Source: Acidobacteria bacterium RIFCSPLOWO2_12_FULL_68_19
Lineage (GTDB): Bacteria > Acidobacteriota > Vicinamibacteria > Vicinamibacterales > UBA2999
Length of the DNA stretch: 64,000 bases
Reading direction: 5' to 3'
NCBI GenBank assembly: GCA_001767525.1
Contig: MELF01000049.1
Span: 62,001 to 126,000, forward strand
Of the stretch, positions 1-64,000 are shown piece by piece. The number at the start of each line of letters is the position of its first letter. The stretch's first letter is position 1. The notes beneath the pieces are model-generated. The model did no database searches and was not told the DNA's origin. It was given only the letters and a program-made list of their open reading frames with translations. Made by a program: the position numbers and the translations under genes.

Positions 1-333
1 CCCACGCTGCGCGCGCTGCCCGAGGTGGTGGCGGCGGTCGGCGGCCGCGTGGAGGTCCTGATGGACGGCGGCATCCGCAGCGGCGCCGACGTGGTCAAGG
101 CGCTGTGTCTCGGCGCGCGGGCCGTGCTGGTGGGCCGGGCGTACGCATATGGCCTGGGCGCCGCTGGCGCGCCCGGCGTCGCCCGCGCGCTGGAGATCCT
201 GCGTGAGGATCTCGTGCGCACGCTCACCCTGCTGGGGTGCCCGTCTATCCCCGAGCTCGGGCCGTCCTATGTCGACGTGCCCGCCGACTGGCGACTACGT
301 CGTCAGGACAATCTTGCCGATGTGCTCGCTTGA
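1..333 (+). CDS. FMN-dependent alpha-hydroxy-acid dehydrogenase, C-terminal end (partial)
   Basis: Only the last 110 or so residues are present; the gene begins upstream of the window. The visible part has the glycine-rich phosphate-binding strand of the FMN TIM barrel (LMDGGIRSGADVVKAL), then GARAVLVGRAYAYGL and a C-terminal helix region ending LLGCPSI, all typical of the lactate / glycolate oxidase family (L-lactate dehydrogenase LldD, lactate 2-monooxygenase, mandelate dehydrogenase). These flavoenzymes oxidise an alpha-hydroxy acid to the 2-oxo acid. The substrate cannot be told from this end of the protein. Its last 39 bases overlap the convergent quinone oxidoreductase gene. Confidence 0.9.
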   Translation, partial: PTLRALPEVVAAVGGRVEVLMDGGIRSGADVVKALCLGARAVLVGRAYAYGLGAAGAPGVARALEILREDLVRTLTLLGCPSIPELGPSYVDVPADWRLRRQDNLADVLA

Positions 334-1275
334 TTCCATCAGCCGGTGCGCCGCCGCCGCCTCGCGCAGCGGAAAGGTGCGGTAGACGATCGGCCGGACA
401 CGGCCCGTCTCCAACAGGGGCCAGACCTCGCGGCGAAGCGCCGCCGCAATCGCGCCTTTGTCCTCGACCGACCGCGGACGCAGCGTGGAGCCGGTGATCG
501 TCAGGCGCCGGCGCAGCACCGTACCGAGATCGATCGGCGCCTGCGCCGCGCCGCCCATCAGCCCGATCTGCACGAGCCGTCCGTCGACCGCCAGCGCCGC
601 GAGGTTGCGCGCGAGGTACTCGCCGCCGATGTGGTCGAGCACCAGGTCGACGCCGCGCCCGGCGGTGCGCTCCTTGACCACGGCGAGGAACTCCTCGGTG
701 CGGTAGTTGATGCCGCGCTCGGCGCCGAGCGCTTCCACGGCGCGGCACTTCTCGTCGGTGCCCGCGGTCGCGAAGACCCGCGCTCCGCGGGCGACGGCGA
801 GCTGGACCGCGGTCGTGCCGATCCCGCTCGTGCCGCCGTGGACGAGCGCCGACTCTCCCGCCACGAGCCGGCCGCGCTCGAACACGTTGGTCCAGACGGT
901 GAAGAAGGTCTCCGGGATGGCGGCTGCGGCCACCAGGTCGAGCGGGCCCGGCACGGGCAGACATTGCGGCGCCGGCGCGACGCACCGTGTGGCGTAGCCG
1001 CCGCCGGCGACGAGCGCGCACACGCGATCGCCCACGCGCCACCCGTCGACGCCGGCGCCGAGCGCGACGACCGTACCGGCCACCTCGAGCCCAGGAATGT
1101 CGCTCGCCCCCGGCGGCGGCGGATATCCCCCGCGCCGCTGGAGCACGTCCGGGCGATTCACCCCGGCGGCAGCCACCGCAATCAGCACCTCGCCGGCGCC
1201 CGGCGCCGGGTCCGGCCGCTCTGCCGGCGTCAGCACCTCCGGCCCGCCCGGAGACGTCATTTCCACGCAGATCAT
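295..1275 (-). CDS. NAD(P)H quinone oxidoreductase, zinc-independent MDR family (PIG3/QorA type)
   Basis: A 326-residue medium-chain reductase. The N-terminal GroES-like domain has AAGVNRPDVLQRRGGY (about 37-51) and PGLEVAG; the Rossmann domain carries HGGTSGIGTTAVQLA (about 146-160), the NADPH-binding loop. No structural or catalytic zinc cysteines are evident, as expected for quinone oxidoreductases of the PIG3/Qor group, which reduce quinones or enones with NADPH in the cytosol. I chose ATG 1275 because the family starts with M-x-x-x-E-x-x-x-P-G-G-P-E and a GGAG lies about 8 bases upstream; a GTG at 1287 is also possible. It follows the SDR gene on the same strand. Confidence 0.88.
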   Translation of the reverse strand: MICVEMTSPGGPEVLTPAERPDPAPGAGEVLIAVAAAGVNRPDVLQRRGGYPPPPGASDIPGLEVAGTVVALGAGVDGWRVGDRVCALVAGGGYATRCVAPAPQCLPVPGPLDLVAAAAIPETFFTVWTNVFERGRLVAGESALVHGGTSGIGTTAVQLAVARGARVFATAGTDEKCRAVEALGAERGINYRTEEFLAVVKERTAGRGVDLVLDHIGGEYLARNLAALAVDGRLVQIGLMGGAAQAPIDLGTVLRRRLTITGSTLRPRSVEDKGAIAAALRREVWPLLETGRVRPIVYRTFPLREAAAAHRLMESSEHIGKIVLTT

Positions 1276-1353
1276 GTCCACTCCCACGCACCAACTCCCA
1301 ACGCCACGCCTGGGAGCGCGGCGTCGAGGGTTGGGACAGACGGCTGGCGACGC

Positions 1354-2370
1354 TTACACCTGGTACCGGTCCTTGATGGTTGGAATCAGGTACTCGTCGA
1401 AGGCGTGCGCGAAGTCATAGCGCGGTTGAAAGCCCCAGTCGCGCCGCGCCGCCGAATCGTCCACGTCCGTCGGCCAGGAGTCGATGATCCGCTGTCGCTT
1501 CTCGTCCACGTGCCACGTGATCGCCGCGCGCGGGAACGCCCGAGACACGACGTCGCAGATCTGTCCGGCCGTGGGGCTGAACGCCGTCAGGTTGTACGCC
1601 GTCCTCGTCAGCCGCTCGCGCGGCACCGAGGCGAGATCGATGAGCGCGTCGATCGCGTCTGGCATCGCCATGAACGGAATGCGCGTGTCGGGTCGAACGA
1701 AGCAGGCGTACGGCTTCCCTTTCGCGGCGGCATGAATCATCTCTGGCGCGTAGTCGGAGGTGCCGCCGGACGGCTGCGTCACGGCCGAAATCAGTCCGGG
1801 AAAGCGGACCGACCGGAAATCGACGCGGCCCGCCGGCGGATCGGCCGCCAGCTGCTTGTAGTGGCGGGCGTAGTAGCGCCCGAGCTGCTCGCAGTACAGC
1901 TTGTTGCACCCGTACATGGTCGTCGGCGTGTTCCACTCGTCCTCGCGCACGAGCCCGGCCCGCATCTTCGTCGCCAGATCGGGCAGTCCGTATGCGGCGA
2001 TGGACGACGGATAGAGGAACACCACCGGGCGGCCGTGGGACTGCCCCTCGAGGTGGGCGAATTCGAGCAGCGTGAGCGTCCCTTCGACGTTGACGTGGTG
2101 CGCGGTCGTCGGCGTGAACTCCGCGCGGGTCGAGAGCAGCGCCGCGAGATGGAAGACCAGGTCGATCTCGAACTCCGCGAGAATCCGCTCGAGCAGGCCC
2201 CGATCGGTCACCGAGCCGGTGACCTCGCGGCGGACGAGCCGCGCCAGCGCCGGTTCGAGCGGCAGCACGTCGAGCGTGACAATCGAGCGCTCCTCGGCCG
2301 CGAGCCGCGCGAGCAGCCCGTGGCCGATCTCGCCGTTGGCACCTGTCACCAGGACAGATGTGGCGCGCAT
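1354..2370 (-). CDS. NAD-dependent SDR/epimerase, SDR-type L-threonine 3-dehydrogenase-like
   Basis: A 338-residue extended short-chain dehydrogenase. The Rossmann motif GANGEIG is at 10-16, a YPSS segment at about 120-123 supplies the catalytic Ser, and Y153-x-x-x-K157 is the catalytic pair. The segment RSVRFPGLIS followed by a GGTSDYA motif and the C-terminal IIDSWP stretch are hallmarks of the SDR-type L-threonine 3-dehydrogenases, which make 2-amino-3-oxobutyrate from threonine, rather than of sugar epimerases. The threonine assignment rests on these remembered motifs; a related UDP-sugar epimerase cannot be excluded. It lies between the quinone oxidoreductase and the ABC exporter, all on the minus strand. 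Confidence 0.82.
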   Translation of the reverse strand: MRATSVLVTGANGEIGHGLLARLAAEERSIVTLDVLPLEPALARLVRREVTGSVTDRGLLERILAEFEIDLVFHLAALLSTRAEFTPTTAHHVNVEGTLTLLEFAHLEGQSHGRPVVFLYPSSIAAYGLPDLATKMRAGLVREDEWNTPTTMYGCNKLYCEQLGRYYARHYKQLAADPPAGRVDFRSVRFPGLISAVTQPSGGTSDYAPEMIHAAAKGKPYACFVRPDTRIPFMAMPDAIDALIDLASVPRERLTRTAYNLTAFSPTAGQICDVVSRAFPRAAITWHVDEKRQRIIDSWPTDVDDSAARRDWGFQPRYDFAHAFDEYLIPTIKDRYQV

Positions 2371-2440
2371 GGGTTATGGCGAATCGCCGTCGAGCAGATC
2401 GCCGAGGCCGCCCGGTGCTGCAGTGGCATCCCTCCTCCGT

Positions 2441-4351
2441 CTACAACGCCGTGCCCACCCGAGGCGGCGACATGACCGGCTTGTCCGGCTCCGGCGTGAA
2501 GTCCTCACCCGGGTTGATGAACCGATCGGTCTCGAACCGGTACTGCTTGTCGTGGAGCTGCCGGTAGCGTCCGTTGAGCTCGAGCAGCTCGGCGTGCGTT
2601 CCGCGCTCGACGATCTCGCCGTCCTCGAGCACCAGGATCTGGTCGGCGCTGCGGATCGTGGACAGGCGATGGGCGATGACGAACGTCGTGCGGCCCGACC
2701 GCAGGCGTCGCAGCCCGTCCTGGATCATCTGCTCGCTTTCGCTGTCGAGGCTCGATGTCGCTTCGTCCAGGATGAGAATCCGCGGGTCGGCCAGAATCGC
2801 GCGGGCAATCGAGACCCGCTGGCGCTGTCCCCCAGAGAGCTTGATCCCGCGCTCACCGACCACTGTCTGATAGCCGTCGGGGAATCGCTCGATGAACTCC
2901 TCGCAGTGCGCGACGCGGCACGCGTCCTTGATCTCGGCAAGCGTCGCGCCGGGTCTTGCGTATCCGACATTCTCCGCAATCGAGCCATCGAACAGGAAGT
3001 TGTCCTGCAGCACCGACGCCAGCTGCTCGCGGTAGTCGATCAGCTTCATCTCCGCCAGATCGCAGCCGTCGACGAGGACGCGCCCCTCGGTGGGGCGATT
3101 GAACGCCATCACCAGGCTGATGAGCGTGCTCTTGCCCGAACCGCTCGACCCGACCAGCGCCGTCGTGGTGCCGGGCGCCGCGCGGAACGACACGCCGCGC
3201 AGCACCGGCTGGCCTGGCGTGTACTCGAACCAGACGCTCTCGAACGCCACCTCGCCGGTGATGCGATCGAAGGGACGACGACTCGAGTCTTCGTCGATCT
3301 CCGTCGGCATATCGAGAATCTCGCGGATGCGGTCGAGGCCGGCGATCGCCTCGGTAATCTGCGTGCCAATCGACGCAATCGACACGAGCGGGGCCGCGAC
3401 GAGCCCGATGAAGAAGATGTACATGATGAGGTCGCCCAGCGTCATCTCGCCCGCGATGATCGCGCGGCCGCCGAGCCAGATCATCAGCACGCCGATGATG
3501 CCGACGACGACCGTGCTGCCGGCGGTCGTGGCCGAGACGCCGGTCATCGACTTCGCGACGTTGCGGAGCAGCCGGTGCGCGCCCTTCGCGAAGACGATCG
3601 CCTCACGGTGCTCCGCCGTGTACGACTTGACGACGCGGATGCCGCCGAGCGCCTCGGTCAGACGGCCGGTGACTTCGGCGTTGATCTTGCCGCGCTCGCG
3701 GAAGAGCGGGCGCAGCGTCCTGAACGCATGGGCCATGCCGCCGCCGAACGCCCCGAGCACGAGCAGCGTCATGGCCGTCAGCCGCCAGTTCAGCCAGAAC
3801 AGCACGGCCATGCCCATGACGGCGGTCACGACGCCGCCGGCGAGTTGCACGAGGCCCGTGCCGACGAGGTTCCGGATGCCTTCGGCGTCGGTCATGATGC
3901 GCGACACGAGCGCGCCGGTCTGCGTCGAATCGAAGTAGCGGATCGGCAGGCGCATCACCCGCGCCTGGACGCGCTTGCGCATCTCGGTGATGGCGCGCTG
4001 GGCGGCAACGCCGAGGATCTGCGACAGCGAGAACGCCGTCACGGCCTGGACGACCGTGGCGGCGCCGGCAGCCAGGGCGATCGGGAAGAGCAGGTCGGTC
4101 CGACCGCGGCCGATCACCTCGTCGATCAGCCACTTGGACGAGGCGGGCAGCACGAGGCCCGACACGCGGCCGACGAGCATGAGCACGAGGCCGAGGCCGA
4201 GCCGCCGGCGGTGTGTCCACAGCAGCGCGCGCGCCTCACGCCACGCGGCCGAGGCGGACGTTCGCCGCTTTCGGTCGGCGTCGGTCCCGAGCGTCCCGAC
4301 GATGCTGCGGCCCGACTTCTCGCCCGTGCGCATCCCGTGAAAGTTCACCAT
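2441..4351 (-). CDS. ABC transporter, fused permease and ATPase (MsbA-like exporter)
   Basis: A half-transporter of about 636 residues that should act as a homodimer in the inner membrane. A six-helix transmembrane domain occupies about 45-345; the nucleotide-binding domain has Walker A GSSGSGKST (about 401), signature LSGGQRQR (about 505) and Walker B ILILDEATSSLD (about 525), plus the H-loop in FVIAHRLST. Length and order match MsbA/lipid or multidrug exporters; the cargo is unknown. Start candidates are ATG 4351, ATG 4333 and TTG 4360; none has a strong ribosome-binding site. The gene is divergent from apaG, with only about 23 bp between them for both promoters. Confidence 0.9.
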   Translation of the reverse strand: MVNFHGMRTGEKSGRSIVGTLGTDADRKRRTSASAAWREARALLWTHRRRLGLGLVLMLVGRVSGLVLPASSKWLIDEVIGRGRTDLLFPIALAAGAATVVQAVTAFSLSQILGVAAQRAITEMRKRVQARVMRLPIRYFDSTQTGALVSRIMTDAEGIRNLVGTGLVQLAGGVVTAVMGMAVLFWLNWRLTAMTLLVLGAFGGGMAHAFRTLRPLFRERGKINAEVTGRLTEALGGIRVVKSYTAEHREAIVFAKGAHRLLRNVAKSMTGVSATTAGSTVVVGIIGVLMIWLGGRAIIAGEMTLGDLIMYIFFIGLVAAPLVSIASIGTQITEAIAGLDRIREILDMPTEIDEDSSRRPFDRITGEVAFESVWFEYTPGQPVLRGVSFRAAPGTTTALVGSSGSGKSTLISLVMAFNRPTEGRVLVDGCDLAEMKLIDYREQLASVLQDNFLFDGSIAENVGYARPGATLAEIKDACRVAHCEEFIERFPDGYQTVVGERGIKLSGGQRQRVSIARAILADPRILILDEATSSLDSESEQMIQDGLRRLRSGRTTFVIAHRLSTIRSADQILVLEDGEIVERGTHAELLELNGRYRQLHDKQYRFETDRFINPGEDFTPEPDKPVMSPPRVGTAL

Positions 4352-4374
4352 GCCATACAATTCAGTTGGTGGTC

Positions 4375-4758
4375 ATGAGCGACACGACGACGCGGGGCAT
4401 CCGGATTCAGGTCGAGAGCACGTATCTCGCCGACCAGAGTTCTCCCCGCGACGGCCGCTATCTGTTCGCGTACCACGTTCGCATTTCCAACGTCGGCTCC
4501 GACACCGCACAGCTCGTCTCTCGTGAATGGATCATCACGAGCGCAGAAGGCGAGGTCGAGCGCGTGAAGGGCCCGGGCGTCGTCGGCGAGCAGCCGGTGC
4601 TGGCGCCCGGCACCTCGTTCGAATACACCAGCTATTGTCCGCTGAAGACCCCGGTCGGGTCGATGCAGGGCAGCTATCAGATGCTGACCTCGGGCGGCGA
4701 GACGTTCGACGCCGGCATCGCGCCGTTCACCCTCGCCGCGCCGCACGCCCTGCACTGA
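4375..4758 (+). CDS. apaG: ApaG domain protein (Co2+/Mg2+ efflux-associated)
   Basis: A 127-residue protein matching ApaG over its full length: the immunoglobulin-like fold with GIRIQVESTYL, a YRFAYHVRISN-like segment, SREWIITSAEGEVERVKGPG, and the C-terminal YTSYCPLKTPVGSMQGSYQM. Bacterial ApaG proteins are small cytosolic beta-sandwich proteins linked genetically to Co2+ resistance and Mg2+ efflux; the biochemical role is unsettled. ATG 4375 gives the usual length; longer upstream frames overlap the divergent ABC exporter and are not credible. It faces the convergent UbiD gene. Confidence 0.95.
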   Translation: MSDTTTRGIRIQVESTYLADQSSPRDGRYLFAYHVRISNVGSDTAQLVSREWIITSAEGEVERVKGPGVVGEQPVLAPGTSFEYTSYCPLKTPVGSMQGSYQMLTSGGETFDAGIAPFTLAAPHALH

Positions 4759-4759
4759 A

Positions 4760-4786
4760 CCGGGGGCCGTCACCAGAGGCCCCGGG
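4760..4786. terminator. Possible bidirectional terminator between apaG and ubiD-like gene
   Basis: A GC-rich inverted repeat (CCGGGGGCC and GGCCCCGGG around a 9-base loop) begins just after the apaG stop and lies before the stop of the convergent decarboxylase gene. About six pairs are contiguous, with no T-run, so it is a weak candidate. Confidence 0.35.
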
Positions 4787-4799
4787 CACATGGACTCGG

Positions 4800-6596
4800 T
4801 CAGTCCAGATGCCCCCGCTCCGCGTCGCCCATCTCGACCGTCCCTGAGGGGAAGTACTCCTTCCACCGAGTGGTGACGCGCCGCGCGACGGTGTCGCCGC
4901 ACACCAGCTCTTTGGGAAATCCGGGCTTCAATCGGGCGTCGATGACCACCGGCGCCCGGTACGCGATGTGATTGCGGACGACCCGGCGCTCGGCCGCGTG
5001 GATATCCGCCGCCGGTTCGAACCGTGTGAAGGTCGTCCAGAGAAAATTCATCGCGCTGGCCGCCGCGCGCGCGGGCTCGTCGGTGAGCACCACCAGCAGC
5101 CAGCCCTCGAAGGCCCCGTCGGAGGCCAGCCGGGCCGCCGCCGACGGCTCCGAGGCATACGGCGGCGCGCCCACTACCAGGCACCCGGCGCAGAACACCC
5201 GCACGTCGGTCACGCCGGCGGGAACGGCGCCGCTGAACTGCCGCGGCAGCGTTCGCACCGGATCGCCGAGCCCCAGCCACACGCCCTTGGACCCACGGTT
5301 GATCGCCGGACCGGTGTAGTCGAGCGTGTCCATCGACAGGTTCGAGAGCACGTACAGATCCGTCTCGGGGTTGGTGCGCGCCAGGATGTGCTCGAGGGTG
5401 GCCGGAAAATCGCGGACGTCCACGTAGCGGTCGGTCACGAGCAGGAACTTCGTGAGCGATAACTGCCCCTCTCCGAGAATCCGGAATGCGCTCGCCATCG
5501 CTTCGCGCGGATAGCGCTGCTTCACCACGGCCGCGGCCAGGGCGTGATAGCCGGTCTCGCCGTACGACCAGAGCTTCTCCACGGCCGGCATCACGAGCGG
5601 AAACAGCGGCGACAGCAGCTCCTGCAGCAGATCGCCGACGTAGAAGTCCTCCTGCCGCGGTTTGCCGACCACCGTCGCCGGACAGATCGCGTCGGCCCGG
5701 TGCGCAACGACCTGCAGCTCGAACACCGGATAGTCGTGCTGCAGCGAGTAGTAGCCGTAATGGTCGCCGAACGGCCCCTCGGGCCGGCGAAGGTGCGGCG
5801 GCACGTCGCCAACCAGCGCGAACTCCGCGGTCGCGACGAGCGGATGCGGTCCGTGGCCGTGGACCTGGGGCAGACGCTCGCCCGCCAGCAGCGAGGCGAG
5901 CAGCAGCTCGGGCACGTTTTCCGGCAGCGGCGCCACGGCGGACAGGATGAGCGCCGGCGGACCGCCCAGGAACACGGTTGCCGGCAGAGGCTGTCCCCGC
6001 GCCTCGGCGACCGCGTAGTGGAAGCCGCCGCCCTTGCCGATCTGCCAGTGCATGCCGGTGGTCCTCGGCCCGTGCACCTGCATCCGGTACAAGCCGAGGT
6101 TGTGCCCGCGACGGTCGGGGTGGGTCGTATAGACCAGTGGAAGCGTGATGAAGGGGCCGCCGTCCTCCGGCCAGCACGTCAGGACGGGGAGCCGGTCGAG
6201 GCCAAGACTCCGCGATGTCCGCTCGACGACCGGGCCCTTCGCAACGCGGCGGGTGCCGACTTTGAGGAGCTCGAGGCCGACGTCCCGGGCGCTCCACAGC
6301 CCCGGGAGGCTTGGCGGCAGCAGCGTCTCCACGAGCTGGGCGAGGCGCCGCACCAGACGCATGGGGCGCTCGCCGAAGGCGAGCTCCGCGCGCCGCGCGG
6401 TGCCGAACAGATTCGTGACGAGCCGGAAGTCGGACCCCGCGACGTTGGTGAAGAGCAGCGCCGGCCCGCCGGCGGCGACCACGCGGCGGTGAATCTCCGC
6501 GATTTCCAGGTACGGATCGACCGGCGCCTCCACCGTGACGAGGTCGTCGGCACGGCGGAGGTGCTCGATGAACGCGCGGAGGTCTGGGAACGACAC
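4800..6596 (-). CDS. UbiD-family (prenyl-FMN-dependent) decarboxylase
   Basis: A 598-residue protein with UbiD family features along its length: N-terminal DLRAFIEHLRRADDLVTV, GGPALLFTNV, the central GPFGDHYGYYS active-site region, and the C-terminal SNLSMDTLDYTGPAINRGSKG. UbiD enzymes use prenylated FMN made by UbiX to decarboxylate aromatic or conjugated acids, for example in ubiquinone or menaquinone synthesis. The substrate here is unknown and no UbiX partner is visible in the window. Translation probably starts at GTG 6596, which directly abuts the TAG of the DinB-family gene upstream, suggesting translational coupling. Confidence 0.9.
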   Translation of the reverse strand: MSFPDLRAFIEHLRRADDLVTVEAPVDPYLEIAEIHRRVVAAGGPALLFTNVAGSDFRLVTNLFGTARRAELAFGERPMRLVRRLAQLVETLLPPSLPGLWSARDVGLELLKVGTRRVAKGPVVERTSRSLGLDRLPVLTCWPEDGGPFITLPLVYTTHPDRRGHNLGLYRMQVHGPRTTGMHWQIGKGGGFHYAVAEARGQPLPATVFLGGPPALILSAVAPLPENVPELLLASLLAGERLPQVHGHGPHPLVATAEFALVGDVPPHLRRPEGPFGDHYGYYSLQHDYPVFELQVVAHRADAICPATVVGKPRQEDFYVGDLLQELLSPLFPLVMPAVEKLWSYGETGYHALAAAVVKQRYPREAMASAFRILGEGQLSLTKFLLVTDRYVDVRDFPATLEHILARTNPETDLYVLSNLSMDTLDYTGPAINRGSKGVWLGLGDPVRTLPRQFSGAVPAGVTDVRVFCAGCLVVGAPPYASEPSAAARLASDGAFEGWLLVVLTDEPARAAASAMNFLWTTFTRFEPAADIHAAERRVVRNHIAYRAPVVIDARLKPGFPKELVCGDTVARRVTTRWKEYFPSGTVEMGDAERGHLD

Positions 6597-7115
6597 CTAG
6601 CTGGTGGCGGCCATCGGCTCGTCGGCGCTGCCGCCGTAGATGGCTGGCACCTTCGACCCCATCGCGCGGAGGTAGGAGGCGAGCTGGCCGCGGTGGTGGA
6701 TGCCGTGATTGTTCGCCAGGACGAGGAAACTCGCGGCCGGCTGCTGCATCATGCCGAAGAAGTCGACGACCGTGGCGAGCTTCTCGCCCGGCGTCGAGCG
6801 AAGCCGCTCGATGCGCCGCGGGAACTCGCGTGTGTAGAACGCCACGACGTCGGCGACGGACGTGAAGCCAGCCGCCATCTTCTTCTCGGCGTCGGGATCG
6901 AAACTGAACGCGCCGTCGCAGATGCTGTCGATAAACCAGGTATCGCCGAGGGCCAGATGGGTGGCCAGCTCCCACGCCGTCCGCGACTTCTCATCCGGCT
7001 TGTAGTCGCGCCGCGCGTCCGGCACCGCCGCCAGCACTTTGCACGTCGCCTGACACTCGTTCTCCATGGCCTTGGCGAAGAAGTCCGCCAGGAACCGGGC
7101 CTGTTCAGCATTCAT
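6597..7115 (-). CDS. DinB-superfamily protein (four-helix bundle, DUF664/DfsB-like)
   Basis: A 172-residue protein predicted to be a DinB/YfiT-type four-helix bundle with a metal site. The candidate ligands are the His in ATHLALGD and the two His in NNHGIHHRGQLASYLR; this last segment is the family signature. Members include thiol-dependent S-transferases, but most are uncharacterised. The start at ATG 7115 is set by a GGAGG about 7 bases upstream. It sits between ettA and the UbiD-like gene, and its stop directly abuts the next start. Confidence 0.85.
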   Translation of the reverse strand: MNAEQARFLADFFAKAMENECQATCKVLAAVPDARRDYKPDEKSRTAWELATHLALGDTWFIDSICDGAFSFDPDAEKKMAAGFTSVADVVAFYTREFPRRIERLRSTPGEKLATVVDFFGMMQQPAASFLVLANNHGIHHRGQLASYLRAMGSKVPAIYGGSADEPMAATS

Positions 7116-7133
7116 GGCATCCTCCAACCGAAT

Positions 7134-8804
<1,671 letters not shown>

Positions 8805-8832
8805 CGCTCTCCGTGTGGGTCCCGAATCTGCG

Positions 8833-8841
8833 AGTATACCA
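8833..8841 (-). promoter_or_regulatory. Extended -10 promoter of ettA
   Basis: On the minus strand the sequence reads TGGTATACT, a good extended -10 element (TGn plus TATACT). The predicted start is near 8826, giving a leader of about 22 bases containing the GGAG site of ettA. No clear -35 box is present, as is usual for extended -10 promoters. Confidence 0.55.
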
Positions 8842-8893
8842 AGCGCGCCCGCCGTCGCGGCCGTGGGCCACGGTCGCGGCTGAAGCCGAACGC

Positions 8894-9196
8894 TCAGTAC
8901 CGGCGATTCGCCCTGCTCGAGGATCCGCGCGAGATGGCCCCGGAGACGGCACAGCAGCCGGGGCCGGCGTAGCGTTCGGCGAGCTGTGCGCGCACGAAGC
9001 GTTGATGGTTGGTCGCCGCGGAGTCGATGAGGTGTCCCAGGATCTCCTTCTTGACCCAGCTGCCGGAGCCGCGCGGTACGGCGACGTTCGCCTCGGTGAG
9101 GACGCGCAGCGCCACGAGCGCCACGTCCACGTCCGATTGCAACTCGTTGGCGAGCGCCCTCAGCGGAGGTAGCTCACGTCCGGGCGAGGCTGACAA
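8894..9196 (-). pseudogene. Decayed DinB-family gene (5' portion plus scrambled tail)
   Basis: The frame reads clearly as a DinB-like protein up to [30 protein letters not shown], a signature segment of this family. It then breaks into unrelated residues and stops at about 100 residues, against about 150-170 for the family. In the next frame, just downstream, a segment reading [11 protein letters not shown] resembles the last helix of DinB proteins. I infer a deletion or frameshift removing the middle. The frame overlaps the PepSY-like lipoprotein gene upstream by 23 bases and has only a TTG start. A live short protein is possible but unlikely. Confidence 0.6.
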
Positions 9197-9461
9197 TGCT
9201 GCCGGTACGCCGGTCGATCTCCACCACGACCGTCTCGAACAGCCCCGGCGGCTGGCCGGGCAGGCGGCCGGCCAGGGTGACCCGCCAGACCGGCGTCATC
9301 CCGGACGTCCCCCGGACCGCCTCGACGCGATCGGGGGTGAAGGAGACCTCCTTGCGCGCAATGTCGATGGCATGCTCCCGGCTGATCTCCGTCGCGGCGG
9401 GGCGGCCGGCACAGGAAGCCGCCGCGACGAGCGCCAACACCAGCACGCCTGAGCGAAGCAC
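9174..9461 (-). CDS. Small PepSY-like lipoprotein
   Basis: A 95-residue protein with a lipoprotein signal (hydrophobic LVLALVAAASC, lipobox A-A-S-C near residue 17) followed by one PepSY-like unit: EHAIDIARKEVSFTPDRVEAV, PVWRVTLAG and a C-terminal strand VVVEIDRRTGSIVSL. PepSY modules are small periplasmic or surface domains, often inhibitory to peptidases. It would be anchored in the envelope; its partner is unknown. The start is GTG 9461, without a clear Shine-Dalgarno. Confidence 0.6.
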   Translation of the reverse strand: MLRSGVLVLALVAAASCAGRPAATEISREHAIDIARKEVSFTPDRVEAVRGTSGMTPVWRVTLAGRLPGQPPGLFETVVVEIDRRTGSIVSLART

Positions 9462-9490
9462 GGAGGGGCGAGGCCTCTCGCGGGCGCGGG

Positions 9491-10297
9491 CTACTGCACC
9501 CAGACGACGCGGGTCACCACGCGGTTAGGGCCGCCGAGGTCCCGCTCGTAGACCTGTACCCGGCCTCCCGCAATCGACCGCACCAGACGGCCCCATTGCG
9601 CCGGCGGATCGACGAAGTCGTCCTCGTCCGCCGCGGACGGCGCGCTGCCGCCGGCGGCGCTGCCGTTGGCCGTCGCGGACTTGCCGTCCGTGTGCGCGTA
9701 GATGGTCTCGAGCTGCTCGTAGTCGTGCAGGTTCGGGTGCTCGTTGCTGGGCGGTCCGTCCGGATCGCTCGTGTAGTCCATGCACGACCCGAGATTGACG
9801 TTGTCGAAGATTTCGTCCTGGTGATCGAGTCCGAAGTCGTGCCCGACTTCCTGGCACATGACGAGCCGCCGCCACGGCGCCGTGTTATAGGTGGCGGTGC
9901 TGAAATAGGTGTCGTTCACGGCCGTGATGGCCTTCGTGATGTGGACGCCGTTGACCCATATCCGCGCGATACCGAGCCAGCCGGTATCGCCGTAGGGATA
10001 ATTGCAGACTCGTACCCGTCCGCGGATCGACGAGCAGAGGTACCGGTCCCGCGAGCCCGTCTTGCCTGCCACCCTGGTGAGGTCCAACACCGATGACGCG
10101 GTCCAGTCGGCGATCGCCTCGTTCAGGTAGGCGTCCCACTCCGATGTGACGCTGTCGACCACCGTCAGCGTGAACGGGTTGCTCGAACGGGCCCAGTGGT
10201 AGCCGTTCCATGAGTGATCTCCCAGCAGTACGGCGCCCGCGGCGAGCGTCAGCACTGAACCGACCATCAGCCTTCCAACGATGCGTGATCCAGTCAT
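9491..10297 (-). CDS. Secreted metzincin-like protein with altered zinc motif
   Basis: A 268-residue exported protein (N-terminal hydrophobic LMVGSVLTLAAGAVLLG). Residues 149-159 read QEVGHDFGLDH, which matches the metzincin zinc motif HExxHxxGxxH except that the first His is Gln; Glu150, His153 and His159 are kept. A SCMDYT segment at 171-176 fits the Met-turn that follows in metzincins. The region 60-140 resembles the N-terminal part of matrixin-type catalytic domains. It may be an inactive or altered peptidase, or a subfamily using Gln as ligand. A TATACT -10 box lies about 45 bases upstream of ATG 10297. Confidence 0.6.
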   Translation of the reverse strand: MTGSRIVGRLMVGSVLTLAAGAVLLGDHSWNGYHWARSSNPFTLTVVDSVTSEWDAYLNEAIADWTASSVLDLTRVAGKTGSRDRYLCSSIRGRVRVCNYPYGDTGWLGIARIWVNGVHITKAITAVNDTYFSTATYNTAPWRRLVMCQEVGHDFGLDHQDEIFDNVNLGSCMDYTSDPDGPPSNEHPNLHDYEQLETIYAHTDGKSATANGSAAGGSAPSAADEDDFVDPPAQWGRLVRSIAGGRVQVYERDLGGPNRVVTRVVWVQ

Positions 10298-10343
10298 GAG
10301 CGTGCTCCATTCACACGAAGGGAGACGATTCGGAAGAGGCCTC

Positions 10344-10349
10344 AGTATA
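10344..10349 (-). promoter_or_regulatory. -10 box (TATACT) of the metzincin-like gene
   Basis: The minus strand has GCTATACTGAGG here. The same GCTATACTG core occurs upstream of typA (21217-21222). The predicted transcript would start near 10337, leaving a leader of about 40 bases with a GGAG site. No convincing -35 was found. Confidence 0.4.
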
Positions 10350-10362
10350 GCCGAGCCCCACG

Positions 10363-13212
10363 CTATCGGGACTGGGCGCCCGAGCTGCTCGCGTCCGGCA
10401 TCAGGGTGACCACCGTGTAGCGGTCGGGCGGGAAGTACTTGCGGAATGCCTCGTGGACGTTCCCGCGCGTCAGCGAATCGGCCCGTTCGAGCCGCTGTAC
10501 GATCCGCCGCGGATCACGTCCCAGCATGTGCATCGCCTGCAGCGAGTTCAGCCAGTAGCCGTTCTGGCGCTGCGCCGTCTCGATTTCCCGCTTCTCCGTC
10601 TCCTTCACCGCCTGCACGTCCGTCTCCGCGGGCCCGTCGCGGCGAAGCCGCTCGAGCTCGCTCAGCACCGCCGTGGTGAGCCGTTCCGCGTTGTCCGGCG
10701 CGCTCCCGAACTGCACGGTGGTCGTCGCGTAGCCCCGCACCGGCGCGGTGTCGGCGTGGGAGACGCCCACCGAGTAGGTGCCGCTCAGCTCCTCCCGCAG
10801 GACGTCTCGCAGCCGCATCTGCAGCACCGTCGTCGCGGCGCGGAGCCGGTGCGACTCCAGCTCGTCGAGGCCGGTGTCCGAGAAGAACGTGATGGCCGTC
10901 TGACTTCGCGGCTCCTGCCCCTTGCGTACCGTCTCCCGCAGGATGCCGGGCGGAAACTGCAGGTGGAGATCGCGCGCCTGCGACTCGGACCTGCCGGTCG
11001 ACGGGAGCGACCCGAGGTACGTCTCGACGAGCGGCGCGACCTCGTCCGGCTTGAACGCGCCGACGAAGAAGAACACGAAGTCGGCGGCGTTGCGGAACCG
11101 CGCGTCGTAATAGGCGGCCATACCGCCGGCGCGCAACCGCCCGACGTCCGCCGGCCGGATCGGACGCACCGAATAGTGGTCCATCGTATTGATCCGCCGC
11201 ACGCTCTCCATGAACGCCGCACTGGGACTCTGCTCCTGGTTGGCGAGGCTCGCCTCGAGCCGGCGCGTGAGGAGCGCGAAGGCCGCCGCATCGTGATTCG
11301 GACCGGTGAAGTAGAGGTACACGAGCTGCATCGCCGTCTCGAGGTCGCGCGGCGTGCTCCCACCCGAGATGCCGTGCGTGTACGTCGTCATGAAGGGCGA
11401 TGCGTTGGCGATCCGGCCGGCCAGCAGCTTGTCCAGATCGATCGGCGTGAACCCGCCGACCCCGGCGACGCCGACGAGCGACGCGCTCAGCGAGGCATCG
11501 AGGTAGTCGGTCTCGCTCGCCGCCGACGTGCCGCCGCGGGCGTACGCGGTGAAGGCGACCTGGTCGTTGCGGAAGTCGGTGGGCTTGAGCCACACTTCGA
11601 CGCCGTTTGCGAGCGTCAGGACCGTGACGCCGATCTCGGGGATCTCCCGCCGGGCCTGCACGCGGCCCGGCGTCGGACGGGCGGCGAGGAGCTCGCGCCC
11701 GGTCATCTCATCCCGCCACGGCTCCACCGCGGCCGCCGCGCCTGCACGCAGCGCGTCCCGGAGGCTCGCGTCGGTGGCCGCCGGGGTTCCCTCCTTGTCG
11801 GGAAACGACGCGATCACCACGCGCCCCTCGTCGGTCATCAGCGTCCGGACGAGCGCGCTCACCTCCGCCGCGGCGATCCCGGGAACGAAGCGGCGCACCA
11901 GTTCCAGTTCCGTCGCGATCCCCGGCGCCGGCTCCCCGTCCACGGCGTAGCGCACGAGCTCGGAGGCGAAGCCGTCCGTCTGCGACTTGTCACGTTCGTT
12001 GTAGGCGCGCTCGTAGGCGGCCACGAGGTCGCGCTTCGCGCGATCGAGCTCCGCCTCGCCGAACCCGTACTGCCGCAGCCGCGCGAGCTCCTGCGCGAGC
12101 GCCTCGAGCCCGCGCTCGATGCGGCCGTCGTTCACGCGGGCCGACACGCTCACCGCCTCGACGTCTCGGCCGAGCCGCGACTCCCCCGAGCTGGCACGCA
12201 GGAAGGGCGCGTCCGGGCGACGCGCGATCTCGGCAAAGCGCGCGCTCACCATGGTGTGCAGCAGCGACCGCACCACCGAGGCGCGGTAGTCGCCGACGGT
12301 CAGCACCGTCGTCAGCGGGCGCTTGTGGACCACCGTCACCAACGACCCCTGCGCTTCACGGTCCGACACGGCGACGTAGCGCGTCTCCTCGTGCAGCGGA
12401 ACGGGATAGGCCGGCCGCGCCGCTGGAGACGCCGCGGGCAGCCCGTCGAAGTAGCGACGAATGAGCGCTTCCATCTGCGCGGGATCGAAATCGCCTACCG
12501 CCACGACCGCCATGCGATCGGGACGATAGTGATCCCGGTAGAAATCCCGGAGGCGCTCGACCGGGAACGACTTCAGGGTCTCCGGCAAACCAATCGGCAG
12601 GCGATCGACGTACCGCGAGTCGCCGTAGAGCGCCCGCATTTGCACCGCCTGCATGCGGGTGCCGGCGCCCTGGCGCCCGCGCCACTCCTCGATGACAACG
12701 CCGCGTTCACGGTCGACTTCGGCTGGATCCAGCGAGACGCTGCCGGCGAAGTCGCTGAGCGCCTCGAACCCGCGCGCCAGGATCCCGTCGCGATCGGTCG
12801 GGACCTCAAGCATGTAGACCGTCTCGTCGAAGCTCGTGTAGGCGTTCACGTCGGGACCGAAGCGCGAGCCGATCGACTCGAGATAGCTGACCAGTTCGCC
12901 CGATTTGAAGTGCGCCGACCCGTTGAACGCCATGTGCTCGACCAGGTGCGCCAGACCGCGCTGGTCGTCCGCCTCGTCTACCGAGCCCGCCTTGACCACC
13001 AGGCGCAGCGCGGCGCGCTTCTCAGGCTGCGGGTTGCGGCGGATGTAGAACGTCAGGCCGTTTGCCAGCGACCCGGTGCCGATCGCGGGATCGAGCGAGA
13101 GCCGATCGGACAGCTCCTGTGCGGAGGCGGCTGTCGCCAGGGCTGCCGCCAGCAGGGCTGCCGTCAGCCCGATACGCGTCCGGATGGGGCGCGTCGACTT
13201 CACGCGGGGCAT
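10363..13212 (-). CDS. M16 family zinc metallopeptidase, full-length two-lobed (PqqL-like)
   Basis: A 949-residue exported protein (signal peptide about 1-31 ending ATAASAQ). The inverted zinc motif H89-L-V-E-H93 starts the first M16 domain, with FGPDVNAYTSFDETVYML after it; a second, non-catalytic M16 lobe with R/Y substrate-binding features fills the C-terminal half. Length and architecture match single-chain M16B peptidases such as PqqL, which degrade peptides or small proteins in the periplasm. The start at ATG 13212 puts the signal peptide at the N terminus; the frame extends upstream into the divergent DNA polymerase IV gene without credible start signals. Confidence 0.9.
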   Translation of the reverse strand: MPRVKSTRPIRTRIGLTAALLAAALATAASAQELSDRLSLDPAIGTGSLANGLTFYIRRNPQPEKRAALRLVVKAGSVDEADDQRGLAHLVEHMAFNGSAHFKSGELVSYLESIGSRFGPDVNAYTSFDETVYMLEVPTDRDGILARGFEALSDFAGSVSLDPAEVDRERGVVIEEWRGRQGAGTRMQAVQMRALYGDSRYVDRLPIGLPETLKSFPVERLRDFYRDHYRPDRMAVVAVGDFDPAQMEALIRRYFDGLPAASPAARPAYPVPLHEETRYVAVSDREAQGSLVTVVHKRPLTTVLTVGDYRASVVRSLLHTMVSARFAEIARRPDAPFLRASSGESRLGRDVEAVSVSARVNDGRIERGLEALAQELARLRQYGFGEAELDRAKRDLVAAYERAYNERDKSQTDGFASELVRYAVDGEPAPGIATELELVRRFVPGIAAAEVSALVRTLMTDEGRVVIASFPDKEGTPAATDASLRDALRAGAAAAVEPWRDEMTGRELLAARPTPGRVQARREIPEIGVTVLTLANGVEVWLKPTDFRNDQVAFTAYARGGTSAASETDYLDASLSASLVGVAGVGGFTPIDLDKLLAGRIANASPFMTTYTHGISGGSTPRDLETAMQLVYLYFTGPNHDAAAFALLTRRLEASLANQEQSPSAAFMESVRRINTMDHYSVRPIRPADVGRLRAGGMAAYYDARFRNAADFVFFFVGAFKPDEVAPLVETYLGSLPSTGRSESQARDLHLQFPPGILRETVRKGQEPRSQTAITFFSDTGLDELESHRLRAATTVLQMRLRDVLREELSGTYSVGVSHADTAPVRGYATTTVQFGSAPDNAERLTTAVLSELERLRRDGPAETDVQAVKETEKREIETAQRQNGYWLNSLQAMHMLGRDPRRIVQRLERADSLTRGNVHEAFRKYFPPDRYTVVTLMPDASSSGAQSR

Positions 13213-13336
13213 TGTCGCACGAAGACGAACGGGGAAGGGACCCGCCTCCGCCCCTACGCCAGGATCCGAGATCTGCGGCGGAGCCGTGCTGAAGCGGCGC
13301 TGGAAACCGCGCCGCGAAGGCGGGGAAGATAGGAGC

Positions 13337-14419
13337 GTGAACGACGGCGTCAGGCGCATCCTGCACATCGACATGGACGCCTTCTATGCGTCGGTCGAAC
13401 AGCGCGACCACCCCGAGCTGCGCGGCCGGCCGGTGGCGGTTGGCGGCGCTCCAGGCGGCCGCGGAGTCGTCGCCGCGGCCAGCTACGAGGCGCGCCCGTT
13501 CGGCGTGCGGTCGGCCATCCCCATGGCCAGGGCCGTGCGCCTGTGCCCGTCGCTCGTCGTCGTCCCGCCCGACTTCACCAAGTACCGCGCGGTGTCGCAG
13601 CAGGTCTTCGCCATCTTCCGCCGGGTGACGCCGCTCGTCGAGCCGCTCTCGCTGGACGAGGCGTACCTCGACGTGACGGAGAACGCGTGGGGCGAACCGC
13701 TCGGCACCACCGTGGCCAGGCGGCTCAAGGCGGACATCCGCGAGACGACCGGGCTGACGGCATCGGCCGGCGTCGCGCCGAACAAGTTCCTCGCGAAGAT
13801 CGCCTCGGGATGGCGGAAACCCGACGGGCTGACGGTGGTGCCCCCCGAACGTGTCGAGACGTTCCTGCTGGCGCTGCCGGTCGATGCGCTATGGGGGGTC
13901 GGACCGGTCACCGCGCGCAAGCTGCGCGCCCGCGGCATCGAACGGCTGGTGGACGTCCGCACGGCGGATCCCGGCGTGCTGCGCGAGACGGTCGGCTCGC
14001 TGGCGGAGTGGCTGCAGCAGCTCGCGCGAGGCGAAGACGATCGACCCGTCGTCGCCGAACACGACCCGCAGTCGTCGGGAAGCGAGAACACGTTCGCCCG
14101 GGATCTGACGGACCTTCGCGCCATCCGGAGCGAGATCGTCGCGATGGCGCGCGACGCGGCGCGGTGGCTCGTCCGGCACGAACGGTTCGCTCGGACGGTC
14201 ACGGTCAAGGTTCGCTATCACGACTTCACCACGATCACGCGCAGCCACAGCGCCGATCCGACGCAGGAGGAGGAGCCGATTGTCGCGCGCGCCGTGGCGC
14301 TCCTCGATCGGACGGAGGCGGGCCGCCGGCCCATCAGGCTGCTCGGCGTCAGCGTGCACAACCTCTCGACCGGACTGCCGGCGGCGCCCGACGAACAGGC
14401 GCGGCTGCCGTTCGACTAG
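13337..14419 (+). CDS. dinB: DNA polymerase IV (Y-family translesion polymerase)
   Basis: A 360-residue Y-family polymerase. HIDMDAFYASVEQ carries the first catalytic acidic residue and SLDEAYLDVT the second Asp-Glu pair; GVAPNKFLAKIASGWRKPDG is the following helix-hairpin region, and the little-finger domain covers about 240-345. It copies past lesions at low fidelity. The terminal QARLPFD is a good candidate for the beta-clamp-binding motif (Q-x-x-LPF). I chose GTG 13337, which gives the usual V-x-x-x-x-RRILHIDMD start; the AGGAG lies unusually close (1 base), so translation efficiency is uncertain. It is divergent from the M16 peptidase. Confidence 0.93.
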   Translation: MNDGVRRILHIDMDAFYASVEQRDHPELRGRPVAVGGAPGGRGVVAAASYEARPFGVRSAIPMARAVRLCPSLVVVPPDFTKYRAVSQQVFAIFRRVTPLVEPLSLDEAYLDVTENAWGEPLGTTVARRLKADIRETTGLTASAGVAPNKFLAKIASGWRKPDGLTVVPPERVETFLLALPVDALWGVGPVTARKLRARGIERLVDVRTADPGVLRETVGSLAEWLQQLARGEDDRPVVAEHDPQSSGSENTFARDLTDLRAIRSEIVAMARDAARWLVRHERFARTVTVKVRYHDFTTITRSHSADPTQEEEPIVARAVALLDRTEAGRRPIRLLGVSVHNLSTGLPAAPDEQARLPFD

Positions 14420-14498
14420 GCCGTAGGCAGTCAGAAGGAAGGCGCCGAGCCGATCCTCGATGGCGCTCGGGTGCCCGCGCGCGGACCAAGAGCAGGGC

Positions 14499-15593
14499 TC
14501 AGGGACGGACGCGGACGCGCGGGACCTCGATCCGCTCGACCGGCGTCTCGCCGTTCACCGCCACGGCCTCGATCGTGTCGAGCACGTCGAGCCCCTCCAC
14601 GACGCGGCCGAAGACCGTATACCGGTTGTCGAGCGCCGGGGTGCGGCCGAGCACGATGAAGAAGGATGACGTGGCGCTCCCGGGGTCGTCGCCGCGCGCC
14701 ATCGAGACGATCCCGCGGTCGTGGGGCGTCGGGTTGAACTCCGGCGGCAGCTGGCGCACGTAGGCCTGTTGCTGCGGCTCGAGCGGCTCGCGCCGGGTCG
14801 GCAGGAAGCCGCCCTGGATCACGAAGCCGCGCGCCACGCGATGGATCGCCGTCCCGTCGTAGATACCTGCGGACGCCATCCGCAGGAAGGCGCGGACGTG
14901 CGTCGGCGCCCGATCGGGGAACAGTTCCAGCGTCAGGTTCCCCATCGAGGTCTCGATGACTGCGCGCTGCCGCGCCAGCTGCTCGACGGTCGCCTCGGCG
15001 AACGGCTCCGGTTCGGGCGCCGGCTTCTCGCGAACGGTCGCGCGCCGGATCTCGACCCGGTCCGACAGGATGCCGGCGCTCGCCGGCGCCGTCGAGATCT
15101 TCTGCGCAATCGTCATCCCCTCGACGACGCGCGCGAAGACGGTGTACTGGCCGTCGAGCGCCGGCTGATCGGTGATGCAGATGAAGAACTGCGAGCCGGC
15201 GCTGTCGCGGCGTCCCGGTATCAGCACCGCCGACACCGCGCCGCGCGTGTGCGTTTCATTGTTCGGCTCGAACCGGAGGACACCGAGTCCGCCCGTGCCG
15301 TACTTCGCCTGCTGCGCCGGGTCTTTCAACAACGGGTCGCCGCCCTGGACGATCCCCATCGCGACCGCGCGATGAAACGTCGTCCCGTCGTAGGCGCCTT
15401 CGCGGGCGCGCGTGATGAAGTGGGCGACGTGGTTCGGCGCGGCGTCGGCCAGCAGGTCCAGCACGATCGTGCCGTAGGAGGTCTCGAGCACCGCCTGCTT
15501 GTTCTGCAGCTCGGCTGGCGGCAACGCCGACTCGAAGAACGCCTGCGCCTGGAGGAGTCCGACGAGCATCAGCGCCACGAGCATCGGCGTCAT
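14499..15593 (-). CDS. Peptidyl-prolyl cis-trans isomerase with two cyclophilin domains
   Basis: A 364-residue exported protein (short signal ending LLQAQA) with two cyclophilin domains in tandem. Domain 1 (about 33-190) has TFHRAV, GIVQGGDP and SQFFICI; domain 2 (about 212-362) has AIHRVARGFVIQGG and SSFFIVLG. Both keep the catalytic Arg and the Q-G-G and FF segments. Cyclophilins isomerise X-Pro bonds; this one would assist folding in the periplasm. A tandem cyclophilin on one chain is less common than single PpiA-like forms. Confidence 0.9.
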   Translation of the reverse strand: MTPMLVALMLVGLLQAQAFFESALPPAELQNKQAVLETSYGTIVLDLLADAAPNHVAHFITRAREGAYDGTTFHRAVAMGIVQGGDPLLKDPAQQAKYGTGGLGVLRFEPNNETHTRGAVSAVLIPGRRDSAGSQFFICITDQPALDGQYTVFARVVEGMTIAQKISTAPASAGILSDRVEIRRATVREKPAPEPEPFAEATVEQLARQRAVIETSMGNLTLELFPDRAPTHVRAFLRMASAGIYDGTAIHRVARGFVIQGGFLPTRREPLEPQQQAYVRQLPPEFNPTPHDRGIVSMARGDDPGSATSSFFIVLGRTPALDNRYTVFGRVVEGLDVLDTIEAVAVNGETPVERIEVPRVRVRP

Positions 15594-15614
15594 TATAGGC
15601 CTCGGACCCGGGCC

Positions 15615-16643
15615 TCAGCGGGAGCGGCGTTTCTGCTCTCGCTGGTCGCGCACTTCTTGCTGCCGCGCCAGCTCCTCCAGCTCGCCCCGCAGTTTGTGGT
15701 AGCTCTCGACGCGGCGGGGATCGAGGCGGCCGTCCGCCACGGCGGCCTTGACCGCGCAGCGGGGCTCGTCCCGGTGCCGGCAGTCGGTGAAGTGACAGAG
15801 GGCGGCGAGCGCCTCGAGGTCGTCGAAGGTCTCGCGCACGGCCTCCGTCACGTCCCAGAGCTGCAGCTCGCGCATGCCCGGCGTGTCGATCATCAGCCCG
15901 CCGCCGGGCAGCACGATCAGCTCGCGGTGGGCGGTCGTATGGCGGCCCCGCGAATCGGACTCGCGCACCTCGCGGGTCCGGCGGACGTCCTGCCCGACCA
16001 GGCGGTTGATGATCGTCGTCTTGCCGACACCGGACGACCCGAGCAGCGCTCCGGTACATCCGGTCCTCAAGTACGCCGCCACCTGATCGAGGCCGGTATT
16101 CAGTTTCGGACCCACCACGTGCACCGGCGTGGAGCCCGACACCGCCTCCGCTTCCGCCAGACGAGCCGGCGCCGCCTCGTTCAGATCCGGCTTGGTCAGC
16201 AGCACCACGGGCGAGGCGCCGCTCTCGCGGGCGAGCAGCAGGTATCGTTCGAGGCGGCGCAGGTTGAAGTCGGCGTCGAGTCCCATCACGATGAAGACGA
16301 CGTCGACGTTGGCGGCGACGACCTGCTCGTCGGTGACCGCGCCGGCCATCTTCCGGGAGAAGGCGCTGCGGCGCGGGAGCACCGCGATGACGGCCCCCTT
16401 GTCCTGGCCTTCGCGCGTCCGGACCGCCACCCAGTCGCCGACGGCCGGCAACTCGCTGCGGCTCCTGGCGCGATGCTTCAGCCGGCCCGCGACGGTCGTC
16501 TCGCGCTCGCCCTCCGCCGTCCACACGCGGTACAGGTAGTTGAACTCGATGGCGACGCGCGCCGGCTGGACGCCGGCGCCCGGCTCCAGCGCGTCGAACG
16601 CCGCGGCGAATGCCTCATCCCATCCGAGCTGCGTCAGGCGCAT
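15615..16643 (-). CDS. rsgA: Small-subunit assembly GTPase RsgA (YjeQ)
   Basis: A 342-residue circularly permuted GTPase. An N-terminal OB fold (DWVAVRTREGQDKGAVIAVLPRRSAFSRK) is followed by the permuted G motifs: LLTKPD (G4) before GSSGVGKTT (G1), then DTPGMREL (G3). The C-terminal zinc site has the C-x-x-x-x-C-x-H-x-x-x-x-x-C arrangement in CHFTDCRHRDEPRC. RsgA binds the 30S subunit late in assembly and uses GTP to release factors. It is divergent from the DUF1499 gene with 24 bases between starts. Confidence 0.96.
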   Translation of the reverse strand: MRLTQLGWDEAFAAAFDALEPGAGVQPARVAIEFNYLYRVWTAEGERETTVAGRLKHRARSRSELPAVGDWVAVRTREGQDKGAVIAVLPRRSAFSRKMAGAVTDEQVVAANVDVVFIVMGLDADFNLRRLERYLLLARESGASPVVLLTKPDLNEAAPARLAEAEAVSGSTPVHVVGPKLNTGLDQVAAYLRTGCTGALLGSSGVGKTTIINRLVGQDVRRTREVRESDSRGRHTTAHRELIVLPGGGLMIDTPGMRELQLWDVTEAVRETFDDLEALAALCHFTDCRHRDEPRCAVKAAVADGRLDPRRVESYHKLRGELEELARQQEVRDQREQKRRSR

Positions 16644-16667
16644 GAGAACAGCCTATAGTACGCGCTG

Positions 16668-17384
16668 ATGACGCTGGAGCTTGCCGTATGCGCCGTCGCG
16701 GCGCTCGCGCTCGTCCTGCTCGGCCTCACCGGGCCCGCCTACCGGATCGGGCTGCTGTCGGTGGCGCAGGCGTTGACGCTGCTGCAGTGGATTGCGTATG
16801 TCGCCGCCGCCGCGCTCGCGGCGGGGCTGCTCGTCGGATTCCTGGCGTACCGTCGCGGCGCCAGGATGCGCATGGTCGTCGCGGCCGCGGCGGTCCTCGG
16901 CGGCGTGGCCGCCACGGTCATTCCACTCGAAACGATCCGACGGCACCAGAGTGCTCCGCCCATCCACGACCTCACCACGGATCTCGAGAACCCGCCGACC
17001 TTCGAGGCGATCCCGCCGCTGCGCGGCGACCGGTCCAACAGCCTGGAGCGCTCACGTGCGATGTCGGACGAGCAGCGGCGCTCCTACCCCGATCTGGCGC
17101 CGATGACTCTGCCCCTGCCGCCCGACCGGGCGTTCGCGCGCGCACTGACGCGCGCGCAGGAGGCCGAATGGACGCTCGTGACCGCCGACCGTGGATCGGG
17201 CCGCATCGAAGCGACCGACACCACGCGCTGGTTCGGGTTCACCGACGACATCGTCGTGCGGCTCACGCCGTGGGGCAGCGGCACGCGGGTGGACGTCAGG
17301 GTCTCGGCGCGCCAGGGCGAGAGCGACGGGGGGCGCAACGCGCGCCGCATTCGCCGGTATCTCGGGGCGCTGCAGGCCCGCTGA
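16668..17384 (+). CDS. DUF1499 domain membrane protein
   Basis: A 238-residue protein with two or three N-terminal membrane helices (about 1-85), then a soluble DUF1499 domain opening with PIHDLTTDLENPP and containing SYPDLAPMTLPLPPDRAFARAL and RWFGFTDDIVVRLTP. Family members of this layout are envelope proteins of unknown function found in many Gram-negative bacteria. No ribosome-binding site is clear before ATG 16668. Confidence 0.85.
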   Translation: MTLELAVCAVAALALVLLGLTGPAYRIGLLSVAQALTLLQWIAYVAAAALAAGLLVGFLAYRRGARMRMVVAAAAVLGGVAATVIPLETIRRHQSAPPIHDLTTDLENPPTFEAIPPLRGDRSNSLERSRAMSDEQRRSYPDLAPMTLPLPPDRAFARALTRAQEAEWTLVTADRGSGRIEATDTTRWFGFTDDIVVRLTPWGSGTRVDVRVSARQGESDGGRNARRIRRYLGALQAR

Positions 17385-17403
17385 CACCTGCCGGCGTCGC
17401 GCC

Positions 17404-18141
17404 CTACTCCGAATACGCCTGGTGGAGATGCACGGGGTGCGCTTTCGCCCGCACCCGCAGGTTGATCATCTCGACGAACACCGAGAAGCCCATCGCGAAG
17501 TAGATGTAGCCTTTCGGGATGTGCTGGTCGAACCCCTCGGCGACCAGCGACACCCCGATCAGCAGCAGGAAGCTGAGCGCCAGCATCTTCACCGTCGGAT
17601 GCCGCTCGACGAAGACCGCGATCGGGCCGGACGAGACGAACATCACGGCGACCGCGGCGACGACCGCAACGATCATCACCGCCACGTCCTCCGCCATCCC
17701 GACCGCCGTGATCACCGAGTCGAGCGAGAAGACGACATCGAGCAGCATGATCTGCACGATGACCGAGGCGAACGAGGCGGCCACCCCGGCCGAGGCGTGC
17801 CCTTCCTCGCCCTCGAGCTTCTCGTGAATCTCGTGGGTGCTCTTGGCCAGCAGGAACAGCCCGCCGACAATCAGAATGAGATCGCGCCCAGAAATCTCCT
17901 GTCCTACCACCGCGAAGAGCGGCGCCGTCAGCCGCATCACCCACGTAATCGACAGCAGCAGCACGATCCGCATCAACATCGCCAGGATCAGGCCGATCCT
18001 GCGCGCCCGGCCGCGCTCCTCCGGCGCGAGCTTCCCGGCGAGGATGGAAATGAAGACGATGTTGTCGATGCCGAGGACGATCTCCAGGACCGTCAGCGTC
18101 AGGAGGGCGATCCACCCCTCCGGCGTCGTCATCCAGTCCAT
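17404..18141 (-). CDS. TerC-family integral membrane protein (putative metal exporter)
   Basis: A 245-residue protein with about seven membrane helices. VLEIVLGIDNIVFISIL near the N terminus and DVVFSLDSVITAVGM in the second half are the paired acidic N/D-containing motifs of TerC proteins, and GYIYFAMGFSVFVEMIN closes the family region. TerC proteins include Mn2+ exporters that help metallate secreted proteins, and tellurium-resistance-linked forms; the substrate here is not determined. It converges with the DUF1499 gene and follows the hypothetical gene on the same strand. Confidence 0.9.
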   Translation of the reverse strand: MDWMTTPEGWIALLTLTVLEIVLGIDNIVFISILAGKLAPEERGRARRIGLILAMLMRIVLLLSITWVMRLTAPLFAVVGQEISGRDLILIVGGLFLLAKSTHEIHEKLEGEEGHASAGVAASFASVIVQIMLLDVVFSLDSVITAVGMAEDVAVMIVAVVAAVAVMFVSSGPIAVFVERHPTVKMLALSFLLLIGVSLVAEGFDQHIPKGYIYFAMGFSVFVEMINLRVRAKAHPVHLHQAYSE

Positions 18142-18150
18142 GGCTCTGCC

Positions 18151-18678
18151 TCAGGAGCGCTGCGGCGCTGGAGACGACTCTGAGAGCTGCGGGAGGTCCG
18201 CCAGACCGCCCCACGTCTCGGAGTCCTGCCAGAGCAGCGTCGAAAAATAGAGCGACACCTCGTCGGCCGGAAACGAAGACGCGAGGGTCTCGGCCGCAGC
18301 ACGGAGGCGGTCCGCCGGCGGCGCGGTAAGGTTCTCATCGGCGATGAGGCCGTTCTCGTGGGCGATGCCCAGCGCGTCGAGGAAGCGCCCCATCATGGCG
18401 CGCTGATGATCGAGGTGATACGCCACGAGGAGCCGTACGGCGACGGCCTCGGACACGGCGGGCAGCGCGAGCAACTGTCGGACCTTCTTGTCGAGCGGCA
18501 TGGCGTGAACGCTCTTCAGACGAAACCGGATCCGCTGCGCGATCGCCGCCGTGGCGTCCGCCTGCTCGACGCCGGCGTTCTCGTCCTGCCAGAACGCCTC
18601 CGCCGCCCGCAGCCTGCGGTCGGGTGGCAGCCGCTTGAAGAGGTGGGAGGGGCGGGGCGTTGCGGGCGTGTCGCTCAT
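18151..18678 (-). CDS. Conserved hypothetical cytosolic protein
   Basis: A 175-residue protein without a signal peptide or membrane segment. It is helical and charged: PSHLFKRLPPDRRLRAAEAFW at the start, a repeat-like middle with DKKVRQLLALPAVSEAVAVRLL, and an acidic-Ser tail. I do not recognise a named domain. It is 10 bases upstream of terC on the same strand, so probably co-transcribed, and divergent from the ferredoxin gene. Confidence 0.7.
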   Translation of the reverse strand: MSDTPATPRPSHLFKRLPPDRRLRAAEAFWQDENAGVEQADATAAIAQRIRFRLKSVHAMPLDKKVRQLLALPAVSEAVAVRLLVAYHLDHQRAMMGRFLDALGIAHENGLIADENLTAPPADRLRAAAETLASSFPADEVSLYFSTLLWQDSETWGGLADLPQLSESSPAPQRS

Positions 18679-18704
18679 TCAGACGGCTACGTTAACATAG
18701 CCGC

Positions 18705-19061
18705 ATGCCGAAATTGACCGTGGAAGGCTTCACCACCGTGGAGGTGCAGGCGGGCACGCGCCTGGTGCTCGCCATCGAGCAGGATGCGGGTGTTGACATC
18801 CTCCACGCCTGCGGCGGAAACGCACGCTGTACGACCTGCCGCGTGGAGTTCGTGGACGGCGAGCCGGAACGGATGACGACGGCCGAGAAGACCAGGCTGG
18901 CCGAGCGCGGCCTGACCGGCGTGCGCCTGTCGTGCCAGATCGTCTGCGATCACGACATGACCGTGCGCGCGGTGAGCCGCCTCACCGGCAGCGGCCGTCC
19001 CGACCCGGGCCGCACGCCGATGCCCACGATTCAGCCGCCGCCGGAGTGGAGCACGAGATAG
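18705..19061 (+). CDS. 2Fe-2S plant-type ferredoxin
   Basis: A 118-residue protein with a beta-grasp ferredoxin fold. Cysteines 36, 42, 45 and 77 give the 2Fe-2S pattern (C-x5-C-x2-C, then C in RLSCQIVC). It carries electrons in the cytosol for an unidentified partner. The C-terminal 30 residues are proline-rich and probably disordered. Its TAG stop is the first base triplet of a short-repeat tract. Confidence 0.92.
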   Translation: MPKLTVEGFTTVEVQAGTRLVLAIEQDAGVDILHACGGNARCTTCRVEFVDGEPERMTTAEKTRLAERGLTGVRLSCQIVCDHDMTVRAVSRLTGSGRPDPGRTPMPTIQPPPEWSTR

Positions 19062-19104
19062 CCGATAGCCGGTAGGCGGTAGCCGGTGGCCGGTAGCCGG
19101 TAGC
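19059..19104. repeat. Degenerate short tandem repeat (TAGCCGG-type)
   Basis: About 45 bases are built from imperfect copies of a 7-8 base unit, TAGCCGGT / TAGCCGAT / TAGGCGGT / GGCCGGT. The tract begins inside the ferredoxin stop codon and ends at the decayed mreB fragment. Low-complexity intergenic repeats of this form may arise by slippage; no function is evident. Confidence 0.75.
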
Positions 19105-19111
19105 TGCTCGC

Positions 19112-19366
19112 CAAGCCAGGCAGACTTTTCGCAGCAAGTTCATATTCGACAACATCTTCCCGGCTCCGAGCACCACCGATGACAACGGGTCCTCCGCCAC
19201 CTGCACCGGCACGTCCGCCTCCTGCTGGAGCCGCGCATCGAGATTCCGCAGCAGCGCGCCGCTGCCGACGACGATCATGTTCCCGCACGCCTCCACGATC
19301 GGCAGCCCGGCGCCGATGGCCGCCGCCGTCCCTTCTTCCACCAGGTACACCTCGTCCGCGCGGGTA
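19112..19366 (-). pseudogene. Remnant of mreB with a large internal deletion
   Basis: Read on the minus strand, this begins DEVYLVEEGTAAAIGAGLP, matching the MreB segment before phosphate-binding loop 2, and jumps at NMIVV directly to GSGALLRNLDARLQQE and DDPLSSVVLG-like VAEDPLSSVVLGAGKMLS ending NLLRKVCLA, the MreB C terminus. About 150 residues between the two blocks and everything N-terminal are missing. There is no start codon in a sensible place. This is the main content of the interval between the ferredoxin and typA genes; an intact mreB presumably exists elsewhere. Confidence 0.7.
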
Positions 19367-19380
19367 CGGCTCGGCGGCGC

Positions 19381-21210
19381 TCAGGATTCCCGTTTCGGCC
19401 TCAGATTGGCGGCGAGGATCCGCTTCCGGGGCCGGATGCTCGTCGGCGTCACCTCGACCAGCTCGTCGGCGTTGATGAATTCGATCGCCTGTTCGAGATT
19501 GAGGGTGCGCGGCGGGATGAGGCGTATCGCCTCGTCGGCGGTCGAGGCGCGCATGTTGGTCTGTTTCTTCTCCTTCGTGACGTTGACGTCCATGTCGCTC
19601 GGCCGGGCGTTCTCGCCGATGATCATTCCCTCGTAGACCGGCGTGCCCGGCTCGACGAAGATCTCTCCGCGCTCCTGCAGGTTGAAAAGCGCGTAGGCCG
19701 TGGCGGCGCCCGGACGGTCCGCCACGAGGGCGCCCGTGGGTCGCGCGGGAATCGCGCCATGCCACGGCTCCCAGCCGGCGAACAGGTGGTTCATGATCCC
19801 GGTGCCCTTCGTGTCGGTCAGGAACTGCGACCGGAAGCCGATCAGGCCGCGCGCCGGGATGCGGAACTCCAGCCGCACGCGCCCGCTGCCGTGGTTGACG
19901 AGCCGCACGAGGACGCCGCGCCGCGTTCCCGTCTGGGCGATGACGACGCCCTGAAAGTCCTCCGGAACGTCGATCACCAGCTCCTCGATCGGCTCCACGC
20001 GGACGCCGTTCACCTCCCGGATCACGATCTCGGGCCGTGACACCTGGAGCTCGTGCCCTTCGCGCCGCATCATCTCGATCAGAATCGACAACTGCAGTTC
20101 ACCGCGCCCGATGACCTTCACCTGCTCCGGAGCGTCGGTATCCTCGACCCGCAACGAGACGTTGCCGAGCAGCTCCCGGGCCAGACGGTCGCGGAGGTTG
20201 CGCGAGGTGACGTACTGGCCGTCGCGGCCGGCCATCGGCGAGGTATTGACGCCGAAGATCATCGAGACGGTCGGCTCGTCGATGGCGATCGGCGGAATCG
20301 GCACGCGCTGGTCGGGGCTGGAAATCGTCTCGCCGATGGTGATGTCCTCGATGCCCGCCACGCAGACGATGTCGCCTGCCGCCGCTTCGTCGACCTCCAC
20401 CCGCTTGAGGCCGTCGAACGCGAACAGCTTCGTGACGCGCGTGTCCTGCGCCGTGCCGTCCAGCTTCAGCACCGACACGGGGTCGTTCAGACGGACGGTC
20501 CCGTTGAAGACGCGCCCGATGGCAATCCGGCCCAGATAGTCGCTCGAATCGAGGTTCGCCACCAGGATCTGCAGCGGCGACGCCGGATCCCCCCGGGGCG
20601 GCGGCACATGGTCGACGATCGCGGCGAACAACGGGCCCAGATCGCGCCCCTCCGAGGCGGGATCCGCGGTGGCGACGCCGGTCCGCGCGTTCGTGTAGAG
20701 CACCGGGAAGTCGAGCTGCTCCTCGGTCGCGTCGAGATCGATGAACAGGTCGTAGATCTCGTTGAGGACCTCTTTCGGACGCGCGTCGGTCCGGTCGATC
20801 TTGTTCAGCACCACGATCGGCGGCAGTCCGCGCTCGAGCGCCTTGCGCAGGACGAAGCGGGTCTGCGGAAGCGGTCCCTCGGACGCGTCGACGAGCAGCA
20901 GGACGGCGTCGACCATCGACAGCGTCCGCTCCACCTCGCCGCCGAAGTCCGCGTGCCCCGGCGTGTCCACGATGTTGATCAGGTAGTCGCGAAACCAGAC
21001 CGCGGTGTTCTTAGCCAGAATCGTGATGCCGCGCTCGCGCTCCAGGTCGATGCTGTCCATGACCCGCTCGGCCACCTGCTGGTTGGCGCGGAACACCCCG
21101 CTCTGCCGCAGCAGCGCATCGACGAGCGTCGTCTTGCCGTGATCGACATGGGCGACGATCGCCAGATTACGCCGGAGGGGATTGGCGACGGGCGCCTGGC
21201 TCGTTGACAC
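19381..21210 (-). CDS. typA: Ribosome-associated GTPase TypA/BipA
   Basis: A 609-residue translational GTPase. G1 is [10 protein letters not shown]3 [20 protein letters not shown] and G4 NKIDR; domains resembling EF-G II, III and V follow, with the TypA-specific C-terminal region ([22 protein letters not shown]). BipA helps 50S assembly and growth under stress or cold. The start is GTG 21210. The -10 box predicts transcription starting at or next to this codon, so the mRNA may be leaderless. Confidence 0.96.
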
Positions 21211-21216
21211 CTCCGC

Positions 21217-21222
21217 AGTATA
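21217..21222 (-). promoter_or_regulatory. -10 box (TATACT) of typA, possibly leaderless
   Basis: The minus strand reads CCGCTATACTGCGG here. With normal -10 to +1 spacing of about 7 bases, transcription would begin on the G of GTG 21210. The remaining bases up to 21496 contain only a TATGAT on the plus strand (21337-21342), a plausible -10 for the FmdB-like gene, and no other gene. Confidence 0.45.
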
Positions 21223-21496
21223 GCGGTCGTTCAGCGGCGGAACGACCCGCTCGATCGCGTCCGGCCGGCCGCCGTCCTCTCCCCCTCGGCCCCGCCCGAC
21301 GAGTGGCCGGCCATGCGAACGTACGCGCGCCTCGGTTATGATCTACTCAGAACGCTGCCTCGATTCGCCGCGGCGGCCGATCTCCTCCCGGTACGGGGCC
21401 ACGCCGGGAGCGGGAATCGATGCGGGCTGGAGCCGTCGGTGGCGGAGGCGCCCGGAAGGGTGCTCGTCGAGGCTACGAAGGAGTCGGAGCAGAAGA

Positions 21497-21721
21497 ATGC
21501 CGCTGTACGAGTACGCCTGCAAGTCATGCGCGCACCAGTTCGAGCTCCTGATGCGCGCAAACGAAGCGCCCGCCTGCCCCGCGTGCCACGGCACGGCGCT
21601 CGAGCGGAAGCTGTCGGTGTTTGCGGCCCATACCGGCGGCGCGCCGGCGCGCGGCGCCGCGGCCGGCCCGTGCGGCACGTGCGGTGACCCGCGCGGCCCC
21701 GGGGCCTGCTCGCTGAACTAG
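21497..21721 (+). CDS. FmdB-family zinc ribbon protein
   Basis: A 74-residue protein starting MPLYEYACKSC, the standard opening of FmdB-type putative regulatory proteins. The first zinc ribbon has C-x-x-C pairs in CKSC and CPAC with LERKLSVF after it; the C-terminal tail carries further cysteines in GPCGTCGDP and GACSLN. A GGAG lies about 7 bases before ATG 21497. Function is unknown; a nucleic-acid or regulatory role is presumed. Confidence 0.88.
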   Translation: MPLYEYACKSCAHQFELLMRANEAPACPACHGTALERKLSVFAAHTGGAPARGAAAGPCGTCGDPRGPGACSLN

Positions 21722-21794
21722 TCGAACCACCCCGACACGCCCAGCCGTCGGCGGGGCGCCCGCCCGGGCTCGCAGGACTCGACCGCGTGAGGAC

Positions 21795-22652
21795 TCAGTG
21801 ATGGTCGTCGGTCACCATGTGCGGGCTGCTCCGCTCGACGCACGGCGGCGATTCCATCAGCGCATCGGATGTCCCCGTCAGCAGCGCCAGCCGGCGAGGG
21901 GTCATTTCCCACGGGCCGGTGAACACAACGGGATCCTCCACCGTCGCTGAATAGTGAAGAACGTCACCCTCCCGGCGAAAGCGCTCGATCACCCGCATCT
22001 GGTCGCTGTGGAACCACCCGTCCGCGTCGAGCCACGACTCGTCGGTGAAGTTCCTCACGTCCACGACGAGCGTGTCGTCCTCCCAGCGGCCGACGCCGTC
22101 GCCCATCCATGATGGATCGACGTCGTCGCGGTGCGGACGTCCATCGGTCGGGATGACACGAAACGTGTTGCGATTGGCGTACAACAAGACGACCTGCCCC
22201 GGCGTCTGCACGATCTGATCCGGCGGGCCCATCCGCGGAACACCCTGCGGCTTGCAGTAGAAGGCCGGATCCAGTCGCGTTTGCCGGCGGGACGTCTCTT
22301 CCAGCTTGGCGCGCAATTCCGGTTTGTAGGGCGGCTTGTTGGGAGCGTTGGCCTTTCGCTCGGCGCCCCGTCGATCGAGTGCGGCAAACAGGTCTTTGCC
22401 CTCGAAGATATCGGCGCCATCGAGCTGAAACACGACAATCTGCGTGTCGCCCCTCTGCACCGTGTTCGGCAGACCGCCGCCACGGGTTCCCCAAATACCG
22501 TTCAAGTCAGGACGGCCGTCGGCGGTGCGCGGCGCCGGTCTTGACGCAGCGGGCGCTGGGGCCGGCGCCTGGGTCTGCGCGCTCGCTCCATTCGCGTGGA
22601 TCTGGCCGGCCAGTACCGCGAGCGAAACCACGGACAACACGTGGAGATTCAT
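21795..22652 (-). CDS. Exported D-x-x-G-x-W protein, subfamily III (operon A, last gene)
   Basis: A 285-residue exported protein with a signal peptide ending near GASAQ. The mature part opens DGRPDLNGIW, then has FYCKPQGVPRMG, PGQVVLLYANRNTFRVIPTDGRPH, WMGDGVGRWEDDTLVVD and DADGWFHSDQMRVIERF. This is a family common in Acidobacteriota with no established function; the fold is probably beta-rich. The closest relative here is the gene at 34302-35177. ATG 22652 has a GAGAGG site 5 bases upstream; ATG 22679 overlaps the preceding stop (ATGA) and is also possible. It ends an operon with two DUF6152 genes. Confidence 0.8.
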   Translation of the reverse strand: MNLHVLSVVSLAVLAGQIHANGASAQTQAPAPAPAASRPAPRTADGRPDLNGIWGTRGGGLPNTVQRGDTQIVVFQLDGADIFEGKDLFAALDRRGAERKANAPNKPPYKPELRAKLEETSRRQTRLDPAFYCKPQGVPRMGPPDQIVQTPGQVVLLYANRNTFRVIPTDGRPHRDDVDPSWMGDGVGRWEDDTLVVDVRNFTDESWLDADGWFHSDQMRVIERFRREGDVLHYSATVEDPVVFTGPWEMTPRRLALLTGTSDALMESPPCVERSSPHMVTDDHH

Positions 22653-22675
22653 GGCGACCTCTCGGCTCATGTGAG

Positions 22676-23077
22676 TCATCGCAGCTGGTTGATGTCTCCG
22701 AGGGCAATCAGCAGCTCCTGGCCATTGGCGAAGGTCATCTTGCGCAGGAGCACCGTGAGCGACCCGTCCTTCGGCGCATAGCCTTCCAACGTGACGCGCT
22801 GACCAAGACCGAGCTTGTCTCGCGTCACGCCTGCCCGGCGGAGCGTGACCGGAGGAAAGGTCTCGACCGTCCAGGTCGTGATCTTCCCGGAGGCGTCCGC
22901 CACGTCCAGGTACAGGTAGACGTGCGGATTGACCCACTCGACTTTCGACACGGTCCCCTGCAGCGTCATCAACCTGGTTTCGTCGAACACCGCCGCGAAC
23001 GAATGATGGCCGAACGCCGGCAGCGCCGTCGCACCGACGACGAACCCGACGATTCCCGCCAAGAGCCGGAGTCGCAT
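22676..23077 (-). CDS. DUF6152 exported protein
   Basis: A 133-residue protein: signal peptide 1-23 (ending LPAFG), then H24-H25-S-F, the DUF6152 signature, and N-P-H52. The rest is a small beta-barrel-like domain (GTVSKVEW, TWTVETFPPVTLRRAGV, GQRVTLEGYAPKDGS). Signal cleavage after AFG would expose His at the mature N terminus. Function of the family is unknown. An AGGAGG site lies before ATG 23077. The stop overlaps an upstream ATG of the next gene. Confidence 0.85.
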   Translation of the reverse strand: MRLRLLAGIVGFVVGATALPAFGHHSFAAVFDETRLMTLQGTVSKVEWVNPHVYLYLDVADASGKITTWTVETFPPVTLRRAGVTRDKLGLGQRVTLEGYAPKDGSLTVLLRKMTFANGQELLIALGDINQLR

Positions 23078-23658
23078 GTCCCTTCCTCCTGGTTGTCAGT
23101 CGGCCTCGCGATCACCTCATCCACGTATCGGTGGGACCCTCGCCGACATCGCCCGTGTCGGTAATCCGACTGGCGCTGGCCACGGGCACGCCGGTGATGA
23201 CTTCCTCGCGCCCGTTGGCGTTCCCATACGGGGAGGATTCTACAAGGCGTTCAACGTAGATGGCGAGAGCAGCCATCGCGCAGGTTTCCATGAGTTCGCG
23301 CTGGTCGAGAAAGTGACGACACGCAGGTGGTGGCGCGACGGCGAAGCCCAGCATGGACCTGTCAGCGCGTGTTGGCAAGCCCCTCGAGGACCAAGACGAC
23401 GGCCTGCCGCGGGCAGGTATTCGGATGCTCTCGCAGGCGCAGATGGAAACGAAAGACGACGGCCTGATCGGCGCCGAGCGGCACGAGCGCAGCGGCGGCC
23501 GGACCTTGCACCATCGACCTGGCGATCCCCAAGGTCCGGCAAACACGGAACGTCCGTCACTGCCGCAATCCCGCCGGCGAGCGGAGCGGTCTCTTACGGA
23601 AAGTCGACTCGTCAGTCGCGAAAGCGACTGCGCCCCGCGAAGAGCGAGGCGCCCCAGG
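23078..23658. other. Intergenic stretch within operon A, no recognisable gene
   Basis: About 580 bases separate two DUF6152 genes of the same strand. Open frames on both strands exist but none has a recognisable motif, a good start, or family resemblance; short stretches on the minus strand look codon-like (for example MAALAIYVERLVES) but are interrupted. It may be a decayed gene. It contains a hairpin at 23615-23632 and ends with the AGGAGG site of the 23077 gene. Confidence 0.5.
23615..23632. other. Perfect hairpin after the DUF6152 gene
   Basis: CAGTCGC and GCGACTG form a 7-bp perfect stem around a 4-base loop (GAAA on the plus strand, TTTC on the minus strand), 27 bases downstream of the minus-strand DUF6152 stop at 23659. 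It may be a weak terminator or mRNA-stabilising end; no T-run follows. Confidence 0.4.
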
Positions 23659-24048
23659 TCAGTCGACCGCCCCCGACCACGACCAGTTGTCCGCCGGCCG
23701 CCGGATGGTTCCGATGCGCAAGCGCGGCGACGACTCGTCGCGCGGCGGCGCCCCTGTCACGACCAGCCGGTCGCCCGGCCGAAGGGTCGTTCTGGTCAAC
23801 TGGGCGTGGGTCAACTGGCTGATCGACCCCCACTCGAGCGTCCACGTCACCGTCGCGCCGTCCTTGCCGGTCACGTCGAGGCGCAGGAACGAATGCGGGT
23901 TTCGCCAGACGAATTCCTTGACGACTCCCTCGACCTGCACTTCTTTCGACCCGTCATAGGTCGCCGAGAACGAGTGGTGCGCGAACACCTGCCCGCCCGC
24001 CGCCAGCATCACGCCGACGCCCAGCAGCACCAAGACCATGCGCCTCAT
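23659..24048 (-). CDS. DUF6152 exported protein
   Basis: A 129-residue protein with a signal peptide ending GGQVFA, then H24-H25-S-F and R-N-P-H52, followed by FLRLDV, TWTLEWGSISQLTHAQL and GDRLVVTG. The A-x-A cleavage site directly before the HHSF motif would leave His-His at the mature N terminus. ATG 24048 is set by GGAGG 6 bases upstream. It lies 34 bases after the MBL-fold gene in operon A. Confidence 0.87.
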   Translation of the reverse strand: MRRMVLVLLGVGVMLAAGGQVFAHHSFSATYDGSKEVQVEGVVKEFVWRNPHSFLRLDVTGKDGATVTWTLEWGSISQLTHAQLTRTTLRPGDRLVVTGAPPRDESSPRLRIGTIRRPADNWSWSGAVD

Positions 24049-24082
24049 GAGATCCTCCCTGTCGCGTCCGTTCGAGCCCTGC

Positions 24083-25141
24083 TCACGACTGACTGAGCGA
24101 CCGATACACTGCCTCGACAAACCGCTCGGTCGTCCACGGTCCTGTCTCGCGCCCGTAGCGCGCGTCGTACTCCCGCGTCGGGCGGGCCGCCTTGACTTGC
24201 TCCAGCGTCAACCCTCTCCGGATCATATCCTGCACGCGGTCCCGAACGATCGCCATCATATCGCGGTAATACACGACTTCGGCGTGATCGGCGAGACGGC
24301 CGTGTCCCGGGACGACCAGCGTCCCGCCCGAGGCGTTGCCCGCCGGCACCGTCACGTCGATCAGCCCGTTGAGCGCCTCCACCATGCGCTCGATGCCGCC
24401 GCCCGCCTCCAGGTCGATCCGCGGATAGCCGGTCAGATCGAGCAGATCGCCGGCGCTCACCACGTCGGACTTCCGAAACAGGACGATGCTCGTGCCGTCG
24501 GTGTTCCCGGGCCGATGCAGAATCACGACAGGCTCGCCGTTGAAATAGAGACGTTTCTGCGGGATCGAAAACGTGTTGTCCGGCCAGCCCGTCTCGGGAA
24601 TCCGGGGCGCCGCGCCGGCCGCCCCGGCCAGCCGGTGAAACACGGTCAGATACGCGATGACCGACGCCTTCCCCACATCCAGCGCCCCCTGTGGGCCGGC
24701 GGCGTAGTCTGGCGCCCGGAACGGGATCGTCTCTCCGACGTCTGCGATGGCCGCATTCCCGCCGACGTGATCCTCGAATTCCACCGTGTTGATGATGTAG
24801 CGCAGCGGACGCGTCGACAGGCGCCTGATGGCTGCCAGCACGGCTTCGCTCATCGAGGCGCCCCCGGTGTCCACGACCAGCACGCCGTCGTCGCCGATCT
24901 GTACCGTGATGTTGGCGCCTGCGCCGACCAGCATGTACACGTTGCCCTGGACCGGCAGCACCTCCACGGTCCCGGCGGCAGGCGCGTGCACGCGTGGGGG
25001 CCACTCGGCCTGGCCCTCGCCGGCTTGCGCGCTCTGGGTGGACACGAGGGCCGTCCCGCCAAGCAGGCTCACGCACAGGAGTGCCACCCCGCGCCACGCG
25101 GCAACGCCGCGCCGTGGTGAGTCCTTCGGCTGTCGCGTCAT
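24083..25141 (-). CDS. MBL-fold exported protein lacking most zinc ligands
   Basis: A 352-residue exported protein (signal about 1-40). The family is an Acidobacteriota metallo-beta-lactamase-fold group: PVQGNVYMLVGAGANITVQ, DDGVLVVDTGG, D231-type SAGD motif, VVPGHG (His280) and a C-terminal helical tail with VKAARPT. The expected H-x-H-x-D-H is T119-V-E-F-E-D124-H125 and the next ligand His in the (A/P)-x-H-T-D-G motif is Asn213 (PGNTDG). The fold is intact but the first metal site is not. It overlaps the upstream gene by 4 bases (ATGA), so it is translationally coupled. Confidence 0.82.
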   Translation of the reverse strand: MTRQPKDSPRRGVAAWRGVALLCVSLLGGTALVSTQSAQAGEGQAEWPPRVHAPAAGTVEVLPVQGNVYMLVGAGANITVQIGDDGVLVVDTGGASMSEAVLAAIRRLSTRPLRYIINTVEFEDHVGGNAAIADVGETIPFRAPDYAAGPQGALDVGKASVIAYLTVFHRLAGAAGAAPRIPETGWPDNTFSIPQKRLYFNGEPVVILHRPGNTDGTSIVLFRKSDVVSAGDLLDLTGYPRIDLEAGGGIERMVEALNGLIDVTVPAGNASGGTLVVPGHGRLADHAEVVYYRDMMAIVRDRVQDMIRRGLTLEQVKAARPTREYDARYGRETGPWTTERFVEAVYRSLSQS

Positions 25142-26028
25142 GGCCCGAACTCGGTAGCGCCGGTCACCGATCTCGTCGGACGCCGGAACGCCCGCATCTT
25201 TGCGATGTACTCCGGGTACATCGTCTCCGGCCCCCCGAGCCGCGCCTCGACCGGCGTCGCGAATCGATCGCGGGCCTCCGGATCCAACCCAGGAAGCGGG
25301 CTCTTTCCGGGCAGGAAGTGCGGGACCTTGCCCCGCGGCACCGCCGTTTCGGTCGCCTCTTCGCACGGATACGGATCCATGCGCATCCCGGGATCGCTGA
25401 CCCACATCATCGTGGTCCGAATGTAGGGTACAGCCAGATAGACCGGGTCGTAGATGATGACGGTTGCCTGCAGGTAATCTCCGATGCGCTTCCAGCGCGT
25501 ACGCACCACGGTCCGATCGCTCACCATGAGCCCCGACCGCCGGATGTAGGTCTCCTTGAGGTGCGTTGTCGTCACCACCAGCACGTTGCCGTCCCATTCG
25601 CCGGTCGCGAAACCGCTCCAGGTATGCAGGGCGTACGCCGGTGGACGCGGGCGCCCATCCATCCAGATGGTCGTTTCCTGCTCCTCCTGGTTGATGTGCC
25701 CGTGGTAGGCGAGCAGCTTCTGGGTGGCCTGCTCGACCTCCGTCCAGATCCGCATCTGCGAGAGCGGCCCTTCCAGGGAATAGTCCCAGGCATGGGGGCG
25801 ACACACCCATTCGGCCGTGTCGAAGTTGGCCGGCGACCAACTGTCGGCGAGCCACCGGCCCGCGGCGCTCAGAGGAACGCCTGCCGCGTCCCCCGTCATC
25901 CCGCTCCCATCCTGATTGCGGGGCAACGGCCGCCAGAGGCCGGAAATATCGACTTGCGCCAGCGCTGGGGCGCCCGCGAGGAAAACCAGCCAGACGAAGA
26001 CAGCTACACGAAACGTGGTTCGTGACAC
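25138..26028 (-). CDS. Exported D-x-x-G-x-W protein, subfamily I (operon A, first gene)
   Basis: A 296-residue exported protein: signal peptide ending APALAQ, then VDISGLW. Conserved blocks shared with the paralogue at 31984-32859 are DGRPRPP, LHTWSGF, TTTHLKETYIRRSG, YDPVYLAVPYIR and PHFLPGKSP, ending MYPEYIAKMRAFR. No catalytic motif is recognisable. First gene of operon A, about 27 bases after the predicted transcription start at promoter A. The order (this family, MBL-fold, DUF6152) repeats in operon B. Confidence 0.8.
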   Translation of the reverse strand: MSRTTFRVAVFVWLVFLAGAPALAQVDISGLWRPLPRNQDGSGMTGDAAGVPLSAAGRWLADSWSPANFDTAEWVCRPHAWDYSLEGPLSQMRIWTEVEQATQKLLAYHGHINQEEQETTIWMDGRPRPPAYALHTWSGFATGEWDGNVLVVTTTHLKETYIRRSGLMVSDRTVVRTRWKRIGDYLQATVIIYDPVYLAVPYIRTTMMWVSDPGMRMDPYPCEEATETAVPRGKVPHFLPGKSPLPGLDPEARDRFATPVEARLGGPETMYPEYIAKMRAFRRPTRSVTGATEFGP

Positions 26029-26060
26029 ACCATCACCTTCTGATACACGACTCTCGCGCT

Positions 26061-26110
26061 TACCCTACGGTTGGCCGGCACCACGGTCAATGGGCCAATT
26101 GGCTCATTTC
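26061..26110 (-). promoter_or_regulatory. Promoter/operator A of the three-operon locus
   Basis: On the minus strand: an AATT-centred dyad (TGAGCCAATTGGCCCA, 26106-26091), then -35 TTGACC (26090-26085), a 17-base spacer, and -10 TAGGGT (26067-26062). Predicted transcription start near 26055, 27 bases before ATG 26028. Nearly the same 50 bases occur at 33099-33148 and 40668-40718, each in front of an operon of the same strand, which is the main support for function. Confidence 0.8.
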
Positions 26111-26189
26111 GCGGCCTGGCGCACTCGCCCCGAGCGGACCCGCAACGCCCACACCCTGACACGACGCAAGGGCTAACTCTCTCTTCAGA

Positions 26190-29100
26190 TCAGAACCCGT
26201 ACTTGATCCCGAACTGCAAGATGCGCGGCGTCCCGGCCTGCGTGAGGATGCGGCCGAAGTCCCCCGCATCGAAGTTCAGGTTCGGGTTGCCCCAGTTGAA
26301 GTTGTTAAGCAGGTTGAACGTCTCCACCCGCAACTCCAGGGTCTGCGCCGCGGCCAGACGAATCGTTCGCGCCAACGCCATGTCGACGGCCCAGTACGCC
26401 GGACCGACGATGCTGCCACGTTCGTGCGAGCCCAGCGTACCCGCGGCCGGGTACGCGAAGGCGGCCCGGTTCAGGTAATTGTCCAGCGTCTTGTTGCCAT
26501 ACGGGTCGCCGAGCACCTGATCCGGCCGCTGATTCTGCTGGAACCCGGTGGCGCTGTCGGCGGTGGTCGGACTGAACGCCTGGACGCCGATGCCCGTGCC
26601 TGCGATGTCCCGGCCTGTGGTCACGGTGAGAAACGAGCCGGACCGCGCGCTGAGGATGCCCGCCACCGTCCAGTCGGAGGCGAGGGCGCGCAGCGCCGGG
26701 TTGGCGAGTTCCGGCGTCTGCACGCCCACGGTCACGTTGCCGATGTGACGCCGGTCCTGGAAGCAATTGCCGCGATCGAACTCCGGGTCGTCGGGCTTGA
26801 GGTACCCGGCAGAGAACTGTCCGAACGTCGTCTGGATCGAATTACCCACACAGTACGACCGCGTGTAGTTGGCGCTGAGCCTCAGGCCGGTGGCCGCGCG
26901 CCGCTGCGCGGACACCCTCAAGGCGTGATAATCCTGGGTGCCGACCGCTGCATGGAGATCGATGGTTCCGAGCAGGCGCGACGCCCCAGGATTCTCCAAC
27001 GACAACACGCGCCTCTGGTTCAGGTTGGCCGCCGTCGTGCACGTCGGATAGAACACCCCGTCAAGCGTGCACGGGCCCAGCCCGAGGAAGACGCCAGGGT
27101 TGAGCTGCACCTGACCCCAGATGCGGTCCGTGTAGCTTCCCAGATAGCTCGCCGAAGCTTGCCACACACTCCCGATCTGCCGCTCGAGGATGACGTTCCA
27201 CGACTGGACGCGGGGCGAGTTGATGTCGGGATCGATGGCGCCGTACGAGCCGTACGCCGGGAACGTCGCCTCGGGGCTTGGCACGGCCGGCACCGGGTGC
27301 GGCGGTCCGCCGGGCCATCCTCGATACGGGTCATCGAAACCGCCCGCCGGTTGGTTCACGAAGAGACGGTTGGAGAACGGCGAGGCCGTGGCGCTGATGA
27401 AGAGATACGACGCGCTGTGGAAGTCGTAACCCAGTCCGTAGGAGGAGCGCACCGCAGTACGGCCATCGCCATTGACGTCCCAGGCCACGCCGACGCGCGG
27501 CGCCAGATTGCCCCACTTCTTGTTCAAGCCCGACGAACCTGAGGGGAAGCCGGGGTCGCCAGGATAGAGGAGACCGGCCGGTGCGTTCCTGTACACCGTG
27601 GTTCGGACGCCGCGCCGCCACGCCTCGACGCTGAAGTTGGAGACCGCGTTGTTGCGCACGGTCTGCCCGAGGAAGGGCTCCCAGCGCACGCCGGCGTTGA
27701 GCGTCACCCGGCTGCTCACCCTCCAGGTATCCTGGGTGTACAGTCCGAGGTACTTCTGGTCGATCGACAGCACCCCGGGCCTGGCGTGCTCCACTCGAAA
27801 GAGCCTCCCCGTGAGAAAGTCGGCCATGCCCATCCCGGTGAATTGGCCGTTGAACGTCCACTGGCCAGGGCCCTTGCCGCCATCGACGGTGTCGTGCTTC
27901 CAGAACGACACATCCGCGCCCAAGGACATCTGGTGGCTCCCCCGCACCAGCGTGAGCACGTCCGACACCTGATAGGCGTCGGTGTCGGCCTGGAAATACA
28001 CCGAGCCCGGGGATCCGGAGAATCCACCGGTAATCGAGAAGACGACGACCCCGGGCACGTAGTTGTAGAAGTCCTTGACGCCCACGTCTTCGGGACCAAA
28101 CGTCGGCACCTGGTTGTAGTGGGAATTGCTCCGGTTCCACGCCACCCGGAAGGTGTTGACCCCATTCGAGCCGAAGACCATGGTGTCGCCCAGCGTCAAC
28201 GAATGCGCCCGGTGCCATTGGTTGTTGTCGTCCGGCCTGAGAGTCGTGAGCACGTTGTCCGACTTGGAATAGGCGGCGGGCTTTCTGTCGAAGGTCCCGA
28301 CGTACCGTCCGAATAGCGAATGATCGGCCCCCGCCTGGTAATCCATTCTGGTGACGACCTGTCCCTGGTCGTACTCGTACGGCGCCGAGTACCTGATGTA
28401 TCCGCACGCGTCGTCGGTGGTGGGCAGTCGCCTGGCGACGTTCATCGCCGCCGGACTGAACAGCGCCGGATCGATCCGGTTGTTCACGAACGGCGCGCGC
28501 AGCGTCACCTGTTGGCCCCTGTTGCACGCCGGCGCAGCAAAGGCGCTGAAGTCCCCCCTCAGCATCGCGGCGGTGGGCACCTGGGTGAGGATGTCGGGCG
28601 GCGTCGCACGAACGTACGTGCCCTGGTAGGCGCCGAAGAAGAACAGCCGGTCGTTCACGATCGGCCCCCCCACCGTCCCACCCGGCTGGTGGCGCTTGAG
28701 GCCGTCGTCGCGGCGCTTGCCGTCAGGCCCGATGGGGGCGAACACCGCCGTCGCGTTGAAGCGCTTGTCCCGGACGAACTCGAAGAGGTCTCCGTGGAAC
28801 ACGTTGGTGCCCGACTTGGTCACGGCGTTCACCGTGCCCCCCGAGTGCACGCCGTTGTCGGCGGACAGTCCGCTCGTCGCGACCCTGAACTCCTGCAGCG
28901 CATCCGGGAACGGGAGCGGCATGTTCAGGTTGTCGTACGGGTTGTTGTGCGGCGCCCCGTCGAGCAGATAGGCCACGCCAAACGGCAAGCCGCCGGCCAC
29001 GGCCGTGAAAACCGACCCGGGGATGCTCTTGATGTTGGGAGCCGTCTGCACGGCGGCGCCGGCCAACACGATCAAGTCGGTCACTTGGCGCCCCTGCAGC

Positions 29101-29540
29101 GGCAGCTCCAGGATCCGCTCCTGCTCGACCACCTCGCTGATGCCAGCGCTGCGCACGTCGACGAGCGGCGCGGCCGCTTCGATGGTGACCGTTTCCTCGA
29201 GACTCCCGAGCGACATCACCACATTGATCGTGGGCGCGGCCGCCACCTGCAGCACGAGCCCCATCTGCACGTAGGTGCGGAATCCCTGCAGCGACGCTTC
29301 CAGCCGGTATGGACCCGTCGGCAGGTTCGGGATCACATAGTTGCCGTTTCCGTCGGTCACGACCGAACGGGAGAGTCCCGTATCGGTCTGCATCACGGTG
29401 ACCGCGACGCCGGGCAAGATCCCCCCGCTCTCGTCAGTCACCCGGCCGCTGAGTTCAGCCGTCGCCTGCGCCCAGGCAGCGGTACTCGTCAGCAAGAGAA
29501 TGAGCACACCGACCGCGCAACGTTTCACGCCGCCCGTCAT
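26190..29540 (-). CDS. TonB-dependent receptor with carboxypeptidase-regulatory-like domain (operon B, last gene)
   Basis: An 1116-residue outer-membrane receptor. Signal peptide ends AAWAQA; a carboxypeptidase-regulatory-like / Ig-type domain follows (TAELSGRVTDESGGILPGVAV, to about 110), then the plug (LVVDVRSAGISEVVEQ-like region, GGTVNAVTKSGTN) and a large barrel ending FGIKYGF with terminal Phe for BAM recognition. This Oar-like class is expanded in Acidobacteriota; ligands are mostly unknown. ATG 29540 has GGAGG 6 bases upstream. The closest local relative is 36003-39350. Confidence 0.93.
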   Translation of the reverse strand: MTGGVKRCAVGVLILLLTSTAAWAQATAELSGRVTDESGGILPGVAVTVMQTDTGLSRSVVTDGNGNYVIPNLPTGPYRLEASLQGFRTYVQMGLVLQVAAAPTINVVMSLGSLEETVTIEAAAPLVDVRSAGISEVVEQERILELPLQGRQVTDLIVLAGAAVQTAPNIKSIPGSVFTAVAGGLPFGVAYLLDGAPHNNPYDNLNMPLPFPDALQEFRVATSGLSADNGVHSGGTVNAVTKSGTNVFHGDLFEFVRDKRFNATAVFAPIGPDGKRRDDGLKRHQPGGTVGGPIVNDRLFFFGAYQGTYVRATPPDILTQVPTAAMLRGDFSAFAAPACNRGQQVTLRAPFVNNRIDPALFSPAAMNVARRLPTTDDACGYIRYSAPYEYDQGQVVTRMDYQAGADHSLFGRYVGTFDRKPAAYSKSDNVLTTLRPDDNNQWHRAHSLTLGDTMVFGSNGVNTFRVAWNRSNSHYNQVPTFGPEDVGVKDFYNYVPGVVVFSITGGFSGSPGSVYFQADTDAYQVSDVLTLVRGSHQMSLGADVSFWKHDTVDGGKGPGQWTFNGQFTGMGMADFLTGRLFRVEHARPGVLSIDQKYLGLYTQDTWRVSSRVTLNAGVRWEPFLGQTVRNNAVSNFSVEAWRRGVRTTVYRNAPAGLLYPGDPGFPSGSSGLNKKWGNLAPRVGVAWDVNGDGRTAVRSSYGLGYDFHSASYLFISATASPFSNRLFVNQPAGGFDDPYRGWPGGPPHPVPAVPSPEATFPAYGSYGAIDPDINSPRVQSWNVILERQIGSVWQASASYLGSYTDRIWGQVQLNPGVFLGLGPCTLDGVFYPTCTTAANLNQRRVLSLENPGASRLLGTIDLHAAVGTQDYHALRVSAQRRAATGLRLSANYTRSYCVGNSIQTTFGQFSAGYLKPDDPEFDRGNCFQDRRHIGNVTVGVQTPELANPALRALASDWTVAGILSARSGSFLTVTTGRDIAGTGIGVQAFSPTTADSATGFQQNQRPDQVLGDPYGNKTLDNYLNRAAFAYPAAGTLGSHERGSIVGPAYWAVDMALARTIRLAAAQTLELRVETFNLLNNFNWGNPNLNFDAGDFGRILTQAGTPRILQFGIKYGF

Positions 29541-29652
29541 CGCCGCCTCCCTCTTCGCTAGCCGGGAGCCCGCATGTTCGCTCCCGCATGCCATTGACAA
29601 CGAGAACACTCCGCAGGGGACCTAACGGACCACGAGGATGACGCCGCCCTCT

Positions 29653-30408
29653 TCACCCCACCGAGCAGGGCTCCGGATTGAACGCGGCACCATCTGGAAG
29701 CTTCTTGAAATGCGCGATCAGGACATACGGCTCTCGCAGATTCTCTGGATCCCGGACCTCCGACACGACCCTGAGCCAGCTCTCGCCAGTGGGCGCCTCC
29801 AGCCGGTGGAAGTACTCGGTCATCGTGGTGCTCGCGCTGTAGGGCACGCCGTTCTTCACGAGGTACCCCGCGCGCAGGCCGCTCGTGACGACGCGCAGCC
29901 GTCCCTCCCGCCCCGGGTTCAGCCGCACGCCCGGGTACTGCCACGCCGCGACCGAATAGCCCTGCCACGACGCCTCGGACGGCGAGGGCCCTGCGCCGAA
30001 GCGAAGGAGCCGGATCTGACTACCCGCCTCCAACTCCATTCTGATCGTGGTGTCGTCCTGCCAGGTGACTCGAAGACGGCCTGGGAGCCGCATGACGGCC
30101 GGTGCGCCGTATCCTTTGCACTGCTCACCCGCCGCCTCGTCTCGGGCCGGATCCCACGTGTCGGCGATCCGGCGGGCCGCCGGAGTCAGGGGCGTTCCCG
30201 CGTAGTCACCCTTCCGCGGCACGACCATCCGCCGCCGCCAATCGTCGCTGATGACCGACACCCAGGTCCCTGTGATGTCAACCGCCGCGCCGGCTCTGGC
30301 CGTCGGCGCCCCTCCGCCCCTTTGAGCCTGGGTCCGAGCCGGTGTGAGACACAGGACCACCACACCGGCAGCGAGCCAGCACGCACACACGAGCCTTCCA
30401 CGCCCCAT
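29653..30408 (-). CDS. Exported D-x-x-G-x-W protein, subfamily II
   Basis: A 251-residue exported protein (signal ending RTQAQ), then VDITGTWVSVISDDWRRRM, KGDYAGTPL, GYGAPAVMRLPGRLRVTW, TIRMELEAGSQIRLL, LRAGYLVKNGVPYS, TEYFHRLE and a C-terminal FKKLPDG. It shares these blocks with 35239-36003. Probably a beta-rich envelope protein of unknown function. It sits between a DUF6152 gene and the TonB receptor in operon B. Confidence 0.78.
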   Translation of the reverse strand: MGRGRLVCACWLAAGVVVLCLTPARTQAQRGGGAPTARAGAAVDITGTWVSVISDDWRRRMVVPRKGDYAGTPLTPAARRIADTWDPARDEAAGEQCKGYGAPAVMRLPGRLRVTWQDDTTIRMELEAGSQIRLLRFGAGPSPSEASWQGYSVAAWQYPGVRLNPGREGRLRVVTSGLRAGYLVKNGVPYSASTTMTEYFHRLEAPTGESWLRVVSEVRDPENLREPYVLIAHFKKLPDGAAFNPEPCSVG

Positions 30409-30428
30409 GTCCGTCCCCCCGGGCGGCC

Positions 30429-30833
30429 TCAATCGGTGACCTGGCCCGGCCGCGTGCCCCATTCGAGGCCGTCGGACATGCGCTTGAGCGCCACCATCCG
30501 TGCCCGGTTGTCGCCGGGCCTCCGCAGCGGATTCGCCCTGACGACCAGGCGATCGCCGATATTGAACGTGCTGCTCGTGATTCCGCTCTCCGCCAAGGCA
30601 TTCAGGCCGCCCCATTCGAGCGCCCACTGCTCCACGTTTCCCTTCTCGTCCACCCGTTCGACGTGAAGAAAGACGTGCGGGTTGCGGAAGACCGCGCGCA
30701 CCACCCGCCCCTCGATCACGACCTCCTTGCCCATCTCATAGAGCGCCGTGAACGAGTGGTGCGCCAGAGCCGTCGCACTGACACCCCACAGGAACACGAT
30801 CGCTGCGCCAAGAAGCCGAACCGTGTAGGTCAT
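30429..30833 (-). CDS. DUF6152 exported protein
   Basis: A 134-residue protein with a signal peptide ending ATALA, then H25-H26-S-F and R-N-P-H53, and the usual WALEWGG and GDRLVVRANPLRRPG blocks. Signal cleavage at A-L-A would expose His-His. It lies between the MBL-fold gene and the subfamily II gene in operon B. Confidence 0.87.
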   Translation of the reverse strand: MTYTVRLLGAAIVFLWGVSATALAHHSFTALYEMGKEVVIEGRVVRAVFRNPHVFLHVERVDEKGNVEQWALEWGGLNALAESGITSSTFNIGDRLVVRANPLRRPGDNRARMVALKRMSDGLEWGTRPGQVTD

Positions 30834-30870
30834 AGGTTGTCTTCTCCTTCAGTGCCCACCGCCGAAGTGA

Positions 30871-31959
30871 CTATCTGTGGTCGGTCCGACCCACTCGAGT
30901 CAGGTCCCGGTAGACCGCTTCGATGAAGGGGCCCGGCGAACCATACATGCCATCGAAATCCAGGGTCGGCCTGGCTGCCTTGATCTGTTCGAGCGACTTG
31001 CCTTGTGCAATCAGGTCGAGGACGCGATCGCGGACGATGACGACCATGTTCCGGTAGATGGCGACATCAGCCGTGTCGGAGAGACGTCCGTGGCCGGGGA
31101 CGATCATGGTGCCTCCCTGCGACCGGTATTCCGGGAACGCCACGTCGATGATCGTGTTCAACCCGTCGATGACGCCCTGGACCGACCCGCCCTTGTCCAC
31201 GTCGATTGCCGGATACCGGTCTGGCGCGTACACGTCGCCGGCGCTGATCACGTCGGAAAAGCGGAAGTGAACCAGCGTGTCGCCGTCGGTCACCGCCGCC
31301 GCGTGGTACAGCTGAATGCCTTCTCCGTTGACGTACTGACTCAGCTTGTACGTCTCGCGGTCGTACGTCTCGGTCGGCCGCAGGTCCGGCGGCGCGTTCA
31401 ACTGTCCCATCCGGCGCAGCAGGTTCTCGTGCCCGAAGACGGTGGCTCCGGGATCGGCCTTGCCAAGGCCGAGGAACGTCCTCCCCGCAGCGGCGAGCTT
31501 CCCGGTGGCGCCGATGTGATCGCGATCGAACGTAGTCTGCACGATCCATCGAATCGGCCGCGCCGGTGCGGGCGAGCTGATGACGGCGTTGTACGCCGGA
31601 TTCGCCCAGCCGTACGGCGTGTAGGGTCCGGCACTCCCGGGGGCGTAACATTGAGGCCCAACGCAGGTCGTCATGCGAGCGGGCGCACCGACCGCGCCCA
31701 ACCCGATCTCTCTCACCTTCGCCAGCACCGTGTCGGCCAGCGCTGCCGAACCCGGATCCACCAGGAACACGCCGTCCACGCCCACCGAGACGGTGAGGTT
31801 GCTCGCCGCACCGACGATCATGACGACGTTTCCCCGGACGGGCAGAACGCGCAGATCGGCGTCGGCGTCCTGGCCGTAAGTGAGCGACGCCGTCACGAGT
31901 GTCCCGGCGACCCCGATGAGGGTCGCGGTCGGCAGTACCGCCAGCGATCGCGCGATCAT
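30871..31959 (-). CDS. MBL-fold exported protein lacking most zinc ligands
   Basis: A 362-residue exported protein (signal about 1-29), paralogous to 24083-25141: VRGNVVMIVGAASNLTVSVGVDGVFLVDPG, SAGD (D242), IVPGHGRLSD and the same tail with IKAARPT. The H-x-H-x-D-H position reads T142-T-F-D-R-D147-H148, and the later ligand His is Val223 in AAAVTDGD. An insertion of about 35 residues with two Cys (T-C-V-G-P-Q-C-Y, 99-105) precedes the motif and is absent from the other copy. The loss of the same ligands in both paralogues argues against sequencing error. Confidence 0.82.
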   Translation of the reverse strand: MIARSLAVLPTATLIGVAGTLVTASLTYGQDADADLRVLPVRGNVVMIVGAASNLTVSVGVDGVFLVDPGSAALADTVLAKVREIGLGAVGAPARMTTCVGPQCYAPGSAGPYTPYGWANPAYNAVISSPAPARPIRWIVQTTFDRDHIGATGKLAAAGRTFLGLGKADPGATVFGHENLLRRMGQLNAPPDLRPTETYDRETYKLSQYVNGEGIQLYHAAAVTDGDTLVHFRFSDVISAGDVYAPDRYPAIDVDKGGSVQGVIDGLNTIIDVAFPEYRSQGGTMIVPGHGRLSDTADVAIYRNMVVIVRDRVLDLIAQGKSLEQIKAARPTLDFDGMYGSPGPFIEAVYRDLTRVGRTDHR

Positions 31960-31983
31960 ACGTGGACTCCTCCGTCTGCGAGA

Positions 31984-32859
31984 TCACTTGGACGGCTTCG
32001 CCGTCTTCAGCGTCTTCCGGTACTCGGGATACGTCGTTTCGGCGCCGCCCCGAGCGGCGTCGAGCGGAAGTCCCAGCTTCTCGGCGAACTCGTTCAGGTA
32101 GGGGTTCTTGCCCGGCAGAAAGTGCGGCACGCCCGGCGCGACGTTCTCCACCGACACCGTGCACGGAAAATACTGAAGCTCCTTGTACGGCTCCCGACGA
32201 TACGTCACCGACCGGATGTACGGCTCCTCCAGGTAGACGGGATCCTCCAGGATCGCCGTAATCGTCAGCAGATCGCCGTCCACCGTGAGGTATTCGGTGA
32301 CTCTCGACTTGTCGCTGAACATCACGCCGTTCGAGCGAAGGTAGCTCTCCTTCAGATGCGTCGTCGTGACGACCAGCATGAGCCCGTCGAACCTGGCGGT
32401 CGAGAACCCCTCCCAGGTATGCGGCGCCCACTCCGGCGGGTGCGGTCTCCCGTCGAGGTAGATCGCGCGGTCCTGCGAGCGCAGGAACTGCATGTGGTAG
32501 GCCACCAGCTCACGAGACGCCGGATCGACCTCCTTGGTGATGTGCGCGCCGCCTCCGTAGAACCAGTTGAACGGGCCCGGATGCGGACGGCACTGGAGCT
32601 CCGGGATCGACCAGTCCGCGGGATCGTGGCTGTCGGCTCGCATGCGAGCCGCGCCGTTCAGTGGCAGCCCTGTGTAATCTCCCTGCAGCGGAGTGCTGTA
32701 GGGCCCGACACCGTGGTTGATCTCGGCCCACTCCCCGCTGAAGTCCGTGGTCTGCACGAAGGCGGTGTACGACCCCTGTGCGAGCCCCTCGGCGCTGATC
32801 CCCAGCGCGACGAGCGGGCAAACGACGGCGATGGTCCTGACGAGCGTGGCGCTGAACAT
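31984..32859 (-). CDS. Exported D-x-x-G-x-W protein, subfamily I (operon B, first gene)
   Basis: A 291-residue exported protein: signal ending GLAQ, then TDFSGEWAEINHG, QGDYTGLPLNGAAR, LDGRPHPPEW, PHTWEGFS, TTTHLKESYLRSNGV, EDPVYLEEPYIR and PHFLPGKNP. Clear paralogue of 25138-26028. First gene of operon B, about 234 bases after the predicted start at promoter B, so the mRNA would have a long leader. Confidence 0.8.
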   Translation of the reverse strand: MFSATLVRTIAVVCPLVALGISAEGLAQGSYTAFVQTTDFSGEWAEINHGVGPYSTPLQGDYTGLPLNGAARMRADSHDPADWSIPELQCRPHPGPFNWFYGGGAHITKEVDPASRELVAYHMQFLRSQDRAIYLDGRPHPPEWAPHTWEGFSTARFDGLMLVVTTTHLKESYLRSNGVMFSDKSRVTEYLTVDGDLLTITAILEDPVYLEEPYIRSVTYRREPYKELQYFPCTVSVENVAPGVPHFLPGKNPYLNEFAEKLGLPLDAARGGAETTYPEYRKTLKTAKPSK

Positions 32860-33098
32860 GTGTCACCCTCCGGGGGCGGTGAAGCTGACGGCAAGGGGCG
32901 GGACGAAGATGTGAGGAAGGAGCGCCCTCGGACAGGCACGGATCGAGAACGACCCCCGCAGCCGGGCGGTGAGACGGCCCTGTTCGCCGGGCGCCGGACA
33001 TTCCATAGTCGACTCGTCCCTTCCTGCTCGAAGTCCGAAAGGCCGACCGCACGCGCCCGCTACATGGCCGGGCGACCCTGAATGTCGATGGTGGCGCC
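32860..33098 (-). other. Long 5' leader of operon B
   Basis: The bases between promoter B and the first gene of operon B hold no recognisable gene on either strand. If promoter B is right, this is a leader of about 234 bases; promoters A and C have leaders of about 27 and 80. I see no known riboswitch in it. Confidence 0.45.
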
Positions 33099-33148
33099 TA
33101 CCCTACGGCCGGCTGATGCCACCGTCAATGAGCTAATTGCCTCATTTC
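33099..33148 (-). promoter_or_regulatory. Promoter/operator B of the three-operon locus
   Basis: On the minus strand: the dyad TGAGGCAATTAGCTCA, -35 TTGACG (33128-33123), a 17-base spacer and -10 TAGGGT (33105-33100). Of the 30 bases over dyad plus -35, only a few differ from elements A and C. The downstream operon begins with the gene at 31984-32859. Confidence 0.8.
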
Positions 33149-33166
33149 AATCGATGAAGTCAAGTG

Positions 33167-33222
33167 CACCAACGAGGAGGTGTCACCAACGAGGAGGTAG
33201 TGGGTCAATGTGATCCACTACC
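33167..33222. repeat. Direct repeat and strong imperfect palindrome upstream of promoter B
   Basis: CACCAACGAGGAGGT occurs twice (33167-33181, 33184-33198). It runs into an inverted repeat: GGTAGTGG (33196-33203) and CCACTACC (33215-33222), extended inward by a G-T pair and TCA/TGA around a 3-base loop. It lies between the end of operon C (stop at 33327) and promoter B. It may terminate operon C or serve as an extra regulator site. No T-run is present on either strand. Confidence 0.6.
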
Positions 33223-33326
33223 AGGGAGGACGATGGAACGCGGCGTCGAGCGTCGAGTCGTACGGCAGATCGCCGATCGGGAGCGCTATCCCGGCGACCT
33301 GCGCGATCCGGCCATCCGCCTGCCGC

Positions 33327-33833
33327 TCAGAATTCTGGTCCAGGACCGGTGGGCTGGATGAACACCCGGCCGGTCGTTTCGTTGCAGCCGCCTTCCGGCC
33401 AGGTGGTGCCGCAGCCGATGAGCCCGCCGTCGCCCCTCAGGGCGCCGAAGTTGCGGCCATCTCTCAGGGGATTGAGCGTCACCGTCAGGATGGTGCCGGG
33501 CGTAAAGCTCTTGACCGTGACGCCGTGACGGGCCAGGGAGAACGCCGGCCCCGTTTCCACGCCCCACACCACGGGGTTGCCGGCCCCGTCCAGCACCGGC
33601 TTTCCGTCGGCGCCGAGCAGCTCGAAGATGAGCTGCGCGTGGTTGGAGCCGGGAATGAAACGGACCAGCTTGCCCGTCAGCGTCTTCGTGGTCGTCGTGT
33701 CGTACATCGCGAACGAATGGTGGGCCAGACCCGACCGGCCCAGTGCACCGACGACCAGGATTGCAGCCAGTCCCACGGCCACTCGGGCTCTAGAGCCGCG
33801 CCAGGTCGTGGCGTCTTCTCTCTCAGTCCTCAT
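33327..33833 (-). CDS. DUF6152 exported protein, divergent long form (operon C, last gene)
   Basis: A 168-residue protein, longer than the other DUF6152 copies. A signal peptide (about 17-37, ending RSGLA) precedes H38-H39-S-F; the N-P-H motif is replaced by S-N-H65 at nearly the same spacing (27 instead of 28). A C-terminal extension has two Cys (IGCGTTWPEGGC) and ends PGPEF. The start at ATG 33833 leaves a charged N-terminal tail before the hydrophobic core. Confidence 0.8.
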   Translation of the reverse strand: MRTEREDATTWRGSRARVAVGLAAILVVGALGRSGLAHHSFAMYDTTTTKTLTGKLVRFIPGSNHAQLIFELLGADGKPVLDGAGNPVVWGVETGPAFSLARHGVTVKSFTPGTILTVTLNPLRDGRNFGALRGDGGLIGCGTTWPEGGCNETTGRVFIQPTGPGPEF

Positions 33834-33866
33834 GACTCATATCCTGCCACTCACAACCACGGATTG

Positions 33867-34262
33867 CTACTTGTCCGGCGCTCCCGATGCCCCGGTAAAC
33901 GCGCGGCCGTCGGCCAGCGTGATTGCGTCGGCGACAGCCCGGGTCAGGACCTTCTTGCCTCCGTACCCCTTGAACGTGATCTTGTCGCCCGCTTTGAGAT
34001 CGCTCCGCGTCCATCCCCGCCGCAACACGCTGTTGGGACTCCCCAGCTCGAGATTCCATGTGGTCATGACCCCATTCTCATCGGGGGCGTCCACGTAGAT
34101 GCGCATGTGCGGATTCGTCCACTCGACCTTGGTGACGACCCCTGTCCCTCCCACCGGCTTGGTGTTGTCGTACTCCGCCGCGAACGAGTGGTGGGCGACG
34201 AGCGGCACCGACAACCAGCACAGACCGACACCCGCCACCAGCATGCCGAGATGTCTCCTCAT
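33867..34262 (-). CDS. DUF6152 exported protein
   Basis: A 131-residue protein; signal ends SVPLVA, then H24-H25-S-F and T-N-P-H52, with TWNLELGSPNSVLRRGW and GDKITFKGYGGK after. ATG 34262 is chosen by a GGAGG 8 bases upstream. Operon C, between the subfamily III gene and the divergent DUF6152. Confidence 0.87.
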   Translation of the reverse strand: MRRHLGMLVAGVGLCWLSVPLVAHHSFAAEYDNTKPVGGTGVVTKVEWTNPHMRIYVDAPDENGVMTTWNLELGSPNSVLRRGWTRSDLKAGDKITFKGYGGKKVLTRAVADAITLADGRAFTGASGAPDK

Positions 34263-34301
34263 GTGTGACGCCTCCAAAGATGCACTCGAGTCCAGCAGTG
34301 A

Positions 34302-35177
34302 TTATGGCGCGGATCTCTCGACTCCGAAGCCTTTTTCTCGATAGACGTTCTCTATCCCGCCGGCGATGCCGTACTGGTTGTTCTCGGCGCAGATGAACTC
34401 CATCAGCTCGTATCCCGGCGGCAGCGCCCGTGCCGAGAACTTCAATTGCACAGGCCGGGAAAACGCTCCCGGGTCGTCCAGAGTGAGTTCGTTGACCAAC
34501 GTGCCGTAATTGACCCGCGTCCACCGCTCGACCGTGTGGAGCTGCTCGGTGTGCGGCGTGCCGCGGGCGTCGAACCAGAACTTGTCGTTGTAGCCGACCG
34601 TGTCGATGACGAGGGTATCGCCTTCCCACGATCCGATGGAGTGTCCGAACCAGGTCGGAACCGGATCGGAGGGGTGCGGACGGCCGTCCATGAAGATCTG
34701 CCGGTGGCCACCGGCGTCGCCGTTCTCGTGGAGGACGAAGATGTGCGTCGGACCGTTGGCCGAATAGGCTTGCACGAACCGCCATGGATACGGATTCGAT
34801 CGCGGCACCCCCATCGGCGTGCAGTAGAGATACGGTTCATTCTCCGCTCGCCGACTGTCCCGGAGCTGCTTCGCCCAGGGCTGCAGGGGAAACTCGCCCG
34901 GCCCGAGTCCGCCGTCGTCTTCGATGTTGTCGTTCGAACCCCCGCCAACCCACGGGCCCGACAAGTCGGGCTTGCCGTCGTGCAGCCTCGGGACCGGTCC
35001 CGATGCCACATGGGCGGGCGCCACCGGCGTCCAGTCCGTTCCAAGCCTGCCGATCCGGTCGGCGCTCACCTGCGCCCCGCTGCCCACCCCTTCGACGGGC
35101 GGCCGGGTCTGGCCCAGCAACGACAGCGTCACCCCCCCCACGACGACCAAGGTTGCCAGCAGCCGTCTCACGTGCAT
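34302..35177 (-). CDS. Exported D-x-x-G-x-W protein, subfamily III (operon C)
   Basis: A 291-residue exported protein (signal about 1-22), then DGKPDLSGPWVGGG, YCTPMGVPRSNPYPWRFVQ, DGRPHPSDPVPTWFGHSIGSWEGDTLVIDT, DARGTPHTEQLHTVERW and FICAENN. It matches 21795-22652 block for block (PDLxG, C-x-P-x-G-V-P-R, G-x-W-E-x-D-T-L-V-x-D). A family common in Acidobacteriota with no assigned function. Confidence 0.8.
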   Translation of the reverse strand: MHVRRLLATLVVVGGVTLSLLGQTRPPVEGVGSGAQVSADRIGRLGTDWTPVAPAHVASGPVPRLHDGKPDLSGPWVGGGSNDNIEDDGGLGPGEFPLQPWAKQLRDSRRAENEPYLYCTPMGVPRSNPYPWRFVQAYSANGPTHIFVLHENGDAGGHRQIFMDGRPHPSDPVPTWFGHSIGSWEGDTLVIDTVGYNDKFWFDARGTPHTEQLHTVERWTRVNYGTLVNELTLDDPGAFSRPVQLKFSARALPPGYELMEFICAENNQYGIAGGIENVYREKGFGVERSAP

Positions 35178-35238
35178 CTCTCCTTCGAGCCTCGCGGGTC
35201 TTGATCGGCGGCTGTTCCTCCGGCTCGATTCCGGGTGT

Positions 35239-36003
35239 CTATCGCGGCTCGTCCACCCGGCACGCCGTCGGGTCCCAGCCCGAACCGTCGGGCAGCTTCT
35301 TGAAGGGAACCGTCGTCGTATACGGCTGCGTCAGGTGCCGCGGATCGGTGACAATCGCCGTCACGAGAAGCCACCTGTCCCCGTTCGGTTCCGTAAACGT
35401 GTCGAAGTACTCTTCCAGCCGCGCGTCCGCACTGTAGGGCACGCCGTTCTTCCGCAAGTACCCCGGACGCAGATGCGTCGTCGTCACCCGCAGCTGCCCC
35501 GTGGCCCTTCCCGGCCCGCGACCCGTGGTCCGCAGCCCTTCCCATTCCGCCACTGAAAAGCCCTGCCACTCGGCGGGCTGATCGGGCCGGGGGGTCGCCC
35601 GGAAGTGAAAGAGGCGCGTCTGCGTGCCCGAGTCGATGTCCATCTGCAGTGTATCGTCGTCGCGCCACTGGATGCGCAGGCGGCTCGGAACTCGCATGAT
35701 GGCCGGGGCGCCGTAGGACCGGCACTCGTTGCCCTTGTCCCCCGCCGGGTCCCACGCCCCAGCCAGGCGCCGCGCCTCCGCGTTGAGCGGCAACATGCTG
35801 AAGTCTCCTTTCGGAGGGAGCATCATGCGCAGGTGCCAGTGCTCGGTCACGACCGACACCCAGTAGCCGGTGTAGTCTTTCGGCGCCGCCGCGCGCGCCG
35901 TGGCGCCGCCGCGTCCCTGAGCTGCGGCGCCGGAGGCCGCAGCCAGACAGGCCACCAACCCGGCGGCCGTCACACGACTCCACTTCCGCCGCGTCTTCAT
36001 CAT
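35239..36003 (-). CDS. Exported D-x-x-G-x-W protein, subfamily II (operon C)
   Basis: A 254-residue exported protein (signal ending GAAAQ), then KDYTGYWVSVVTEHWHLRM, KGDFSMLPL, SYGAPAIMRVPSRLRIQW, LQMDIDSGTQTRLF, LRPGYLRKNGVPYS, EEYFDTF and FKKLPDGSGW. Paralogue of 29653-30408. The first ATG overlaps the stop of the TonB receptor by one base (TGATG), so the two are coupled; a second ATG follows at once. Confidence 0.78.
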   Translation of the reverse strand: MMKTRRKWSRVTAAGLVACLAAASGAAAQGRGGATARAAAPKDYTGYWVSVVTEHWHLRMMLPPKGDFSMLPLNAEARRLAGAWDPAGDKGNECRSYGAPAIMRVPSRLRIQWRDDDTLQMDIDSGTQTRLFHFRATPRPDQPAEWQGFSVAEWEGLRTTGRGPGRATGQLRVTTTHLRPGYLRKNGVPYSADARLEEYFDTFTEPNGDRWLLVTAIVTDPRHLTQPYTTTVPFKKLPDGSGWDPTACRVDEPR

Positions 36004-39000
36004 CAGAAGTAGAAGTTCAGCGCGAACTGCATGATCCGCGGATCCTCCGCCGTCAGGATCCGCCCGAAGTTCGCGTCGGCGAAGTTGGTGATCGGATCGC
36101 CCCACCGGAACCAGTTGAAGGCATTGAGGGCGTCGACCCGCGCTTCCACCCGCCTCGTGCCGCCAACCGGGAACGCCCGGGCGAGCGACAGATCGAGGTT
36201 CCGGCGACCCGGCCCTTCGTACCCGTTCCGGGTCGAATTGCCGAACCCGCCCAACGCCGGCTGGGCGAACGCCGAGGGATTGAACCAGTTGTTGCGCGTC
36301 CTCTGGCCGTACGGATCGTTCCCCACCTGGTCCACGCGCTGCACGGTGGTCAGCACGCCGTTGAGCGCCCGGTCGAGGCCGGTCGTGATCGTCAGCGCCA
36401 TGCCGGATGAAGCGCGGAAGATGCCCGAGAGCCGCCAGCCCGACGCGAGCAGGCGTATCGTCCGGTTGTCGAACTGCGGCGATTCCACGCTCGCCGTCAG
36501 GTTGAAGATGTGCGTCGGAGACGCTGTGCAGGGTCCCTTGTCGGCCTCGAACGCCGCTTCTCGGTCGGTCGGCGGATTGAGGATCGACACGGGACGCAGG
36601 TAGCCCGTGCCGGGGTTGGTCGGCCCGGCCCCCTGGTTGACGAGCAGCCCTTCGCAGGTCGACACGGTGTAGTTGGCGTTGGCGCTCAGGCCGTTCGCCG
36701 CCCGGCGCTGGAACGACAGCATCAGGCCGTGATACCGCTGCCAGCCTTCGTCGGTGAACCAGTCGAGATAGCCGATGTACTCGCCCACCGCCGGATTCGC
36801 CTGGGAGACCTCGCGGCGGAGGTTGATCGGCGCCTGCGAGCAGTTGGCATAGGTGCGCGGGCCGGTCACGGTGTTGAGTGTGCAGGGGCCGGTCGGCGAC
36901 CCCGGGAACGTGGCCGGGTTCCCGGTGACGTCTCCCCAGGCATTCATCAGATAGTTGCCGAGATAGCTGGCCGACACCGCCATGTTGGCGCCAAGCTGCT
37001 GCTGTACGCCCACGTTCCAGCTGTGCACGCGGGTCGTGTCGAGATCCTGGGGCACGGACATATATGCCACGCCCGTGGAGAACGGCATGTCCGGCCGCAA
37101 CGTCACCGGGTACGGGTTCGTCCTGCCGATGCCTCCCCAGGGGTCGTCGAGACGCCCGACGGCGGGGCGCGTCAAACGCTCCTCCTGGTCGAACGGCGGG
37201 ACCCGGGCCATGTCGAAGAAGAAGCCGCCGCTGATGAAGTCGCCGTTCATCGCGTACGCGGCGCGCACCGACGTACGGCCGTCGCCTCGGGCGTCCCATG
37301 CCATGCCCACGCGCGGCTGGAGGTTCGCCCAGTCGGCATCCATGCCCGCCTTGCCCGCAAACCCCTCGTCGCCGGGATAGGTGAACCCCGGGGGCGCCTG
37401 CGGGTACACGCGGCTCCGCTGCCCCGCTCGGAACCGGTTGGCGTCGAAATTATAGATGGCGCCGCTCCTGTGCTCCTGCGGGAACCAGGGTTCCCACCGG
37501 ACGCCGTAATTCAGCGTCACTCGCGGAGCCAGCTTCCAGGTGTCCTGGGCGTACACCCCGAAGCTCTTCTGCGAGATGTCCATCAGAAACGGCGTTCCCT
37601 GGCGGTACTCGAACACGTCGCCGATCAGGAAGTCCGCCAGTCCAAGTCCGGTGGCCCCGCCGTTGAAGCTGAACGTGCCCGAGGAACGAACGTTGGAGAG
37701 CGCCTTCCAGTCGGAGACGCCCACCGAGGCCCCCAAGCCCCACTGGTGGTTTCCGCGCACGAGCGTCAGGTCGTCGGATACCGCATACGTGTTGGGCCGG
37801 TAGTACGAGTCGATTTCCGTCCCGGTGCCGAGCGCGAATCCTCCGGTCACCGTGAGAAGCATGACCCTTCCGGGATAGCTGTAGGTGTTGACCCCGACGT
37901 CCTGAGGGCCGAGGTAGTCCGCATGCGTCCGGTGCACGTCCGTGCGGTTGACGGTCAGACGGAGGCTGTTGACCGTCGTATTGCCCAGCACCGCCGTGTG
38001 GCCGAGCGCCAGCGAGTGCGCACTGCTGTCGCGCCCACCGAGCGTGGAGGCCAGCATATTGCCGGTCTCCTCGAACGGCGGCTTCCAGAACGTCGTGGTC
38101 AGCATGTAGCGGCCGAAGAGCGACTGGTCCCTCGTCAACTGATAGTCCATCCGGGCGATCGACTGTCCCTCGCGCGGCCGCGTCTTGCGCGAATAGGTGA
38201 TGCGGCCGCAGGGGTCGGTGGTCGTCGGCAGCCGGCGCGCGATGTTGACCGCCGCCGGGCTGAGCAGCGCCGGATCGATGCGGTTGTTCACAAACGGCGG
38301 ACGGAGCGCGACGGCGCCGCGGGACACGCACTGGGCCGACGCGAACTGGGTGAAATCGCCCGCCAGCATGGCAGCGGTCGGCACGAACGTGATGATGTCG
38401 GCCGGAGTCTGCGTCGCCCGCGTCCCCTGATAGGCGCCAAAGAAGAAGAGCCGATCGCGCACGAGCGGACCGCCCAGCGTGCCGCCGAACTGGTTCCGCA
38501 CCAGGCCGTCGCTCACCCGTTCGCCCGTCCGAGGGTTGCGCGCCGCGAACGGCGCGGTGGCGTTGAAGCGGTGGTGCCGGGCGAACTCGAAGACGTTGCC
38601 GGAGAAGCGATTGGTGCCCGACTTGGTGACGGCGCTGACGGTGCCGGCCGCGTGCACGCCGCTCTGCGCGTTCTGCGAGCTGGTCTCCACGCGGAATTCC
38701 TGCAGCGCGTCGGGAAACGGCAACGGCAGGTTGAGCCCGTCGAAGGCGTTGTTGTGCACCGCCCCGTCGAGCGTGTAGGCCACGCCGAACGGCTGCCCGC
38801 CGGTCACGACGATGGCGCGGCTGGCCGTCATGCTGCGGCTCGACGGCGTGCCCGTGTCGACCGCGGCGCCCGCCAGCACGATGAGCTGCGTCGGGTTGCG
38901 CGCCTCGAGCGGCAGGCTCTGGACCTCCTGGCTGTCGATGACCCGTCCGATCGACGGGCTGCGGAAATCGACGAGCGGGATCGCCGCCTCGACGGTGACC

Positions 39001-39350
39001 GCTTCCTCGAGCTGGCTCACCCGCAACACCGCATTGATCACCGGCGCGTCCCCCACCTGCAGCACGAGGCCCGTCTGCGCGTAGGTCTGGAACCCCGCGA
39101 GCGACATTTCGAGGCGGTACGGGCCGAGCGGCAGGTTCGGCAGCGCGTAGGCCCCGCTCTCGTTGGTGACGACGCTTCGGGTAAACCCGGTGTCGACCTG
39201 AAGGACGGTGACGGTGACCCCGGGCAGCACGAGGCCGCTTTCGTCCCTGATCGTACCGGACATCTGGGCCGTCGCCTGCGCCCAGGCGCCGGTGCTCGTC
39301 AGCAGAAGCAGGAGTACGCCAATCGCACAACGTGTGACTCCGGACAGCAT
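36003..39350 (-). CDS. TonB-dependent receptor with carboxypeptidase-regulatory-like domain (operon C)
   Basis: An 1115-residue outer-membrane receptor. Signal peptide ends GAWAQA; a carboxypeptidase-regulatory-like domain (AQMSGTIRDESGLVLPGVTV) precedes the plug (GTVSAVTKSGTNRFSGNVFEFARHHRFNA begins the transition) and a long barrel ending FALNFYF, with terminal Phe. It is alignable to 26190-29540 from end to end by eye, including signal peptide, plug and C terminus. ATG 39350 follows a GGAGG. Third gene of operon C. Confidence 0.93.
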   Translation of the reverse strand: MLSGVTRCAIGVLLLLLTSTGAWAQATAQMSGTIRDESGLVLPGVTVTVLQVDTGFTRSVVTNESGAYALPNLPLGPYRLEMSLAGFQTYAQTGLVLQVGDAPVINAVLRVSQLEEAVTVEAAIPLVDFRSPSIGRVIDSQEVQSLPLEARNPTQLIVLAGAAVDTGTPSSRSMTASRAIVVTGGQPFGVAYTLDGAVHNNAFDGLNLPLPFPDALQEFRVETSSQNAQSGVHAAGTVSAVTKSGTNRFSGNVFEFARHHRFNATAPFAARNPRTGERVSDGLVRNQFGGTLGGPLVRDRLFFFGAYQGTRATQTPADIITFVPTAAMLAGDFTQFASAQCVSRGAVALRPPFVNNRIDPALLSPAAVNIARRLPTTTDPCGRITYSRKTRPREGQSIARMDYQLTRDQSLFGRYMLTTTFWKPPFEETGNMLASTLGGRDSSAHSLALGHTAVLGNTTVNSLRLTVNRTDVHRTHADYLGPQDVGVNTYSYPGRVMLLTVTGGFALGTGTEIDSYYRPNTYAVSDDLTLVRGNHQWGLGASVGVSDWKALSNVRSSGTFSFNGGATGLGLADFLIGDVFEYRQGTPFLMDISQKSFGVYAQDTWKLAPRVTLNYGVRWEPWFPQEHRSGAIYNFDANRFRAGQRSRVYPQAPPGFTYPGDEGFAGKAGMDADWANLQPRVGMAWDARGDGRTSVRAAYAMNGDFISGGFFFDMARVPPFDQEERLTRPAVGRLDDPWGGIGRTNPYPVTLRPDMPFSTGVAYMSVPQDLDTTRVHSWNVGVQQQLGANMAVSASYLGNYLMNAWGDVTGNPATFPGSPTGPCTLNTVTGPRTYANCSQAPINLRREVSQANPAVGEYIGYLDWFTDEGWQRYHGLMLSFQRRAANGLSANANYTVSTCEGLLVNQGAGPTNPGTGYLRPVSILNPPTDREAAFEADKGPCTASPTHIFNLTASVESPQFDNRTIRLLASGWRLSGIFRASSGMALTITTGLDRALNGVLTTVQRVDQVGNDPYGQRTRNNWFNPSAFAQPALGGFGNSTRNGYEGPGRRNLDLSLARAFPVGGTRRVEARVDALNAFNWFRWGDPITNFADANFGRILTAEDPRIMQFALNFYF

Positions 39351-39418
39351 TTCGGCCTCCCCGTTTCCTGGGTTATGAAATCCGAGATGAACACGACCGG
39401 GGAGTAGCGTGCCCGGTC

Positions 39419-39937
39419 TTAGATGGAAAGGTTCCCCCACACGATGAGCCGGCCCACATAGATCACCCCGAACCAGAGGAACAGCGACGCCGCGGCGATG
39501 GCTTTCGCCATTGGTGGGGCGTCCTCTCCCGGTCCGATCTGGTCGACCGCGCGGGACACGCCGGTGAGGTTGAAGACGAGCAGGTTGAGGCCCGCCAGCC
39601 CGATGAAGATCAGCTTCGTCTGAAGGAAGCGGTTCACGATCAGGACGTCATACGGATGAACGGCGATGTTGGCCCACAGTCCCCCGACAAACAGCGACCC
39701 GCTGGCCACGCAGAGCACGAACCCGAACACGCCCCAGGGCAGCAGCCGCCGCACCGGCGCGACCGCCAGCCCCTTGCCCATGCCCAGGAGGCGCAGGTCG
39801 AACAGCCCGACGGTCCCAATCAGGAGGGCGAGTCCGACGAAATGCATCACCTCGGCCAACGGCCACACCCACGCATAGGCCTGGATGAACTGCTCGAGGA
39901 TCGGCCATCGCAGGATGTACCGGAGAAAAGCTTCCAT
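39419..39937 (-). CDS. DUF6644-like integral membrane protein
   Basis: A 172-residue protein with four predicted membrane helices. LAEVMHFVGLALLIGTVGLFDLRLLGMGKGL is the strongest motif: a His in the first helix and D-L-R-L-L-G after the second. I think this is the DUF6644 family, from memory. The His residues in helices would suit haem or quinone contact, but that is inference. It is the second gene of operon C. Confidence 0.7.
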   Translation of the reverse strand: MEAFLRYILRWPILEQFIQAYAWVWPLAEVMHFVGLALLIGTVGLFDLRLLGMGKGLAVAPVRRLLPWGVFGFVLCVASGSLFVGGLWANIAVHPYDVLIVNRFLQTKLIFIGLAGLNLLVFNLTGVSRAVDQIGPGEDAPPMAKAIAAASLFLWFGVIYVGRLIVWGNLSI

Positions 39938-39959
39938 GACAAATGCCTCCCGTCAGACT

Positions 39960-40580
39960 TCAACGGCGGCTCGGAATCGTCGACATCGTCGATCGCTCGT
40001 TCCCGGTGCCCCCGCGCAGCACACGCGCGCCAATCTGTCCACCCAGCAGCAACAGCACTCCCAGCACGAGCACCGCGCCCGCCGTTTGCCGGCCGATGTA
40101 GGCATCGTACGCCGTCACTCGTCCGGAGGTGACAGCGGTCAGCCAGAAGAGGAGCAGTGCGCCGGCCAGCAGCTTCCCTTTCGCCGACGCGGTCGCCGTG
40201 GCGTCGTCGGTCCCCTCCGGGCCCACGACTTCCTTGCGCAGCAACCGCAGCGTCGTGAGGGCCAGGGCGATGGCCAGCATCTTGATGTAGAAGGTCGGCA
40301 TCGTGAGGAACACCCGCGCGTCGATCGCCACGAGCACGAGGCCCGAAGCGAAGTTGAGCCAGAAGCCGACCCACATGAGCGGGAAGAACCGTCCGAGCGC
40401 CGAGAGCGACACGCCCGGGGCGAAGCCGAGCGTCCGCAGGCCCACCGCACCACTGAGACCCACGATGAGCGCGAGGCCGAAGGTGTGAATCGCAAGCACC
40501 GTCGCGTAGGCGAATATCGACGGCGATTCCCGCACCCAGGTGGCGAGACCGCTCTCCTCAATCGCTGCCAGAAAGTCCAT
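39960..40580 (-). CDS. DUF6644-like integral membrane protein (operon C, first gene)
   Basis: A 206-residue protein with about five membrane helices: AYATVLAIHTFGLALIVGLSGAVGLRTLGFAPG matches the His and G-L-R-x-L-G arrangement of the next gene. ATG 40580 gives MDFLAAIEESGLATWVRES, a natural start for this family; an earlier frame start at 40631 lies within the promoter region. The pair of paralogues may form a membrane dimer. Confidence 0.7.
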   Translation of the reverse strand: MDFLAAIEESGLATWVRESPSIFAYATVLAIHTFGLALIVGLSGAVGLRTLGFAPGVSLSALGRFFPLMWVGFWLNFASGLVLVAIDARVFLTMPTFYIKMLAIALALTTLRLLRKEVVGPEGTDDATATASAKGKLLAGALLLFWLTAVTSGRVTAYDAYIGRQTAGAVLVLGVLLLLGGQIGARVLRGGTGNERSTMSTIPSRR

Positions 40581-40667
40581 GGCTGACTCGTCCTTTCCCC
40601 ACCCATGCGACGCGCGAGAGCCCGCACACACCCCTGCGCCAGGGAACCGTAGAGCGCGGGTGGAGCG

Positions 40668-40718
40668 TACCCTACGGGCGGTTCAACGCCACCGTCAATA
40701 GCTCAATTGCTTCATTTT
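40668..40718 (-). promoter_or_regulatory. Promoter/operator C of the three-operon locus
   Basis: On the minus strand: dyad region TGAAGCAATTGAGCTA, -35 TTGACG (40698-40693), an 18-base spacer, -10 TAGGGT (40674-40669). Predicted start near 40662, giving a leader of about 80 bases to ATG 40580. The dyad is less symmetric than in A and B but AATT, the -35 and the CCGTAGGGTA block are identical. Confidence 0.78.
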
Positions 40719-40776
40719 GGGGAAGGCGATTATACCGGACCGCGGAGAGGCCTCGGCGGAGGAATTGTCTTGGTCG

Positions 40777-41139
40777 TCAGCACGATGAATCGGTCTCGAG
40801 AATCCGACGGATCGCCGCGGCCGTCTCGGCTGAGAGATCGAAGAATTCCAGCGCCACGTCGTACTGCGTCCGCGCCAGCGTTGCCGACGGGAGCTGGACC
40901 TGGTGCGCCAGGCAACGCTTGACGCGCCCGGAGACGAGCAGCACCTGATCCCTCCATTCGACCTGCAGCGTGATCGTCTCGCCGACGGGCATTGCCGCCT
41001 GCCAGAGCACCAGCGCGCCGCCTTCGCTCAGATCCACCAGGATCCCCTCGCGCGTGCCGCGGACCCGCACGCGCAGCGGCTCGAAGGAGACGCGCTCGGT
41101 TCGACGCCGTTCCGTTTCCGGAGCACCCACGTTGACCAT
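40777..41139 (-). CDS. PilZ domain protein (c-di-GMP receptor)
   Basis: A 120-residue single-domain PilZ protein. The RxxxR-type motif is in ERRRTER (about 10-16) and D-x-S-x-x-G in VDLSEGG (about 36-42), the two c-di-GMP-binding motifs. It probably controls a motility or exopolysaccharide function by binding c-di-GMP. ATG 41139 sits directly against its GAGGAG; GTG 41130, 9 bases further, has better spacing. It reads away from promoter C. Confidence 0.9.
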   Translation of the reverse strand: MVNVGAPETERRRTERVSFEPLRVRVRGTREGILVDLSEGGALVLWQAAMPVGETITLQVEWRDQVLLVSGRVKRCLAHQVQLPSATLARTQYDVALEFFDLSAETAAAIRRILETDSSC

Positions 41140-41247
41140 CTCCTCAATTATGGCCGAACGCCGGCCTGCCGGCTGGAACCGAGCCGGCCTGGACGAGCCG
41201 GAATCGGCACGCGCGATGGTGGCGCACGGAGCGGGACGCGAGCCGGG

Positions 41248-41583
41248 CTACTTCTTTGCCGCCACTGCGGCCGGCGCGGCCATCGTCACCGTCATCGCGG
41301 TCATCATCGTGGCGCCCACCGCCTGCTCCGCTTCGACGACGACGCGTTCACCCAGCTTGAGGATCTTGGCGTCGGCTTTCACCTTGCCCTGCCGGTAGAT
41401 CGTCTTGGCGCCGAGGGTAACGGCGACCGTCTTGCCGTCGGTCGTCTTGACGTCGAGCTGCGTCTCGGTCACCGCCGCGATCGTCCCGAGCACCTTGTGC
41501 GCGTGCCCTTCGTGCGCCCGGGCTGTTGCCGAAATGACGAGGACTGCCACCACCGCCGCGCCGAGCATGCATCGACCGATCAT
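41248..41583 (-). CDS. His-starting exported protein (DUF5666-like)
   Basis: A 111-residue exported protein. The signal peptide ends TARA and the mature chain begins HEGHAHKVLGTIAAVTET, a His-rich N terminus. The rest is a small beta-barrel-like domain (LDVKTTDGKTVAVTL, VKADAKILKLGERVVVEA) like DUF5666/OB folds. It may bind copper or another metal, an inference from the His cluster and its place beside the cytochrome c and P-type ATPase. ATG 41583 has GGAGG 6 bases upstream; ATG 41589 is too close to it. Confidence 0.75.
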   Translation of the reverse strand: MIGRCMLGAAVVAVLVISATARAHEGHAHKVLGTIAAVTETQLDVKTTDGKTVAVTLGAKTIYRQGKVKADAKILKLGERVVVEAEQAVGATMMTAMTVTMAAPAAVAAKK

Positions 41584-41692
41584 CGACATCCTCCCGTAGA
41601 AGTCCCGTATCAACGTGACCGCGCCGCGCCGAGTGCGCCACCGAGGCACGCCGGCGGTATGCCGTGTGCGCCACCCATGACGTGTCCGTCCC

Positions 41693-42304
41693 CTAATGTG
41701 CGTGTGCAGGCGGTTCGGCCGGCGGATCGCCGCCCTGCAGGAACCGTTCGGCCTCGACCTCCTGGCGGATTTCCTCCGGAGACCTGGGATTGAGCGCCTC
41801 CATCTGTTCGATCTCCTCGGGCGTGAGCCGCGGGAGACGGCGGATGAAGTGCACCAGATGCCAGCTCGCTTCCACCCCTTCGTTGGTGCCGGTGCCCCAG
41901 CCCGGCATGCCCGTAAATCGTATCCCGTTCTCGATGATCCAGAACAGCTCGCCGTCGGTCAGTTCCTGCGTGGCCGGCAGCCGCATATCCGGCGCCTTCG
42001 GGAAGAGGTTGCGCCCCATCTCGGCGTTCCCGCTGCCGTCGTTGGCGTGGCAGGCGGCGCAGTGATCGGCGAAATGCGCCATGCCCTGGGCCGACACGTC
42101 GGACGACGCAGACACCGGATTGCGGCGCTCCCGCGCCTCCGCGGGAATCCCCAGTCGGCGGACGGTGCGGGCGAGCCGCGTTTCGAAGGGTCCGGGTTCG
42201 GCAACCGCGGTGAGTCCGGTGGCCCGCACGTACCACAACGCCGCCGCCATGCCGGCGGCGACCGTCACGAGCACCACGAGCACGACGAGAACCGCTTTGC
42301 TCAT
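41693..42304 (-). CDS. Membrane-anchored c-type cytochrome
   Basis: A 203-residue protein with an N-terminal anchor (AVLVVLVVLVTVAAGMAAALWYV), a single haem c motif C-A-A-C-H in FADHCAACHANDGSGN, and Met ligand candidates in TGMPGWG. The domain is a mono-haem cytochrome c of the class in terminal electron transfer. The C-terminal tail is acidic with PPAHAH, ending in His. It lies just downstream of the P-type ATPase on the same strand, separated by about 115 bases. Confidence 0.88.
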   Translation of the reverse strand: MSKAVLVVLVVLVTVAAGMAAALWYVRATGLTAVAEPGPFETRLARTVRRLGIPAEARERRNPVSASSDVSAQGMAHFADHCAACHANDGSGNAEMGRNLFPKAPDMRLPATQELTDGELFWIIENGIRFTGMPGWGTGTNEGVEASWHLVHFIRRLPRLTPEEIEQMEALNPRSPEEIRQEVEAERFLQGGDPPAEPPAHAH

Positions 42305-42419
42305 TGCCACATCTGGCACGCGGCCAGACGAAGGGTCAGGAAGACGATCGTGAGTGTACCCTCCCTGCAGCGTGCGGACCGCAAGAACGTCGTCGACACC
42401 GTGGGCGGATCACGCCGGC

Positions 42420-44825
42420 TCACGGCGACACGCGCCTCAGCCGCAGGGCGTTGCCGATGACCGACACCGAGCTGAAGCTCATGGCCGCCGCCGCGATGAT
42501 CGGCGACAACAGCAGACCGAAGAAGGGATACAAGACGCCGGCGGCGATCGGCACGCCGGCGGCGTTGTAGACGAACGCGAAGAACAGGTTCTGCTTGATG
42601 TTCCTCATCGTCTCGCGGCTCAGCTCGCGCGCCCGCGCAATCCCGCGCAAGTCGCCCTTCACGAGCGTCACGGGCGCGCTCTCCATCGCGACGTCGGTGC
42701 CGGTGCCCATGGCGATGCCGACCTGCGCCTGCGCGAGTGCGGGCGCGTCGTTGATGCCGTCGCCCGCCATCGCGACGAAGCGGCCAGCGGTCTGCAACCG
42801 CTTGACGACGTCGACCTTCTGGTCGGGTAGCATTTCGGCGATCACCTCGTCGATTCCGAGCGTCCGGGCAACCGCCTCGGCGGTCGTCCGGCTGTCGCCC
42901 GTCAGCATCACGATGCGGACGCCGTCCTCGTGCAGCGACCGAATGGCATCGGCGGTGGTCTCCTTGATCGGGTCTGCCACGCCGATGAGGCCCGCCAGCG
43001 CACCGTCGATGGCGACCAGCATCACCGTCTGCCCCTCGCCGCCGAGCGCCTCGGCGCGCTCGCCGTACGTCCCAAGGTCGACGCCGAGATCGGCCATGAG
43101 CGCACGATTGCCCAGCGCGACCCGGCGCCCGTCGACCGTGCCGGTCACGCCTTTGCCGGTGACGCCCATGAAGTCGCGCGCGTCGGCGAAGGCCGCGCCG
43201 CGCGCCTCGGCCCCCTTGACGATCGCCTCGGCGAGCGGGTGTTCGCTCCCGCGTTCGAGGCTCCCCGCCACGCGCAGCAGCGTCGCCTCGTCGTAGCCGG
43301 CTGCCGCCACCACGCCGACCAGGCGCGGCTTCCCTTCGGTGAGCGTGCCCGTCTTGTCGACGACGAGCGTGTCGACCTTCCGCAGCACTTCGATCGCTTC
43401 CGCATTGCGAAAGAGAATCCCCATCGTCGCCCCTTTGCCCGTGGCGACCATGATCGACAGCGGAGTCGCCAGCCCGAGCGCGCACGGGCAGGCGATGATC
43501 AGCGTCGCCACGGCGTTCACGAGCGCATGCGCGAGTCTCGGCTCGGGCCCCGCCAACGCCCACACCGCGAAGGTGACCACCGCGATCGCCACGACGGTGG
43601 GTACGAAGTAGCCCGAGACGACATCGGCAAGCTTCTGGATCGGGGCGCGGCTGCGCTGCGCTTCGGCCACCATGGCGACGATGCGGGCGAGCAGCGTCTC
43701 GGCCCCGACCTTCTCGGCGCGCATCACGAGTGCGCCCGTGCCATTGATCGTCGCGCCGACGACCCGATCGCCGGCTCGCTTCTCGACGGGAATCGGCTCC
43801 CCCGTCACCATCGACTCGTCGACCGCGCTCGCCCCGTCGACGACCACGCCGTCCACCGGCACCTTCTCCCCGGGCCTGATGCGCAGCCGGTCGCCGACCC
43901 GCACCGCCTCGAGCGGCACGTCCTCCTCCGCGCCGTCGTCGCGGAGCCGGCGGGCCGACTTCGCCGCCAGCCCGAGCAGCCTCCTGATCGCAGTGCTCGT
44001 CTGGCTGCGCGCGCGCAGCTCCAGCACCTGTCCGAGCAGGATGAGCGTGACGATGACGGCGGCCACCTCGAAGTAGAGGCCCACCTCGCCCATCTCGTCG
44101 CGGAACCCTGCTGGGAAGAGCCCGGGGACGAGCACCGCCACCACGCTGTAGAGGAAGGCCACCGCCACACCGAGCCCAATCAGCGTGAACATGTTCAGGT
44201 TGCCGTTGACCACCGATCGCCAGCCGCGCACGAAGAACGGCCAACCGCCCCACACGCACACCGGTGTGGCCAGCGCGAGCTCGAGCCAGCGCATCGCGGC
44301 CGGCGCCAGGAGTCGATCGAGCGGACGGCCTGGAATGTAGTCGCCCATGGCGACGACCAGGAGCGGCAGCGCCAGAGCGGCGCTCCCCCAGAAGCGCCGC
44401 GTCATCTCGACGAGCTCCGGGTTTGGCGCGTCCGCGAGCGCGACGGTGCGCGGTTCGAGTGCCATCCCGCAGATGGGGCACGCGCCGGGCTCGTCGCGCA
44501 CGATCTCCGGGTGCATCGGGCAGGTCCACTCGGTCGTGGTCCCCGGCGTCGCCGGGAGCTCCGGCTCGAGCGCCATGCCGCACTTCGGGCACGAGCCAGG
44601 CTCCGACTGCCGTACGTCGAGGTCCATCGGACACACGTAGGCGGCGCCTCCCACGGCCGGCATGGCGGGACGTTCCCCATCGCCGAGGAACGCGTCCGGC
44701 GTCGCGCGGAATCGCTCGAGGCAGCTCTCCGCACAGAAGTAGTACGTCCGGCCGCCGTACTCGAGCTGGCCAGCCGCATCCTCAGGCGTAATGGTCATTC
44801 CACAAACCGGGTCGACGACTTCCAA
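42420..44825 (-). CDS. Copper-type heavy-metal P1B-ATPase with N-terminal YHS and two CPxCGM domains
   Basis: An 801-residue inner-membrane pump. A YHS domain (about 4-48, VCGM and YFCAESC) is followed by two heavy-metal-binding domains with C-P-M / C-P-K-C-G-M (65-84) and C-P-M-H / C-P-I-C-G-M (102-121). The pump core has the IACPCALG metal-transport motif, DKTGTLT phosphorylation site, SEHPLAEA and [11 protein letters not shown] and the N-terminal domains point to Cu+ export (CopA/CopB group); Ag+ is also possible. TTG 44825 is chosen by GAGGAG 7 bases upstream. Confidence 0.93.
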
Positions 44826-45028
44826 CAGCGTCTCCTCGTTACACGATCGCTTCTAGACCCGCAACGCAGCAGCCGACGACACCTTACAACGTCGAACCGG
44901 AAAAGTCCGCAGAATCCAGAGAAAAATCGCCCATCCATCTTGATGCGAGGCGCTCGAGACGACAAATGCACCGGAAAGCGCGCGGCAACACTGGCCTGCT
45001 CCTTGCCCTCGCATTGCCAGGCAACGGC

Positions 45029-45397
45029 GTGATTCGAGCAACGACTCTGTTTCTCGTGTTGACGTTGGCGGGAGCGCCCGCCGCGACGTCCCTCTGCATC
45101 GGCTGGTGTAGCGCCGACGGGACGCCGATCGACATGGCTGCCACTTGTCACCAGTGGACGAGAGAAGGCATGCCAGGGCTCCTGCCGGGTGAATACGGAT
45201 GCGACACCTTGCCGCAGACTGCGCCTTTCGTGAGAGAGGACGTGCAGCGGGTCGCATCGGGGTTGACGCTCGGTCACGCCGTTGTGTTCGCCGAGCAGCA
45301 GGTCGAGGGCTGGCTGTCGCTCCACCGAGCGGCGGGTCCTGCGTCCAGCCGCCCGGCGGCATCACAAGCGCCCACTTTCACACCCCTTCGAATCTGA
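45029..45397 (+). CDS. Exported Cys-containing protein of unknown function
   Basis: About 122 residues: signal peptide RATTLFLVLTLAGAPAATS, then LCIGWCSADGT with C-x-x-x-C, ATCHQW, YGCDT and PFVREDVQR. I recall similar short proteins beside copper-resistance genes in this phylum but cannot name a family. GTG 45029 gives a clean signal peptide; ATG 44966 would add an extra 21 residues. It is divergent from the P-type ATPase, and the two starts share an intergenic region of about 200 bases. Confidence 0.6.
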   Translation: MIRATTLFLVLTLAGAPAATSLCIGWCSADGTPIDMAATCHQWTREGMPGLLPGEYGCDTLPQTAPFVREDVQRVASGLTLGHAVVFAEQQVEGWLSLHRAAGPASSRPAASQAPTFTPLRI

Positions 45398-45480
45398 CGC
45401 CACCTGTCCGCGCCTCCAGTGCCGTGGGCACCGGAGGAGTTCCCTTCGTCGTTCCACGTGGAGAAGAAAGGTGGTCCGTC

Positions 45481-46176
45481 ATGAAACCTGTTCACATCCG
45501 CACGGTGGCGATGGCTGCGGCGGCCCTGGTCGCCTCGGCGGCCAACGGCGCCGCACAGACCAGGCCCTCCGACGTCCTCAATCTCGTGGAGGTGCGGCAG
45601 CTGGTCGAGCGCGCCGACTTCCCCAGTCACGGGCGGCTCAGCGTGCACTTCACGGCGCTGGCGGCACAGTACGACGAAGACGCGGCGCGCCACACGGCGA
45701 TGGCAGCGGCGTCGGGCGGGAATCCCAACCGGCAGACCGGCGCATCGACGGCCGGACACTGCGCCCGGCTGGCCGAGTTGAGCGCCCAGTCGGCGGACAC
45801 GCTTCGCGCCCTCTCGCGCCATCACGAGCGGCTGGCGCGCGGGGAACTCTCGATCGGACCGTCCGGCGGCGCTCGTTTCGAGCAGGGCGAGGGTGCTTCT
45901 TCACCCAGCGCCGCCGAGCTCGCCATCCTGGCTGCGAGGGCGCGCACGCCGGGCGACCATCGGCTGCTCGCCGAGTATTTCGTTACGCTGGCCGAGCGCC
46001 ACGCCGCAGCGGCGGACGAACACACGATGATGGCGCGGGTCTATCGCAGCCACGCGAATCGCCGCGGCGGCGATCCGGCGGTGCACTGCGACCACATGGT
46101 GAAGCTGTCGCGAGACGCGGCCAAGGAGGCACGAGCCTCCGCCGCCGAGCACAGGCAGTTCGCCAACGTCGGGTAG
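45481..46176 (+). CDS. Exported His-rich protein with internal duplication
   Basis: A 231-residue exported protein (signal ending GAAQ). It contains two copies of a unit of about 71 residues, at 49-119 and 159-229. In each: a H-x-x-L-(S/A)-x-(H/Y)-F opening, A-x-x-H-(T)-x-M-A at the second helix, a loop with N-x-x-R, then H-C-x-x-(L/M)-x-x-L-S and a final A-x-x-H. Both are predicted to be helical, like a duplicated helical hairpin with conserved His and Cys. I know of no assigned function. A strong terminator follows 10 bases after the stop. Confidence 0.75.
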   Translation: MKPVHIRTVAMAAAALVASAANGAAQTRPSDVLNLVEVRQLVERADFPSHGRLSVHFTALAAQYDEDAARHTAMAAASGGNPNRQTGASTAGHCARLAELSAQSADTLRALSRHHERLARGELSIGPSGGARFEQGEGASSPSAAELAILAARARTPGDHRLLAEYFVTLAERHAAAADEHTMMARVYRSHANRRGGDPAVHCDHMVKLSRDAAKEARASAAEHRQFANVG

Positions 46177-46185
46177 CCGCGTGGA

Positions 46186-46220
46186 ACAGGTGCCCGACCA
46201 CGCCATGGTCGGGCACCTGT
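46186..46220. terminator. Strong hairpin terminator after the His-rich gene
   Basis: A 15-bp perfect stem (ACAGGTGCCCGACCA, 46186-46200, and its complement at 46206-46220) around a 5-base loop, starting 10 bases after the TAG stop at 46176. It is followed by GAAACCTTTCTC, only a modest T-content, so termination is likely but may be partial. Confidence 0.7.
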
Positions 46221-46303
46221 GAAACCTTTCTCAACGCTCACAACCCCAGATGGGCGCCACGGAGTCGTAGCCGTGGCATCCATCTTGCCCCGTCAATCGT
46301 GAA

Positions 46304-47164
46304 GTGGCGCTTGGCTCGTTCATCGGGTTGGCACCGCCGGCACCTCGACTCCCGCCGCGCATGGCAGCCGCGCGCGCAGGCGGCATCGTCTCGGGTGTGG
46401 TACATGTCGTGGCTGTGGCGATGGTCGTCCTCCTGGCGGCGCGGGAAGCATCGGTTGTGACGTTGACGCCCGCGGCATCCGGTCCGCAGCCTCGGCAATT
46501 GCCACGGATGGTGCTGCTGCTCACGCCGCCGCCAGGTGGCGGCGGGGGGGGAGGTGGGCGGCGCGAGCCACTCCCGCCTCCGCGGGCGCGCGACGTCGGA
46601 GGCGACCAGGCGACGCTTCCGGTGGCCAGACCGCTCATCGGCATCGAGCCCCCCGTGGAGCCTTCGCCACTGCCCGAACGGGCGATGCTGGATGTCGTGC
46701 CGCTTGCATCGGGAACGACGCTCGTCACCGGCCTCCCCGACGCACGGTCCTCGCCGGCGATGTCGGGCGGACCCGGAAGTGGCGGCGGCATCGGCGACGG
46801 CAGCGGCAGCGGTATCGGCTCCGGGACCGGGGCCGGCCTGGGCCCAGGCTCCGGCGGCGGATTCGGCGGCGGCGCCTACCGCGCCGGAGCCGGCGTCGTG
46901 GCGCCCACGGTGCTGAAGCAGGTCAGACCGAAATACACCACCGATGCGCTGCAGCTCAAGATCCAGGGAACTGTCGTGCTCGAAGTCGTCGTGGGACGCG
47001 ACGGCATTCCCCGCGACATTCGTGTGGTGCGTTCGTTGGACCGAGGAGGACTCGACGCCGAGGCGATTGCGGCGGTCCGGGAGTGGCGCTTTACGCCCGG
47101 ACGACTCGGCAACACGCCGGTCGACGTGCTGGTCACCATCATCCTGGAGTTTCGAATCGTGTAA
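46304..47164 (+). CDS. TonB-like energy transducer with glycine-rich linker
   Basis: A 286-residue protein: an N-terminal membrane helix (about 26-46), a Pro-rich stretch (PPPPGGG region), then a long Gly/Ser linker (about 152-190, GSGGGIGDGSGSG type) and a C-terminal TonB domain (PTVLKQVRPKYT, GTVVLEVVVGRDG, VREWRFTPGRLGNTPVDV). TonB C-domains contact receptor TonB boxes. The linker is glycine-rich rather than Pro/Lys-rich. No exbB/exbD is nearby. Start at GTG 46304 has no ribosome-binding site; ATG 46361 is an alternative. Confidence 0.8.
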   Translation: MALGSFIGLAPPAPRLPPRMAAARAGGIVSGVVHVVAVAMVVLLAAREASVVTLTPAASGPQPRQLPRMVLLLTPPPGGGGGGGGRREPLPPPRARDVGGDQATLPVARPLIGIEPPVEPSPLPERAMLDVVPLASGTTLVTGLPDARSSPAMSGGPGSGGGIGDGSGSGIGSGTGAGLGPGSGGGFGGGAYRAGAGVVAPTVLKQVRPKYTTDALQLKIQGTVVLEVVVGRDGIPRDIRVVRSLDRGGLDAEAIAAVREWRFTPGRLGNTPVDVLVTIILEFRIV

Positions 47165-47221
47165 CCCATCAGGACGTGCCATGGGCGGCTCGCGCGCGCA
47201 GGACGCACGCCGGAGGGCATC

Positions 47222-47647
47222 ATGGAAGAACGAGGCACAGCTCACGACATCGCGGGGTGTTCGTACGGGTTCGGGCGTCGGATTGAAGCAAGCCTCGCCG
47301 ACGCGGTCGCGACGGTGACCGCCGCTCTCAAGAACGAGGGCTTCGGCGTGCTCACGGAGATCAACGTCAAGGACACGCTCAGGAAGAAACTCGACGTCGA
47401 TTTCCGCGGCTACGTCATCCTCGGCGCGTGCAACCCGTCGCTGGCCCACAAGGCGCTGACGGCGGAGCCGCAGATCGGGCTCCTCCTGCCATGTAACGTC
47501 GTGGTTCAGGAAGCGGCGGACGGCGGCGTCGTGGTCACGATCGCGGATCCACGGGCGATGTTCTCGCTCGTGGACAACCCGAGTCTCGCGCCGGTCGTCC
47601 AGGACGCGGAAAGTCGGCTCCGGCGTGTCGTCGAGTCGTTGGCCTGA
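47222..47647 (+). CDS. DUF302 domain protein
   Basis: A 141-residue cytosolic protein. GFGRRIEASLADAVATVTAALKNEGFGVLTEINVKDTLRKKL is the DUF302 opening and the second half has VILGACNPSLAHKALTAEPQIGLLLPCNVVV, both recognised family blocks. Function unknown; frequently beside metal-resistance and redox genes. GGAGG lies 6 bases before ATG 47222. It converges with the small YHS gene (11 bases between stops). Confidence 0.9.
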   Translation: MEERGTAHDIAGCSYGFGRRIEASLADAVATVTAALKNEGFGVLTEINVKDTLRKKLDVDFRGYVILGACNPSLAHKALTAEPQIGLLLPCNVVVQEAADGGVVVTIADPRAMFSLVDNPSLAPVVQDAESRLRRVVESLA

Positions 47648-47658
47648 ACCCGTACCGC

Positions 47659-47802
47659 CTACTTCGCGTACTGGTCCGGGTTGGCGTCGAACTTCGTCTT
47701 GCAGACCTTCGCGCAGAAGTAGTACGTCTTCCCCTTGTACACGCTGGTGCCCGCCGCTTTCGCGGGGTCCACCTGCATTCCGCACACGACGTCTTTTTCC
47801 AT
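47659..47802 (-). CDS. Small YHS-domain protein
   Basis: A 47-residue protein, a bare YHS domain: V-C-G-M at 6-9 and YYFCAKVCK at 28-36, ending YAK. YHS domains bind metals such as copper. The fold resembles the YHS domain at the N terminus of the P-type ATPase in this region ([12 protein letters not shown]). AAGGAG lies 7 bases before ATG 47802. It follows a gene on the same strand and is likely part of that operon. Confidence 0.9.
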   Translation of the reverse strand: MEKDVVCGMQVDPAKAAGTSVYKGKTYYFCAKVCKTKFDANPDQYAK

Positions 47803-47829
47803 GACTCACTCCTTGCGCGTTCGCGATCG

Positions 47830-48135
47830 TCACACGTCGCAGAGCGCGGCGACGAACTCGCGCGTGCCCGGCGGTCCGTTCAGCGTCAACACGACGGGGC
47901 CCTCGTCTGGTTCCACCGCCAACTGGAATCGCAGGAAGCGGCAACAGCGCCGTTCGGCCTCGATCGCCGTGGTGACGGCATGCCACGTGGCCACCGACGA
48001 ATCGAGCTGCAGGCGATAGCCGTCCGGCAGCGGCTCGACGGCCTGCGCGCGGCGGAACACGCCGGGCAGCAGTTGAGCCTTCCGGGTCGCCAATGTCTCC
48101 GGTGTGAGCGTGCAGACAACGGGCAACTGCTTCAT
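47830..48135 (-). CDS. Conserved hypothetical protein with ERRCCRFLRF motif
   Basis: A 101-residue cytosolic protein: LPVVCTLTPETLATRKAQLLPG, a stretch of variable residues, then TTAIEAERRCCRFLRFQLAVEPDEG and LTLNGPPGTREFVAAL. I recall the C-C-x-F-L-R-F block from small proteins near mercury and other metal genes but cannot name a function. The vicinal Cys pair could bind metal. ATG 48135 overlaps the stop of the TauE gene by 4 bases. Confidence 0.65.
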   Translation of the reverse strand: MKQLPVVCTLTPETLATRKAQLLPGVFRRAQAVEPLPDGYRLQLDSSVATWHAVTTAIEAERRCCRFLRFQLAVEPDEGPVVLTLNGPPGTREFVAALCDV

Positions 48136-48875
48136 GGTATCCCCCCTACTCCGCGGCCGAACATGGCGGCGCCGAGCAGCGCGAGGATCACGGCCACCGT
48201 ACGCCGGAACCAGCGCTCCGGGATGCGCACGAGCACTCGGTGGCCGAGCACTGTCCCGGCGAGCACTCCGGCGGTGGCCAGTGCAACCCACGCGCCGACG
48301 TGCGCAATCGGTTCAGCCATGTACCACAGGTAGATCGGCACGCGGGCGCCGTCGACCATCAGCCCGACCGCCGTCGCCGTGGCCACAAACGCCTGCTTCG
48401 GCAGCTCGACCCCGAGCAGCGCGGCGGAGCGGATGCCGCCCTGGTTGCCGACCAGCCCGCCGAGCAGCCCCGACAACGCCCCGGCCGTGTACGCGACGGG
48501 CCCTTCAAAGCGCATCCGCTGCGCCAGGCCGGTCAGCTCCGCGCCCGCCGAGAACAGGAGCAGCAGCCCGAAGACGACCAGCAGCAGCGGCGTCGCCGCC
48601 CGCTCCTGCACGAGGGCGCCCGCCAGTCCGCCGGCCGCGCTCATCACGCCGAAGCTCCCCAGCACGCGCCGGTCGACCCGCCCGCCGAGCAGCCAGAACC
48701 GGAACGCCGTGCCGATGAGGTGCGGGATCGACACGGCCGCTACCGCAACACGCGCATCGACCTGCCACGCCATGGCGGGTGTCAGGAGGCTCCCGATGCC
48801 AAAACCGGTCACGCCGGCAATGGCGCCGCCCGCAACCGCCGAGAGCGCAAGGATCGCTTCGAACCACATCGCCAC
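48132..48875 (-). CDS. TauE/SafE family membrane transporter
   Basis: A 247-residue membrane protein with about eight helices and the two TauE/SafE repeats: GAIAGVTGFGIGSLLTPAMA near the N terminus and GALSGLLGGLVGNQGGIRSAAL later. The family exports sulfur-containing anions or sulfite in some species; other members have unknown cargo. It is flanked by the Kef-type antiporter and the small metal-associated genes on the same strand. Confidence 0.9.
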   Translation of the reverse strand: MAMWFEAILALSAVAGGAIAGVTGFGIGSLLTPAMAWQVDARVAVAAVSIPHLIGTAFRFWLLGGRVDRRVLGSFGVMSAAGGLAGALVQERAATPLLLVVFGLLLLFSAGAELTGLAQRMRFEGPVAYTAGALSGLLGGLVGNQGGIRSAALLGVELPKQAFVATATAVGLMVDGARVPIYLWYMAEPIAHVGAWVALATAGVLAGTVLGHRVLVRIPERWFRRTVAVILALLGAAMFGRGVGGIP

Positions 48876-48888
48876 ACACTCTAGTGCA

Positions 48889-50058
48889 TCACCGACGCGG
48901 CGGCTCGAATTCTTCGTCCTCGACGCGGGCGATCTCCTCGGACGTCAGCGGATGCACCGGCGGCGAGAACCACCGCTGCGCGACGATCGTCGGCGCAATC
49001 GCCGACCCAATCACGGCCCCCAGCAAGACGGTGAACTGTTGTCCAGTGATGATGCCGGCGTTGAGTCCGTAGAGCGACGAGATCGTACCGAACGTGAGGC
49101 CGGTGCTCATCAGCAACGTCGTGAACATCGCATGCGGCCGCACGAACCGGAGCGCCACCGGCAGGACACCGACACACTTCGTGGCGATTTTCACCACCAG
49201 GAGCGCCGCCAGGAGCCACGCTCCGGCGATCGCCTCCCGCGCGTCGATGTTGAGGCCTCCTTTCAGGAAGAAGATCGGCGTCAGGAAGGCGAACGAGACG
49301 ACGCGGAAGCGCCGCTGTTCCTCCGGATGGCGCCTGAACACGTCCGACACCGCAAGCCCGAGGAGGAATGCAGGCAGCACGGCATGCGAGTCGGCGAGAT
49401 CCGCGGCCCACATGAGGACGAACAGCGCCAGGAAGGCGCCTTTGATCTCGGGCTCGATGACGCGCGCGCCGTACCGGGCGAAGAACGGACGCTGCGCTGC
49501 CACCATCACAGCAATCACAGCGACCGAGAGGCCGAGGAACGGCGCCAGATACGCGTTGGGGCGGATGAAGAGCACCGAGAGAGCCAGCGCAGTGCCGAGA
49601 TCCGTGACGAAGGTGGCCGCCATCAGGATCTTCCCGAGTTCGGTCGCCGTGAGCCCCGTCTCCACGAGCACCGCATAGACGACCGCAAGCGAGGTCGTCG
49701 ACAAGGCGATGCCTGCAATCTCGGCCTGCGGAACGGTCCAGCCCGCCACGTAGTACGCAAAGAGGCCGACGCCGACGAAGGGGCACACGAAGGACGAACC
49801 CCCGATGAGCAGCGCCGGCTTCCATTCGCGACGGAGTACGGCTCGATCGACTTCCGCACCGGCGAGGAACGTGAGCACGATGCCGGCGAAGCTCCCGACG
49901 AAGTCGATCCACGGCGTCGGCCGGAGACCGAACAGCGCCGCACCCGCGACCCCGAGGCCGATCTCCACGACGGCAACAGATATCCCGAATTCGACTGAAA
50001 TGACGGACGCGGCCAGGATAAAGGCCGCCAGAACGGTCGCCGTGGCCAATTCGGTCAT
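48889..50058 (-). CDS. Cation:proton antiporter, CPA2 (Kef/NapA-type)
   Basis: A 389-residue membrane protein with about 12 helices. VEIGLGVAGAALFGLRP, FLAGAEVDRAVLRREWKPALLIGG and the paired TSLAVVYAVLVETGLTATELGKILMAATFVTDLGTAL (containing D-type ion-binding residue in TDLGTA) mark the Na+/H+ exchanger family. C-terminal tail is soluble and short, without the KTN domain of true Kef channels. It exchanges K+ or Na+ for protons, presumably. It is 13 bases upstream of the TauE gene. Confidence 0.88.
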   Translation of the reverse strand: MTELATATVLAAFILAASVISVEFGISVAVVEIGLGVAGAALFGLRPTPWIDFVGSFAGIVLTFLAGAEVDRAVLRREWKPALLIGGSSFVCPFVGVGLFAYYVAGWTVPQAEIAGIALSTTSLAVVYAVLVETGLTATELGKILMAATFVTDLGTALALSVLFIRPNAYLAPFLGLSVAVIAVMVAAQRPFFARYGARVIEPEIKGAFLALFVLMWAADLADSHAVLPAFLLGLAVSDVFRRHPEEQRRFRVVSFAFLTPIFFLKGGLNIDAREAIAGAWLLAALLVVKIATKCVGVLPVALRFVRPHAMFTTLLMSTGLTFGTISSLYGLNAGIITGQQFTVLLGAVIGSAIAPTIVAQRWFSPPVHPLTSEEIARVEDEEFEPPRR

Positions 50059-50224
50059 AGCGGGACTCCCTGGCAGGAGTCATTGGCCACGCGGACACGT
50101 GACGGTTGATGGCGGACCCCACCGCCCAGCGAACGCGCAAATGATTCTATCGCGATGCGACGTCGCGCCGTCAATCGCCGCCCGCACGGAATCGGCCCCG
50201 ATGGTATGCTGTGCGGGCACAGCC

Positions 50225-51466
50225 ATGCCAATGCGCACATTTCCGCCGATGCTGGTCGCCGCCCTGGCGCTCGTGACGGTTTCGTGTGGCGGCGGGAGCG
50301 AACCCGCTGAATGGACGATGACGCTCGACCGCGTGGCCTCGCCCGCCGGCGCCGCCAGCAGCGAGCCGCAGATCACCGTGGCCCGCGGCGGCGTCGTGCT
50401 GAGCTGGGTCGAGCGCGTCGGCAAGACCACCTCGTTGAAGTTCGCCGAGCGCACCGGGTCGGGCTGGAGTACGCCGGTAACGGCCGCCGCCGGGGATAAC
50501 TGGTTTCTGAGCTATGCCGACGTGCCATCGGTCATGCGCCTGGAAAACGGCACGCTGGTAGCCCAGTGGCTCGAGAACATCGATCCGGTCAGGGAGTCCT
50601 ACAACCTGCTGCTCTCCTATTCGACCGACAGCGGCAAGACGTGGGCGCGGCCGTTCATGCCGCACCACGACGGGACTGAGACGCAGCACGGGTTCGCCTC
50701 TCTCCTCGAGCTGCCGGGCAACGCGCTCGCCGTCATCTGGCTCGACGGACGCAACAGCGAGTTCCTCGACAACGACCCGGCGAGCGGCACGATGACGCTG
50801 CGTTCTGCCGCGTACGACGCCGGCTGGAAGCAGATGGCCGACCTCGAGATCGACCACAAGGTGTGCGAGTGCTGTTCCACGACCGCCGCCGTGGCCCAGG
50901 ACGGGGCGATCACGGCGTACCGGGACCGCAGCGACGACGAGGTGCGCGACATTGCCGTCTCGCGGCTGGAGGGCACCAAGTGGACCGAGCCGGTGCCCGT
51001 TGCCAGGGACAACTGGCGGATCGATTTCTGCCCCGTGAACGGCCCGGCGCTGAGCGTCCGCGGACGCGACATCGTGGTGGCGTGGTTCACCGTCAAGAAC
51101 GAGGTGGGCCAGGCCTACGCGGCGTTCTCGAAAGACGGGGGACACACCTGGGGCATGCCGGTCCGGCTCGACGACGGCGGGTCGCTCGGGCGCGTCGACG
51201 TGGAGCTGCTCGACGACGGCGCCTCGGCCATCGCATCGTGGGTAGAGTACGCGCAAGGCGCATCCGAGGTCCGCATCCGCCGCATCGATCGCCTCGGCGC
51301 GCGCTCGGCGCCCATCACGGTGGCCGGCGTCAGCGGCGGGCGTGCGAGCGGCTTCCCTCGGATGGCGCGGCGCGGCAACGAGCTGGTCCTGGCGTGGTCC
51401 GACAGCGGCCCGAGCGAAGACGGCCAGCTCCAGGTGCAGACGGCCGTCGGCCAGTTGCCGGACTGA
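50225..51466 (+). CDS. Sialidase-fold (BNR-type) lipoprotein
   Basis: A 413-residue lipoprotein: a signal with lipobox V-S-C at about 21 (VTVSCGGGS), then a six-bladed propeller with Asp-box-like repeats (STDSGKTWARP, SKDGGHTWGMP). A cluster KVCECCSTTAAV near 215 is characteristic of a subset of such propellers and could bind metal. Catalytic sialidase residues cannot be identified with confidence, so a binding or structural role is as likely. ATG 50225 precedes a second ATG two codons later. It is a single plus-strand gene among minus-strand operons. Confidence 0.75.
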   Translation: MPMRTFPPMLVAALALVTVSCGGGSEPAEWTMTLDRVASPAGAASSEPQITVARGGVVLSWVERVGKTTSLKFAERTGSGWSTPVTAAAGDNWFLSYADVPSVMRLENGTLVAQWLENIDPVRESYNLLLSYSTDSGKTWARPFMPHHDGTETQHGFASLLELPGNALAVIWLDGRNSEFLDNDPASGTMTLRSAAYDAGWKQMADLEIDHKVCECCSTTAAVAQDGAITAYRDRSDDEVRDIAVSRLEGTKWTEPVPVARDNWRIDFCPVNGPALSVRGRDIVVAWFTVKNEVGQAYAAFSKDGGHTWGMPVRLDDGGSLGRVDVELLDDGASAIASWVEYAQGASEVRIRRIDRLGARSAPITVAGVSGGRASGFPRMARRGNELVLAWSDSGPSEDGQLQVQTAVGQLPD

Positions 51467-51481
51467 ACGGCGCCGCGGCCG

Positions 51482-52036
51482 TCATCGGCGAATCACGGCG
51501 CGAGCCAGCTCCGGCATCGCCTCGTCCAGCAGCGCGCGATACAGCATCGCCGGCGAGGCGTACCGCCCAGATCCGTATCGCACCTTCCGCGCCAGGGGCT
51601 CGATGGCGAGCAGCTGACCGGTCGTGCCGCTGATGAGCACGAGCTCCACCTCGAGGAAGTAGCCGGGGTCCACCACGTACATGCCGCCCCATCCGGAGCG
51701 CGATGACACTCGCGGCGGCGCGCGCTTCAGTTTCAGCGTTCCGGTCGCGATACGTTGCGCGCCGTATTCTTCACCGAGAACGCGCCAGTACGCGTCGTCG
51801 GCCAGCAGGGCAGCGTGCTGCAGGCGGACTGGTTCCGCCTCGATGACGTCCAGGACGCCCTGCCGGCGCAGTGCGGCCCGGAGCAGCCGCGCCGCTTCGG
51901 CGTTCGCGTCGAACGACCCGTCATCCTCGACGAGGAAGCCCGCGACGAAAATGCGGTTGGTGGACCCGTACGCCGTCCCCGCCACCAGCAGGACGAGCGC
52001 GGCACCGATCGCCACACGTGAGCTGGCTCGTGACAT
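51482..52036 (-). CDS. Exported protein of unknown function, cus operon end
   Basis: A 184-residue exported protein (signal ending GTAYGS). The mature part, NRIFVAGFLVEDDGSFDANAEAARLLRAALRRQGVLDVIEAEPV, resembles the start of CsgG/FlgO-like curved beta-alpha folds and similar periplasmic factors, but identity is uncertain. It starts one base after the CusA stop (TAG then ATG), so it belongs to the RND operon. Confidence 0.6.
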   Translation of the reverse strand: MSRASSRVAIGAALVLLVAGTAYGSTNRIFVAGFLVEDDGSFDANAEAARLLRAALRRQGVLDVIEAEPVRLQHAALLADDAYWRVLGEEYGAQRIATGTLKLKRAPPRVSSRSGWGGMYVVDPGYFLEVELVLISGTTGQLLAIEPLARKVRYGSGRYASPAMLYRALLDEAMPELARAVIRR

Positions 52037-55000
52037 CTACAACCCCATTCCTGAGACGGCAAGCCGGCCCCTGCGCCACGCCCGCACTTTCATGATGTAG
52101 AAGATCACCGGCGTAATGATCAGCACGTGGATGGTTGATGTGACCATGCCGCCGATGATGGGCGCCGCGATCGGCTTCATCACGTCCGCGCCGACGCCGG
52201 TGCTCCACATGATCGGCAGCAGCCCAGCCATGACCACGCTGACCGTCATCAGCTTCGGCCGCAGCCGGAGGACCGATCCGGCCACAGTCGCCTCCCAGAT
52301 GTCCTGCGGCGTGATCTCGCCGCCCCGGCGCAGTCGTGTGTCGAGCGCTTCGTGCAGGTACACGACCATCACGACGCCGGTCTGCACGGCCACGCCGTAG
52401 AGCGCGATGTAGCCGACCCAGACGGCCACCGAGAAGTTGTAGCCGAGCAGCCACTGCAGGATGACGCCGCCCGTCATGGCATACACCACCGACAGCATGA
52501 CGATCGCCGCTTCCGACACGGAGTGGAACGTCAGGTACAGCAGCATGAAGATGATGAAGAAGACGATCGGAATGAGGATCCGGAGGCGCTCCCGCGCCCG
52601 CACCTGGAACTCGTACTGTCCGGTCCAGAGCAGCGTGTACCCGGGCGGCAGCGGGACGGCCGACTCGATCGCCGCACGCGCGCGCTCGACGTAGCCGCCG
52701 ATGTCACGCGTGGCCGTGTCGACGTAGACATACCCGGCGAGCTGCCCGTCCTCGTCCCGGATCATCGCCGGCCCCGACGTCAGCGCGATGTCCGCGAGCT
52801 GTCCGAGCGGCACCTGCGCGCCCGCCGGCGTCTTCACGAGGACTCGTTCGAGGCCGGGGATGTCCTGCCGGAAATCACGGTCGTACCGCACGTTGACGGG
52901 ATAGCGCTCCCGTCCCTCGATCGTGCGGGTCACGTTTTGCCCACCGATGGCCGACTGGATGACGTCCTGCACGTCCTCGATCGCCAGCCCGTGGCGGGCG
53001 ATCGCCTCCCGGTCGATCCGGATGTCGGTGAAATAGCCCTGCGACACGCGCTCCGCATAGACGCTGCGCGTCCCCTCGACGCCCTGGAGGACCTGTTCGA
53101 TGTCGCGGCCAATGCGCTGAATCTCGTTCAGGTCGGGCCCGAACACCTTGATGCCAATCGGCGTCTTGATGCCGGTCGACAGCATGTCGAGGCGGTTGCG
53201 AATCGGCTGCGTCCAGCTGTTCGGCAGCCCGGCGAACTGCAGCGCCTCGTCCATCTCGGCCTGGAGTCGCTCGGTCGTCATCCCCGGCCGCCACTCCGCC
53301 TTCGGCTTGAGCGTGATGGTGGTATTGACCATCCCCATGGGCGAGTTGTCCGTCGGCGTCGTGCCGCGGCCGACCGTGCCGAACACCCGTGCGACCTCCG
53401 GGAACTCGCGCAGCAGCTTGTCCTGCACCTGCAGCACGCGCGTCGCTTCGCCGATCGACATCCCCGGGGGCGAGGTCGGCATGTACAGGAAGGCGCCTTC
53501 GTACAGCGGCGGCATGAACTCGCTGCCGATGCCGAGCACGAGTGGAATCGTGAGCGGCACGACGGCGAAATTCACGAGGAGCGCCGCCCACCGCCACCGC
53601 AGCGCCAGCCGCAGCATCGGCGCGTACAGCGCGGTGAAGGAGCGCGACACGGGATTGGCCGACTCCGGCTGCAGCCGGCGGCCGCGAATGAAGATCGTCA
53701 TCAGCACCGGCACGAGCGTGATCGACAGGAGCGAGGCGAAGATCATCGCGAACGTCTTGGTGAACGCCAGCGGCCGGAACATGCGCCCTTCTTGCGCCTC
53801 GAGCAGGAACACCGGCACGAACGAGACGATGATGATCGCCAGCGAGAAGAAGATGGCGCGACCGACCTGCCGGGCCGCCTGCACGACCACGGCTGGCTGA
53901 TCCGCATAGGCCGGCACCGTTCCACCCCGCTCCTCGTCCGGCTCCGCCACGCGCCGGTACGCGTTCTCCACCATCACGATCGACGCATCCACCAGCACAC
54001 CGATCGCGAGCGCGATCCCGCCGAGCGACATGATGTTCGACGTCACGCCGAGGTAGTACATCGGGATGAAGGACGCCACGACCGCGACCGGCAGGGCGAG
54101 GATCGGAATCAGCGCCGACCGGACGTGGAACAGGAAGACGACGATCACCAGCGAGACGACGATCGCTTCCTCGATGAGCGTGGACCGGAGCGTCGCGATC
54201 GACTCGCCGACGAGCCACGAGCGATCGTAGGTGGGGACAATGCGCACCCCCGCCGGGAGCGAGGCCTCGGTCTCCTGCAGCCTGGCCTTGACGGCGTCGA
54301 TCACCTCCAGCGCGTTCCCGCCGAACCGCATGACGACGATCCCGCCGACCACCTCGCCGCGGCCGTCGAGCTCTGCCACGCCGCGGCGGATGTCGGGGCC
54401 GATCCGCACCTGCGCCACGTCGCGCACGCGGACCGGCGTGCCGGCGGCGCTCGCGCCGAGCGAAATCTGCTCGATGTCGGCGGACGACTGCAGGTAGCCC
54501 CGCCCGCGGACCATGTACTCGCGGCCGGCGAACTCCAGGAGCCGCCCCTCGACGTCGTTGTTGCTCGCCTGAATGGCGCGGACCACGTCCTTCACGGCAA
54601 GGTCGTACGCGGAGAGCTTGTTCGGATCGAGGCTCACCTGGTACTGCTTGACGAAGCCGCCGATGCTGGCGACCTCCGCGACGCCGGGCACCGCGGCCAG
54701 CCAGTAGCGCAGATGCCAGTCCTGCAGGCCGCGCAGATCCGCGAGCGTGTGCCGACCGGTCTCATCGACGAGCGCGTACTCGAACACCCAGCCGACACCG
54801 GTGGCATCCGGGCCGATCACTGGATCGACGCCCTCCGGCAACTGGCGGCGGATGCCCTGCAGGTACTCCACCACCCGGCTGCGGGCCCAGTAGAGATCGG
54901 TGCCGTCCTCGAAGATGACGTAGACGTACGAGATCCCGAAGTCGGTGAAGCCGCGGACCGTCCGTACGTTGGGTGCCGAGATCAACGCCGTGACGATCGG

Positions 55001-55201
55001 GTAGGTGATCTGATCCTCGATCAGGTCGGGGCTGCGTCCCTCCCACTCGGTCGATACGATCACCTGGACGTCGGAGATATCCGGCACCGCGTCGAGCGGC
55101 GTCGCCGTCATCGCCCAGACGCCCCACAGCGTCAATGCGACGGTGCCGGTGAAGACGAGAAACCGGTTCCTCGCGCACCACTCGATCGTGCGTTCAATCA
55201 T
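52037..55201 (-). CDS. RND heavy-metal efflux pump, inner-membrane subunit (CusA/CzcA family)
   Basis: A 1054-residue RND pump. It opens IERTIEWCARNRFLVF and has PDISDVQVIVSTEWEGRSPDLIEDQITYPI, the heavy-metal exporter signature, twelve membrane helices and two large periplasmic loops. The central helix has GVLVDASIVMVENAYRR and the periplasmic porter domain carries methionines (LDMLSTGIKTPIGI), which suits Cu(I)/Ag(I) rather than Zn/Co. It works with the adaptor and outer-membrane genes upstream as a tripartite pump. ATG 55201 is chosen over GTG 55210. Confidence 0.93.
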   Translation of the reverse strand: MIERTIEWCARNRFLVFTGTVALTLWGVWAMTATPLDAVPDISDVQVIVSTEWEGRSPDLIEDQITYPIVTALISAPNVRTVRGFTDFGISYVYVIFEDGTDLYWARSRVVEYLQGIRRQLPEGVDPVIGPDATGVGWVFEYALVDETGRHTLADLRGLQDWHLRYWLAAVPGVAEVASIGGFVKQYQVSLDPNKLSAYDLAVKDVVRAIQASNNDVEGRLLEFAGREYMVRGRGYLQSSADIEQISLGASAAGTPVRVRDVAQVRIGPDIRRGVAELDGRGEVVGGIVVMRFGGNALEVIDAVKARLQETEASLPAGVRIVPTYDRSWLVGESIATLRSTLIEEAIVVSLVIVVFLFHVRSALIPILALPVAVVASFIPMYYLGVTSNIMSLGGIALAIGVLVDASIVMVENAYRRVAEPDEERGGTVPAYADQPAVVVQAARQVGRAIFFSLAIIIVSFVPVFLLEAQEGRMFRPLAFTKTFAMIFASLLSITLVPVLMTIFIRGRRLQPESANPVSRSFTALYAPMLRLALRWRWAALLVNFAVVPLTIPLVLGIGSEFMPPLYEGAFLYMPTSPPGMSIGEATRVLQVQDKLLREFPEVARVFGTVGRGTTPTDNSPMGMVNTTITLKPKAEWRPGMTTERLQAEMDEALQFAGLPNSWTQPIRNRLDMLSTGIKTPIGIKVFGPDLNEIQRIGRDIEQVLQGVEGTRSVYAERVSQGYFTDIRIDREAIARHGLAIEDVQDVIQSAIGGQNVTRTIEGRERYPVNVRYDRDFRQDIPGLERVLVKTPAGAQVPLGQLADIALTSGPAMIRDEDGQLAGYVYVDTATRDIGGYVERARAAIESAVPLPPGYTLLWTGQYEFQVRARERLRILIPIVFFIIFMLLYLTFHSVSEAAIVMLSVVYAMTGGVILQWLLGYNFSVAVWVGYIALYGVAVQTGVVMVVYLHEALDTRLRRGGEITPQDIWEATVAGSVLRLRPKLMTVSVVMAGLLPIMWSTGVGADVMKPIAAPIIGGMVTSTIHVLIITPVIFYIMKVRAWRRGRLAVSGMGL

Positions 55202-55243
55202 GCCTGTCACTCATCAGGATGCCGACGTGCCTCGTACCCCACC

Positions 55244-55693
55244 TCATTGCGCGGTGACCGACAGCGTCTCGCTGTCAATCGGCTGGCCGCCACGGCTCAC
55301 CGTGACGGTCACATCCCAGCTCCCGGCCATCAACACCATGCCGGTCCCGGTATACCGGCCGCTCCCCTCGTGCGTGAGCTCGACGCGGTTCCGCATCTCG
55401 CGCATGTTCATCTGCGGCATCGCGGCCATGTAGAACTCCGCCGACACGCTGGCGTCGGTCACCGGCCGCCCGTTCTCGTCCATCACCGCCACCTCGAACC
55501 TGTTCTCGCCCGTCTTCGGCGGCGCCGGAGTGCTCGCGAACGCGATCGTCAGGTCCCGCGCCGCTCCCGCTGTCGGCGCGGCCGCCGCCGGGGCCGCGGG
55601 AGCGGTGTCGCCCGCCGGCGGCTGACTGCTTCCACACGCGGCCACGAATGCACCACCTGCCACCAGTCCGAGCATCACGATCAGTCGTGTCAT
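55244..55693 (-). CDS. FixH/YtkA-like lipoprotein
   Basis: A 149-residue lipoprotein: lipobox VAACGSS near 18-23, a Pro/Ala linker, then an immunoglobulin-like YtkA/FixH domain (DLTIAFASTPAPPKTGENRFEVAVMDENGRPVTDASVSAEFYMAAMPQMNM). Met-rich MAAMPQMNMREM could bind Cu(I). The domain is repeated at the C terminus of the adaptor encoded just upstream. Function is likely metal-site or copper delivery in the periplasm. Confidence 0.8.
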   Translation of the reverse strand: MTRLIVMLGLVAGGAFVAACGSSQPPAGDTAPAAPAAAAPTAGAARDLTIAFASTPAPPKTGENRFEVAVMDENGRPVTDASVSAEFYMAAMPQMNMREMRNRVELTHEGSGRYTGTGMVLMAGSWDVTVTVSRGGQPIDSETLSVTAQ

Positions 55694-55704
55694 CGTCGTC
55701 TCCT

Positions 55705-57225
55705 TCACCTCACCAGTACCGCGAACTGCCTCGACCCCACACGCTGGCCGTCCCTGTTGACATTCACCGTCACGTCCCATCGACCGCCCGTCATCACCTG
55801 ACCCGTGCCGCGGTACAGGCCTCCTCCGACCGGCGCCAGCGTCGTGTCGGTCCGCACCGCCGGCATGTTCATCGCCGGCATCGCCGCCATGAAGAAGGTC
55901 ACGGTAACCGCCCCGTCCGGAACCGATCGCCCGGATGCGTCCTTCACCGTCACCTCGAACGTGTTGTCTCCCGTTCGCGGCGGATCGGGTTCGGTCCTGA
56001 AGGTGATCGCGACGGTCTCGGCAGCGGCGCCGGCCGAGGCGGGAGCGGGCCCCGCCTCGTACCGCTCGACGGAGGCGCGGAGCTGACTTTCGGAATCGAG
56101 GAAGAAGGTGGCGCCAAGCGCGACCTGCTCGCCGGGCTTCAGGCCGTCGAGGATCTGCACGCGGTCGCCGAGCCGCTGTCCCACCGTGACGTCGCGCGGC
56201 AGGAAGTAGCCGTTCCCCTCGGCCACGAAGACGCGCTGACGCGTGCCTGAGTCGAGCAGCGCGTCCGACGGGACGGTGATGCTCCTGCCGAGCGGCGCCT
56301 CCAGCGCGACGTTCGCGTACATGCCGGGCTTCAGCCGGGTGCCGCGGTTGGCGAATGCGAACCGGACCCGCATCGTCCGGGTCCTTTCCTCGACGAACGG
56401 ATAGATGTAGATGGCGCGGCCGGCGAATCGCTCGCCGGGATAGGCGTCGAGCGTCACCGTGGCCGATTGGCCGACGTGGATGAGCGGCATGTCGTGTTCG
56501 TAGATATCCGCTTCCACCCAGACCTGCGTGAGATCCGCGATCTTGAAGAGCGTCTGCCCGGGCGTGACGAACATGCCTTCGAGGACGTGCTTCTCGATGA
56601 CGTAGCCACTGACGGGCGAGCGGAACGTGACGGCGGTCTGCGGCTGCCTCGTCTCATCGAGCGCCTGCATCTGGTCGGAGGGAATGTCCCAGAGGGCGAT
56701 GCGCGTGCGGGCGGACTCGACCAGGCGCTCGGCCCGCTCGCGCGCGTCCGGGATGCGCGACTGGCGCAGCTGGTCGCGCGTCGTGAGCGCCAGCAGATAC
56801 TCCTGCTGCGTGCTGAGCAGCTCGGGGCTGTAGATGGTGAAGAGCGGCTCCCCGCTCGACACGAACCGGCCCGTATAGTCGACGTGCAGATCGCGAATCC
56901 ACCCCTCGACCTTCAGGTTCACGTCGCTCAGGCGCGTCTCGTCGTAGCGCACCGTGGCGACGGTGCGAATCGTCTTGGCGAGCAGCGCCTGTTCGACCGG
57001 CGCCGTACGGACGCCGATCAACTGCTGACGCCGGAGATCCAGGTTGACCGGGGCGCGTGCGTCGGGAGCCTGCGCGTGCGGCTCCGGCCGAAGCGGCGTG
57101 TCGACCGCCGTCTCCGCCGGCACTTCTCCGGTCCGCTGGCGCAGGCCGAGCGCCGCAGCCGCCGCGACCCCAACGAGCGCCACGAGCGCCGCGGCCAGTA
57201 TCTTGCGCGTGGGTGTGGTCGTCAT
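55705..57225 (-). CDS. RND efflux periplasmic adaptor (CusB-like) with fused C-terminal YtkA-like domain
   Basis: A 506-residue membrane-fusion protein. N-terminal membrane anchor (ILAAALVALVGVAAAA), the coiled-coil hairpin with ELLSTQQEYLLAL, lipoyl and beta-barrel parts (PGQTLFKIADLTQVWVEADIYEHDM, AIYIYPFVEERTRTMRVR), then a C-terminal domain from about 400: TVAITFRTEPDPPRTGDNTFEVTVKDASGRSVPDGAVTVTFFMAAMPAMNM. That domain is a close copy of the lipoprotein 12 bases downstream. ATG 57225 has GGAGAGG 5 bases upstream; ATG 57240 overlaps the CusC stop (ATGA). Confidence 0.9.
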   Translation of the reverse strand: MTTTPTRKILAAALVALVGVAAAAALGLRQRTGEVPAETAVDTPLRPEPHAQAPDARAPVNLDLRRQQLIGVRTAPVEQALLAKTIRTVATVRYDETRLSDVNLKVEGWIRDLHVDYTGRFVSSGEPLFTIYSPELLSTQQEYLLALTTRDQLRQSRIPDARERAERLVESARTRIALWDIPSDQMQALDETRQPQTAVTFRSPVSGYVIEKHVLEGMFVTPGQTLFKIADLTQVWVEADIYEHDMPLIHVGQSATVTLDAYPGERFAGRAIYIYPFVEERTRTMRVRFAFANRGTRLKPGMYANVALEAPLGRSITVPSDALLDSGTRQRVFVAEGNGYFLPRDVTVGQRLGDRVQILDGLKPGEQVALGATFFLDSESQLRASVERYEAGPAPASAGAAAETVAITFRTEPDPPRTGDNTFEVTVKDASGRSVPDGAVTVTFFMAAMPAMNMPAVRTDTTLAPVGGGLYRGTGQVMTGGRWDVTVNVNRDGQRVGSRQFAVLVR

Positions 57226-57236
57226 GATCCCTCTCC

Positions 57237-58598
57237 TCATGGCTGCTCGATGCCGTCCGCGGCAAACATTGCCGGCGCGAGGTCGGTTCCGACGGCGCGT
57301 TCGAGGTCGGCGATGGCCTCCTCGAGGTCGCTCACCGCGCCGTAGTAGGCGAGCTGCGCGTCGAGCAAGACGCGCTGGTTGTCGATGAGCGCGAGGAAGT
57401 CGACGCGGTCGGCCTGATAGGCGACGCGCGAGACCTCGAAGGTCTGCTCCGACTGCGGCACGATGCTGGTCCGCAGCAGATCGGCCCGCTGCGCCGCCGA
57501 TTGGACGCGCACGTACGCCTCCTGCACGGCGTACCGGACGGCATTCTCGACGGCTCGCGCGCGCGCGACCGCGGCGTCGATCTCCGCCCGCGCCGCGGCG
57601 ACGCGCGCATCCAGCCGGCCCCGCGACCATGGCGCCCCGGGCCACGTCATCCCCACGGTGGCGGTCCACGCGTCGCCGCCGCGCGGCGTCAGCATGTAGC
57701 CGCCCCCAACGAAGAAATCCGGCGTGTACTCCGCCCGGGCCGCCGCAAGCCCCGCCTGCGCCCGCTCGCGCTGGAGGGCGGCGGCACGCAGCTCCGGCTG
57801 CCGCTCGAGGGCCAGGCGCTGCAGCTCAACAGCGGCGGGCAGGAGGACGCGCTCGCGTGGCCTCCCCACGGGACCGATGGGCGCGTCGGGCGGCCGGTCG
57901 AGCAGCGTGTTGAGCTGTGCCTCGGCGATGCGGGCCCGCTCGTCCATCATCACGAGGTCCTCGTGGACCCGGGACAGCTCGACGACCGCCTTCAGCACGT
58001 CCTGCTGCGAGATTCGGCCCGTCGCGTACTTGGCCTCGGAGATGTCGGCGAGCTGCCGCAGCAGATCGACGCTCGCCAGGTGGATGTCGATGTGCGTGCG
58101 CGCCAGGAACAGCTCCGCGTAGGCGCGCTTGACCTCGTCCACCACCGCGCGCGCCCGGATCGCGATCTCGCCCGCCGCCACATCGGCTTCCTTGTCCAAA
58201 ACGGCGGCACGAGCTCGACGCTTTCCTCGCCCGGGAAGGTCTTGCCCGAAGGTCAGCATGTACATGCTCGTGTCGCGCGGGTTGACCGAGCCTATCGGCC
58301 ACTGCCAGATCTGCGCCTCGAGCGACGGCGGCATCAGGAATCGCTCCTCCGCCGGACGCAGGCGCGCGGCGTCGAACTGCCTCCGCAGCGCGACCAGCGT
58401 TGGATTGCGCGCGAGCGCCTCGTCGAGCGCCGCATCGAGCGTCAGCGGTGGTCCTTCGTGCGCATGCCGCTGCTCGAAGGTGTGCAGGCCGTCCTGCAGC
58501 TGCCGCGGAGTCGCGGCGCCAGCCGTGGCGCCCGAATCGGCCCAGGCCGGTCCGGCGGCGGCGAGCGCAAGAAGTACGGCGAAGATGTGTCGAGACAT
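57237..58598 (-). CDS. TolC-family outer-membrane factor (CusC-like)
   Basis: A 453-residue outer-membrane efflux protein. Signal ends PAWAD; two outer-membrane efflux repeats give LTLDAALDEALARNPTLVALRRQFDAAR and QRERAQAGLAAARAEYTPDFFVGGGY, each long-helix coiled coil. The Q-G-tail ends MFAADGIEQP. Forms the export duct of the tripartite metal pump with the adaptor and CusA-like genes downstream. Its stop overlaps a possible adaptor start. Confidence 0.9.
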   Translation of the reverse strand: MSRHIFAVLLALAAAGPAWADSGATAGAATPRQLQDGLHTFEQRHAHEGPPLTLDAALDEALARNPTLVALRRQFDAARLRPAEERFLMPPSLEAQIWQWPIGSVNPRDTSMYMLTFGQDLPGRGKRRARAAVLDKEADVAAGEIAIRARAVVDEVKRAYAELFLARTHIDIHLASVDLLRQLADISEAKYATGRISQQDVLKAVVELSRVHEDLVMMDERARIAEAQLNTLLDRPPDAPIGPVGRPRERVLLPAAVELQRLALERQPELRAAALQRERAQAGLAAARAEYTPDFFVGGGYMLTPRGGDAWTATVGMTWPGAPWSRGRLDARVAAARAEIDAAVARARAVENAVRYAVQEAYVRVQSAAQRADLLRTSIVPQSEQTFEVSRVAYQADRVDFLALIDNQRVLLDAQLAYYGAVSDLEEAIADLERAVGTDLAPAMFAADGIEQP

Positions 58599-58734
58599 GG
58601 CAATTTCCAGCCCTGGACCCGAGCGGCTCTGGCGGGCGGGCCTGGCCCGCGAGCCGATCACCACGGACGTGCAACAACAGCCACCGCCGGTACGCACGAC
58701 CGGCGTACTCGCGGGACACCGAGAGGAAGCGGGA

Positions 58735-59097
58735 CTAGATCAGGAAGGACGCGAGAAGGACGTACAGAGGCGGCGAACCCAACTGACGCGGAGCGCGGTC
58801 ATGGAGAGCCGCAGGAGGCACGAACGGACGGACGTCCGGCAACGCCGAGGGTACGGCGGGCGCCGGTCGCATCGGATGTGCGACCTGGCCGTCTCGGTCC
58901 GCTGGCGCGTTCAACTGCTCCGACGTTGCACAGCAGTCGGTCACGCTCGCCCCGGACGCGAGATCGCCCAGATGGGCGCAGCAGATGTGACGGTCCGCGG
59001 CGGCGCTCGACCAGCCAGCGCACGCCGCCAGTGCGGGTGCGGCCGTCCAGACCAGGAGCAGCAACGCACAGGCGGCGGCAGATCGACGAAGCCTCAC
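58735..59097 (-). CDS. Exported Cys-rich protein
   Basis: About 120 residues: signal RSAAACALLLLVWTAAPALA, then ACAGWSSAAADRHICCAHLGDLASGASVTDCCATSEQ, with paired cysteines (C-C, C-C), then a Pro-rich tail and a final hydrophobic LYVLLASFLI. The two CC pairs with nearby His suggest metal binding. GTG 59097 is set by GGAG 6 bases upstream. It lies between the DUF6152 gene and cusC. Confidence 0.6.
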   Translation of the reverse strand: MRLRRSAAACALLLLVWTAAPALAACAGWSSAAADRHICCAHLGDLASGASVTDCCATSEQLNAPADRDGQVAHPMRPAPAVPSALPDVRPFVPPAALHDRAPRQLGSPPLYVLLASFLI

Positions 59098-59114
59098 CAC
59101 GTCTCCATGGTACT

Positions 59115-59507
59115 TCACATCCCGCGCGGCCGCATCTTCCAGAGGAAACCGTCCTTCGGCCGCTGCATGCTCGTCATGCGCACCCGGTGGTCGGTGGGAT
59201 TCCTCCCAGGCCACCCGCTGACGATCACGTAGTCGCCCAGCTTCAGCGTCTCGGGCGTCACGCCCTGGCCCCCGAGCTCGGCCGCCCCAACCCACTCCAC
59301 GGCGTACCGCACGAGGGAGCCGTCCTTCTCCTTCACGACAACGTGGACGAAGGAGTGCGGATTGCGCAGGACAATCTGCGCCAGCTCGCCCTGGATGGTG
59401 ACGGTCCGGTCTTCGACGTAGATGTCGGGAAATGAATGATGCGCGCGCGCCGGCGCGGCCATCGCGAACGCTCCAGCCGCCACGAGCGCAGCTAGAAGAC
59501 GCCTCAT
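59115..59507 (-). CDS. DUF6152 exported protein (head of the cus operon)
   Basis: A 130-residue protein: signal ending APARA, then H23-H24-S-F, R-N-P-H51, YAVEWVGAAELG and GDYVIVSGWPGRNP. Signal cleavage at A-R-A would expose His-His. It is the only DUF6152 copy outside 22-34 kb and heads a minus-strand cluster running into cusCBA, tying the family to metal efflux. It is divergent from arsR. Confidence 0.87.
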   Translation of the reverse strand: MRRLLAALVAAGAFAMAAPARAHHSFPDIYVEDRTVTIQGELAQIVLRNPHSFVHVVVKEKDGSLVRYAVEWVGAAELGGQGVTPETLKLGDYVIVSGWPGRNPTDHRVRMTSMQRPKDGFLWKMRPRGM

Positions 59508-59604
59508 GGGACCCTCCGAGACATCCCCATGGTAGTTGAACGCCGGCGCAACACGCCCTGAAGAGTACCTGAATTCTTCGTCAGGATTCCATCGGGTTCA
59601 GGAG

Positions 59605-59646
59605 GGAAATAGCGCTATTTCCATGATTCGGGGAATATGGTATATG
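59605..59646 (+). promoter_or_regulatory. Promoter and operator of arsR
   Basis: An 18-bp perfect palindrome, GGAAATAGCGCTATTTCC (59605-59622), overlaps a -35-like TTTCCA (59618-59623). A 17-base spacer and TATATG -10 (59641-59646) follow. With normal spacing the start would be at or near the ATG at 59653, so the arsR mRNA may be leaderless. An ArsR dimer on the palindrome would block the -35, consistent with autorepression. Confidence 0.65.
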
Positions 59647-59652
59647 TAGCCC

Positions 59653-60000
59653 ATGGGTACGGCTCAGAGCGATGTCGCCCTCGCCCGCTTTGCCGACATG
59701 CTCGCCGCCATGGGCACCGAGCCGCGCCTGCGGATTGTCCGCCTCCTGCTCGCCGCCCATCCCGCCGGCATGGTGGCCGGGGAGCTCGGCAGCGCGCTCG
59801 ATCTACCGCCGTCGACGCTGTCCCACCATCTCGACCGGCTGAAGCGTGAAGGGGTGGTGACGGTGCGCCGAGACAAGACGTTTCTCTGGTACACGGCCAA
59901 CACCGCGGCACTGGAGGAGCTCCTTCGATTCCTGTACGCCGAATGCTGCACGCGGAACTGCGCCTGCGATCCGGCGCATATCACACAGGAACATTCGTGA
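59653..60000 (+). CDS. arsR: ArsR-family arsenic-responsive repressor
   Basis: A 115-residue winged-helix repressor. The DNA-binding helices are LGSALDLPPSTLSHHLDRLKREGVVTVRR; the C-terminal tail carries C98-C99 and C103-x-C105 (AECCTRNCACD). Vicinal cysteines followed by a third Cys near the C terminus is the As(III) site type of the Acidithiobacillus ferrooxidans ArsR. Release from DNA on As(III) binding would induce arsM. It precedes arsM by 27 bases. Confidence 0.9.
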   Translation: MGTAQSDVALARFADMLAAMGTEPRLRIVRLLLAAHPAGMVAGELGSALDLPPSTLSHHLDRLKREGVVTVRRDKTFLWYTANTAALEELLRFLYAECCTRNCACDPAHITQEHS

Positions 60001-60027
60001 CTTCCGACAAGTGACATGGAGGCACCC

Positions 60028-60879
60028 ATGGAGAATCTCATCGACGTCGTCCGCGATCGTTATGCGGAGGCCGCTCGCCGCGTCGCCCGCGGCGAGCCCG
60101 CCGGCTGCGGAGGCAGCGCATCACCCTCTGAGCCGTGTTGCGACCCGGTGACCTCAGACCTCTACGGCGCTGGCGACGCGGCCGCGGTGCCCGACACCGC
60201 CCTGCGAGCCTCTCTCGGATGCGGCAACCCCACCGCCCTTGCCGAGCTGCACCCGGGAGAGGTCGTGCTCGACCTTGGGAGCGGCGGCGGCATCGACGTC
60301 ATCCTGAGCGCTCGGCGCGTGGGACCGACGGGCAAGGCGTACGGCCTCGACATGACCGACCAGATGCTCGCGCTCGCGGAGGAGAACCGGCGCAAGGCCG
60401 GCGTCACCAACGTGGAGTTCCTGAAGGGGCGGATTGAGCAGGTGCCGCTGCCCGGCGAATCGGTGGACGTGATCATCTCGAACTGCGTGATCAACCTGTC
60501 TGCCGACAAGGCACAGGTGCTGCGCGAAGCGTTCCGCGTGCTGAAGCCGGGTGGCCGCCTGGCTGTGTCCGATGTCGTGGTCCGCGGCGAAATGCCCCCG
60601 GCCGTGCGGCGCTCGATGGAACTCTGGGTTGGCTGCATCGCCGGCGCGCTGACCGAAGACGACTATCGGCGCATGCTGGAGGCCGCCGGATTCACCGACA
60701 TCGAGCTGGAAACCACCCGCGTCTACGAACTCGAGGATGCGCGGATCGTGCTGGCCGGGTCAGGACTCGACGTCGACGCGGTGGCGCCGCTCGTCCGGGG
60801 ACGGGTCACGAGCGCCTTCGTCAGGGCACGGAAGCTTGCTGGCCTCCCAATCGTGCGCGACCAGCCTCAGAATTCGTAG
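60028..60879 (+). CDS. arsM: Arsenite S-adenosylmethionine methyltransferase ArsM
   Basis: A 283-residue SAM methyltransferase. Motif I is VLDLGSGGGIDV; the order of cysteines (C in AGCGGSA, CC in PCCDPV, SLGCGNP, SNCVIN) is typical of ArsM, which methylates As(III) with three or four Cys. It converts arsenite to methylated, volatile or less toxic forms. ATG 60028 has a GGAGG 5 bases upstream; ATG 60016 is part of that site. Its last 13 bases overlap the convergent outer-membrane gene. Confidence 0.92.
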   Translation: MENLIDVVRDRYAEAARRVARGEPAGCGGSASPSEPCCDPVTSDLYGAGDAAAVPDTALRASLGCGNPTALAELHPGEVVLDLGSGGGIDVILSARRVGPTGKAYGLDMTDQMLALAEENRRKAGVTNVEFLKGRIEQVPLPGESVDVIISNCVINLSADKAQVLREAFRVLKPGGRLAVSDVVVRGEMPPAVRRSMELWVGCIAGALTEDDYRRMLEAAGFTDIELETTRVYELEDARIVLAGSGLDVDAVAPLVRGRVTSAFVRARKLAGLPIVRDQPQNS

Positions 60880-62126
60880 CGCGCCACCAAGAACACGCCG
60901 CTGTTCTGCTCGAACTGACCGAAGAACGTGTGACGCTCCTGTCCCCAGAACACGTTGGCCCCGGCTTCCAGCCACAGCTCGTCGGTCACGTTGTAGCGGA
61001 CCGATGGGTTGACATAGGCATCGCGGTCGGTCGGACTCGCCATGACGAACAGGTTCAAGCGGAGCGTCTGGTGCCGGCGCAATTGCGTGACCCGGAGACT
61101 GGTGACCTGACGGACCTGGTCTCGCGCCGGCAGTCCCGACGGCAGCGTCCGCTGGTACGCGTCGTACTGCCGCATCACCTCTCCGTAGTACTGGAAGGCG
61201 AGCGTGAGATCCTCCTGCGGCTGAAACTGGTAGGCTGCCAGCCAGCGCGCCTGGGAGTTCTCCACGGCCGGATTGCCCCCGGCCGGATCGTCGCGAGAGT
61301 CGTAGTATCCAGCCTCGAGCGAGAAGACGCCCGCTCTTAGCGGTCCCTGCACACTGCCGCCATAGGTCTGGAGACGCGGATACGAAAACACAAGGCGCGT
61401 CGGCACCACTCGGTCCGGCCGACCCGCAGGCATGCCGAAGAATCCCTTCGAGACGTAGCTCGCGACTTCATAGCGGCCGAGGCGTGCGTAGATGCGCCCG
61501 GCCAGTTGCATGTTGTCGAAGTCGGCGCCCGGCCGGTCCCTCACGCGGTCCGTGACTGCCGGCATCGGGTCGAAGAAGAAGAGTCGATCGGGAGCTGGCG
61601 CGCGGTCAGGGGCGAACACCGGGGTGATGACCGCTTCGGCGCCAAGAGACCCGGCGTAGGCCCCCACTTTGGCGGCATCGCTGCCGAACTTGAGGTACTC
61701 GAGCGGCGCGCCCGTGAGGAACGCCGCCCAGTCCTTCGGGAACACGTCGTTGATGAAGAGCAGATCGCCAAGCCCCCACGTCACGACCTGACGGCCGAGC
61801 CGAGCCGAAATCCGCCTCCCGCCGACATCGACGTACGCCTCGCGGAGGTCGATCCCCCGGTCATCGCCGACTGCGTCGTGAAACAGGTCCACGCGGGCCA
61901 GCGCCCCAGCTCGCCCATCCGGCGACGACAGCTCGAGTTTGAGCTGCACGCGCTCCTCGCCGCGCATCACATCGCACGCCATCTCCGGCGGGCACTCCGC
62001 GCCCGTCGCCCGGAAGGCGGAATTGAATTGCGCAAACCCATGCACCGTCGCCTGGGCAGACGCTGGATGTGGAACCGCCAGGGCCAAAGAGACGATGAGG
62101 GTCGTCAGTCCGATTCTTCGTGTCAC
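60867..62126 (-). CDS. Outer-membrane porin-like protein (beta-barrel, DUF1302-like)
   Basis: A 419-residue exported protein (signal ending PASAQ). The mature part is rich in alternating beta strands (RISARLGRQVVTWGLGDLLFINDV, LRLNLFVMASPTDRD, WLEAGANVFWG) and ends FLVARYEF with terminal Phe, as outer-membrane barrels do. It lies downstream of a LolA-like protein and an MMPL transporter, a layout in which a barrel completes a lipid or lipoprotein export route. Confidence 0.75.
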   Translation of the reverse strand: MTRRIGLTTLIVSLALAVPHPASAQATVHGFAQFNSAFRATGAECPPEMACDVMRGEERVQLKLELSSPDGRAGALARVDLFHDAVGDDRGIDLREAYVDVGGRRISARLGRQVVTWGLGDLLFINDVFPKDWAAFLTGAPLEYLKFGSDAAKVGAYAGSLGAEAVITPVFAPDRAPAPDRLFFFDPMPAVTDRVRDRPGADFDNMQLAGRIYARLGRYEVASYVSKGFFGMPAGRPDRVVPTRLVFSYPRLQTYGGSVQGPLRAGVFSLEAGYYDSRDDPAGGNPAVENSQARWLAAYQFQPQEDLTLAFQYYGEVMRQYDAYQRTLPSGLPARDQVRQVTSLRVTQLRRHQTLRLNLFVMASPTDRDAYVNPSVRYNVTDELWLEAGANVFWGQERHTFFGQFEQNSGVFLVARYEF

Positions 62127-62132
62127 AGGCCC

Positions 62133-62948
62133 TCACTGGATCCAGCGCCGCGGCGGTTCTCTCAGATAGCGCTCGGAGAAGATCTCGGCCTCGATCCCCA
62201 CGTCGTAGGCCACGTCCGCGAACACGACCTCGGTGCGGTGGCCGGTTTTGGCGTTCTTCATGGTGCGCTTCGTGATCGTGGGGTGGCCGCCGACCTCACG
62301 AATCTCGTCGGCGGTGAACTCTTTGAAGAGCTCGCCCCGCACGTCGTAGTACAGCTCTTCGACGGGCAGCCATGTCGCCTTGTCAATCCACGCGACCTTT
62401 CGGCTGTACTCGGCCGCCGCCTGGGCCTGGCTTTCCACGATGTAGCACGCCTTCCCGCGCCGCTGTTCCTCGCCCCGCACGGTATGTCGATCGGACTCGA
62501 GATCGCGCCCCGAGACATGCTCGTAGGTGAAGTCGGACCCGACGAAGCTCTGCGCGCTGTCCCGCGCCGCGATCCGGCGCACGAGATTCAGGGCCGGCAT
62601 GAACAGCCACCGGTCGTCGTCTCGTCGCGGATACTTGAGGACCAGGAACGTCATCCCGCGAACGTCGCCGGGCTGATGGAAGTAGATGAAATACTGCTGC
62701 TCACCGCCTGTCCCATTGCGGCGCAACATCGTCAGGTCGCGGAGGCGTTTGTCTCCCCCAGCAGAGATGAGCGTCATCGTCACGCGGGCCTTCATGTCCT
62801 TGCCGGGAGCGTAGAAGGCCTGCTGCACCCGGGCGACGATCTCATCGGCGCCGGCCGGCGCCTGGGCGAGCAGGCGGCGGGGCCCGCCGGGAAGAGCCGC
62901 CCACGTAAGCACGAACGCGATGACGACAAGTGCCAGGCGAATTCGCAT
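62133..62948 (-). CDS. LolA-like outer-membrane lipoprotein-sorting protein
   Basis: A 271-residue exported protein (signal ending RRLLAQ). VARVQQAFYAPGKDMKARVTMTLI, RRNGTGGEQQYFIYFHQPGDVRGMTFLVLK, DDRWLFMPALNLVRRI and AWIDKATWLPVEELYYD are blocks of the LolA-fold periplasmic carriers annotated outer membrane lipoprotein-sorting protein. It accepts a lipid or lipopeptide from the adjacent MMPL transporter, presumably. Its ATG overlaps the MMPL stop by one base (TAATG). Confidence 0.88.
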   Translation of the reverse strand: MRIRLALVVIAFVLTWAALPGGPRRLLAQAPAGADEIVARVQQAFYAPGKDMKARVTMTLISAGGDKRLRDLTMLRRNGTGGEQQYFIYFHQPGDVRGMTFLVLKYPRRDDDRWLFMPALNLVRRIAARDSAQSFVGSDFTYEHVSGRDLESDRHTVRGEEQRRGKACYIVESQAQAAAEYSRKVAWIDKATWLPVEELYYDVRGELFKEFTADEIREVGGHPTITKRTMKNAKTGHRTEVVFADVAYDVGIEAEIFSERYLREPPRRWIQ

Positions 62949-64000
62949 TAGGACCTCCCATGTCCAGCCACGGGGTTCACCGCGCCCGGGCGCGCAGGCG
63001 CCTGAGTGCCGGTGGGTTCACGCCGGGCAAAGAGGACGATGAGCGCAGGCAGGTAGAACAACGTGAACACTGCCGAGAGCATCATCATGGCGATGATGAA
63101 CGCCCCGACGGTGATGTACGGCGTGAGACTCGAGAACAGCATCACGGCAAAGGCGAGTGAGAACAGCAGGGCGTTGCGCATGATGCCCTTGCCGGGTCGC
63201 GCGACGGTCCAGAGCAGCGCGCGGGTGGGGTCGGGGTCATCGGCGAGCCGTTGCCGGTAGCGTCGGATGAAGTGAATCGCAAAGTCCACCGCCATCCCCA
63301 GCGAAAGGGCCGAGAGCACCGAGACCGGCATGTCGAAGTCCTTCCCGACATACCCGATGGCGCCGTAGATCAGCAGGATGGTGAGACCCAGGGGGACGAA
63401 GCTGACGAGCCCCCACCGCCACGAGCGGAACGAGACCGCCAGGATGACGAGCACCACCGCCAGAGCCGCAAGGAAGGTCCGGATCATGTCGCGCAGCACC
63501 TCGCGGTTCCACACCAGGTTGAAATAGGCGATCCCGGCGGGCGCGAACCGCAGCCCTGGCGGCGGGTGGGCGCGTTGATAGGCCTCCAGGCGAGCAAGGA
63601 CCTGTTCAACCGCGCCGGCGTCCCACGTCTTGAGCTGCACCCACAGGTTGGCGCGCTCGGCGGACCCGGTGATCAGGGTGTTCAGGGTCGCGGGCTTGGC
63701 GGCCATTCCGAACAGGAACAGGTACTGGCCAACGGCCTCGCGCGAGTCCGGGATCTGTTCCTGCTCGGGTCGATCGTCGAGCATCACCCGGTTCATGCGC
63801 TTGACCAGATCGACCACCGATGTCGTCTTCCCGACGACCGGTTCCTGATTGAGATCACGTTGGGCGGCTTCCACGTAGCGGAGCGCAGCCGGATCCTTGA
63901 GGGCGTCCTCGCCCGTGCCCGAGACGACGACGTACAACAGCGACGAGCCGCCGAGCTGCTCATTGATGACGGCGTCGGCCACCCGTACCTCGCTGGCCGG
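62948..64000 (-). CDS. MMPL/RND-type lipid transporter (partial, N-terminal part outside window)
   Basis: The window holds the last 350 or so residues of an RND-superfamily transporter, continuing beyond 64000. Five membrane helices appear in the last part (LAALAVVLVILAV, LVSFVPLGLTILLIYG, LSLGMAVDFAIHFIRRY, NALLFSLAFAVMLFSS, VGAFIIAMMMLSAVF). The GMAVDFAIHFI motif is the MmpL/HAE-3 signature. The protein would export a hydrophobic lipid or polyketide with the LolA-like partner. Only the stop is in the window. Confidence 0.88.
   Translation of the reverse strand, partial: PASEVRVADAVINEQLGGSSLLYVVVSGTGEDALKDPAALRYVEAAQRDLNQEPVVGKTTSVVDLVKRMNRVMLDDRPEQEQIPDSREAVGQYLFLFGMAAKPATLNTLITGSAERANLWVQLKTWDAGAVEQVLARLEAYQRAHPPPGLRFAPAGIAYFNLVWNREVLRDMIRTFLAALAVVLVILAVSFRSWRWGLVSFVPLGLTILLIYGAIGYVGKDFDMPVSVLSALSLGMAVDFAIHFIRRYRQRLADDPDPTRALLWTVARPGKGIMRNALLFSLAFAVMLFSSLTPYITVGAFIIAMMMLSAVFTLFYLPALIVLFARREPTGTQAPARPGAVNPVAGHGRS

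Follow-up and report, generated by a model that had tools for sequence, protein, structure and literature searches.

The window, by which we mean the whole 64,000-nucleotide stretch of DNA that was analyzed, contains a closely packed operon on the minus strand encoding, in order, an outer-membrane factor (OMF), a periplasmic adaptor carrying a C-terminal YtkA-family domain, a lipoprotein that is a free copy of that domain, and a CusA-type permease. The genes and features of the operon are:

57237..58598, minus strand: outer-membrane factor (TolC/CusC type), identified by Pfam OEP (E 1.2e-47) and gene order
55705..57225, minus strand: periplasmic adaptor (CusB/SilB type) with a C-terminal CrdA/YtkA-like domain, 506 aa
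55708..56016, minus strand: fused CrdA/YtkA-like domain, adaptor residues 404-506, delimited by Pfam YtkA and the AlphaFold model
55855..55890, minus strand: Met loop of the fused domain, residues 446-457 (M446, M449, M452, M454, V457)
55244..55693, minus strand: free CrdA/YtkA-like lipoprotein, 149 aa, with the lipobox VAAC and Cys20
55394..55429, minus strand: Met loop of the free copy, residues 89-100 (M89, M92, M95, M97, M100)
52037..55210, minus strand: CusA-type RND permease (NCBIfam TIGR00914), Met triad kept

The start of the OMF gene was set at MSRHIFAV (~58598) within an open frame that extends to 58697, and the start of the lipoprotein gene at the ATG at 55693 rather than at the longer open reading frame start at 55780. 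Only 11 nt lie between the adaptor stop and the lipoprotein start, and the locus therefore comprises a fusion plus a separate gene. A consensus scan detected no promoter or terminator at the operon, a scan that is uninformative at the G+C of this DNA. Directly upstream of the OMF gene, at 58735-59295 on the minus strand, is a gene for a small Cys-containing protein (HICCAH...DCCATSEQ) that belongs to no Pfam family and precedes the same operon in the relatives L037, L038, and L039. The pump operon is also adjoined, at 59115-60879, by genes for a DUF6152 protein and a divergent ArsR-type regulator accompanied by an ArsM-like methyltransferase; this neighborhood recurs in L037 and L038 and may be the seat of the operon's regulator.

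The original prediction, made from the sequence of the window, was of a CusB-like adaptor with a fused YtkA/FixH-like domain lying beside a free copy of that domain, and the coordinates, motifs, and genes on which it drew were all confirmed. Pfam profiles placed HlyD_D23 at residues 82-304 of the adaptor (E 4.2e-81) and YtkA (PF13115) at residues 401-487 (E 3e-14). The lipoprotein is a YtkA domain alone (residues 45-130, E 2.4e-19) behind its lipobox, and the YtkA matches of both proteins are above the curated cut-off. The adaptor region from about residue 400 was said to align with the adjacent lipoprotein, and BLASTP aligned the fused and free domains ungapped over 99 aa with 48% identity (E 6e-29). 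The Met block reads FFMAAMPAMNM in one copy and FYMAAMPQMNM in the other, and the motifs at the domain end are GTGQVMTGGRWDVTV and GTGMVLMAGSWDVTV. One copy would be tethered to the pump and the other lipid-anchored, as had been proposed. Of the two family labels, FixH is the weaker: the FixH (PF05751) matches lie marginally above the cut-off (24.8 and 30 bits, cut-off 23) and below those to YtkA. The neighboring genes are those of a metal pump and not fixGHIS. In NCBI records, some such proteins are labeled merely as adaptor or as FixH family.

The ratio dN/dS of the fused domain was ~0.13-0.27 in six pairwise comparisons (Nei-Gojobori), similar to that of the adaptor core, indicating that the domain is maintained under the same purifying selection. 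Chance resemblance or a frame error was rejected on the basis of the identity between the copies, the occurrence of the fusion in many independent assemblies, and dN/dS. Neither the adaptor nor the lipoprotein gave a Pfam profile match to CusF_Ec (PF11604), and homology of the fused or free domain to CusF was rejected for that reason. The earlier observation that no cusF accompanies the pump holds for the window; the genome's one CusF_Ec match lies on contig C10 at 17471-17659 (L009, L013), joined to a SCO1/SenC-like protein.

CrdA-like is the best name for the domain. The AlphaFold2 models, for which sequences of the retrieved loci were aligned, had a pLDDT over the domain of ~98 for the free copy and ~95 for the fused copy, and of <50 for the adaptor linker at residues 389-400. 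The best solved-structure match of the free-copy model is Helicobacter pylori CrdA with silver (9ll4; VIA, Z 14.0, rmsd 2.0 over 98 aa; Foldseek E 1.1e-5), and the apo form of CrdA (9ll2) matches at Z 13.3. A 12-row profile of relatives also matches H. pylori CrdA (E 2.7e-14). The CrdA chain carries the published motif MMxEMPGMxxMxEM, and for the protein a micromolar affinity for Cu(II) has been measured and a sub-nanomolar affinity for Cu(I) proposed (PMC9182242). H. pylori becomes sensitive to copper when crdA is deleted, and likewise when the pump gene czcA is deleted (PMC12319023).

Both window copies contain the Met loop MxxMPxM(xM), which has almost no Cys or His, Cys being practically absent. 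Every one of 57 fused adaptors of the phylum has M446, M449, and M454, and nearly every one has M452; across 72 domains, M89, M92, and M97 of the free copy are invariant, with M95 and M100 nearly so. The fused copy of the window has V457 in place of the fifth loop Met usual in most relatives, and some fused lineages have a shortened loop of the MPAMGSMPPM type. Homology to the silver-bound CrdA structure supports the view that the window domains would bind Cu(I) or Ag(I). It is very improbable that the domain has no part in metal handling in this pump and is an Ig-like module of the YtkA/FixH fold for structure or docking. In favor of that reading are the Ig-like and macroglobulin folds that score Z 8 to 10.6 against the model and the weak YtkA matches in large membrane proteins of the genome (L006 and L007) that show no sign of a metal role. 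Against it, CrdA stands clear of the next fold (Z 10.6) with one entry silver-bound, the Met loop is nearly invariant across the phylum, and the domain is associated with CusA-type pumps.

The fusion is not unique to this assembly: a search of other RND operons, proposed together with the original prediction, found the same fusion widely, and it recurs across many independent assemblies. Full-length fusions are present in 14 of 39 near relatives (own genome included), in at least 26 of a phylum-wide sample of 297 Acidobacteriota genomes, among the matches listed, and in ~40 of 49 loci from a motif-led scan of named genomes. Carriers are mostly Acidobacteriota (Vicinamibacteria and Acidobacteriaceae), together with one Gemmatimonadaceae record, one Chromatiales record, and plasmids of the Nitrospirota Candidatus Manganitrophus; by the sequence of the free copy, plasmid-borne relatives were found only in records of Candidatus Manganitrophus, and spread by plasmids was rejected on this basis. 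Among the matches listed for 299 sampled Pseudomonadota genomes, the full fusion was found only in the seed genome G459, and a wide presence in Pseudomonadota was rejected on this evidence; the fusion is rare there, although weak cases may lie beyond the matches listed.

The free copy lies immediately after the fused adaptor in 8 of the 14 near-relative genomes. In a domain tree built from 105 columns, and thus of modest resolution, the free copies adjoining fused adaptors, plus one beside a permease fusion, formed one group of 12 apart from the fused copies (support 91/85), so the pair of fused and free domains looks old. A recent tandem duplication in the window genome was unsupported, because in this short alignment the free copies cluster together and not with the fused copy of their own genome. 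Nine of the 12 grouped free copies have a Cys-containing lipoprotein-type signal, non-canonical in one of them (L015), and the remaining three (L052, L054, and L064) look simply secreted.

Pfam detects the heavy-metal-binding family HMBD in E. coli CusB and in SilB. N-terminal HMBD (PF19335) was absent from the window adaptor by Pfam, and alignment shows that the segment is missing. Among adaptors of the phylum, an HMBD-like motif was found in 9 of 56 fused versus 21 of 25 unfused proteins (Fisher 7e-9), and either an HMBD-like segment or a Met-rich tail in 16 of 56 versus 25 of 25 (Fisher 3e-10), a contrast obtained by pattern search on related, selected sequences, with Fisher values that ignore relatedness and sampling. 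The simplest reading of these sequences is that the CrdA-like domain may have taken over the metal-acceptor role of HMBD-like segments and Met-rich tails; as nine fused adaptors carry both the HMBD-like motif and the CrdA-like domain, replacement is not strict. That adaptors usually carry a metal-binding element of their own, which the fused ones mostly lack, could also be read to mean that the fused domain senses metal or activates the pump allosterically; binding would then change the conformation of the adaptor and switch CusA on, as has been proposed for CusB, with no handover of the ion. The linker is short, and CusB of E. coli has been reported to activate CusA (PMC4446572). We nevertheless consider a sensor unlikely, since CrdA, the closest relative, binds metal as a free, secreted protein whose gene adjoins those of a pump (PMC9182242), which points to carrying, and a free paralogue has been retained beside the fused domain.

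The permease of the window scored 1141.7 bits against TIGR00914 (cut-off 701.45). By residue mapping, its M577/M627/M676 correspond to M573/M623/M672 of E. coli CusA, the three-Met Cu(I)/Ag(I) metal site of that protein, and Met is also found at the positions of M391, M486, and M1009. The divalent-metal CzcA of pMOL30 has S/A/E at the three triad positions. All 36 readable CusA proteins encoded beside fused adaptors have the Met triad, as do all six beside unfused adaptors; being common to both kinds of locus, the triad marks the Cu(I)/Ag(I) class and does not discriminate between fused and unfused systems. The window pump would thus be of the Cu(I)/Ag(I) type by class, and both the identity of its metal and a role in copper resistance are predictions from sequence.

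A second pump of the same genome, on contig C40 (L010:4348-7998), carries the domain on its permease instead. Beyond the point where such proteins normally stop, this second CusA-type permease, which keeps the Met triad, continues through a hydrophobic segment, probably an additional (13th) transmembrane helix, into a C-terminal YtkA domain (Pfam E 3.8e-10); no YtkA domain was seen in the adaptor of the same pump. Elsewhere in the class, 13 genomes match the permease fusion across the whole join, and ~15 more match in two neighboring pieces. A separate type of permease fusion, with a loop closer to that of the adaptor copies, was found in L034 and L076. The weak YtkA matches in L006 and L007 are in large membrane proteins without any sign of a metal pump, and these were rejected as metal-pump relatives. 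The repeated tethering of the domain, to the adaptor in many lineages and to CusA in other pumps, suggests that its position matters. This argues against the domain serving mainly as a sink for periplasmic Cu(I), storing or buffering it at the pump and leaving delivery to CusA to bulk exchange, a role to which a Met-only loop of four or five Met with practically no Cys would be suited and to which the free lipoprotein would add capacity; we regard it as improbable.

Parts of this arrangement have precedents. In SilB of Cupriavidus metallidurans CH34 (SilCBA), a C-terminal chaperone (CusF) function has been reported (PMC4446572). Like the window protein, SilB serves a CusA-type pump as a CusB-type adaptor bearing a metallochaperone domain at its C terminus. 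The position of the fusion also agrees, since in both proteins it follows the membrane-proximal domain (HlyD_D23 at 123-334 and CusF_Ec at 443-510 in SilB; HlyD_D23 at 82-304 and YtkA at 401-487 in the window adaptor). However, the SilB chaperone is CusF, of another family and fold, and SilB has the N-terminal HMBD that is absent from the window adaptor. H. pylori CrdA is of the same domain family as the free copy by both profile and fold. Its gene accompanies those of an OMF, an adaptor, and an RND permease, and the protein is rich in Met, lacks His and Cys, and is predicted to be lipidated (PMC9182242). In the CrdAB-CzcBA system CrdA is described as a separate protein, whereas the window encodes two copies, one of them fused to the adaptor, and the second pump of the window genome has the domain on the permease. 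The E. coli CusCFBA system resembles the window operon in pump type, in the Met triad of CusA, and in having a small periplasmic chaperone among the pump genes, but CusF belongs to a family unlike YtkA/CrdA, and CusB has HMBD and no C-terminal domain. The CrdA and SilB precedents were missed in the original prediction. A close parallel in layout, within the same Pfam family YtkA, is provided by Bacillus subtilis, where the free lipoprotein CtaK (YtkA) and the YtkA domain fused to the copper transporter YcnJ have partly redundant roles; these domains serve copper delivery to cytochrome oxidase, not export (PMC13344008). The B. subtilis domains thus differ in acting in copper supply, with fusion to a CopC-CopD importer, YcnJ, and not to an RND exporter.

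The suggestion, hedged when it was made, of a Met cluster that could bind Cu(I) and supply it to CusA, as CusF does elsewhere, draws support from three directions: the nearest solved relative, CrdA, was crystallized with silver and has a measured affinity for Cu(II) and a proposed one for Cu(I) (PMC9182242); the CusA encoded in the operon has the three Met residues of the Cu(I)/Ag(I) site; and SilB-CusF establishes the arrangement of a CusB-type adaptor with a C-terminal chaperone (PMC4446572). We think it probable that the operon encodes a Cu(I)/Ag(I) tripartite pump in which a CrdA-like, Met-rich domain takes the place of both CusF and the N-terminal metal-binding segment usual in such adaptors and loads CusA, with the free copy acting as chaperone or sink. 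A flexible linker would join the domain to the adaptor's C terminus, in a position expected near the periplasmic face of CusA; the Met loop of the domain would take up Cu(I) or Ag(I) and transfer it to the three-Met entry site of the permease. As a further chaperone or sink, the free lipoprotein, probably anchored in the outer membrane, would gather metal in the periplasm and could pass it to the tethered domain. We infer delivery and the order of the relay from position and from SilB-CusF (PMC4446572).

CusA pumps, CrdA, and the adaptor-chaperone fusion are all known ingredients. In the literature searched, we found no description of the CrdA fold on a CusB-type adaptor, or on CusA as well, with a free paralogue kept and HMBD mostly missing. 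The combination points to a pump with a built-in copper chaperone. More tentatively, and with the balance of probability somewhat against it, the CrdA-like domain might be a mobile metal-acceptor module that substitutes for CusF and HMBD in CusA-type pumps of the Acidobacteriota, joined separately to the C termini of adaptor and permease, with a relay between domains of the same fold running from the lipid-anchored collector to the pump-tethered domain and on to the CusA Met triad. The fusions bear on how CusA-type pumps obtain periplasmic Cu(I), on the need for chaperone docking, and on the role of the adaptor's metal-binding segment. An unrelated chaperone fold on adaptor or permease, with the adaptor motif mostly gone, indicates which element may replace which, and the natural fusions are ready-made constructs for testing delivery. 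H. pylori CrdA, with its silver-bound structure, is thereby tied to a definite adaptor position.

Two further sets of records were noted among the loci. The contigs L048 and L073, from metagenome-assembled genomes (MAGs) titled Acidimicrobiia, match Acidobacteriota loci (L048 being like L024) and are probably mislabeled. In an Acidobacteria MAG (L085:1481-6903), the adaptor is split between two frames, with one CrdA-like domain after the adaptor and another after CusA.
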